DNA of 33,219 nt, from the NCBI GenBank assembly GCA_013388755.1, contig JACAEQ010000038.1:1-33219 (forward strand). Reading direction: 5' to 3'. Positions 1 through 33,219 of this stretch are shown here, piece after piece (the first letter of the stretch is position 1; each line of letters begins with the position of its first letter). The notes under the pieces are model-generated. The model was not told where the DNA came from, did no database searches, and worked only from the letters and a program-made list of their open reading frames with translations. The DNA is from Chloroflexota bacterium. GTDB taxonomy: Bacteria; Chloroflexota; Chloroflexia; Chloroflexales; Roseiflexaceae. Position numbers and translations under genes: made by a program.

Positions 1-8
1 CCACCCGA

Positions 9-60
9 CCTCCCCCCGCCGGGGGGAGGAGTCGGACTCCCTCCCCAGTCGGGGGAGGGC
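9..60. repeat. Two adjacent GC-rich hairpins
   Basis: A perfect 9-bp stem (CCTCCCCCC at 9-17, GGGGGGAGG at 21-29, loop GCC) is followed at once by a second stem of CCCTCCCC/GGGGGAGGG type at about 39-59. The region up to 188 has no gene. It lies 3' of the minus-strand gene ending at 189, so it could act as a terminator, but there is no T run and it looks more like a dispersed repeat. Confidence 0.5.
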
Positions 61-188
61 CGGGGTGGGGGTGACGGGCGTATGTAAAAGGTATTGGAGC
101 TGGACGGCAGTAGCAGCGAATCCGGGCAAGACGAAACCCGCTGAGCCTGTGTGGCCCGGCGGGTTCGTCATGCGGCTGATGTGGGCAG

Positions 189-668
189 CTACAACTCGTC
201 AAAGCCACGCACATTTGGAAGCAATTGCGCTTTTAGTTCGTGCAGGCTCTTCATCGCCCGGTCGGCATTGCGCCGCAGCAGATCATAGGTCTCGACCGAA
301 GCGTTGCCGCTCAGTTGCCCCTGAACGATCATGTCAGCCGCCAGCACCAGGACCGTGAGACACTGGATGAGTTCGGTGGCGGCGGGAGAGCCAGCCAGAC
401 GATATTCGCGTAGCCGGTGCAATGCAGCCTCGGCCTGGCGCGCGTTCGGCTGCAGCCAGATAAGCAGCGATTGTGATGCAACGCCATTCACTCGCCCCTG
501 GACGATCAGGTCAGCAGTGCTGGCGAGCACCGTCAGCGATTTGCTGAGCTGGCGCATAACGGCATGCAACGAGTTGCGTGTATGTGCGCCCGCGCCAGGA
601 GCGGCAGGCGACACGATCTGCGGGCGACCTGGCAGTGACGCGGGGAGGGTGGTGGGTTGCTCGATCAT
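189..668 (-). CDS. Hypothetical protein with two tandem helical repeats
   Basis: I do not recognise this 159-residue protein. Its main feature is an internal duplication. Two units of about 50 residues share the pattern L-TVL--AD-IVQG---G-AS-------NA--A---LH-L, at roughly residues 48-98 and 104-154. Both are predicted helical, so the fold is probably a helical bundle. There is no signal peptide or membrane segment, and a Pro/Ala-rich linker of about 40 residues precedes the repeats. I chose the ATG at 668 because AGGAG lies 7 bases upstream; an in-frame ATG at 746 lacks such a site. The gene stands alone on minus, with a promoter-like TTGCCG-18-TATACT about 125 bases upstream. A dimerisation or signalling bundle is possible, but no catalytic motif is visible. 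Confidence 0.7.
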   Translation of the reverse strand: MIEQPTTLPASLPGRPQIVSPAAPGAGAHTRNSLHAVMRQLSKSLTVLASTADLIVQGRVNGVASQSLLIWLQPNARQAEAALHRLREYRLAGSPAATELIQCLTVLVLAADMIVQGQLSGNASVETYDLLRRNADRAMKSLHELKAQLLPNVRGFDEL

Positions 669-791
669 GGCCTCGCTCCTGCGCTCGTTTGATTGGCCCG
701 GCACGGCCTCAGCAGCATCATGCCGGGGATGCGCTTGCTCTATCACGTGAATTATTCTCAGATGAATGATTTGTCATTTCCGTTAAGACAA

Positions 792-821
792 AGTATACCG
801 TCGACGCGCTACCCCCGGCAA
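792..821 (-). promoter_or_regulatory. Sigma-70-like promoter for the duplicated-repeat protein
   Basis: On minus, TTGCCG (821-816) and TATACT (797-792) are separated by 18 bases. This is 124 bases upstream of the ATG at 668 and is the best match in the 669-1122 gap. The same -35 hexamer recurs in front of the ECF sigma gene at 29676. Confidence 0.5.
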
Positions 822-1043
822 CGCGCCATGAGTCCTGACCTGGTCCAGTACTTACGCATCGCTGTAGGAGCGATCGGGGCAGCGCTTCGTCCATGGTCAG
901 GCACCTGGACATGCCGCGTCCTACCGGGTTGCATGCAGACATACACCTGTCAGGAGCGACGGTATGCGCCCTTCGCTCCGCCGCTGCACGGCTCCTCAGG
1001 GTGCGATCATCCGGTACGATCGAGTCTTTCTTCGCCGGGTTCA

Positions 1044-1052
1044 TGCTACAAT
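1044..1052 (+). promoter_or_regulatory. Extended -10 element before the glycosyltransferase
   Basis: TG-C-TACAAT is an extended -10 element ending 70 bases before the start codon at 1123. The -35 position (about 1024-1029) is poor, as is usual for extended -10 promoters. The same TGCTACAAT core occurs before the regulator at 19224 and before the tRNA gene at 33059. I see no gene in the rest of the 669-1122 gap. Confidence 0.4.
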
Positions 1053-1122
1053 CTGGCCGCAGGACAGCACGCGTGGTATGCAATCTGCCTGATGAGGCAA
1101 CCGCCGTGCAGGAGAGATGTGG

Positions 1123-3276
1123 ATGCAGACGGTAGAGACAGGCGTTGCGCGCGGCGCGAGCGCGCGATCCGGCCAGGCGGCGTTCCGTACCGCCTGGTCA
1201 ACTGTCGCTGCCGTGATCGTGCTCTGCGGTATCGCGCTCGCGCCGCGCGCGTTCGGCCTCGCTGATTTCCTGACCACCGATGAGGCATACCACTGGATAA
1301 CACGTACAGAACGTTTCAGCGCGGCAATCACTGAGCGGCGCTGGGCCGACACTGCGCTGACCGGCCATCCGGGCGTGACGAATATGTGGCTCGGCAGCCT
1401 GGGCCTGGCGATTGAGCGCGCCGCGACCGGCGCTGGCATCGCACCGCCGGCCACGCGTGTCCAGCACCTGGCCTGGTTGCGCTTGCCAGGCGCACTCATG
1501 CAGGTTGTGCTGATCCTCGCGGCCTATCCGCTGTTGCGCCGCCTGGTCGGGCCTGCCGTGGCATGGGTTGCCACGCTGCTGTGGGCAACGTCGCCCTACC
1601 TGATTGCCCATGGGCGCCTGTTGCATCTTGATGCGCTCCTGACAGGTTTCGTCACACTGAGCCTGCTGATGTTGCTGGCGTCGCTGCAGCAGCAGGAGCG
1701 GCGCGAGCATGGCGGATGGCCGCTGTTGCTCGGTTCCGGGTTATTTGCCGGGCTGGCGTTGCTGACCAAAGGACCGGCGCTTATCCTCCTGCCGTTCGCC
1801 GGTTTGCTCCTTTTCGTGCTGACGCCGCCGATCGCGCGATCCGATCAGGGCAAGGCGTCACCGGCCTCCATAATGGTGGAGATGAGCCGGCGTGGTCGCT
1901 ACGCCGTCACGCGCTACGCATCCTGGCTCGCCATGGCGCTACTGCTCGTGCTGCTGGCCTGGCCGGCCCTGTGGGTCACCCCCGCGGCGGCACTCGGGAG
2001 GTATGTTGAGGAGATCCTCACCAATGGCGGGCGCCCCAACGGCGATGGGCAGTTCTTTAACGGCCAGGCGGTCGGCGATCCAGGGGTGTGGTTCTACCCG
2101 GTGGTCAGTCTCTTCCGCACGACGCCGGTAATGCTGGCCGGTCTGGCGGCGTTCACCGGCTTTGCCGTGGCTGCGGCGTGGCGCGCGGTTACACGGCGCA
2201 CGATGCAGATCTCTACTCACAACCGCATCCTTCTTGCGTTGCTGGTGTTTGTTCTGTTCTGGATGCTGGTCATGACGCTCGGCCCCAAGAAGTTCGATCG
2301 GTACGTGCTCCCTACATGGCCATCCTTGAGCGTGCTTGCGGCTGCCGGATTGGTGCGCGGGCTTGACGCTGCGCGAACATGGGCCGGGCGGTACCAGGCA
2401 TCCATGCGCCGAGGCGCGGTTGTCGCCCGGCGCGCACCGCTGGCGGCGTTCCTGGTACTCGGCGGCCTGGAGCTTGGTCAGATTGCCTGGTATCACCCCT
2501 ACTATCTGAGCTACTACAATCCGCTCCTCGGCGGTGGGCCAGTGGCGCAGCGCATGTTCCTGATCGGCTGGGGCGAGGGCATGGATCAGGTCGGCGCATG
2601 GATCAGCTCCCGGCAAGATATTGGCTACGGGCCGGTTATCTCGGCACTTGGCCCGACACTGCAACCCTTTGTGCCGGTTGATGTGCGTGATGTTGATGAC
2701 CTTGGCCGGCTGCCGATCAACTATGCCGTCGCCTATCTCGAGTCGCTGCAGCGGGGCGCAAACCCGGCCATCTATCGCCAGATGGCGGAGACCGTGCCGG
2801 TTCATACGGTCACGATCCACGGTATTGAGTACGCACGCATCTACCAGATCCCACGCCCATACGATCAGGCAGTTGGTGCCCGGTTCGGCGATGCGCTGCT
2901 CTTGCGCGGCGTCACAATCACGCGTGAGCAGGGGCGTCTGGTGCTGACACCCGCATGGGACGTGCGCGCGCGCCCGGGGCGCGACTATCTGGTGTTCGTC
3001 CATCTGCTCGATGACCAGGGCCGGCAGATGGCAAGAATAGATGTCGCACCCGGCGGTGCCGGCCCGCCGACCAGCACATGGGAAGCAGGCCGGCAGGTGG
3101 CAGTGCCGCTACCGCTCGACATCCCTCCGGATCTCGCGCCAGGCGCATATCACCTCGTCATGGGAGTGTATGATGCAACCGGCGGCAACCGGTTGCCGTT
3201 CAGCGGCGGCACACCTGCGGATCCTGCGCTTGCCGGCGAGCACGCAGTGCTGATTACTGTGCTGGCGCTCCCGTGA
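1123..3276 (+). CDS. GT-C fold (GT39/ArnT-like) membrane glycosyltransferase
   Basis: A polytopic membrane protein of 717 residues. Near the N-terminus, just after the first membrane helix, is TTDEAYHW. This matches the acidic Asp-Glu loop that GT-C enzymes of the PMT/ArnT class use for catalysis on polyprenyl-phosphate sugars. About ten hydrophobic segments follow up to about residue 460, including helices rich in Leu/Ala and the lumenal WYHPYYLSYYNP region typical of Chloroflexota members. The last 150 residues form a beta-rich extracytoplasmic domain. Expected role: transfer of a sugar from a lipid carrier to a cell-envelope acceptor. I chose the ATG at 1123 because AGGAG lies 8 bases upstream; the ATG at 1117 would be only 2 bases from it. 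Donor and acceptor cannot be read from sequence. Confidence 0.85.
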   Translation: MQTVETGVARGASARSGQAAFRTAWSTVAAVIVLCGIALAPRAFGLADFLTTDEAYHWITRTERFSAAITERRWADTALTGHPGVTNMWLGSLGLAIERAATGAGIAPPATRVQHLAWLRLPGALMQVVLILAAYPLLRRLVGPAVAWVATLLWATSPYLIAHGRLLHLDALLTGFVTLSLLMLLASLQQQERREHGGWPLLLGSGLFAGLALLTKGPALILLPFAGLLLFVLTPPIARSDQGKASPASIMVEMSRRGRYAVTRYASWLAMALLLVLLAWPALWVTPAAALGRYVEEILTNGGRPNGDGQFFNGQAVGDPGVWFYPVVSLFRTTPVMLAGLAAFTGFAVAAAWRAVTRRTMQISTHNRILLALLVFVLFWMLVMTLGPKKFDRYVLPTWPSLSVLAAAGLVRGLDAARTWAGRYQASMRRGAVVARRAPLAAFLVLGGLELGQIAWYHPYYLSYYNPLLGGGPVAQRMFLIGWGEGMDQVGAWISSRQDIGYGPVISALGPTLQPFVPVDVRDVDDLGRLPINYAVAYLESLQRGANPAIYRQMAETVPVHTVTIHGIEYARIYQIPRPYDQAVGARFGDALLLRGVTITREQGRLVLTPAWDVRARPGRDYLVFVHLLDDQGRQMARIDVAPGGAGPPTSTWEAGRQVAVPLPLDIPPDLAPGAYHLVMGVYDATGGNRLPFSGGTPADPALAGEHAVLITVLALP

Positions 3277-3340
3277 CCGAGGCGCAGGGTGGGTTCATCC
3301 GGTCGGGTGATGACGGCGATGTCGGCTGAGAGGAGATCGT

Positions 3341-4480
3341 ATGACGACGAAAAAAGCGCTTGTCCTTTCGGGCGGCGGCGGCCGTGGCGCCTACCATGTC
3401 GGTGTTATCGAAGCGCTGGTCGAACGCGGCTGGATGCAGGACGGCCATGGCCCGGATATTATCGCCGGCACGTCCATCGGCGCCATCAATGCGGCGGCCC
3501 TGGCATCCGGCCTGACCATCGCCAACCTGAAAGAGCGCTGGCTCGACATGCATACCGAAGATGTGCACCGGCTCTCCGGCGACCTGCCCGCCATCAGCAG
3601 GCCAGTGATGCGCTTTCTCATGCATAGCGTTCTGACCTCCGATACGCACGGTGGGGTCGCGTCTCCGCTCCCGCCGGACGAGCGCAGCATGAGTGCCGAA
3701 GGATTGCTGGAGCGTCTCGGCAAGGTGTTCCGTTCCCGCCCCTTCCGCAGTCTCCTCGATACTACGCCCTGGCGCCATACGTTGAGCCGCTGGATGGATT
3801 TCGAGCGCATCAACTCGCCGCTCGCGCCCGCATTGTTGCTCACTGCCACCGACCTGCAATCAGGCGATCTACGGGTCTTCTGCAACCGGCCCCTACGTGA
3901 GCACCCGGCCGATGTCATTGCCATCGAGCACTTGATGGCGTCGTCGAGTATTCCGACGATCTACCCGTGGACCGAGATCGGCGGCCATAAATACTGGGAT
4001 GGCGCAGTCCTGGTCAACACGCCGCTCGGCCCGGTCATCGATCTTGCAGCCGGCGACGATGTCGAGATTGTGGTGGTGATGATGACCCCCTGGGAAGCCG
4101 CTCCCGACGCCATGCGCGAGCAATTGCAGCAGATGCCGGAAGACCTGGTGCAGGCGTTGTCGCTCACACTGGACTGGACATTGCTGGCATCATATCGTGC
4201 AGCATTAAAGATGCTGCGCGCGTACAACCGGCTGGCGGAGGCGGCGCTCAAACTGGAACGCGCCGCCCGGCAGACGGGCGATGCAAGCCTGACGCTGGGT
4301 GGCGGCATCCCGCGTATCATTGCCGAGCCACTCGTGATTGCACCGCAGCAACTGATGCCGCTGGAATGGATCGTTGATTACGAGGAGCATAATCATCTGG
4401 CATTGTTCGAGATGGGGCGCAACGATGCGCTGCGCGCACTTGACAATCACCTGCTGCACAGTCTGCTTGACGGCGCATGA
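3341..4480 (+). CDS. Patatin-like phospholipase
   Basis: A 379-residue patatin-family lipid acyl hydrolase. The oxyanion-hole loop GGGGRG is at residues 11-16, the nucleophile Ser45 lies in GTSIG, and the catalytic Asp220 lies in DGA (WDGAVLVN). These form the Ser-Asp dyad of the family. There is no signal peptide, so it should act in the cytoplasm or at the inner face of the membrane on phospholipid or acyl-lipid substrates. AGGAG sits 5 bases before the ATG. The stop overlaps the start of the PHP-domain gene by four bases (ATGA), so the two are translationally coupled. About 64 bases separate it from the glycosyltransferase upstream, so co-transcription is possible. Confidence 0.9.
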   Translation: MTTKKALVLSGGGGRGAYHVGVIEALVERGWMQDGHGPDIIAGTSIGAINAAALASGLTIANLKERWLDMHTEDVHRLSGDLPAISRPVMRFLMHSVLTSDTHGGVASPLPPDERSMSAEGLLERLGKVFRSRPFRSLLDTTPWRHTLSRWMDFERINSPLAPALLLTATDLQSGDLRVFCNRPLREHPADVIAIEHLMASSSIPTIYPWTEIGGHKYWDGAVLVNTPLGPVIDLAAGDDVEIVVVMMTPWEAAPDAMREQLQQMPEDLVQALSLTLDWTLLASYRAALKMLRAYNRLAEAALKLERAARQTGDASLTLGGGIPRIIAEPLVIAPQQLMPLEWIVDYEEHNHLALFEMGRNDALRALDNHLLHSLLDGA

Positions 4481-5328
4481 TTGACCTGCACATCCATACC
4501 ATCGCCACACCCCATCACGCGACCTGGGAGCCGGAGACACTGGCGGCAGTGGCGGCGCGCACCGGACTGCAGGTTATCGCGGCGACGGACCATAACACGA
4601 CGGCGCAGGTGCGCGCGGTGCAGGAGGCTGGCGCGCGTCATGGTGTGCGTGTGATCAGCGGCGTCGAGATCGACAGCGGCTTCCCTGCCGGTCGCAGCGA
4701 TGATCTTCTGCCGTTCAAGCTCTGGCACACCCTCGTCTATGGTGTCGATCCCGATGCGCCCCGGCTGCAGGCGCTCTGCCGGGAAGTGTATGAACGCAAC
4801 CTGGCGGATGCCGCGGCGCTGCGCATTGCGCTTGCCGATCGCGGCTTCCGCCTCGACACCCTCGGCGTGACGCAACGCCCGCCGAACGTCGCTGATGTCG
4901 GAACGGCCCTTGCTCGCGGGAACGAACTTCCGGGCCGCCTGGCGGATGATGACGATGAGATTGCAGGGATGCGATACATTCTCACCCACATGGCCGGCGC
5001 TTATCGGCCCGTAAGTGTGGCGGAGGTCATCGCTGTCGCTCATGGCTGTGGCGGGGTCGCGGTGCTGGCGCATCCCGGGCGTTCGAAAGGGATCTATGCC
5101 ATACCGGCGACCAGTGATGACATTGCCGCGATGGTCACCGCCGGCCTCGACGGCCTCGAAGTCTATTATCCGGCACACCGGCCGGAGCAAGTGGAGCAGT
5201 ATACCCGCCTGGCGCAGCAGCATGGTCTGCTGATAACCGGCGGCTCCGACTCACATCATCCGTACCAGCCACTGGCTCGCTGGAGCATTGATCTCTGTCG
5301 CGCCTTCCTCGAGCGTACTGGCATCTAG
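4477..5328 (+). CDS. PHP-domain phosphoesterase
   Basis: A 283-residue protein of the PHP superfamily, metal-dependent phosphoesterases related to histidinol phosphatase and the TrpH/YciV nucleoside-3',5'-bisphosphate phosphatases. The metal ligands are visible in order: HIH (residues 5-7), TDHN, GVEID, a central AHPGR, and GSDSHH near the C-terminus. It is coupled to the upstream patatin gene through ATGA. The real substrate is not evident. RNA or nucleotide phosphate hydrolysis is the family norm, and the pairing with a lipase does not settle it. Confidence 0.85.
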   Translation: MIDLHIHTIATPHHATWEPETLAAVAARTGLQVIAATDHNTTAQVRAVQEAGARHGVRVISGVEIDSGFPAGRSDDLLPFKLWHTLVYGVDPDAPRLQALCREVYERNLADAAALRIALADRGFRLDTLGVTQRPPNVADVGTALARGNELPGRLADDDDEIAGMRYILTHMAGAYRPVSVAEVIAVAHGCGGVAVLAHPGRSKGIYAIPATSDDIAAMVTAGLDGLEVYYPAHRPEQVEQYTRLAQQHGLLITGGSDSHHPYQPLARWSIDLCRAFLERTGI

Positions 5329-5553
5329 CTGCCGCGTTACGAAGTGATTACATTCAGCCATACATGCTAGCCGGATCGTTAAAGCATGGTAGAATGGCAG
5401 TAGCGTCTTGCCCGCGCTGACGTTTACTTTCATGGACGTTGATGGTAGACTTGCGTATGCACTGGTCTGGCCGGCGTCGTCTGGCACCTTGCCGGCTGCA
5501 GTACGCAGGGTAGCCGGTTCAACGATCGTGTTCGAGGCGTCGCTGCCTTAGTA

Positions 5554-5680
5554 CCTATCCGAAAACCCATGGGCATGCTGTCATTGCGAGGAGCACCAGC
5601 GACGAAGCAATCTACCGGCGCGATAGGAGATTGCTTCGCTCGTGCTCGCAATGACTTTGACCATCTGGTTTTCGGATAGG
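5554..5680. repeat. MITE-like element with 13-bp perfect terminal inverted repeats
   Basis: The termini are CCTATCCGAAAAC (5554-5566) and GTTTTCGGATAGG (5668-5680), a perfect inverted pair. The interior is itself palindromic (GTCATTGCGAG near the left end, CTCGCAATGAC near the right) and has no ORF. CTTAG occurs just outside both ends (5547-5551 and 5683-5687), a possible target duplication. A diverged relative lies at 25291-25437. It fills much of the 5329-5770 gap, in which I see no gene. Confidence 0.75.
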
Positions 5681-5770
5681 CTCTTAGGCGACGGGCAGAA
5701 ACCGGGCGTTCCTGTTCGCGCATGTGAACGGTCGCCGTTATGGCTGAGTCACGACAACGGAGGCGTTATC

Positions 5771-6184
5771 ATGTCCACGACGACGGCTCTGTCTCACAAT
5801 GGCGATGCTGCCGATACGGTACTCATTGTCGAAGATGATGCAGCAACCCGGCGATTGTACAAGTTCTTGCTGGCAAACGGCGGCTATGTCGTGCTGGAAG
5901 CCGAGGATGGCGTGGCGGCAATGGAGACGCTGGCGCGCCACCGATGCGACCTGGTGATCACCGACATGAACATGCCGCGTATGGACGGGATGGAACTCAT
6001 CCGGACGATCCGGCGCGACTACGATAATATCTATGTCATCCTTATCACCGCTTTCGGCACGCCGGACACGCAGAAGCAGGCGATGCGGATTGGCGCAAAT
6101 GATTACCTTGCCAAGCCATTTGATTTTGAGGAGCTTGAGCGTCGCGTTCGCACCTATTTTCAGGGTCGCGCTCGCTCGGTGTAA
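5771..6184 (+). CDS. Stand-alone response regulator (receiver domain only)
   Basis: A 137-residue single CheY-like receiver domain. The acidic pair is in VEDD near residue 20, the phospho-acceptor is Asp65 (VITDMNMPRMDG), and the conserved Lys is in LAKPFDF near the C-terminus. No output domain follows, so it must act by protein contact, as CheY and Spo0F do. I chose the ATG at 5771 because GGAGG lies 7 bases upstream; the open frame extends further 5' but there it runs through the MITE-like element. It lies 198 bases before another receiver protein with a different output, so the two may share a phosphorelay. No histidine kinase is encoded in the window. Confidence 0.88.
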   Translation: MSTTTALSHNGDAADTVLIVEDDAATRRLYKFLLANGGYVVLEAEDGVAAMETLARHRCDLVITDMNMPRMDGMELIRTIRRDYDNIYVILITAFGTPDTQKQAMRIGANDYLAKPFDFEELERRVRTYFQGRARSV

Positions 6185-6324
6185 CCACCCTCTCCGGCGC
6201 GTGACGATCCGTCTGGTTGATTGCTGGCCGCGTTGATGCAAACGGAACTCTGCATCGGCGCGGTTTTTTCATACCTGGCGCCGGGCGCAGGCTGGCTGGT
6301 ATCGCTCAGGATACTACACTGCGT

Positions 6325-6330
6325 TATAAT
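6325..6330 (+). promoter_or_regulatory. Consensus -10 hexamer before the HD-GYP gene
   Basis: A perfect TATAAT lies 52 bases before the ATG at 6383. The -35 region is poor. It sits in the 6185-6382 gap between the two receiver genes, suggesting the second has its own promoter. Confidence 0.35.
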
Positions 6331-6382
6331 TGCGTTCAACGACGATTGCCGGTATGTCTGGCAAGTATTGAGCGGGTGTGCC

Positions 6383-7912
6383 ATGAATCTCCCTCCACCT
6401 GTCAACCATGCCGCGGTTCGTGTGCTTGTGGTAGAAGACGACCCGATCGTTCGCGACTTCTGTGTGCGGCTCCTGCGAATGAAAGGATATGTCGTCCAGG
6501 CGACGGTCAATGGTCGCGAAGCATTGAAGCAGTTGCAGCAACAGCAACCAGATCTGGTGTTAACCGATCTGCAAATGCCGGAAATGGGTGGTATGGCGCT
6601 CCTGCAGGAACTGCGCCAGCATTACCCGGATGTCGACACGATTGTCTTCACGGCATATGCCACAGTTGAGACGGCGCGCGAGGCATTGAAACTGGGCGCC
6701 TTCGATTATCTGACCAAGCCGGTCAGCGTGGATGATCTGGAGCGCACGGTGCGCCGCGCAGTGGAATGGCGACGCGTGCGCCAGGAACGGCAGCGCCTCT
6801 CTGAAATGGTGGCACTCTACGAAATCAGCCAGGCCTTTACCAGTACGCTCGACACCGAGACGGCGGTGCGGGAGATTGTTGAGTTGCTCTGGCGTCGGTT
6901 CTCGCCTGATTCCCTCTCGCTCTCATTGCTGCACCCCGAGGATGGCGAGCTGGAGTTACTGGCGCATATGGGTTTATCGCCCGGCACACAGACCGGTGCG
7001 CGCACCATGCTGGCGAGCGAACCGCTGGATCAAGCGATCGTCGAAGGACACTGCGCATTGACCCGTACCATTGTGGTTGCGCCGCCAACGCACCTGGCGC
7101 GCCTGGTGCTGCGCAGCAACGACCGCCCGGTTGGTGTCCTCGACATGGCACGCGCACCAGATCAACCAGAGTTCGATCCCGACGACCGGACACTTCTGGC
7201 GATCTGTGCGTCGCAGATTGCGGCTTCACTCGACAATAGCCGGCTCTATCGTCAACTCAAGCTGCAGAATCTTGAAACGATTGCCGCACTGGCGGCATCG
7301 ATTGACGCGCGTGATCCCTACACCTCCGGCCATTCGACCCAGGTTATGCGCTATGCCGTGCGCCTTGGTGAAGTCGTGGGGCTCGGGGCGGGGCAGGTTG
7401 AGGCGTTGCGGTACGGTGGCCTGCTCCACGACATCGGCAAGATTGGCGTACCAGACGCCATTCTGTTGAAGCCGTCGCGGTTGTCGCCCGAGGAACTGAG
7501 GGTCATGCGTGCGCACGCCACGATCGGCGCCGACATTGTGCGCGAGATCAAGGCGTTGCGCGCGATCCTGCCGATCATTCGCCATCACCACGAGCGCATT
7601 GATGGTGCAGGATATCCTGACGGACTGACAGGCGATCAGATCCCGATCGAAGCACGGATCATGGCCATTGCCGATGCATATGACACGATGACGTCGGATC
7701 GCGCCTATCGCCGCGCCATGCACCCGGAAGAAGCCATTCTCGAATTACGGCGTGGTCGCGGCATCCAATGGGATGCGCAACTGGTGGATGTGTTCATTGC
7801 GCTGATCGAAACCGAGGCGTCCACGCTGCGCCTGCCACAGACGCGCGTTGCGCAACTGGCGCTGGATAAGGCGACGTTGCGCCTGGCGCATTCGTCGGTT
7901 GCCTCAGTGTAG
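6383..7912 (+). CDS. Response regulator with GAF and HD-GYP output (c-di-GMP phosphodiesterase-like)
   Basis: 509 residues in three parts. The receiver domain (about 12-130) has phospho-acceptor Asp62 (LTDLQMPEMGG). A helical linker and GAF-type sensor follow (about 150-320). The HD-GYP domain (about 325-490) has His349-Asp350 in LLHDIGK, HHH-ERIDGAGYPDG with Gly-Tyr-Pro at 410-412, and ADAYDTMTSDRAYR. HD-GYP domains with this set of ligands hydrolyse cyclic di-GMP to pGpG or GMP, so phosphorylation and a GAF ligand probably gate second-messenger breakdown in the cytoplasm. The open frame reaches back to 6221, but I place the start at 6383 because receiver homology begins ten residues later. 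The ribosome site there is weak. Confidence 0.9.
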   Translation: MNLPPPVNHAAVRVLVVEDDPIVRDFCVRLLRMKGYVVQATVNGREALKQLQQQQPDLVLTDLQMPEMGGMALLQELRQHYPDVDTIVFTAYATVETAREALKLGAFDYLTKPVSVDDLERTVRRAVEWRRVRQERQRLSEMVALYEISQAFTSTLDTETAVREIVELLWRRFSPDSLSLSLLHPEDGELELLAHMGLSPGTQTGARTMLASEPLDQAIVEGHCALTRTIVVAPPTHLARLVLRSNDRPVGVLDMARAPDQPEFDPDDRTLLAICASQIAASLDNSRLYRQLKLQNLETIAALAASIDARDPYTSGHSTQVMRYAVRLGEVVGLGAGQVEALRYGGLLHDIGKIGVPDAILLKPSRLSPEELRVMRAHATIGADIVREIKALRAILPIIRHHHERIDGAGYPDGLTGDQIPIEARIMAIADAYDTMTSDRAYRRAMHPEEAILELRRGRGIQWDAQLVDVFIALIETEASTLRLPQTRVAQLALDKATLRLAHSSVASV

Positions 7913-7913
7913 G

Positions 7914-7938
7914 CGGGGAGTGGCAGAGCCGCTCCCCG
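7914..7938. terminator. Hairpin in the convergent gap between the HD-GYP gene and gyrA
   Basis: CGGGGAGTGGC (7914-7924) pairs with GCCGCTCCCCG (7928-7938) around an AGA loop. Read on plus the stem is 11 bp with one T-G wobble. It occupies the 30-base gap between two convergent stops, where a bidirectional terminator is expected. There is no T tract. Confidence 0.5.
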
Positions 7939-7942
7939 TGCC

Positions 7943-10423
7943 CTATGCCAATGGTGTACTGGCCGGGTTCAACAGAATGCGATCGCTGCGCTCCTCACCA
8001 TCGTCCGGCTCCTCGACGCAGAGTGCCGCTACCCGGTCCTTCGCAGCCAGGTTCACGATCGTGACCCCTTGCGTGCTGCGGCCAAACATGGAAATGCCGC
8101 CAGCTTCGGTGCGCATCACCATGCCGCCTTCACTGATGAACGTCAACAGTGAGCGATCGCGCACTACGTGCGCCACAGCGACCTCGTCGCCCTGACGGAG
8201 ACGAATAGTAATCACGCCGCTGGTGGCGCGCCCTTTCACCGGATATTCCGCCAGGTCGGTGCGCTTGCCGATGCCGTTGACGGTCACGACAAGCAGCGCG
8301 GCCCCTTCCTGCGCGAGATCCATCGAGACGACGCGATCATCAGCGTCGAGCGCAACGCCGATCACACCCGATGCAGGGCGACCCATCGGGCGTACTTCTT
8401 CCTGACGGAAGCGCACCGTCTGGCCACGCGCGGTGGTGAGCAGGATATCCTCGTGGCCGTGGGTCATCGCCACCCAGCCAAGAAGGTCGCCCTCTTCGAG
8501 ACCGATAGCGATCAGGCCATTGGAACGCACCTGGCTGTATTCTTTGAGAGCCGTGCGCTTGATCTTCCCCCGTACCGTGGCCATAATCAGGTACTCGGCC
8601 TTCTCAAAGTCGGGCACGGCCAGCACCGACGTCACCTGCTCACCCGGCTCCAGCGCAATCAGGTTAACCAGTGGTAATCCTTTGGCCGTGCGGCTGGCGT
8701 CGGGGAGTTCGTGCGCCTTGAGCTGGTAGACCTTGCCGCGGTCGGTGAAGAAGAGGAGATCGTCCATTGTACTGGCGGTAAGGATGTGGCGCACCACATC
8801 CTGCTCGCGGGTTGCTGCACCGCGCACGCCGCGCCCACCACGGCGTTGCGTGCGATACACGTCGGGCGACTGGCGTTTGATGTAGCCGCGATCCGTGAGG
8901 GTGATCAGCACCCTGACGTCTGGAATCAGGTCCTCGTCGCTCACTTCGCCGTTGGCGTCGGGCACGATGCGTGTACGGCGCGGATCGCCATACTTCTCTT
9001 TGAGGTACTTGAGATCCTGTTTGATCAGGTGCAACACCTTACGTGGGTTGGCCAGAATATCCTCGAGCTCGCCGATCAGTTTGATAACATCGCGGTACTC
9101 ATCTTCGATTCGCTGGCGTTCAAGCGCGGCGAGCCGGCCGAGTTGCATGTCGAGAATGGCATTGGCCTGGGCTTCACTCAGCGCAAAGCCGCTCATCAGG
9201 TTGATCCGCGCATTGTCGCGGGATCGTGAGTTACGAATGGTCGTAATGACGGCATCGAGGTTGTCGAGCGCGATCTTGAGCCCTTCGAGAATATGGGCAC
9301 GGGCACGGGCCTTTTCAAGGTCAAACTCCGTCCGGCGGCGAATCACGTCGCGGCGGTGGTCAATATGCTCCTGCAGCATACGTTTGAGCGTCAGCAGGCG
9401 CGGCTGCCGGCCACCTTCAACCAGCGCCAGCATATTGACGCCGAACGTCGTCTGCATCTGGGTATGTTTGTAGAGGGCGTTCAACACCTTCCTGGGCTGC
9501 GCGTCCTGCTTCAGGATGATGACCAGCCGCATACCGGTGCGGTCAGATTCATCGCGCACGTCGCGGATGCCTTCGATTTTGCGTTCGCGCGCCAGTTCGG
9601 CAATGCGCTCCTGCAAGCGCGCCTTGTTGACCTGATAGGGCAATTCGGTAACGACGATATGGAACGCGCCGCGCGCCGCCTCCTCGATATGCGCCCTGGC
9701 GCGCAGCGTGATATGGCCGCGCCCGGTGCTGTAGGCATTCATAATGCCGTCGGTGCCGAGAATCATGCCGGCCGTGGGGAAATCGGGGCCGGGCATGATC
9801 GCGATCAGATCCTCGACCGTCGCATCGGGATTGTCGATCAGGTAGGCGATCGCATCGCACAACTCACCCAGGTTATGGGGCGGGATATTGGTCGCCATAC
9901 CAACGGCAATTCCGGCAGCGCCATTGAGCAGCAGATTGGGCAGGCGCGCCGGGAGAACTGCCGGCTCGCGGAAGGTACCGTCGAAGTTGTCACGGAAGTC
10001 GACGGTATTCTTCTCGATATCGATGAGCATTTCTTCGGCGATCGGCGTGAGCCGCGCCTCGGTGTAGCGCATTGCGGCAGGCGGATCACCGTCAACCGAG
10101 CCAAAGTTCCCCTGCCCATCCACGAGCGGGTAGCGCATGTTCCAGGGCTGCACCAGGCGCGCAAGGGCGTCATACACGGCGCCGTCGCCGTGTGGATGCA
10201 TTTTCCCGAGAATATCGCCGACGATGCGGGCGCACTTTTTGTGTGGCTGATTCGCTCGTATCCCCATGTCCCACATCCCGAAGAGAATACGCGCCTGTAC
10301 CGGCTTGAGCCCGTCGCGCGCATCGGGCAGCGCACGCGACACAATGACGCTCATAGCGTAGTCGAGGTAGGCGCTGCGCATCTCTTCGGTGATGTTGCGT
10401 GGCCGAACGATCCCGATCTCCAT
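7943..10423 (-). CDS. gyrA: DNA gyrase subunit A
   Basis: 826 residues, the usual length for GyrA. Together with GyrB it forms the A2B2 enzyme that introduces negative supercoils. The N-terminal breakage-reunion domain has [21 protein letters not shown], the catalytic Tyr120 in [10 protein letters not shown], and the tower and coiled-coil region. The C-terminal beta-pinwheel carries the GyrA box QRRGGRG, which separates gyrase from topoisomerase IV ParC. The quinolone-resistance region reads [10 protein letters not shown], so the residue matching E. coli Ser83 is Gly81; the Asp87 equivalent is kept. AGGAG lies 7 bases before the ATG. The gene is monocistronic, convergent with the HD-GYP gene, and has a promoter at 10498-10526. 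Calls other than GyrA are unlikely. Confidence 0.97.
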
Positions 10424-10497
10424 ACGGTCTCCTGAACATGATCAGCGGCGGCTCGGAGGCCGCCGGCTGAGACCCCATCTGCCTGCTTTCTCTGCAT

Positions 10498-10526
10498 AGT
10501 ATACCGCTAAAACGCTGTTTTGTCCA
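10498..10526 (-). promoter_or_regulatory. gyrA promoter
   Basis: On minus, TGGACA (10526-10521) and TATACT (10503-10498) are separated by 17 bases and lie 75 bases upstream of the gyrA start. A GC-rich hairpin (GGCGGC/GCCGCC, 10447-10464) lies in the leader between promoter and gene. Confidence 0.55.
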
Positions 10527-10533
10527 TTGTTTT

Positions 10534-10547
10534 CGAACTTCTGTTCT
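10534..10547. promoter_or_regulatory. LexA/DinR-type box candidate upstream of gyrA
   Basis: CGAACTTCTGTTCT contains GAAC-N4-GTTC, the dyad bound by the Gram-positive (DinR) class of LexA. It lies 7 bases upstream of the -35 hexamer of the gyrA promoter. Ten of its twelve core bases recur at 16703-16714 in front of imuA. Regulation of gyrA by LexA here is inference. Confidence 0.35.
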
Positions 10548-10649
10548 GTTCCCGGATTGACGCCGCCGGCCACATTACCCGCGGTCTGGGGCGCCGCACA
10601 CTGCGTCCCTTACGCGGAACCACGCTGCCGCAGGCTATGGCGAAGCCGG

Positions 10650-11417
10650 TCAGCGATCCAGGCCGCGTACCGCCACCGGGCCAAAATCAAGATAATCGCA
10701 GGCGGTCAGTTGATAATAGACGCCATCAACCACGCCCTGGGTCGCGGCGGCCCAATCCTCGGGGCGGTGCAGATGGCCGTAGATGCAGGTTGTGACGCCT
10801 GCCGCCGCGATCCGGCGCGCGAATTCGGTCGGGCGGCGTGAGATGAAGGGCGGGAAGTGGATCATGACAATGATCGGTCGCTGCCGGGCAGCCAGTTGTT
10901 GCGCCGCAGCCAGCGCCGCATCGAGGCGTTTCAACTCGCGCTCGAAATATGGCCGGTCGGCGCTCTCCTGGAACCCCGGGGTTTCGGGTGTGTTCCAGCC
11001 GCGCGTGGCGCAGATCACCGCCTCGCCGGCATACAGCGCATCCCCTTCGAGAATGCTGATACCTGGCGGCAGCGAACGGCGCACGCGGTTGGTGCGCTCC
11101 GAGCTCCACCAGTAGTCGTGGTTGCCACGCGAGATGATTTTGCGCCCTGGCAGCGCGTCGATCCATTCCAGGTCAACCAGCGCCTCCTGCAACTTCAGCG
11201 CCCAGGAGGTGTCGCCAGCGAGCAGGACGGTATCGTCGGCGCCGACACGCGCGCGCCAGGCGGCGGCGATACGCTCCGCATGATTCTTCCAGCGATTGCC
11301 GAAGATGTCCATCGGCTTGGGCCGGGCAAACGAAAGATGGAGGTCGGAAATGGTCCAGAGCATGGCGCGCATGGTACCAGACCAGCGCGCGCGTGCCAAA
11401 TACGCGAAGGAGGTCAT
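10650..11417 (-). CDS. Calcineurin-like metallophosphoesterase
   Basis: 255 residues with the complete dinuclear-metal phosphoesterase set in order: ISDLHLS, LLAGDTSW, SRGNHDYWW, a distal MIHFPPF and YGHLHRPE. It is cytoplasmic, with no signal peptide. It begins six bases after the dnaE2 stop on the same strand and is probably the last gene of the mutagenesis operon. A role in processing DNA or nucleotide phosphates is suggested by position only. The start is uncertain: the ATG at 11417 fits the operon spacing, while in-frame ATGs at 11372 and 11363 lie closer to the conserved strand MLWTISDLH. None has a strong ribosome site. Confidence 0.85.
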   Translation of the reverse strand: MTSFAYLARARWSGTMRAMLWTISDLHLSFARPKPMDIFGNRWKNHAERIAAAWRARVGADDTVLLAGDTSWALKLQEALVDLEWIDALPGRKIISRGNHDYWWSSERTNRVRRSLPPGISILEGDALYAGEAVICATRGWNTPETPGFQESADRPYFERELKRLDAALAAAQQLAARQRPIIVMIHFPPFISRRPTEFARRIAAAGVTTCIYGHLHRPEDWAAATQGVVDGVYYQLTACDYLDFGPVAVRGLDR

Positions 11418-11422
11418 GGCTG

Positions 11423-14400
11423 TTATTCCCGCGCCAGCGGTGCCAGGCGCGTGGCAACCAGGTTGACGACACCCGCTTCATGCTGGACGATACCTTCCAC
11501 CTTCAGCAGGTGCCCGCCACGTCGCTCACGATACAGCGGGACAAGGTACGGCCTGACGATGACGTTGATCATGCCGGATTCATCCTCCAGCGTGATGAAA
11601 TGGAACCCTTTCGCCGTTGGCGGCGCCTGATGGACGACGACAACGCCGATCACCCGGGCGCGTTGACCGTCCGGGCAGCGCGCCAGCGCCAGGCTGTCGA
11701 GGTAGCCGCGTGCAGTGAGGGCATCGCGCCAGCGCGCCAGGACATGATCACCGGTCGAGACGCCCAGCAGCGCCATTTGCAACTCCCGGGCTTCGTCGGC
11801 GGTGAGCGCGGGAAGATCGACCGTGCTGCCAGGGATCGGCAGGTCGAGTTCGTCGGCGGCGTAGTGGAATGTCCCGAGTTCCCAGAGCAGCCTGCGCCGC
11901 TCGGTTCCCCATCCGTCGCACGCGCCGGCCAGGATCAGGCGCTCGACCAGGCCTTTCGGCAGGCGGGTGCGGCGGCAGAGATCGGCCAGGCCGGCGAATG
12001 GTCGCGCTGCAATGATTCGCCCGGCGCCGGCCTCACTCAGCCCCGACACATAGTTCAGCCCCAGGCGGACGCTCCCGTCCATCTCCAGCACACAACGCAT
12101 TCCGCTGGCATGGATGTCGAGCGGCGCAACACGGACTTGATGCCGCCGCGCGTCGCGCACCAGCACTGCCGGCGGCCAGAATCCCATCGGCTGGTGGTTC
12201 AGCAGTGCAGTAAGAAATGCCGCCGGGTAGTAGCGCTTCAGCCAGGCAGACTGATAGACGATGACCGCGAAGGCCGCTGCGTGGCTCTTGGGGAAGGAGT
12301 AGCCGCCAAAGGCTTCGAGCTGGCGGAAGACGGCGGCAGCGACCGGCCCGGCGACACCGTTACGTGCGGCGCCGGCCAGAAATGCGTCGCGAAATGGTGC
12401 GATGGCTTCCGGTCCTTTGCCCGCTCCCAGCGCGCGCCGCAGTCGTTCTCCTTCTCCCGGAGTAAAGCCGGCCAGGTCGCGCGCGACTTTGATCACCTGT
12501 TCCTGGAACAGAATGACGCCCAGCGTCTCTTCCAGCGCCGGCTTGAGCCGTGGATGCAGGTAGGCGACCGCCTCCTGGCCGAGCCTGCGGCGCAGGTAGG
12601 GATGTACCATGTCGCCCTGGATGGGACCGGGGCGGATAAGCGAAATGGCAACGACAATATCGGCGAACTGCTGTGGCCTGAGGCGCGGCAACATCTGCGC
12701 CTGCGCACGTGATTCGACCTGGAAGACGCCGATTGTGTCGGCGGCAGCAAGCAACTGGTAGATCGCCGGATCGTCAAATGTCAGCCGGTCGAGGTCGAAC
12801 GGTTCGCCCCGCTGATCACCCACCAGGCGCCCGGCTTCGCTCAATACTGCAAGCATCCGCAGACCAAGCAGGTCAATTTTGACCAGGCCAACATCCTCAA
12901 GCATGGTTTTGTCCCATTGCACGACGGCGCGCCCGGGCATGGCCGCCGGTTCAACCGGCACACGGTCGGCCAGTGGTGCGCGGGTCAGTACCATGCCACC
13001 GTTATGTTGCCCGAGATGGCGCGGCAGATTGTTGAGCTGGCGGCAGAGCGTTGCGGCCAGGGTACGCACCCGGTCGGGGGTATGGTCGCCTTCCAGCAGC
13101 AAGTGTTCAGTCGTAACATCAAGCGCCCTGGCGACATCGCGCAAGGCGGAACGTTCCTGAAACGTGGAAAAGGTGCAGGCCATGGCGGCATGCGCCGGGC
13201 CGTAGGTGCGGAACACATACTGGATCACTTCCTCACGCCGGTCGGAGGCAATATCGAGATCGATATCCGGCAACGCCGGGCGTTCAGCCGAGAGAAAACG
13301 CTCGAACACCAGGTCGTAACGCAGCGGATCGATCGGGCTGATGCCGAGCAGGTAGGCGACCAGCGAATTCGCGGCGCTGCCACGCCCCTGGCAACGAATA
13401 CCCTGTGTCCGCGCGTATCGCACCAGATCCCAGACGATCAGGACGTAGTTGCTCAGATGTGCCCGGGCAATAATGTGCAGCTCATGGGCCAGTTGCCGGC
13501 AGGCACGTTCGGGGTTGCCGGGATAGCGGCAAGGCAACGCCTCGGCGCACAGGCGCGCCAGGTACCCATCGGCGTCATAGCCGGGTGGCGTCGGGAAGCA
13601 TGGCAGGTCCTGCAGGCCATACTGGAGCGTAAAGATACAGCGCCCGGCAATGGCGCGGGTTGCCGCCAGCGCCTCGGGGTAGGCGCCGAACAGCGGCATA
13701 AGGCGCCCGCCACTTTTGAGATAATACTCTGAGTTTGCACGCAATCTCTTGCCGGCATCATCGAGGGATGTGCGGTGGCGGATGGCGGTCAACAGATCGT
13801 GTAGCGGCTGCTGGTCACGGCGCGCGTAGTGGACGTTATTGGTTGCGACGGTATGCAGGCCGAGATGGCGCGCCAGTTCGGCCAGACGCCGCACCAGGAC
13901 GGCATCTCCCGGATGCAGGTGATGCTGGAGTTCAACGAATGTGCGTTCAGGGCCGAACCGTTCACGGAGCCATGTTGCGGCACGAACGGCGCCGGGCATG
14001 TCGAGGCGCCGCAGCGGCGCGGCAACCGGCCCCTGACGGCAGCCGGTCAGGCAGATCAAGCCGCCGGTATGGTCGTCGAGTGCAGCGGGGGGCAGCGCGG
14101 GCCGGCCTCTGGGTGTGTGGTGGCGCGCCATGCTGATCAACCGGCAAAGATTGCGCCAGCCGGTAGCGTTTTCAACCAGGAGCGTCAGGTGTGAGTCATC
14201 GGTGAGTGTGAGTTCGGCGCCGAGGATCGGGTGCATACCACGCGCGCGCGCCGCCGCCACGAACAATGGCGCGCCATAGACCGCATCGTGATCGGTGAGC
14301 GCCAGGGCGTCCATGCCCAGGCCGGCGGCGCGCGCAATGAGTTCGGCAGGTGTGGATGCACCGTCGCACAGGCTGTAGCACGAGTGGCAGTGCAGCTCGA

Positions 14401-14425
14401 TATAATCAGATCCCCGGTCAGTCAT
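11423..14425 (-). CDS. dnaE2: Error-prone DNA polymerase III alpha subunit, DnaE2/ImuC type
   Basis: 1000 residues from the ATG at 14425, shorter than replicative DnaE (about 1160) and in the range of DnaE2. It starts with a PHP domain (ELHCHSCYSLCDGAST, LTDHDAVYGA). The C-family palm follows, with GRGSAANSL and the catalytic acidic motif PDIDLDIASDRREEV, then the fingers and helix-hairpin-helix region. A C-terminal OB fold (VIGVVVVHQAPPTAKGFHFITLE) closes the protein. It is expected to extend primers past lesions together with ImuB and ImuA. The gene overlaps the DUF6504 gene by eight bases, and this overlap decided the start; the open frame extends 12 codons further. It is the fourth gene of a five-gene run. 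Confidence 0.93.
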   Translation of the reverse strand: MTDRGSDYIELHCHSCYSLCDGASTPAELIARAAGLGMDALALTDHDAVYGAPLFVAAARARGMHPILGAELTLTDDSHLTLLVENATGWRNLCRLISMARHHTPRGRPALPPAALDDHTGGLICLTGCRQGPVAAPLRRLDMPGAVRAATWLRERFGPERTFVELQHHLHPGDAVLVRRLAELARHLGLHTVATNNVHYARRDQQPLHDLLTAIRHRTSLDDAGKRLRANSEYYLKSGGRLMPLFGAYPEALAATRAIAGRCIFTLQYGLQDLPCFPTPPGYDADGYLARLCAEALPCRYPGNPERACRQLAHELHIIARAHLSNYVLIVWDLVRYARTQGIRCQGRGSAANSLVAYLLGISPIDPLRYDLVFERFLSAERPALPDIDLDIASDRREEVIQYVFRTYGPAHAAMACTFSTFQERSALRDVARALDVTTEHLLLEGDHTPDRVRTLAATLCRQLNNLPRHLGQHNGGMVLTRAPLADRVPVEPAAMPGRAVVQWDKTMLEDVGLVKIDLLGLRMLAVLSEAGRLVGDQRGEPFDLDRLTFDDPAIYQLLAAADTIGVFQVESRAQAQMLPRLRPQQFADIVVAISLIRPGPIQGDMVHPYLRRRLGQEAVAYLHPRLKPALEETLGVILFQEQVIKVARDLAGFTPGEGERLRRALGAGKGPEAIAPFRDAFLAGAARNGVAGPVAAAVFRQLEAFGGYSFPKSHAAAFAVIVYQSAWLKRYYPAAFLTALLNHQPMGFWPPAVLVRDARRHQVRVAPLDIHASGMRCVLEMDGSVRLGLNYVSGLSEAGAGRIIAARPFAGLADLCRRTRLPKGLVERLILAGACDGWGTERRRLLWELGTFHYAADELDLPIPGSTVDLPALTADEARELQMALLGVSTGDHVLARWRDALTARGYLDSLALARCPDGQRARVIGVVVVHQAPPTAKGFHFITLEDESGMINVIVRPYLVPLYRERRGGHLLKVEGIVQHEAGVVNLVATRLAPLARE

Positions 14426-14672
14426 ACACGCGCTGGAGCCGCCACTGGTCGATTCGTACATCGTGGTAGATCAGCACCAGCAGGCCGCTATGCGTCACAA
14501 GCTGGAAGTATTCGCGCCAGGCACGCCGTTTCCACCACCCTTCGTCCACCCGCCAGCGTTCGATGACCCGATCCACCGTATGGTATCGCCCGCGCCAGGC
14601 AAAAGCCGCCGGTGTGGCCAGCGCATCTACGGTGACTTCGAGTGGAATGCCGTCACTCCAGAAGCGGCTCAT
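14418..14672 (-). CDS. DUF6504-like small protein of the mutagenesis operon
   Basis: 84 residues, rich in Trp and Arg (FWSDGIPLEVTVD, FAWRGRYHTVDRVIERWRVDEGWW, HDVRIDQWRLQRVYD). I match it to DUF6504, a small family that in many bacteria is encoded between imuB and dnaE2. The function is unknown. The compact beta-rich look and operon position suggest a mutasome accessory or DNA-contacting subunit. Its start overlaps the imuB stop by four bases (ATGA), and its stop overlaps the dnaE2 start by eight, so all three are translationally coupled. The ATG at 14672 is chosen over longer in-frame starts because of this overlap. Confidence 0.8.
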   Translation of the reverse strand: MSRFWSDGIPLEVTVDALATPAAFAWRGRYHTVDRVIERWRVDEGWWKRRAWREYFQLVTHSGLLVLIYHDVRIDQWRLQRVYD

Positions 14673-15856
14673 GAGGCCTCCCAGGGTTCCCACGCGATCC
14701 GCTGCTCTAGGCAGCGTGCATCGGGCGCAACCAGGCGAATACGACGCAACTGGCCGGCATGACGCGGCGCCAGGCGGGTGAGCGTTTCCTGGAGGTGTGC
14801 GGCGCACGACGCCGGCGCAGGGAAGAGTTCACCCTGTTCGGCATACACCTGCGCCGGCGCCGCGTCTACCAGAAGCCGGTCAATCGCGCCCTCAGCCAGG
14901 AGCGAGTCGAGCAGGGCGATGAGGATCGCGGCGATCCTGGCAGCGTCGCTCGTCGGCCCGACCAGGGCACGCTGTGCGCGACGTGGTGCGCCGGTATCGC
15001 TGGTCACGGTCAGGGTCAGGCCACGCGCCGCCTGCCCTCCCGCCTGAAGCCGCTGCGCCAGCCGGCCGGCAATCCGGCGGAGTGCGGCGTCGAGTACGGA
15101 GCGATCGATTACACTACTGGAAAAGCGCCAGCCGACGGTGACACGCGTCTCGCGCGATTCGGCCGGCAGTGGCGGTAGATCGAGGCCACCGGCAAGTTGG
15201 TACAGCATACGACCGGCGGCGCCGAACTGGGCCTCAAGTGCGTCGAGGGGAAGCGCCGCGACCGCGCCAATCGTCCGCAGCCCGAACCGGTGGAGGCGTT
15301 CGATGAGCGCCTGGTCGAGTGGTAGCAGGTCGGCGGGCCATGGCGCAAGCCAGGCGGCCTCGCGTCCCGGCGGCACAACGACGACCGCGCCAACTGCTGC
15401 CGTTCGCGCGGCGATATGACCGATGGCCGGATGCGCAGCGAGTGCGAGTACCGGCACGACGCCGAGCGTCTGAAAGATCATGTCGCGGATGCGTTCTCCT
15501 TCGGCGTGCGTCTGCGCCGGCGACAGGCGACCAATATCGGCGGCGACGGCGACATCCGGCGGCGAGGCGAGCAACCAGGTGCGCGGCGCCAGGGTTGCAA
15601 GGGTCGCACGCAGTAGAGCGACCGCGGCAGCAACACGCTCCGGCTCATCATGGCGGATGGCAGCCGGTGGGCAGGAGAGCCGGGCCCGGCGTAGCGTCAG
15701 GCCACGCGCAACCCCCGGCGCATCGGCAGCAACAACGACCGGCTGGCCGGCGCGTCGCCCCAGCACCACAAGCGGCTGATCGGCAAGCGCCGGTTCGGCG
15801 CGCCGGGCGAGGGCAACCGGCAAATTGGGAAGATACACGACAGCCGTCATGATCAT
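14669..15856 (-). CDS. imuB: ImuB, Y-family polymerase-like mutasome subunit without catalytic residues
   Basis: 395 residues with Y-family (DinB/UmuC) architecture: palm and fingers, the helix-hairpin-helix thumb (ALIERLHRFGLRTIGAVAALPLDALEAQFG) and a little-finger domain. The first catalytic Asp motif, usually D-D-FFA, reads VVYLPNLPVAL, and the second, usually SIDE, reads PPDVAVAADIGRL. The metal-binding carboxylates are therefore missing, as is known for ImuB, which acts as a hub linking DnaE2 to the beta clamp. I did not find an unambiguous clamp-binding pentapeptide. The ATG at 15856 overlaps the imuA stop by four bases. Confidence 0.88.
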   Translation of the reverse strand: MIMTAVVYLPNLPVALARRAEPALADQPLVVLGRRAGQPVVVAADAPGVARGLTLRRARLSCPPAAIRHDEPERVAAAVALLRATLATLAPRTWLLASPPDVAVAADIGRLSPAQTHAEGERIRDMIFQTLGVVPVLALAAHPAIGHIAARTAAVGAVVVVPPGREAAWLAPWPADLLPLDQALIERLHRFGLRTIGAVAALPLDALEAQFGAAGRMLYQLAGGLDLPPLPAESRETRVTVGWRFSSSVIDRSVLDAALRRIAGRLAQRLQAGGQAARGLTLTVTSDTGAPRRAQRALVGPTSDAARIAAILIALLDSLLAEGAIDRLLVDAAPAQVYAEQGELFPAPASCAAHLQETLTRLAPRHAGQLRRIRLVAPDARCLEQRIAWEPWEAS

Positions 15857-16644
15857 AGGGCATCCCCGTCGCGCGGAAAGGTGATTGGCAGTTCGATGTG
15901 CGCGCCATCGGCGGCGCCGCGTCGTTTGAGCACGGTGATCCGGGCCCGGCAGGCAACATCATCACCGGGAGCGATGTGCCATGCGCTTCGAGCGACATGC
16001 AGCCGGAGGGTCGCGGCGTGCGCCAGCGGCGATCCTGGCCCGGCGAGGTTTTCCGCGACTGCGGTGGGATAGGGCAGAAACGTCAGCGCGACAAGGGCCG
16101 TCGGCGCCCGGGCGAGAACCGGAGCAAGGCGGCGCAGCGCCGTAGTGAGCAGGGGTCGCCCGCCAGGCGCGACCGGTAGCCATGCCAGCGAGTCAATCAC
16201 CAGCATGCCCAGACCTCCGCTGGCGACGAGCGCCTCGACCAGTTCAAGGGCGTCAGCGGCGCCTGTGGGGCGCGCGAGGAGCAGATCGTGGAGCACGACG
16301 CCGCATGCGGCGGCATAGAGGGCGTCGAACACACCGCTCAGGTCAATGCAGGCGCCAGGCTCACCATGTGCCTGTGTCTGCGCCAGGGCCGTCAGCGCAA
16401 TCGTTGTCATGCCTGATGTTGGCGCGCCAAGGAGTTCGGTGATCGCGCCACGCGGGAGACCACCTTCAAGGAGGGTATCGAGGGCCGCGATATGTGTCGG
16501 GAGAAGCGCGCGTTCAGTGTGGCCAGCCACGCCCCGGCGAATCGCGTGCGTCCCCCAGCGGCGCTGGATGGCGGCGATCAGCCGATTGATCGCAGGCGCA
16601 TATGCAGATCGCCCATGGGCGACGTCCGGGTCGCGTGCTGACAC
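15853..16644 (-). CDS. imuA: ImuA, RecA-like mutasome protein
   Basis: 263 residues with a RecA/SulA-like core. PTHIAALDTLLEGGLPRGAI is the usual lead-in, followed by the Walker A region at 73-81 (GAPTSGMTT) and a Walker B-like strand (LGMLVIDSLAW). Position 79 of the P-loop is Met in place of Lys, so ATP binding may be weak or absent. ImuA proteins bind ImuB and help recruit the error-prone polymerase. It is the first gene of the operon, with a GTG start at 16644, and its ribosome site (GGTGA) lies within the dyad 16647-16733. Family assignment rests on the RecA-like core plus immediate coupling to imuB. Confidence 0.85.
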   Translation of the reverse strand: MSARDPDVAHGRSAYAPAINRLIAAIQRRWGTHAIRRGVAGHTERALLPTHIAALDTLLEGGLPRGAITELLGAPTSGMTTIALTALAQTQAHGEPGACIDLSGVFDALYAAACGVVLHDLLLARPTGAADALELVEALVASGGLGMLVIDSLAWLPVAPGGRPLLTTALRRLAPVLARAPTALVALTFLPYPTAVAENLAGPGSPLAHAATLRLHVARSAWHIAPGDDVACRARITVLKRRGAADGAHIELPITFPRDGDAL

Positions 16645-16646
16645 TG

Positions 16647-16733
16647 GTTGTCACCATTCCAGAAAACGAAACACACGTGCGATTGCATCCTAACGAACAA
16701 GTGTGCTTCTGTTCATGACAGAATGGTGACAAC
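16647..16733. promoter_or_regulatory. Large nested dyad at the head of the imuA operon
   Basis: The outer arms GTTGTCACCATTC (16647-16659) and GAATGGTGACAAC (16721-16733) are perfect 13-bp inverted repeats. Inner arms GAAACACACGTG (16668-16679) and CAAGTGTGCTTC (16698-16709) match with two differences. The left outer arm covers the imuA ribosome site. A CTGT-TCATG-ACAG near-palindrome lies at 16709-16721. The layout suits a divergent operator, or a regulator binding two inverted sites, but only imuA is a convincing gene beside it. Confidence 0.6.
16687..16715 (-). promoter_or_regulatory. Candidate imuA promoter with LexA-like overlap
   Basis: On minus, TGAACA (16715-16710) and TAGGAT (16692-16687) are separated by 17 bases, each with two differences from consensus. 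GTGCTTCTGTTC (16703-16714), which matches 10 of 12 bases of the gyrA-upstream GAAC-N4-GTTC site, covers the -35 hexamer. A repressor bound there would block polymerase. Confidence 0.35.
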
Positions 16734-16800
16734 TACTGGCGGTATGCGCGCTCACCAGGCACAGGTCCGCGGCTTCGTTCGACCACACACCCGCGCCATG

Positions 16801-17155
16801 GATCCTCGTCCCGGCACGGCGCGGGCGGGTGATGGGGGCGTGGTCGACCCTCGTCCGGGCGCGGCGCGGGCGGGTGATGGGGGCGTGGTGGTACATTGGA
16901 TGGGATGGGATGCGATGGGATGCGATGGGATGGGATGCGATGGGATGCGATGGGATGCGATGCGATGGGATGCGATGCGATGGGATGGGGTGGGGTGGGA
17001 TGGGATTGTAGGGACGCAGCGCGCTGCGTCCCTACAACCCCCGCCATCCGCCATCCCGCCCGGCCGCCGCGCCGCATCCCCCGCCATCCGCCATCCCGCC
17101 CGGCCGCCGCGCCGATATCCTCCGCCATCCCGCCCGGCCGCCGCGCCGCGCACCG
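16801..17155. repeat. Composite repeat element, copy 1
   Basis: Four parts in order. Part one is two 45-bp units (16801-16845, 16846-16890) sharing GCGGGCGGGTGATGGGGGCG. Part two is about 21 tandem pentamers of GATGG/GATGC (16899-17005). Part three is a perfect 32-bp palindrome with no loop (17006-17037, left half TTGTAGGGACGCAGCG). Part four is nearly three units of about 40 bp rich in CCGCCATCC and GGCCGCCGCGCCG (17038-17155). The same order recurs at 23142-23455. Long frames are open through it only because the units are multiples of three or five without stops; I do not call a protein. It fills most of the 16734-17459 gap. Confidence 0.85.
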
Positions 17156-17314
17156 GCCTTCGTGGAGAAACGCAGGTCGTCGGTGATTACTCATGGTCAC
17201 CTCCCAATACTACCCAAGGTAGTGTAAAGAGCCACGCATAGGCGCGCCCAGGCGCTTCAATCTGGGCGTCATTGAAGACATGGCGGGGCGAATCCGCTAC
17301 CGTCATAATTCCGT

Positions 17315-17341
17315 TTGACAGGCGCAAAACAGGCGTATAAT
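17315..17341 (+). promoter_or_regulatory. Consensus-hexamer promoter upstream of mntA-hepT
   Basis: TTGACA (17315-17320) and TATAAT (17336-17341) are both perfect consensus hexamers, but only 15 bases separate them. The short spacer would weaken constitutive activity; spacers like this are sometimes used by DNA-twisting activators. It lies 119 bases before the mntA start. Confidence 0.4.
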
Positions 17342-17359
17342 CCGTGAATGCAGCATCAG

Positions 17360-17388
17360 TTGCTGCGGAACGATAGCTCCGCTACAAT
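17360..17388 (+). promoter_or_regulatory. Second promoter candidate for mntA-hepT
   Basis: TTGCTG (17360-17365) and TACAAT (17383-17388) are separated by 17 bases, 72 bases before the ATG at 17460. The spacing is ideal, so this may be the main promoter. Confidence 0.45.
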
Positions 17389-17459
17389 AGAATGTGAGTC
17401 GGCATGTGCGTAGCGGATCAGACAGTGACTGGTATCGCGCAAGTCATGGAGCAGAAGCG

Positions 17460-17783
17460 ATGACGACAGTTGACAATGAGCAGGTACACAAACAGCCGGT
17501 GACGCGATTGCTGTTGCGACTGCGCGAACGGCGCGCTGATCTGGTCAAGCGCTATCACATCCATGAATTGGGCGTATTTGGTTCCTATGTGCGGAATGAG
17601 CAGCGTCCCGATAGCGATATCGATCTGCTGGTGTCGTTCACCCAGACTCCCAGCCTGCTGACATTGGTGCAACTTGAGGATGAATTAAGCGAACTGCTGG
17701 GTGTCAGGGTTGACCTGGCGGTCAAAAGCGCGCTTCGCCCCCGTATTGCCGAGCATGTGCTGCATGAGGTCGTGCCAGTATGA
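17460..17783 (+). CDS. mntA: MntA-type nucleotidyltransferase antitoxin
   Basis: 107 residues of the minimal nucleotidyltransferase (MNT) family. The signature is GS at 41-42 followed after ten residues by Asp53-x-Asp55 (GSYVRNEQRPDSDID), with a further Asp in RVDLAV. In known pairs, MntA transfers AMP groups to a tyrosine of HepT and so silences it. GGAG lies 8 bases before the ATG at 17460; the open frame begins at 17394 but has no such site. The stop overlaps the hepT start by four bases (ATGA), the usual arrangement of this type VII toxin-antitoxin pair. Confidence 0.92.
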   Translation: MTTVDNEQVHKQPVTRLLLRLRERRADLVKRYHIHELGVFGSYVRNEQRPDSDIDLLVSFTQTPSLLTLVQLEDELSELLGVRVDLAVKSALRPRIAEHVLHEVVPV

Positions 17784-18148
17784 GCGCGCCTCGCGGATAC
17801 CTTGACTATCTCGACGACATCGCGACCGCGCTTGATGCTGTCGCGAGCTTTCTTCAGGGTCTTGATCTGGATGGTTTTCGCAGTGACATCAAGACCGTCT
17901 ATGCAGTCACCCGGGCGCTGGAAATAGCCGGCGAGTCAGTGAAACGATTGCCGGAAGATGTGCGTGCCCGTCATCCAGGCATTCCCTGGCGGTTAATGGC
18001 AGGGATGCGCGATCGCCTCATTCACGGGTATGATACCGTTGATGTTGCTATCCTCTGGCAAACCGCGACACAGGATGTAGCTGCTCTTCGTGATCCGCTC
18101 GCCGAAGTCATTCGCCAGGAACGAATAGCTGCTGGTGAAAGCGCCTAG
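17780..18148 (+). CDS. hepT: HepT-like HEPN ribonuclease toxin (DUF86)
   Basis: 122 residues, all-helical HEPN fold. The catalytic RX4HXY motif is intact: Arg77, His82 and Tyr84 in RDRLIHGY. Arg and His form the RNase site, and the Tyr is the residue AMPylated by MntA. It probably cleaves RNA (tRNA in characterised relatives) when released. It is coupled to mntA by ATGA. Both partners look intact, so the module could be active. It lies in a repeat-rich, rearranged stretch, which fits transfer or plasticity. Confidence 0.92.
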   Translation: MSAPRGYLDYLDDIATALDAVASFLQGLDLDGFRSDIKTVYAVTRALEIAGESVKRLPEDVRARHPGIPWRLMAGMRDRLIHGYDTVDVAILWQTATQDVAALRDPLAEVIRQERIAAGESA

Positions 18149-18164
18149 AGCATCGGTCACCTCT

Positions 18165-18414
18165 TCACTCGATTGGCATAGCGGAGCACAACGCTTTCTC
18201 CGCCGCCTGCTGCCACGACAATGCCCAGCCTGCCATAAAAGCCTGATCAAACCCATTCCCCAGTTCGACGCGCGCCCGGGTGACATAGCGCTCATAGATC
18301 GGGCGGTCGGCGGGGAACGGCGGCGGAAATGGTTCGTGCGAACGCCAGTTGAGCTGCGTCCTGATATTGCGGCGCCTGGCACGCCAGGGAATACGTTCGG
18401 TAACGGTGCGTCAG
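18165..18414 (-). pseudogene. C-terminal remnant of a cyclase/NTPase/TPR-type regulator
   Basis: No intact gene lies at 18149-18506, but one minus frame, ending with TGA at 18167-18165, reads PFPADRPIYERYV, then VELGNGFDQAFMAGWALSWQ, then QAAEKAL. This is the C-terminal signature of large NTPase-TPR regulators; compare [14 protein letters not shown] and [20 protein letters not shown] at the end of the gene at 19277-23139. The frame is closed by a stop near 18414, so only the tail survives. It lies in the opposite orientation to the intact relative. Confidence 0.6.
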
Positions 18415-18432
18415 ACCGCCCAACACACTATT

Positions 18433-18457
18433 GGCGGGAAGGGTTAGCCTTCCCGCC
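18433..18457. terminator. Hairpin downstream of the repeat membrane protein
   Basis: GGCGGGAAGG (18433-18442) pairs perfectly with CCTTCCCGCC (18448-18457) around GTTAG. It lies 50 bases past the stop of the minus-strand gene at 18507. There is no T tract. Confidence 0.45.
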
Positions 18458-18506
18458 ATGCCGCTTCAGTATGGGTGATTGGTCACTTCATCATCCGCAC
18501 CTCCTG

Positions 18507-19118
18507 CTATCGATCCCGCAGGTAATCCGTCAGTCCGGGCGGCAACTCGCTCTGCGTCGCCCCGTCCGGCAGGTCGATCCCCAACGCCGGGTTGGTCATC
18601 ACCGGAGCAATCGGCGCCTCATACCCGCGAATGTAATCCGTCAGCCCGGGCGGCAACTCACTCTGCGTCGCCCCGTCCGGCAGGTCGATCCCCAGTGCCG
18701 GGTTGGTCATCGTCACGCCCATCGGTTCCACGAGCCGGAAGTAGTCGGTGTAGCCGCCAGGCAGGCTCTCGCGGGCCACGCCGACCGGCGCGTCAATTCC
18801 CAGCACCGGGTTGCGGACGATCGCCGGCGGTGCAACCGGCACCACATAGCCGCGAATGTAATCGGTCAGGCCGTTCGGCAGATTCGCGTCCGCCGCGTCG
18901 GCCGGCAGATCGATGCCCCAGACCGGGTTGGCCACGATCTCCAGCGGCGCAGGCGCGACCACCGGCACTTCCACCGGCTGCTCCGCCGTGCGCCCTCGCC
19001 AACTCATCACTCCCGCAATCACCACCGCGGTTGCGGTTGCGACCGCTACCGCCGCCACCTGCCATCCCCCTATCCGTCCATGCGGCCGGGTGTGCTTCAT
19101 GTTCATCTGGGCTGCCAT
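18507..19118 (-). CDS. Membrane-anchored protein of four about-30-residue repeats
   Basis: 203 residues. A short basic N-terminus is followed by one membrane helix (about 20-40, WQVAAVAVATATAVVIAGVM), so the rest should face outside. The exported part has four copies of NP-LGID-P-GA--S-LP-GLTDYIRGY, at about 62-92, 99-130, 136-168 and 170-200. The last two are nearly identical, a sign of recent duplication. I do not recognise the family. Surface display or ligand binding is possible, but no catalytic motif is visible. GGGAGG lies 8 bases before the ATG at 19118. It is divergent from the large regulator (158-base gap), and a decayed copy of the same divergent pair lies at 23648-23773, so the two genes appear to move or work together. 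Confidence 0.8.
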   Translation of the reverse strand: MAAQMNMKHTRPHGRIGGWQVAAVAVATATAVVIAGVMSWRGRTAEQPVEVPVVAPAPLEIVANPVWGIDLPADAADANLPNGLTDYIRGYVVPVAPPAIVRNPVLGIDAPVGVARESLPGGYTDYFRLVEPMGVTMTNPALGIDLPDGATQSELPPGLTDYIRGYEAPIAPVMTNPALGIDLPDGATQSELPPGLTDYLRDR

Positions 19119-19223
19119 CGTGGGTTCCTCCCTCTGGTGTTCCCTGGCTCCTTCCGCCGCTCACTGCGACGTTCTTGATGGCTCCAGTACACCAGATTCG
19201 GCCTATCGGCGGGTAGCCGGATC

Positions 19224-19232
19224 TGCTACAAT
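19224..19232 (+). promoter_or_regulatory. Extended -10 element before the large regulator
   Basis: TG-C-TACAAT ends 44 bases before the ATG at 19277. The -35 is weak. The element lies in the divergent gap shared with the repeat protein. Confidence 0.4.
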
Positions 19233-19276
19233 AGTGATACTCCCGCTGATACACGCCGCTGTGTGGGGATGTGGCT

Positions 19277-22200
19277 ATGGCCGAGCCGGTGCTATCGTTC
19301 GGCGCCTGGGTGCGCCGCCGCCGCCAGGCGCTGGCGCTGAGCCGGGACGACCTGGCCGGCGCGGTTGGCGTCGCGCCGGTGACGCTGCGTAAGATCGAGG
19401 CCGACGAACGCCGCCCCTCTGCCGAGGTCGCCGCCCTGCTGGCGCGCCAGCTCGACCTGCCGCCCGACCTGCACACCGCCTTTGTCCAGGCGGCCCGCGG
19501 CCTGCTGGCGGTGGATCGCCTGCCCGACCCGGTTCCGCCCCACCTGCCGCTGGCCGACCACCCCGCGCCAACCGCCCTGCCATCCGGCGCGGTGACCTTC
19601 CTGTTCAGTGATATCGAGGGCAGCACCCGCCGCTGGGAGGCAGAACCGCAAGCCATGGCGTGGGCGCTGGCACGCCACAATGCGATTCTGGCTGACACGA
19701 TCGCCCGGCATCATGGCCAGATATTCCACAGCGCCGGTGATGGGCTGTGCGCCGCCTTCGCCGACCCCTCTGCCGCAATCGCCGCCGCAATCGCCATCCA
19801 GCGCGCACTGGCGTCCGAACCCTGGCCGACGAGCGAGCCACTGACGGTGCGGTTGGCGCTGCACACCAGTACGGCAAGCCCACAGGATGGCGACTATGTC
19901 GGCCCGCCGCTGAACCGCGCGGCCCGGCTGCGTGATGCCGCGCACGGTGGCCAGGTGCTACTGAGCCAGACGACCGCCGGCCTGGTGCGGGACACGTTGC
20001 CGGAGGGGGTGACGCTGCGTGAGCTGGGGCTGGCCCAGTTGCGCGACCTGAACCGGCCTGAGCCGGTCAGCCAGTTGGTGATACCCGGTTTGCCCGACAC
20101 GTTCCCGCCGTTGCGCACGACGACCGCCGCGCCCGGACATCTACCCACGCCGCCGACGCCGCTGATTGGCCGGGCGCGCGAACTGGCCGAATTACGCGCG
20201 TTACTGGCGCGGCCGGAGGTGCGGTTGGTGACCTTGACCGGCGCGGGCGGCAGCGGCAAGACCCGCCTGGCGCTGGCGATGGCCGAAGACGTGGCGGCGG
20301 CGTACCCCGATGGCGTGTGGTTCGTCGACCTGGCGCCGATCCGCGACCCGGCGCTGGTGGCGGCAACCATCGCGACGACCCTCGGCGCGCCGCAGCATCC
20401 CACCGTTGCGCGGGAGCAGGTGCTGTCGGCGTTTCTGCGCGAGAAAGCGCTGCTGCTATTGCTGGATAACTATGAGCAGGTGGTGGCGACCGCGCCGCTG
20501 GTGGCCAAGCTGCTACAGGCCGCGCCACGCCTGACGGTGCTGGTCACCAGCCGGGTGGCGCTGGATCTACGCGCCGAATATGGCTACCACGTCGTGCCGC
20601 TGTCGTTGCCAACGCCGCCCGATCTCAGCGTGCCCGACCTGGCGCGACTGGCGCAGTCCGACGCGGTACGCTTGTTTGTGGCGCGGGCCGAAGCTGCCCA
20701 GACCGGGTTTGCCCTCACAGACGCGAACGCGCCGGCCATTGCCACCATCTGCACCCGGCTCGATGGGCTGCCGCTGGCGATTGAACTGGCGGCGGCGCGG
20801 CTGAGGCTGTATGGCGCGGAGGGGTTGCTGCGCGCGTTGACCGAACACGGCGCACTGGGCATGCTGACCGGCGGTGTGCGGGATCTGCCGGCGCGGCAAC
20901 GAACCATCCGGGCGACGATTGCATGGAGCTACGACCTGCTCGAACCGGCGGAACAGGCGCTGCTGGCGCGCTTGAGCGTATTTGTCGGCGGTTGGACGCT
21001 GGACGCGGCGGTGGCGGTGTGCGGGGACGGAGGTGGGCAGATTGAAAGGGACGGAGTATGGCCGAAGCATTCGTTTACCAGCGATTCGCCCAACACCAGC
21101 GTCGATACACGAATGCTTCGGCCCAGTGGCGTTACCCCTGCACCCACTCTCATCCCATGCACCGCAGTCGCGGACATACTGGAAACCCTGCTGGCCCACA
21201 GCCTGGTACGGGCGGTGGAGGGGCCGGGTGACGCGCCACGCTTCATGATGCTGGAGACGGTGCGGGAGTACGCGGGTGAACAGTTGCGCGAACGAGGTGA
21301 GGCGGCGGCGCTGCAGCGGCGGCATGCCGCCTACTGGGCCGATTGGGCGGAAATGGCCGAACCGCATTTCCACGCCCACGAGCAGTTGGAGTGGCTGGCG
21401 CTGGCCGATGCGGAGCAGGAGAACATTCGCGCCGCATTGACCTGGGCTGAGCAGCACAGCGATGATGAAAGCGCCGCGCTGCTGGGGTTGCGGATTGCGG
21501 TCAATATGGAGGCTGCCTGGGGACTGCGCGGGCACGAAACTGAACAGTTGCGCTGGTTGAGCAGCGCGCCGTGGGTTCACGATTCCCGTCTGCCAGCACA
21601 TCTGCGAGCTCTGGCGTTGATACTCGACTCGGTCTGGGGCATTGACCTGGGGTATGGGCACAGAAGCGATGTACTGATCGAGGAGGCGACGGCGCTGGCG
21701 CGTGAGTCTGGCGACCCGCGCGCACTGGCGTTTGCGCTCTATCAATTGCCCGATATCCTCACGGATGCCGAAAAGCGAGCTCGGTTACAGGAAGGTCTTG
21801 CGATCGCCCGAACAATCGGTCATGAGGGGTTACTGTTGTGGCCATATCTCATCGAAAGAACCATTCCGTTTATAGCTGATGCCATCCCTGACGACCCTGC
21901 GTTCTATGAACGGGTTCTGGCGCGCACCCGCGCGATTGGCGATCGTGGAATGGTTATGGGCGAACTCTATACCTATGGAAACCTGCTGCGATATCGTGGC
22001 AACTATGAATGCGCGCGGGAAAACCACCTCGAGTTGTTGCATCTTCAGGAACAGCTACGCGGTTCATCGCTGGCGTGGGGTGGATGGTATCAACTGGGTT
22101 GGCTGGCAGTGGCAGTCGGCGATATGCAAGAGGGGTATGCCTGGCATGCCCGACGCATTGAGTGGGATGGGCCGCTTGGTAATCACGCCGGATTGGCGCA

Positions 22201-22762
22201 TATCTTCATTGGCCTGGCGGAGATTGCCTGGGCAATGGGCGACATGGCGCATGCACGCGATCACATGGGTGAGGCAGATACCCATCTCAAGGCAACCGGC
22301 CTGCCGCCGGATGATCCTGAGTACTGGCGTATCACGAGTGGCTGGTGGTGGCATGGCTGGCTGGCGGCTGAAGCCGGTGAATATGTGGCTGCGCAGGTAT
22401 TCGCGAAACGTCTCCTGAAAGAAGCTCCCGACCAGGGAATCAATGGCCCGACGGCATGCTGGCAACACTGGTTGATGGGGGTAATCCAGCTAGCGCAGGG
22501 CAACGTGAGCGAAGCGCAAACCCAGCTGAGCCGGGCGATTGCGCTGACACCGCGACAATACCATGCAATGATATTCGAACCGCCGCCGCTCGACCTCTTC
22601 GATCCGCCGTTGCCGCTCATCCAGGCGCAACTGGCGCTGGCCGCCGCCCACACCGGTGATGCAACCGAAGCGCGGGCGCGGCTCATGGCAGCCGATACCG
22701 AACCACCCACCACGTGGTCTTCTGGCGCGGCGAGGAGCAGTTCACCCGCGCGGCGACATTGA
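19277..22762 (+). CDS. HTH - class III cyclase - NTPase - TPR regulator (frameshifted near its 3' end)
   Basis: About 1160 residues as read. An XRE-type HTH (about 5-70) is followed by a class III nucleotide-cyclase domain (about 95-285). Both metal-binding Asp are kept ([21 protein letters not shown]), as is the Asn-Arg pair (PPLNRAARL), so it could be catalytic. An NB-ARC/LuxR-type ATPase follows, with Walker A GAGGSGKT near 320 and Walker [11 protein letters not shown] near 395. A winged-helix-like region and TPR-type helices reach the C-terminus. It is probably a signal-integrating transcription regulator. The ATG at 19277 has GGGGA 7 bases upstream; an in-frame GTG at 19271 is the alternative. 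The frame is lost near 22706-22714, leaving an unrelated tail. A palindromic insert lies at about 21030-21170. Confidence 0.85.
21060..21123. repeat. Palindromic insertion inside the regulator gene, in frame
   Basis: GGCCGAAGCATTCGT (21060-21074) and ACGAATGCTTCGGCC (21109-21123) are perfect 15-bp inverted repeats with a 34-base centre. The insert separates the regulator stretches DAAVAVC and [16 protein letters not shown], which adjoin closely in relatives. About 40 residues of low-complexity, Ser/Thr/Pro-rich sequence are added without breaking the frame. Confidence 0.65.
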
Positions 22763-23139
22763 TCCGCCTCGCCGCGCCTGCCGAGGCATTGCCCCATCTG
22801 GCTGCAGGCTTTGCACACTTCCGGCACTGTGGCTCGCGCCACCGCATCGCCTGGGGATTGGAACTGACGGCACAGATCGTCGTGGCCGATGATCCCGCGT
22901 TCGCAACTCGCCTCTGGGGCGCGGTGGCAACGATCCGCGCTGCGACCGGCTGCCCTATGTGGCCCATCGATCACCCGGCGTATGACCACAACATCGCCGC
23001 CGCGCGCGAAACCCTGGGCGATGTGGCCTTCGACGCGGCGTGGAATGCCGGCGCGGCAATGCCATGGGAGACCGCCGCGAATGAGGCAATGGCATGGATT
23101 GCGGCGCGGCGCGATTCGGGCGATGGGATGCATGCATGA
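22714..23139 (+). CDS. C-terminal part of the large regulator, displaced by a frameshift
   Basis: 141 residues beginning at a GTG without a ribosome site. The sequence ([56 protein letters not shown]) is the usual C-terminal end of NTPase-TPR regulators, so this is not an independent gene. Adding one C to the CCC at 22706-22708 would join the frames as [15 protein letters not shown] and give a protein of about 1289 residues. It ends directly at composite repeat copy 2. Unless translation slips here, the product is truncated. Confidence 0.75.
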
Positions 23140-23141
23140 TG

Positions 23142-23455
23142 GGTATGCGTCGCCACGCGGCGCATGCCGGTGATGCGTGCGTGGTCGGCCCACGTCGCCA
23201 CGCGGCGCGGGCGCGTGATGGGGGCGTGGTGGTACATTGGATGGGATGCGATGGGATGGGATGCGATGGGATGCGATGGGATTGTAGGGACGCAGCGCGC
23301 TGCGTCCCTACAACCCCCGCCATCCGCCATCCCACCTGGCCGCCGCGCCGATATCCCCCGCCATCCGCCATCCCCCCGGCCGCCGCGCCCCGCCACATCC
23401 CCCCGCCATCCGCCATCCCGCCCGGCCGCCGCGCCGCGCCACATCCCCCCGCCAT
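23142..23455. repeat. Composite repeat element, copy 2
   Basis: Same order as copy 1. Two diverged 45-bp units (23142-23186, 23187-23231) are followed by the shared junction GGTACATTGG and about 8 GATGG/GATGC pentamers (23240-23281). The identical 32-bp palindrome comes next (23282-23313), then three to four units of about 40 bp rich in CCGCCATCC and GGCCGCCGCGCC (23314-23455). It starts within three bases of the end of the regulator's C-terminal frame. Pentamer number differs strongly between copies (about 21 versus 8), as expected of slippage. Confidence 0.85.
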
Positions 23456-23463
23456 GTAACATC

Positions 23464-23514
23464 ATGATTGCGATGTATTACGATGAACATTCCTCGGCGC
23501 ATTTTCATGTGAGG
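23464..23514 (+). pseudogene. N-terminal scrap of a DUF4160-type protein
   Basis: The plus frame from 23464 reads MIAMYYDEHSSAHFHVR. This matches the start of DUF4160 proteins (I-MYY-DH-PPHFHA), small proteins common beside DUF2442 in toxin-antitoxin-like pairs. Homology stops after about 17 residues and no partner is present, so only a scrap remains. It begins nine bases after composite repeat copy 2. Confidence 0.5.
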
Positions 23515-23647
23515 AGGCTCGCGCGCATCTGGGGATTGAGCGCAGCGGTAGTGGTCGGATCTGGCGATCCTGCGCACAACAATTGCGCTGTTGGGATTGT
23601 TTTCGCTCGTGACCCGGTTCGCGCATTACCTACTCCAGGGACAACAG

Positions 23648-23725
23648 TTACCAGTACGTCAAGCGGCTCGGCAGGTCAATCCCGCGCGCCGCGTTGGTCA
23701 TCACCTGCGACGCTTCCACCAGCCG
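23648..23725 (-). pseudogene. Decayed fragment of the repeat membrane protein
   Basis: The minus frame, ending at TAA 23650-23648, reads QRLVEASQVMTNAARGIDLP. It aligns with RLVEPMGVTMTNPALGIDLP of the intact protein at 18507-19118, covering the end of one repeat and the start of the next. No start or further repeats remain. Confidence 0.6.
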
Positions 23726-23773
23726 CTGGCCGACCATCCCGCACCACTCATCCTACCATCCGGCGCGGTGACC
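23726..23773 (+). pseudogene. Decayed fragment of the cyclase regulator
   Basis: The plus frame reads LADHPAPLILPSGAVT, matching [16 protein letters not shown] at the start of the cyclase domain of the regulator at 19277. The DNA is also closely similar (compare 19552-19602). It lies beside and opposite to the repeat-protein fragment, the same divergent order as the intact pair. The rest of the 23456-23922 gap shows no gene. Confidence 0.6.
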
Positions 23774-23809
23774 GGAGCAATGACGATCTATTCCACAAAA
23801 GCGGAACAG

Positions 23810-23831
23810 GGCGCGGGATGCATCCCGTGCC
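23810..23831. repeat. 22-bp near-perfect palindrome
   Basis: GGCGCGGGATG followed by CATCCCGTGCC is self-complementary except for one base pair. It is intergenic, 92 bases past the subtilase stop. It could be a dispersed palindrome or a weak terminator for the subtilase; there is no T tract. Confidence 0.4.
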
Positions 23832-23922
23832 GCCACGTCGGGCGGAACAGATACATCCTGCGCCTTCTGACAAATTGCAGGCTCATGGAGGGCGCCGTAA
23901 CGCAGCGCAACCGATGGCGGGG

Positions 23923-25275
23923 CTACATCGGGTTTGCTGTGAGTGGGAGATAGATCGCCGTAGCGGAGCAGACATACGGTCGTGTGCCGAGACCAAGCGT
24001 AGCCGCAGCATCGAGGCGATCAGGGGCAGGCGCACAGATGGGTTGCGCTGTTGTGATCAGGCGTTGCGCAACGTCAATGGCATTCAACCCTGGTTGATAC
24101 GCGCGGAGCAACGCCGCCACGCCAGCGACGTGCGGCGCAGCCATCGATGTCCCGCTCCAGGTGGCGTATGCTCCGCCGGGAACCGTGCTGATCACCTGAT
24201 CGCCGGGAGCACTGATCCGTACCCATGAACCGCGTGTCGAAAAACCGGCGAGTGTGTCGAACCGGGTGCTGGCAGCCACAGCAACCACCCCGTCGACGAC
24301 TTCGGCAGCAGGATACTGCGGTGTGCTGTCACCACCATTGCCGGCAGCAGCAACGACGACAGCGCCACCCGTCGTGCGACAACGATCATCGTCATCATCA
24401 CCATCATCGTCATCATCACCGTTATCGTCATCATTCACACAGGCAACCTCGGCCACAATCTGTTCCAGCAGTTGCGTGCGCCGCAGCGTGCCGAGACTCA
24501 GATTGATGACGCCGGCGCCGTCATTCGTATTCGGGTCGCCATCCGGATCGACCGCATAACGCAGACCTTCGGCAAGCACCCAGATATTGCCCACGCCATC
24601 CCGGTCCAGCACACGTATCGGCATGATCTGTGCCTCAGGGGACACCAGGGCCACCAGTCCCGCAACGTGGGTGCCATGACCGTAACCGGCATTGACGCCG
24701 GCGCTGCCTTCTTCTTGTGGAATGGCATCGAAATCAACGAAGTCGAAACCGGGAACGAGACGCCCCGCCAGTACCGGGTGGCTCATGTCGACACCGGTAT
24801 CCAGCACTGCCACAACAACACCGGCGCCGCGACTGATCGCGTGCGCCTCGCTCAACCGCAGTTTCTGCGGTGTCCACTGTGTGGCATACGTGCCGGCATC
24901 GCCACCAATGACCCATCGACTCCGACCCCGTCGCCCTTCCGGGGTTTGTGCCAGATAGTTCGGTTCGGCAAACTCGACCCGCGCATCGCCTCCGCCACCG
25001 GATGGTTTGATCTGTTCGGCTTTGACCTGTGGATCAGCCCCATCGCTCATACGCAATCGATAGATCGGACGCGTACCGAACTGATCGAGCGGCGGCAGTG
25101 AAAGATTGTACTGTCCGGCAACAGCAGGCAGATCGGCGCTGTTGAACAGCTTGATCACAATCTCACCGGCAACATACTCATTGGCGCTCTGCGCCTGTGC
25201 CAGCGGTGCAACAAGAAACGGAAACAGCAACGCCAGCGACATCAGGCTTATACGGAGAACCACGCGCACTTGCAT
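23923..25275 (-). CDS. Secreted subtilisin-like serine protease (S8)
   Basis: 450 residues. A signal peptide (about 1-29, hydrophobic core then AQAQS) is followed by a propeptide-like region up to about 110 and then the S8 catalytic domain. Its triad is Asp159 (VLDTGVD), His200 (GYGHGTHVAG) and Ser377 (GTSMAAPHVAG), with oxyanion Asn313 (AAAGNGG). Between the His and Ser blocks is an Asp-rich loop at 281-297 flanked by Cys279 and Cys299. It is probably exported and self-activated. AAGGAG lies before the ATG at 25275. It follows the CHAT gene on the same strand with a MITE-like repeat between, so co-transcription is possible but not assured. Confidence 0.93.
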   Translation of the reverse strand: MQVRVVLRISLMSLALLFPFLVAPLAQAQSANEYVAGEIVIKLFNSADLPAVAGQYNLSLPPLDQFGTRPIYRLRMSDGADPQVKAEQIKPSGGGGDARVEFAEPNYLAQTPEGRRGRSRWVIGGDAGTYATQWTPQKLRLSEAHAISRGAGVVVAVLDTGVDMSHPVLAGRLVPGFDFVDFDAIPQEEGSAGVNAGYGHGTHVAGLVALVSPEAQIMPIRVLDRDGVGNIWVLAEGLRYAVDPDGDPNTNDGAGVINLSLGTLRRTQLLEQIVAEVACVNDDDNGDDDDDGDDDDDRCRTTGGAVVVAAAGNGGDSTPQYPAAEVVDGVVAVAASTRFDTLAGFSTRGSWVRISAPGDQVISTVPGGAYATWSGTSMAAPHVAGVAALLRAYQPGLNAIDVAQRLITTAQPICAPAPDRLDAAATLGLGTRPYVCSATAIYLPLTANPM

Positions 25276-25290
25276 AAGACTGCTCCTTAG

Positions 25291-25437
25291 CCTATCCGAA
25301 AACGCCGCGTGTCATTACGAGGAGCGTCAGCGACCGCCTGCAGCGAGCAAAGCGTGGCTGAAGCACTCGCGGCATTTGATACGGAGATGACTTTGCTCGC
25401 AATGCCATCTGACCTTCCGTTATGGGGACAGGCTCTT
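25291..25437. repeat. MITE-like element, diverged copy
   Basis: The left end CCTATCCGAAAAC (25291-25303), preceded by CTTAG, and the following GTCATTACGAGGAGCGTCAGCGA-type interior match the element at 5554-5680. The right end is different (GGGGACAGGCTCTTT near 25424-25438), resembling another terminal sequence, so this copy may be a hybrid or heavily mutated. It sits between the CHAT and subtilase genes. Confidence 0.65.
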
Positions 25438-25438
25438 T

Positions 25439-28345
25439 CTATTCGGAATCAGACAGGGCAACCATTGCCACTCTAACAGAGCGCCCGGTGTGGACGAAAA
25501 TACAATGTGACAAGGAGAAAGAGAAAATCCGGACTGGCGAACCCTCACCATCGACCGACGAGGGTGAACGGTGCCAGAAGAACGGGTGAGGATAGCGATC
25601 CATCAATGCGCGCTGCGCCTGGCGTAACGCGGCGGCGGGTCGTTCGCCGGCGCGCAGCAGCGTGTAGAACGTCGTCATCAACTCCGCCGTCGTCGAATCA
25701 TCAACCGTCCAGAGGCTCACCAGGATCGATGGCGCACCCGCAGCAAGAAATCCGCGCGTCAGACCGATCACCTCATCGCCGGGCGCCAGCGTGCTCATAC
25801 CGGTCTCGCAGGCGCTCAGAACGACAAGTTCACATGCAAGCCTGAGTTGATACACATCAAGCGTTGTCAGCCATCCATCGGCGAGTCGCACCGAAGAAAA
25901 GAGAGGGCTATCGGGGCGAAACTGCCCGTGACACGCCAGATGGAGGATGCCTGCCTGCGGTGCATGCTGCTGCAGCGCAGCCAGAGTCGCCTCGCTGTCG
26001 AGCAACATGACACGATCCGCCCACAACGGCGCAATCGCCTCGATTTCATCGCGCACCCGTGGCGCGCGCGCGTCCGACACACCGATGAACACACCCTGTT
26101 CCTGGTACGGCGCACGCTGCTGGAGACAATGGAACAACACCGATGCGCTGGGAACCGTGCACACTTCATACCGCTCAATCACATGCTGATCGCCGTCGAA
26201 GAGTGCATGAAATGGCGCATAGTGCAGCGCCCGGTGCGGCACGATCATCAATCGACGATGATCGATCAACGCTTCCAGCGGGCGCAGCAGGGCATCGTAG
26301 AGCCGCGCCAGATAATGCCGCGCGCGCTTCAGGAGCAACGGCGCATGATCGGTTTTCCGTCCAGCATCGCGGCGCAATGCATCGATCTGAAAGCGCAAAT
26401 GATCGATTGCCGCTGCAACACCCGGCTCATCCGCCATAAGGCGCACCACCCGAACCTGGTCGGATGTCACGACGAACGCCAGCAACTCCTCATCGAGGCT
26501 GTAATATTCAATCAACACTGTTTCGGTTCCCAGCACCTCCTGGAGACCGGCGAGGTCGAACGACGACGCCATCATTGGACTACCGCCACGCTGCTGTATC
26601 TGGCGGGTCAGTTCGAGAATGGCCGTCTCATACTGTTGAACCGTTGTCTGAAGAGCAACAACTGTTGTGTGATCATACTGCTCGCTCTCCATTGCACGGC
26701 TCAGACGCTGGTAGCACCAGTTCAACTCCTGACGCAATGCCGCGAGACGACCGGACGCTTCCACCTCGAAAGAGTCAAGCGGATGCACGCATGTTTCCAG
26801 AACCGACCCGCCCAGCATTTCCACCAGCGCGCGTGAGCGGGCACGCTCAACATAATGAAGGGAGTCAATCACGCGTCCGGTGTCGAGACAGATGCGCACC
26901 ATCTCCTGAAACGGCGAGAGTTTGTCGGAAACGAAGGCGGTACGAAACTCTTCGGCAGGAAGGGGAGCGCGCATCTGTTCGATCATGGTGATCGCGCGCT
27001 CGAGCTGGTCTTCGGCTGCTGCGCGATCACCACGAGCGCTGGCGAGGAGACCGAGCGATGTTGCGCTGCGCTGGGCGATCTGCGGGGCTGAGCCGATTTC
27101 GGCTTCCTGATAGGTTGCCCGCAGGATGGGAAAAGCTTCGGCGAGTTCGCCGGCTGCGCGCAGCGCTTCGCCGTGCAGCCATGCCGCATAGAGGCGCCGG
27201 AGCCGGTTATTTGCGGCAAGAAATACCTGTTCAGCGCGCGCCGCCATCGCAGCCGCGGCGTGAAACTGCCCCTCACGGTAGAGCAGGTGTGCTTCGAACA
27301 GGGTGACAAGCGCCACGCTGACTTCGTTTCCTTCAGTCTCAAACAGCTGGCGCGCCTGAAGAAATCGCTGACGTGCGGCAGCATGATTGCCGAGGAGCAA
27401 CGCCGTTTGCCCGTGGTGCGCCAGCGCCCATGCCTGCTCGGCGCGCATCCCCAGGGAGGCGAATACCGGGGTGACGCGAGCATAGATCGCGTCCGCTTCA
27501 GCAATAAGGTTGAGTTCGAGGTAGGCTTCAGCCAGTTCCAGATCTGCGTAGGCCGACTCGTGTGGCATACCCAGGGTGTGGTAGCGCCGCCGCGAGCGCT
27601 CCAGATACTCCAGCGCCTGATCGTAGCGTCCCTGAGCCAGCGCCAGATTCCCCAGATTGCACTCGGTCAACGCCTGGATGACATCGAGACCCGCTTCTGC
27701 TGCGCGGCGCAGCGCCTGTTCGTACAGATGACGCGCTGCAACAAATCGGTGCTGGCGCACCAGAACATCAGCCAGCGCATTTTCGATACTTGCCAGCAAC
27801 GCCGGTTCTCCGGCAGACTGAAAACGTGCATAAGCGGCAAGATAGTACTGTTCCGACTCGGCGTACCGGTCACGGCGCAGCGCGATATGTCCCAGATTCA
27901 ATTCGATACGTCCGACGGTGATGTCATCGCCATGCACCAACAACGTGTCGCGCGCTGCGATACCGCACATCACTGCTTCATCATACCGCCCCAGCATCGC
28001 CAGCGCCATCAATTTCCCAACCTGGACGCGCGCTGCAGTGTGGGGTTGGTCAAGGCGGCGAAACCGCTCAGCCGCAGCATCGAGGTCGTTGATAGCACGC
28101 TCCATACGTCCGGCTGCAAGCGCAGCAATGCCGGAGGTCCAGGTTGCCAGCGCATGGATTTCGGGATCACCGGTGTGTTCTGCCAGAAGGTCAAGCGCCG
28201 CTGCCGCTTCCACCGCCTGTGACGGATCGCTATCCCATGTGGCATAGCAGATTTCCTTGATAGCAATTGCCAGTGCAATGCCCACCAGCGCAGCATGCTC
28301 CTCAAGGAGCGCTGCGCGCTGGCGTTCATCGGCATCGACCAGCAT
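25439..28345 (-). CDS. TPR-CHAT (caspase-like) protease, C-terminus frameshifted
   Basis: 968 residues from the ATG at 28345. The first two thirds are TPR-like helical repeats (for example AYADLELAEAYLELNLIAEADAIY). A coiled-coil linker leads to a CHAT domain (about 690-930). Its Cys protease dyad is intact: His near 805 (HLACHGQF) and Cys near 845 (VLSACETG). CHAT is the caspase-related clan of separase and of Craspase, so an inducible peptidase with TPR-sensed partners is expected. After HPFFW the reading departs from family. One extra base at 25574 would give FFWAPFTLVGRW and a stop at 25545, so the last 40 or so residues are an artefact tail. A GTG at 28414 is an alternative start, overlapping the upstream gene. 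Confidence 0.88.
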   Translation of the reverse strand: MLVDADERQRAALLEEHAALVGIALAIAIKEICYATWDSDPSQAVEAAAALDLLAEHTGDPEIHALATWTSGIAALAAGRMERAINDLDAAAERFRRLDQPHTAARVQVGKLMALAMLGRYDEAVMCGIAARDTLLVHGDDITVGRIELNLGHIALRRDRYAESEQYYLAAYARFQSAGEPALLASIENALADVLVRQHRFVAARHLYEQALRRAAEAGLDVIQALTECNLGNLALAQGRYDQALEYLERSRRRYHTLGMPHESAYADLELAEAYLELNLIAEADAIYARVTPVFASLGMRAEQAWALAHHGQTALLLGNHAAARQRFLQARQLFETEGNEVSVALVTLFEAHLLYREGQFHAAAAMAARAEQVFLAANNRLRRLYAAWLHGEALRAAGELAEAFPILRATYQEAEIGSAPQIAQRSATSLGLLASARGDRAAAEDQLERAITMIEQMRAPLPAEEFRTAFVSDKLSPFQEMVRICLDTGRVIDSLHYVERARSRALVEMLGGSVLETCVHPLDSFEVEASGRLAALRQELNWCYQRLSRAMESEQYDHTTVVALQTTVQQYETAILELTRQIQQRGGSPMMASSFDLAGLQEVLGTETVLIEYYSLDEELLAFVVTSDQVRVVRLMADEPGVAAAIDHLRFQIDALRRDAGRKTDHAPLLLKRARHYLARLYDALLRPLEALIDHRRLMIVPHRALHYAPFHALFDGDQHVIERYEVCTVPSASVLFHCLQQRAPYQEQGVFIGVSDARAPRVRDEIEAIAPLWADRVMLLDSEATLAALQQHAPQAGILHLACHGQFRPDSPLFSSVRLADGWLTTLDVYQLRLACELVVLSACETGMSTLAPGDEVIGLTRGFLAAGAPSILVSLWTVDDSTTAELMTTFYTLLRAGERPAAALRQAQRALMDRYPHPFFWHRSPSSVDGEGSPVRIFSFSLSHCIFVHTGRSVRVAMVALSDSE

Positions 28346-28359
28346 AGAGGCGAAGGTGT

Positions 28360-28962
28360 TCAGATCGAGGGCGCTAATGGACTCAACTCCAGACGCTCGA
28401 CGGCAATCTCGCACATTCGCAGGGTAATCAGCAGCGAATATACACCTGCGTCCACCAGCGGCAGATGGAACTCCCCCAACTCATTGAGCGGTACACTGAT
28501 CGTTCGATCGCCTCCCTGGAGCGTTACGGAGCCGTCGATCTCAGGACCAAGCACCTGCCCGCGAAGGTGCCACTGCCCGGCGCGTGGCAGAACTTGCAGG
28601 TCGAGGTCATAATCTTCTGCACGATAGGTCAGGCTTCGTACCGATGTCGGATCGGACCGCAACCCGACGGCCAGTGGCGCCTGCCAGCTATCGCCCAGGA
28701 GTGTCGCAATAAACCGCCGCACGATCTCACCCTTTGGGGCTGGAGTGGGTGGCTGCATCAGGCGCAGTGCACGAGCAATCACGTGCTCCGGGGCATCGAC
28801 ACTGTCATCGTCACGAATCAGGCTGATAAGCGCCTCGAACTCCTGCAACTCGGCCTGGGCAACAGGATCGGTTGCAATACGCGCACGCAGTGCAGCGGCT
28901 TCGGATGGCGGGAGCCGGCCCTCGGCTAGATCGATAATCTGTTCAGCAGTGATCGGTGTCAT
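28360..28962 (-). CDS. Soluble anti-sigma-like protein of the CHAT cluster
   Basis: 200 residues. The N-terminal 65 residues (ITAEQIIDLAEGRLPPSEAAALRARIATDP) resemble the helical anti-sigma domain that binds ECF sigma factors, but the zinc ligands His-x3-Cys-x2-Cys are absent. The C-terminal half is beta-rich (WHLRGQVLGPEIDGSVTLQGG, GEFHLPLVDAGVYSLLITL), like a small Ig or carboxypeptidase-regulatory fold. There is no membrane helix, so the protein should be cytoplasmic. AAGGAG lies about 11 bases before the ATG. It lies 77 bases after the ECF sigma gene and 15 bases before the CHAT start. I infer that it holds the sigma factor and responds to a signal; this has not been shown for this family here. 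Confidence 0.7.
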   Translation of the reverse strand: MTPITAEQIIDLAEGRLPPSEAAALRARIATDPVAQAELQEFEALISLIRDDDSVDAPEHVIARALRLMQPPTPAPKGEIVRRFIATLLGDSWQAPLAVGLRSDPTSVRSLTYRAEDYDLDLQVLPRAGQWHLRGQVLGPEIDGSVTLQGGDRTISVPLNELGEFHLPLVDAGVYSLLITLRMCEIAVERLELSPLAPSI

Positions 28963-29039
28963 AGGGACCGGTTCTCCTTCAGTCGGTCGCTTTCAAGCAG
29001 TTCCACGATAACAGAGCTTAAACGATCCCCGAAAATACA

Positions 29040-29606
29040 TCATGCTCCGCTTCCTTCCAGCACGCGACGCAATTTTTGCAGGCACCGGGCGCGGGTCGGA
29101 CCAATACTACCCTCCGGGATCTCCAGCTGACTGGCGATGTCGCTATACAACGGCGGATCAGAACGATAGAAGAGCAGCGTCAGCAAGGTGCGACACCGAT
29201 CATCCAGTTGTTCCAGCGCCCGACGAACAGCATGCTGGCGCTCGATGCGCTCCAGCAGTTCATCAGGTAGCAATGCGGTATCAGGAATCTGCATCGCAGG
29301 CGATTGCTCATCATCCTGATCGAGCGATTCCGAAGGACGTGTGCGGCGCACCTGTCGCCAGCTTTCTCGACGTGCCGTGGTTGCCAGCCAGGCGCCAATA
29401 CGGTCAGGTTGCTCAATCTTCGACAGGTTTTCGAGAAGCGCAACACAAACCCGCTGAAACACTTCAGCAGCATCATCATCGCCTAATCCGATGCGACGTG
29501 GAATTGTATAGATCAGACGCTGATACCGGCGCACCAGCGTCTCCCATCCCATTGCATCGCCGCGCTGACAGGCTTTGACAAGCGCTGCATCATCATCTAT
29601 GCGCAT
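29040..29606 (-). CDS. ECF-type RNA polymerase sigma factor
   Basis: 188 residues with sigma region 2 (about 20-85: WETLVRRYQRLIYTIPRRIGLGDDDAAEVFQRVCVALLE) and region 4 (about 125-185: ALEQLDDRCRTLLTLLF, YSDIASQLEIPEGSIGPTRARCLQKLRRVL), joined by a short linker and lacking region 3. This is the layout of group 4 (ECF) factors. AGAGG lies 9 bases before the ATG at 29606. It is the first gene of the anti-sigma, CHAT, subtilase run and has a TTGCCG-17-TAGAAT promoter. Whether it drives its own operon is not shown. Confidence 0.92.
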   Translation of the reverse strand: MRIDDDAALVKACQRGDAMGWETLVRRYQRLIYTIPRRIGLGDDDAAEVFQRVCVALLENLSKIEQPDRIGAWLATTARRESWRQVRRTRPSESLDQDDEQSPAMQIPDTALLPDELLERIERQHAVRRALEQLDDRCRTLLTLLFYRSDPPLYSDIASQLEIPEGSIGPTRARCLQKLRRVLEGSGA

Positions 29607-29647
29607 GCACGGAACCTCTCGACCGGTTGCGGAGAGCGCCGCAGGCT

Positions 29648-29676
29648 ATTCTAGCGTGAAAAGCGGCGTGCGGCAA
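29648..29676 (-). promoter_or_regulatory. Promoter of the ECF sigma - CHAT cluster
   Basis: On minus, TTGCCG (29676-29671) and TAGAAT (29653-29648) are 17 bases apart and 42 bases before the start codon. This is a housekeeping-type promoter rather than an ECF-type one (no AAC motif). Confidence 0.5.
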
Positions 29677-29712
29677 GAGGAACCGTGCAGCGATGCCGAG
29701 TAGACGGGGCGT

Positions 29713-31554
29713 TCACGTACTACCGGCACGAAATAACCGGGCATAGACGCCATTGGTTGCGAACAGATCGGTGTGGCTTCCAACTTCAACCACACGACCG
29801 CGTTCGAGTACGTAAATGCGATCAGCAAGGTGGAGCGTCGCCGGACGGTGCGCCGACACGATAACCGTGCGCTGCTGAGCAATCTGACGTAACGTTCTGG
29901 CGAGTTGTTCTTCGGCGCCGGCATCAAGAGCGGAAGCGGCTTCGTCCAGCAGAAGGATGGGCGGATCGGCGGCGAGCGCGCGGGCAAGCGCAACCATCTG
30001 GCGTTGACCGCCCGAAAGGTTGCCGCCACCAGGACCAACCCGCGTCTGCCATCCGTTCGGCAGTCTGGCGACCAGCTGATCGACGCCGGTCAATTCCGCG
30101 GCCCGCTGGATCTGTTCTTCAGGAATGCCGCTGCGCACGCCATACAGAATGTTTTCCGCGATGGCACCGTCCAGGAGCGGTGCATCCTGAGGGACGAAGC
30201 CGATTGCTGCACGCAACGAGTCAAGCGCAACCTCACCGATCGATTGACCATCGATGCAGATCCGTCCGGTGGAAGGCTGACGGAGACCCAGGATCAACTC
30301 CAGCAACGTGCTTTTCCCGGCACCGTTCGGTCCTGTAATGGCGATGAGTTCGCCGCGTCGAGCGTGGAGGGTCACGTTCCGCAATACTGTGCCGCGCTCT
30401 GAACGCCGGCAGGTCACTCCTTCAACCATCACTTCACCATCGCTCACGCGCAACCGGGGGCGTGTATCGCGCACCGGTCGCTCAGACGCCACATTCATGG
30501 TCTGCTGGAGGCGTTCCAGTGAGATGTACGATTCCTGGAAGATGCGGTTGGCAAGTGCGATCCGCTGGAAGATCGGAATGATCAGACCCAGCATCGTGTA
30601 AAACAAGACCAGACCGCCAGCAGTAATCCGCCCCGAAGAGACTTCAAGCGTAGCCAGCGCCAGCACGATGACGCTGCTCAACGCCACGACACCGGCGGCA
30701 AGACCTTGAAGTGCGCCGCTCTGCGAGGCCCGTCGCGCGCCGTTACGTGCAAGCCGGCGCGCCAGACGCTTCAGCCGGCGCTCTTCGGCCATCTGCCGCA
30801 CATACGTCTTGATGACCACCATTCCTTCAAGTCGATCATGCAGATACGCAGCCAGGCGACTCCGACTGCGCCGCGCTGCCCGGCTGGCGTGGCGCAGGGA
30901 TGGGTTGAGCCGGTAGAACAGCACCAAGTACACCGGCATCACCAGCGCCACGCCAAGCGTCATCCGCCAGTTGATGATCATCAGCGCCGCCAGGATCGCC
31001 CCGAGCAAAAGCATGTCCTGCGCCAGTTGCACCATTCCCTGGGCGATCAGGCGCTGCAACATGCGCGTATCGCTGATAAAACGCAGCGAGAGGCGTCCAG
31101 GACCGCAACGATGCACATAATCCAGCGGAACGTCCTGCAGGTGCCCCCACAGGCGAGTACGGATGCGCGCCGCCACCCCTTCACCCAGATCGCCGATCTG
31201 CGCCTGCTGGCGTGCGACCAGGAAACCGCGCGCCAGCGCCATGACCGCCAGCAGGACCAGGAGTAGCCAGTGGCCGTTCATCCCGGCTGAGCGCGAGTCA
31301 TGTGCGGCATCAAGCATCACATCCACAAAGATGCCGATAATCACCGGCGTTGTGGTCTCTGTGATCGTGAGCAGCAACGTGGTCGCCGCAACGGCCAGCA
31401 GGCGTCGTCGATCCGGGCGGAGAAAGGGAGCGAGCCAGAGCAGCACGCGCACGAAACGGCTGGCCCGCACTCGCTCTCTCACTCGCTCTCCCACCTTTCG
31501 GAAGAAAACCGGCGAACGCAGGTTCTCAATCGTGTGGTAGAGATTATGCAGCAT
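29713..31554 (-). CDS. ABC exporter half-transporter (membrane domain fused to ATPase)
   Basis: 613 residues. The N-terminal type IV exporter membrane domain (about 30-340) has six hydrophobic segments. The nucleotide-binding domain (about 375-605) has Walker A GPNGAGKST, Q-loop GFVPQDAPLL, signature NLSGGQRQM, Walker B ILLLDEAASALD and switch His in SAHRPATLH. It should dimerise and export lipids, peptides or small molecules. I chose the ATG at 31554 because it overlaps the upstream stop by 11 bases; the longer frame from 31680 would run through the upstream gene. It is the third gene of a coupled trio with a P-loop NTPase and a small Cys protein. The substrate is unknown. Confidence 0.9.
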   Translation of the reverse strand: MLHNLYHTIENLRSPVFFRKVGERVRERVRASRFVRVLLWLAPFLRPDRRRLLAVAATTLLLTITETTTPVIIGIFVDVMLDAAHDSRSAGMNGHWLLLVLLAVMALARGFLVARQQAQIGDLGEGVAARIRTRLWGHLQDVPLDYVHRCGPGRLSLRFISDTRMLQRLIAQGMVQLAQDMLLLGAILAALMIINWRMTLGVALVMPVYLVLFYRLNPSLRHASRAARRSRSRLAAYLHDRLEGMVVIKTYVRQMAEERRLKRLARRLARNGARRASQSGALQGLAAGVVALSSVIVLALATLEVSSGRITAGGLVLFYTMLGLIIPIFQRIALANRIFQESYISLERLQQTMNVASERPVRDTRPRLRVSDGEVMVEGVTCRRSERGTVLRNVTLHARRGELIAITGPNGAGKSTLLELILGLRQPSTGRICIDGQSIGEVALDSLRAAIGFVPQDAPLLDGAIAENILYGVRSGIPEEQIQRAAELTGVDQLVARLPNGWQTRVGPGGGNLSGGQRQMVALARALAADPPILLLDEAASALDAGAEEQLARTLRQIAQQRTVIVSAHRPATLHLADRIYVLERGRVVEVGSHTDLFATNGVYARLFRAGST

Positions 31555-32614
31555 AGCGGAAGGCCTGTGACTCGCCAACTGCCGCAGCCTTTGGAGCGTC
31601 AACCAGGTCCAGCAGGATTTCACCGTAAACGAGGCGCTCAATACTGAGGCACGGTATACCTGCTTCCTCTTCCACTTCACGGAGTGCCAGCGGACTTGCC
31701 GTAACCAGACCGGTCACGGCACGGATGGGCCAGCCATCGGCGCGCAGACGGCGCACGCCACATTCCGCTCCAAGGCTATCACCGGCAGAAAAGAACACAT
31801 GATCCACCCGTGCGCGAAAGGCCTTGCTTGCGAGCAACATGCGGGTCTCGCGCTGAAAGATGCCATCAGCAATCTCGATAATGCTGTAGTCGGGTTCAAT
31901 AGCCGCAAGGCGGTCGAAGAGATCATCGCAGATGGCAAGCAGGTCGTCCTGATTGAGCATGTATGTCGAAGGGAAGCCGCAGTGCGTAAAATCGAACACC
32001 GGATCGGCACCGCAACTTCTGAAGAAGCGGCCATCCTTGCCGGCGGCAGTGCCGGTGACCTTGGCGGCTGCAACGCGCATACCGGCACGACTGAGCGCAC
32101 GCGCCAGTGTGCCGACCGTCGTCGTTTTGCCGGAATTCATTGACGTTCCGACGACGAGAATCACCTGACCAGCTTGCAGCGCTCGTGGGGCGGGAGTGGC
32201 AAACGAGTGGAGATTGAGGGAGACGCCCGAAGCATCACACAATGCGCCCAACACTCGCAGGCGCGTCGGAGCGCCCATCGAACTGTGCATCGAGCAGACT
32301 TCGCCGCAAACGCCGCCTATCGAGAGCAAATCACACTGGTCAGTCCAGTGTGCCGGAACATATCCCTCATACTGATCGGTCGCATACCGGTTCCCGAATG
32401 CGCCGATGATCAGGTCGCCGGGAAAAATGTTCAGGGTAAATCCGTTGATCGTCTCAATGGCGACATGTTTCCCGACACTGACGACTTCTGCAAGCAGCAG
32501 ATCACCAATGCGCGGACTGCCGGAAGGAGCAAGATATCCAATACACGCATCGTCAGGCACAATGTGGGTTGTATACGTGCGCTTCACCTGACGGAGATCG
32601 ATCCGTCTCATCAT
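31544..32614 (-). CDS. P-loop NTPase, DUF1611/MobB-like
   Basis: 356 residues. An N-terminal beta-rich domain of about 150 residues (IGYLAPSGSPRIGDLLLAEVV, GDLIIGAFGNRYATDQYEGYVP) precedes a P-loop domain with Walker A GTSMNSGKTTT. Strands typical of SIMIBI-class ATPases such as MobB and the DUF1611 family follow (AAAKVTGTAAGKD, YSIIEIADGIFQRE). A Cys/His-rich patch lies near 205-215 (FRSCGADPVFDFTHCGFPS). The reaction is unknown. AGGAG lies 7 bases before the ATG at 32614. The start overlaps the small gene upstream by four bases, and the end overlaps the ABC exporter. Confidence 0.7.
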   Translation of the reverse strand: MMRRIDLRQVKRTYTTHIVPDDACIGYLAPSGSPRIGDLLLAEVVSVGKHVAIETINGFTLNIFPGDLIIGAFGNRYATDQYEGYVPAHWTDQCDLLSIGGVCGEVCSMHSSMGAPTRLRVLGALCDASGVSLNLHSFATPAPRALQAGQVILVVGTSMNSGKTTTVGTLARALSRAGMRVAAAKVTGTAAGKDGRFFRSCGADPVFDFTHCGFPSTYMLNQDDLLAICDDLFDRLAAIEPDYSIIEIADGIFQRETRMLLASKAFRARVDHVFFSAGDSLGAECGVRRLRADGWPIRAVTGLVTASPLALREVEEEAGIPCLSIERLVYGEILLDLVDAPKAAAVGESQAFRYAA

Positions 32615-32823
32615 ACAATTTCTCCTGATGATGTTCTTAGAAGAGCGGCTACCAGCGACTGCATAATCGCAGGCATTTCAACAGAGCGGCGAACAGCACA
32701 ATAAATACAGCCCGACTCGCAGACGTGCATCAATCCCGGTGAAACTGTCGGGTGGACGACGCCTGGTACGCGTTTTGCGGACCCGATAGTACACAGCAGA
32801 CACGCCGGGTCCGGCGCATGCAA
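32611..32823 (-). CDS. Small Cys-rich protein with TTG start, first gene of the exporter operon
   Basis: 70 residues. It has CLLC at 8-11, then about 25 residues further on H-x-C-x3-C-x2-C (HVCESGCIYC), a spacing that could bind zinc or an iron-sulfur cluster. The start is TTG at 32823, supported by a perfect AGGAGG 7 bases upstream. The stop overlaps the P-loop gene start (ATGA). These two signals make it a likely real gene despite its size. I do not recognise the family. It could be a small regulator, a metal-binding partner of the NTPase, or an exported peptide precursor; the last is speculation, since there is no leader of GG type. Confidence 0.6.
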   Translation of the reverse strand: MHAPDPACLLCTIGSAKRVPGVVHPTVSPGLMHVCESGCIYCAVRRSVEMPAIMQSLVAALLRTSSGEIV

Positions 32824-32870
32824 ACTCAGTACCTCCTGCGACCGCGCCGGTTTTCACTGGCGGGATTCAT

Positions 32871-32892
32871 AAACCTCCACGCGGAGGTTTTT
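32871..32892. terminator. Bidirectional hairpin terminator
   Basis: AAACCTCC (32871-32878) and GGAGGTTT (32883-32890) form a perfect 8-bp stem with loop ACGC. It is followed by more T on plus and TTTAT on minus. It separates the tRNA region from the exporter operon. Confidence 0.55.
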
Positions 32893-32918
32893 ATCATTGG
32901 CTCCATCCGCAAAACAAC

Positions 32919-32946
32919 GAGCCTTCCGCGAAATCGCGGAAGGCTC
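32919..32946 (-). terminator. tRNA-Thr terminator hairpin
   Basis: A perfect 12-bp stem GAGCCTTCCGCG (32919-32930) and CGCGGAAGGCTC (32935-32946) with loop AAAT lies 18 bases past the tRNA CCA end. On minus it is followed by GTTGTTTTG, a weak T-rich tail. Confidence 0.65.
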
Positions 32947-32966
32947 TCTGGTACCCTAAACGCTGG

Positions 32967-33038
32967 AGCCGATGGTCGGATTCGAACCGACGACCTGCTG
33001 TTTACGAAACAGCTGCTCTACCGCTGAGCTACACCGGC
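32967..33038 (-). tRNA. tRNA-Thr, anticodon CGT
   Basis: 72 nt on minus. The acceptor arm GCCGGTG pairs with CATCGGC (one G-T). The D arm is AGCTCAGCGGTAGAGC. The anticodon stem GCTGT/ACAGC holds loop TTCGTAA, so anticodon CGT reads ACG. The T arm has GGTTCGAATCC. The discriminator is T and CCA is encoded (32966-32964). Confidence 0.95.
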
Positions 33039-33053
33039 GCTTATACCGCCTGC

Positions 33054-33082
33054 ATTGTAGCATGGAGCGTCACACGGCGCAA
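33054..33082 (-). promoter_or_regulatory. tRNA-Thr promoter
   Basis: On minus, TTGCGC (33082-33077) and TACAAT (33059-33054) are 17 bases apart, with an extended TG before the -10. The -10 ends 15 bases before the mature tRNA 5' end. Confidence 0.55.
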
Positions 33083-33141
33083 GCAGCGACGACTTCCACA
33101 CAGGGCATGTGCAAAGTCGGAAGGAGACATACCCAGGAAAA

Positions 33142-33194
33142 CACCTTTCTCGGGTAGGATTGGAACGTCACGAACCAATCAGCCAAGAAAGGTG
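33142..33194. repeat. Inverted repeat before the partial ORF at the right edge
   Basis: CACCTTTCTCGG (33142-33153) and CCAAGAAAGGTG (33183-33194) are inverted with one mismatch. The right arm contains the ribosome site (AGGTG) of the ORF that follows, so the stem could hide it. It may also be the end of a mobile element that continues outside. Confidence 0.4.
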
Positions 33195-33198
33195 CACC

Positions 33199-33219
33199 AT
33201 GGACTCTACCACGATCCCG
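33199..33219 (+). CDS. Start of an unidentified ORF cut by the window edge
   Basis: An ATG at 33199, five bases after AGGTG, begins MDSTTIP and runs off the window. Seven codons do not allow a family call. The short start following an inverted repeat would suit a transposase, but this is a guess. Confidence 0.35.

Follow-up and report, generated by a model that had tools for sequence, protein, structure and literature searches.

What do the parts of a nested inverted repeat do when it lies directly before a mutagenesis operon and one of its arms covers the ribosome site of the first gene? The question is raised by a locus in the window, by which we mean the whole stretch of 33,219 nucleotides that was analysed and that corresponds to contig C126 of a 5.08-Mb Chloroflexales genome (G000) in 145 contigs. 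The genes of the locus, its promoter and the outer arms of the repeat were compared with those of related genomes, and the evidence on each is given in this order.

The mutagenesis cassette and the dyad

Three genes lie in the order of the imuA-imuB-dnaE2 cassette on the minus strand, and it is from this order and strand that we take them to be an operon. The imuA-like gene (15853-16644, GTG start at 16644), coding for a RecA-fold accessory protein, matched Pfam RecA with 91 bits, and its product remained below the cut-offs of the NCBIfam models for RecA (97.6 bits, cut-off 325) and ImuA (43.4 bits, cut-off 150). Since neither model reached its cut-off and the genome contains a second, separate RecA-like gene (on contig C42), the naming as ImuA depends on gene order and on relatives: the protein is 37-39% identical to the products of imuA-like genes of genomes G002, G008 and G049. 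The imuB-like gene (14669-15856), encoding a relative of Y-family polymerases, exceeded the cut-off of Pfam IMS_C with 39.6 bits, matched NCBIfam models only below their cut-offs and has its best relative in G002 (36%). The third gene, dnaE2 (11423-14461), codes for an error-prone DNA polymerase (NCBIfam NF004225, 1061 bits, cut-off 939). A lexA gene is present in the same genome, as a single PF01726 match of 79 bits.

Two further frames on the minus strand may be members of the operon: a small ORF between imuB and dnaE2 (14418-14807), with a C-terminal part that, judged by eye, has a counterpart at this position in G002, and a metallophosphoesterase-like gene right after dnaE2 (10650-11417), named by eye from a weak match below cut-off. 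In genome G077, imuA is split by an apparent transposase gene (loci L124 and L113). A search of the window with Rfam at gathering scores returned a tRNA at 32967-33038 and nothing else.

The outer arms of the dyad lie where the first-pass annotation had placed them: GTTGTCACCATTC (16647-16659) is the exact reverse complement of GAATGGTGACAAC (16721-16733) over 13 bp, and the pair is the first listed of 24 inverted repeats in the window. Around these perfect cores the arms lengthen to 28 nt with 79% complementarity, the left one covering 16632-16659 and the right one 16721-16748, and 74 bp, or about seven helical turns, separate their centres. The left arm spans the imuA ribosome site and the first codons; the Shine-Dalgarno sequence GGTGA (16651-16655, minus strand), 6 nt before the GTG start, is inside the perfect core, as had also been claimed. 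With gaps allowed, pairing continues inward to 16679 and 16698 and reaches a score of 19, the two halves being alignable over 49/51 nt with small gaps. As a DNA strand, the 117-nt quasi-palindrome (16632-16748) folds better than shuffled sequences (z -3.76, with 1 of 200 as good).

Probable LexA boxes and the layout of the imuA promoter

The top LexA-type site of the whole window falls between the outer arms. This box 1 (CGAAC-AAGT-GTGCT, 16694-16707, plus strand) scored 19.9 bits with a matrix of 28 boxes that includes the box-1 14-mer itself (from recA) as well as the imuA boxes of G002, G008 and G049; for random 150-nt stretches (n = 500) the 95% point was 7.1 and the 99% point 11.8. Letter for letter, box 1 is CGAACAAGTGTGCT, the recA-promoter box in six genomes, all of genus g11. 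Of the regions upstream of recA in Chloroflexales (28, from 27 RecA loci and that of the genome studied here), 20 contain the exact pattern GAACnnnnGTKC, the genome's own among them. TATA comes immediately after it in 19, and its second half is GTGC, not GTTC, likewise in 19; the 8 regions lacking the pattern are all of family f4. At imuA, the boxes of the window, G049, G060, G073 and G077 have the GTGC second half too. Genome-wide, the pattern occurs 216 times per strand, against 111 and 102 for the reversed control.

Upstream of lexA, the exact box was absent from 24 of 30 loci, taken from 75 genomes with a match, the genome's own lexA among them, and present in 6. Near-boxes are common there, two of the best three sites lying 27-31 bp apart in 11 of the 17 regions displayed; some of these pairs have a weak second box (0.8-2.6 bits), and the genome's own lexA is without this spacing. 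For the class, 30 Y-family polymerase loci (own and 29) were taken from 79 genomes with a match; up to 1500 nt upstream of them, box-like sites were present at 25 of the 29 and absent at 4. Some of these loci (L048 and L053) align as DinB and not as ImuB, so that the counts apply to Y-family polymerase loci generally. The second-best site of the window is another strong LexA-type box, CGAACTTCTGTTCT at 10534-10547 (17.5 bits), which precedes gyrA (7943-10423, minus strand) by about 110 nt and, by eye, lies before the gyrA promoter, not over it.

At a conserved distance from box 1 lies the probable -10 element TAGGAT (16687-16692, minus strand); the letters at equal distance from the LexA box are TAGGAT in G060 and G077 and TACCAT in G049 and G073. 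On the upstream side, 8 nt before the box, stands CTGTCAT (16715-16721, minus strand), of which 6-7 of 7 letters are common to the four other imuA promoters, each time 8 nt from the LexA box. This is the proximal member of a direct repeat, whose distal member TTGTCA (16727-16732, minus strand) lies 11 bp upstream of it, within the right outer arm. The distal member reads CTGTCA in G060 and G077 and ATGTAA in G049 and G073, and the distal block agrees with the window at 5/7 letters in G060, 6/7 in G077 and 4/7 in both G049 and G073. Read toward imuA, the order is TTGTCACCATTCTGTCAT, N8, the LexA box (in reverse sense GCACACTTGTTC), N2 and TAGGAT, and the pattern YTGTCAT-N8-box-N2-TAnnAT precedes imuA with identical spacing in the window, G049, G073, G060 and G077. 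The flanking 40-nt blocks share 8-18 of 40 positions with the window in the other four carriers. Three of these (G077, G049 and G073) were reached via proteins; since G060 was reached by the pattern, its ORF being ImuA by eye, and since G049 and G073 are of one genus, the motif has been seen independently in few lineages.

In 400 genomes of the phylum, a sample with the carriers G000 and G049 but not the other three (G060, G073 and G077), the full pattern with the -10 gave 2 matches, both at imuA (G000 and G049), and the reversed control gave 0. Without the -10, TGTCAT-N8-box matched 8 times in 82 genomes, 5 of the 8 at imuA promoters; as the reversed control also matched 8 times, it is location that argues for this shorter pattern. 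The repeat by itself, as YTGTCA-N5-YTGTCAY, is rare: it was counted 2 times in the genome studied here, 2 in G060, 3 in G077, 1 in G002 and 0 in G049 and G073, with 0 for the reversed control in all six. In G002 and G008, which are of the window's family, imuA has a TTGAC...TATATCAT-type promoter with the LexA box GAACnnnnGTTC and no TGTCA repeat there.

A weak box 2 (GCAC-GTGT-GTTT, 16669-16680, minus strand) is located just past the -10; alone it scores 4.35 bits at best, below the 95% point of the random stretches. The best site up to 28 nt past the -10 has 1 mismatch in the window, 0 in G060, 1 in G077, 2 in G049 and 1 in G073. With no more than 1 mismatch allowed, that interval contains a box-like site at 4 of 5 imuA promoters versus 153 of 4000 random stretches, for a pattern that had been selected after inspecting G060. 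The inner dyad probably consists of two LexA boxes that flank the imuA -10.

From this layout, the imuA transcript would start near 16680 and hold the left arm only. The first-pass annotation had proposed control of the cassette at both transcription and translation. The transcriptional part is borne out by the LexA box and by a promoter layout that comparison finds conserved. The translational part found no support, since one arm alone would be in the transcript and an 85-nt piece from 16684 folds like shuffled sequences (z 0.21).

Conservation, origin and possible roles of the outer arms

Sixty relatives were compared, none of the window's genus. The arm 13-mer is absent from all six other imuA promoters (G060, G077, G049, G073, G002 and G008), where the best matches have 8-10 of 13 letters. 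The dyad scores of these promoters are 8-15, against 19 here, the 15 of G008 being above the simulated 99% point of 14. An alignment of ImuA against the genome contigs gave at least three loci among the matches listed (L081, L082 and the distant L083), an ImuB query alone brought no closer relative for the arms from these contigs, and a search of viral contigs returned no match. Conservation of the arms together with imuA regulation was the check that had been named for the dyad, and it went against the arms, because the regulation was kept and the arms were gone in 6/6; this holds at the distances sampled, all beyond the genus. In the 5.08-Mb genome itself, the exact 13-mer occurs at the two arm positions only. 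With one mismatch there are 12 more positions, as compared to 1 in all for the reversed control and to second-order Markov expectations of 5.4 and, for the reversed control, 2.6. Since all 12 copies fall within long open frames (633-2247 nt), the set does not resemble a regulon, and the 13-mer was rejected as a regulon motif.

Because the arms are absent at the six promoters and the LexA box is kept in G002 and G008, the older half of the dyad would be the right one, with repeat, box and -10; the left half would have arisen later as an inverted copy, or partly by coincidence. The gapped alignment of the halves over 49/51 nt fits the inverted duplication of operator and leader that had been suggested, and leaves it unproved. 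The outer arms seem to be a lineage-specific inverted duplication or a coincidence, with no demonstrated role.

A match of the outer arms by chance, seeded by TGTCACC, is possible but rather doubtful. TCACC in the arm is the complement of GGTGA in the ribosome site, so the arm match may partly be a coincidence. A dyad scoring at least 19 was present in 13 of 60 simulated 33-kb windows (first-order Markov), and three more perfect arm pairs of at least 13 bp exist elsewhere in the window, which, with gaps allowed, also holds two stronger dyads and one equal to it (inner ends near 5613, 17019 and 23295). However, none of 3000 simulated 160-nt Markov sequences reached even 17, and the similarity spans about 50 nt with small gaps. 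Of the overlapping real 160-nt tiles of the genome, 7 of 904 reached 17, the dyad itself being one of the 7. The dyad is unremarkable as a structure somewhere in 33 kb and unusual for one given promoter, this promoter having been picked after the dyad was seen. Since such a score is rare for a single promoter, coincidence explains the dyad poorly.

Other repeats were observed in the window. Blocks 16804-17151 and 23158-23439 have matching pieces about 81-88% alike, each with GATGG/GATGC repeats, and carry an identical 40-nt palindrome (17002-17041 and 23278-23317), the core of which was found nowhere else in the genome with up to 2 mismatches allowed. A 145-nt self-complementary stretch (5545-5689, about 73%) with TCATTGCGAGGAGC...GAAGCAATCT looks like a dispersed intergenic hairpin repeat.

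As to roles of the arms, it is unlikely that they form an RNA hairpin masking the imuA ribosome site in transcripts begun upstream of 16733, which would confine translation to transcripts from the LexA-controlled start and insulate the cassette from read-through. The 151-nt strand does fold at -55.7 kcal/mol (z -2.83, with 2 of 200 shuffles as good) and has GGTGA in the stem. However, a transcript starting near 16680 would exclude the right arm, so a hairpin that blocks translation would need read-through from upstream, and the genes nearest upstream of imuA (17394-18148) face the opposite direction; stem and arms are absent, besides, at 6/6 other imuA promoters. When 16500-17400 was scanned strictly for sigma-70 promoters, none came up, neither upstream nor the one proposed here for imuA; the scan weighs little against the hairpin since it missed the latter as well. 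The arms had further been read outward, as ATG-GTG-ACA-AC, as two beginnings of the same leader. These letters are literally present on both sides, but a leader role finds no support: the ATG of the left arm (16657) and imuA are in different frames, and that of the right arm opens a low-complexity frame only, so neither resembles a leader peptide, and the absence of the arms at the six promoters tells against the idea too. Because of an in-frame TGA at 16651-16653, there is no imuA start further upstream.

We consider it more improbable still that the arms are paired sites of a second regulator, one that would connect the promoter with the leader and, by looping, aid LexA repression. They are perfectly identical in inverted sense over 13 bp and lie on both sides of the LexA boxes, and one-mismatch copies are somewhat commoner than expected (12 versus 5.4), but the exact 13-mer is found nowhere else in the genome, its one-mismatch copies all lie within open frames, and it is not kept at the other imuA promoters. 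Least probable of all, and hardly credible, is that the palindrome is the remnant of a MITE-like mobile hairpin element that brought the operator to imuA: the fold of the 117-nt strand and the further palindromes nearby, one of them in two copies, speak for it, but other genera keep the promoter half at imuA, and a search of the genome with 16600-16780 matched itself alone, and on this single copy a mobile element was rejected.

A probable LexA operator with a candidate second input

We give a probability of roughly 70% to the reading that the nested dyad is mostly the LexA operator and promoter of imuA, with the TGTCA repeat as a second input and with arms that arose by duplication or coincidence. 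LexA would bind box 1, between the tandem TGTCA repeat and TAGGAT, and probably also the weaker box 2 just downstream of the -10; DNA damage would strip LexA from the DNA, and transcription would then proceed from near 16680. TTGTCA and CTGTCAT would form a conserved second element in the position of an activator, and a putative activator on this tandem repeat would probably compensate for the poor -35. The right outer arm overlaps the tandem repeat and the left arm the ribosome site.

One report (PMC3323433) describes the imuA-imuB-dnaE2 cassette as persistently LexA-regulated whenever present. The locus is like this system in gene order, in the presence of a genomic lexA and in the LexA box at the promoter; it differs in the asymmetric GAACnnnnGTGC form of the box, of which probably two flank the -10, and in the conserved TGTCA direct repeat upstream. 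The Gram-positive type of LexA box has the consensus GAACnnnnGTTC. Half-site and spacing are shared with it, and G002 and G008 have the symmetric form at imuA, whereas the second half in the window is GTGC instead of GTTC.

Two known systems resemble the repeat. A Pho box consists of two YTGTCAY repeats with an 11-bp period, and TTGTCACCATTCTGTCAT (16715-16732; TTGTCAC-N4-CTGTCAT) fits two such motifs at 11 bp; the repeat in the window is about one turn further from the -10 than in PhoB promoters. A Pho regulon seems less likely, since the five other exact matches of the repeat (one each in G000, G002 and G060 and two in G077) have, by eye, other or unclear neighbours and no obvious phosphate genes next to them. 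For the PafBC, RecA-independent damage promoters of M. tuberculosis, PMC8151990 gives TGTCGG, TGTCAG or TGTCAC, N10 and TA-N3-T. In the imuA promoter, too, TGTCA precedes a TAnnnT -10 and the gene is a damage gene, but 22 nt separate TGTCAT from the -10 and the motif is present twice, with an 11-bp period. With TGTCAT-N22-TAnnAT in 5/5 aligned promoters, a PafBC-type promoter was rejected on its spacing.

The comparison outlines a Chloroflexales-type LexA operator (GAACnnnnGTGC, probably as two boxes around the -10) at the mutagenesis cassette. Among the papers listed, none dealt, by title or abstract opening, with a Chloroflexales LexA operator at imuA, and the motif may already be in print. 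Only tentatively do we propose that the mutagenesis operon of Chloroflexales combines LexA repression with an activator, PhoB/OmpR-like in form, on the 11-bp TGTCA direct repeat. If this two-input reading is true, induced mutagenesis would need DNA damage and a second signal. An activator bound to the repeat would tie the mutation rate of the group to that second signal besides DNA damage, an idea that the motif makes testable.

Follow-up and report, generated by a model that had tools for sequence, protein, structure and literature searches.

Two composite repeats in one contig of a Chloroflexota genome (Roseiflexaceae) probably owe their form to a double-foot GTAG REP that is moved, or was formerly moved, by a RAYT encoded elsewhere in the same genome, beside which locus-specific tandem arrays would have grown, the resulting block later being copied once. 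The element at their centre is a further case of a known kind, the double-foot GTAG REP and its RAYT, whose surroundings are here unusually rich in repeats; it does not represent a new class of mobile unit. The window, by which is meant the whole stretch of 33,219 nucleotides that was analysed, is contig C126 of a 5.08-Mb genome in 145 contigs.

Make-up and homology of the two composites

The composites measure approximately 350 bp and 314 bp and are spaced 6.3 kb apart, with an identical 32-bp perfect palindrome at the centre of both and their parts in the same order (Table 1). A reading made earlier from the sequence only had described a four-part composite with this order at two sites, a description that is confirmed with one correction: the pair of 45-bp units in the second copy is weak and is not reported by TRF. 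The composites align with each other at 88% over 201 bp and at 81% over 140 bp, with homology ending abruptly at approximately 16800/23138 and 17155/23440. The palindrome itself is far beyond chance, as no perfect palindrome exceeds 22 bp in 100 windows simulated with a dinucleotide Markov model. An Rfam scan of the window matched a tRNA alone, with no RNA family at the composites.

Table 1. Parts of the two composites, in window positions
Feature	Position	Strand	Remarks
Copy 1 outer left array, two 45-bp GC-rich units	16804-16889	.	TRF 1.9 copies, 95% match
Copy 1 GGATG/GATGC pentamer array	16898-17006	.	TRF period 5, 21.8 copies
Copy 1 32-bp perfect palindrome TTGTAGGGACGCAGCGCGCTGCGTCCCTACAA	17006-17037	.	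REP core 17008-17035
Copy 1 right array, 40-bp GC-rich units	17038-17149	.	TRF 3.0 copies
Copy 2, two diverged 45-bp units	23127-23171 and 23172-23216	.	pair 73% identical; aligned to copy 1
Copy 2 pentamer array	23239-23282	.	TRF 8.8 copies
Copy 2 palindrome, identical to that of copy 1	23282-23313	.	REP core 23284-23311
Copy 2 right array, 46-bp GC-rich units	23314-23455	.	TRF 3.2 copies

The surroundings of the composites include several features of separate interest. On the minus strand (11423-16644), a dnaE2-like polymerase, an ImuB-like Y-family protein and a RecA-like, ImuA-like protein stand in a row in what looks like an SOS mutasome operon beside the first composite, and immediately upstream of the RecA-like gene lies a 28-nt imperfect inverted repeat (TTGTCACCATTC..GAATGGTGACAA, 16632-16748) with 61 nt between its arms, a possible regulatory site. 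On the plus strand, an MNT nucleotidyltransferase and a HepT-like ribonuclease (17394-18148) form a pair that is likely a toxin-antitoxin or defence module, and a 1163-aa protein (19271-22762) combines HTH, nucleotide cyclase and NACHT/NB-ARC-like ATPase domains. A 111-bp tandem duplication, its length a multiple of three, is found in open frames at 18522-18725 (1.8 copies, 88%).

The palindrome as a dispersed GTAG REP

Judged by its features, the core of the palindrome, GTAGGGACGCAGCGCGCTGCGTCCCTAC, is a double-foot GTAG REP: it is perfect, it carries a GTAG foot and the complement of that foot at the opposite end, and it falls within the 20-40 bp size of REPs. The exact 28-bp core is found in 47 stretches of the genome_contigs set. 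Most of these are single copies scattered through Oscillochloris ZM17-4 and Chloroflexales ZM16-3, and the flanks are unrelated; copies with at most three mismatches number 30 in SKW209 and 12 in OHK40. In SKW209, variants such as GTACGGACG..CGTCCGTAC, GTAAGGACG..CGTCCTTAC and GTCGGGACG..CGTCCCGAC alter both arms symmetrically, so that pairing within the REP is maintained there. The assembly to which the window belongs holds only three intact exact copies of the core; half of another opens contig C13, and the palindrome copies of contigs C50 and C121 are decayed. As no empty site was found for the REP copies, their transposition is deduced from this dispersal. Outside this genome the exact palindrome is found mostly in Chloroflexales; an identical 28-bp REP also occurs at orthologous sites (L022:5494 and L054:2609) in two Rhodothermaceae-type genomes of a different phylum, Bacteroidota.

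The distribution of the palindrome bears directly on the earlier suggestion that the composite is a defined mobile unit. A non-autonomous unit with ordered modules would account for two copies that keep the same order and have fairly sharp ends, but there are just two such copies, both on one contig, and no further composite was found in the rest of the genome, in 60 relatives or in the class as represented by 158 genomes. Moreover, the palindrome copies elsewhere have other flanks: those on C94, C13, C50 and C121 and those in other genomes are without the arrays of the window, so that the expectation of flanking parts always in the same order largely fails. Visual inspection of the aligned ends showed neither terminal inverted repeats nor a target-site duplication, no linked gene was seen, and two linked copies of this description do not qualify as a composite transposon or MITE. 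Mobility of the composite as a whole is accordingly very unlikely, and the arrays do not accompany the palindrome as components of one constant unit; what survives of the suggestion is the involvement of a mobile element, the RAYT-linked REP.

RAYT genes that carry the REP

A candidate for the mover of the REP is provided by RAYT genes that contain it. In SKW209, a Chloroflexaceae MAG, an intact RAYT gene (L017:1699-2538; 279 aa) includes the identical core as part of its reading frame, and the protein shows MPDHIH as its HuH motif and YIASNP as its tyrosine motif. This protein scores 23.9 against Y1_Tnp, above the Pfam cutoff of 23, and matches NF047646 (REP_Tyr_transpos) at 1e-17 with a score of 64, below the NCBIfam curated cutoff of 80, a shortfall probably due to interruption of the match by the linker; its only match in the PDB is TnpA_REP (4ER8, E 0.032). 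The RAYT class 2 signature Y...NP is present, and the likeness to subclass 2.4 is one of REP type.

Two RAYTs of this kind are also encoded by the genome of the window, both interrupted at contig ends of the assembly. One is a partial gene, situated where contig C94 ends, that holds the identical core in frame, whereas the other is split by the assembly across contigs C18 and C71, which share a 14-base overlap inside another GTAG palindrome; when joined, these read through in frame to give 268 aa, with the palindrome and approximately eight copies of HVAGDGGE between the HuH and Y motifs. In all three proteins the REP is in frame after the HuH motif, and it lies between the HuH and Y motifs where both halves are seen. 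Because the genes are split by the assembly and by their linkers, a PF01797 profile search of the genome gave no match, and they were recovered with a protein query. No match to two RAYTs used as tblastn queries was found in the window, and hence no decayed RAYT around the composites.

Arrays beside REPs

Association of arrays with REPs was scored as a tandem array within 30 bp of a palindrome and compared with random sites. In SKW209 it is real, with arrays beside 18 of 30 palindromes against 5.5% of random sites. For the genome of the window, where the two composites are taken as one event, arrays are present at four of six independent loci and differ from one locus to the next: the composites, C94 (a 9-bp array left of the palindrome), C13 (which starts at the palindrome centre and runs into a 53-bp array) and C18/C71 (a 24-bp array); they are missing from C50 and C121. 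About 1 Mb of this genome was sampled in stretches. Arrays occur at 1.6% of its random sites and at 14 of 61 (23%) sampled contig starts, and three of its REP-array pairings are situated at contig ends, which often carry arrays in any case; an association in this genome is likely. Another dispersed repeat of the genome, a unit of 39-40 bp (GTCATTGCGAGCG..GACGCAATCTCCCATCTTCCGG), recurs in tandem at the ends of several contigs (C10, C29, C34, C35, C79 and C90).

The picture is different elsewhere. Arrays adjoin only 5 of 47 palindromes in the genome_contigs set, which consists mostly of ZM strains, against 5.0% of random sites, and 1 of 12 in OHK40, against 3.3%; the single OHK40 case (L206), with a 48-bp GC-rich array starting right after the palindrome, comes closest to the right side of the window composites. 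A general association of REPs with arrays across Chloroflexales is ruled out by the background level in the ZM strains, and since these strains are rich in REPs and show no array excess, REPs alone do not make arrays. The sequence-only reading had held that the arrays are not random satellites, which stands insofar as arrays of varied sequence adjoin REPs above expectation in the genome of the window and in SKW209, but does not extend to the ZM strains.

Order of arrival of REPs and arrays

How REPs and arrays came to be neighbors can be approached from either side. In one scenario, the minisatellites predate the REP, which would have been inserted into arrays, or more generally into hairpin-forming DNA, as a preferred target of the RAYT, the composite being duplicated thereafter. 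Evidence in this direction comes from mirrored flanks. At least four mirrored flank bases extend the REP in 18 of 50 cases in the genome_contigs set (1.1 when shuffled) and in 4 of 11 in OHK40 (0.44 when shuffled), with perfectly mirrored, locus-specific flanks at L016, L020, L029, L034, L035, L036, L040, L053 and L058; at L020, L035, L036 and L040, the REP occupies the precise middle of a second REP-like palindrome. This excess of REPs centred in longer palindromes in ZM strains and OHK40 suggests that the tips of hairpins already present are where REPs insert or are kept; no empty sites were found for this. Also compatible with arrays that precede the REP are a pentamer array in G016 that precedes a different GTAG palindrome and a (GCATC)n array in G061 near a REP-like palindrome.

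Other observations fit better with growth of arrays beside a REP already in place. The arrays near the REP inside RAYT genes occupy the same linker and yet differ in sequence from gene to gene. Many of the SKW209 arrays, unlike those of the window, contain REP fragments and therefore grew after the arrival of the REP, and the mirrored-flank excess is absent from SKW209. At the locus studied here, growth after arrival of the REP is favored as part of the explanation given at the outset, with insertion into a pre-existing array a serious rival despite its clearly lower probability.

Hairpin structure

As the palindrome would fold into a strong hairpin in DNA or RNA, palindrome and arrays could together be viewed as a structural or regulatory element, whether a long cruciform, a terminator or a regulatory site for the imuA-imuB-dnaE2 and mnt-hepT genes beside the first copy. 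Changes at orthologous REP sites of two ZM strains (L024:4220 and L034:1697), where the mirrored 10-bp stem next to the REP has changed once on both sides in a compensatory manner and twice to G-T pairs, are as expected of a transcribed hairpin. For the composites, however, no gene position is shared, because the genes around copy 1 are divergent and those around copy 2 convergent, and the proposed pairing of a GGATG-rich left side with a CATCC-rich right side holds at the level of base composition but does not exceed shuffles beyond it. Local alignment scores of the left side with the reverse-complemented right side fall within those of shuffled sequences, and single-strand folding energy gives z = 0.17 and -0.96 against dinucleotide shuffles. 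A cruciform through the arrays is rejected on both counts, the palindrome alone standing out, and a structural or regulatory role for the composite as such seems improbable.

Relation to known systems and implications

The palindrome shares with the double-foot REPs of TnpA_Y1 subclass 2.4 (PMC6006769) a GTAG 5' end, a complementary CTAC 3' end and dispersed genomic copies, but the intergenic copies described here have non-REP minisatellites on either side, and coding tandem repeats likewise precede or follow the copies within genes. The GTAG-tagged REP families, which include members from Chloroflexi (PMC3733652), have in common with it the GTAG tag, a palindrome of 20-40 bp and a dispersed, mostly intergenic location; large clusters reiterated in tandem along with flanking DNA have been described among them (PMC3733652), whereas the palindrome here is loopless and perfect and the arrays of the window do not contain the REP itself. 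With the REP/BIME elements of Escherichia coli and their TnpA_REP (4ER8; PMC8266576) it shares the GTAG guide and an HuH/Y1 transposase of the same class; the E. coli REPs differ in having a bulged stem and a single foot, in being paired with inverted REPs and in their lack of minisatellites (PMC8266576).

In the favored explanation, a RAYT (TnpA_REP, an HuH/tyrosine single-strand transposase) would have placed the REP at the locus, tandem arrays would have grown next to the REP hairpin, most likely through replication slippage or nick repair, and the array-REP-array block would then have been duplicated once within the contig to yield the two composites. A REP nested among local repeats in this way accounts for a striking composite, and a palindrome that looked like an orphan is tied to a transposase of the same genome. 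A further proposal, offered tentatively, is that RAYT-REP hairpins seed minisatellites in this Chloroflexota lineage, with nicking or fork stalling repeatedly building arrays both between genes and in the transposase linker, so that a domesticated transposase may drive local repeat growth. If true, the seeding of arrays by REPs would offer a testable route by which small hairpins lead to minisatellites and to longer proteins in bacteria.
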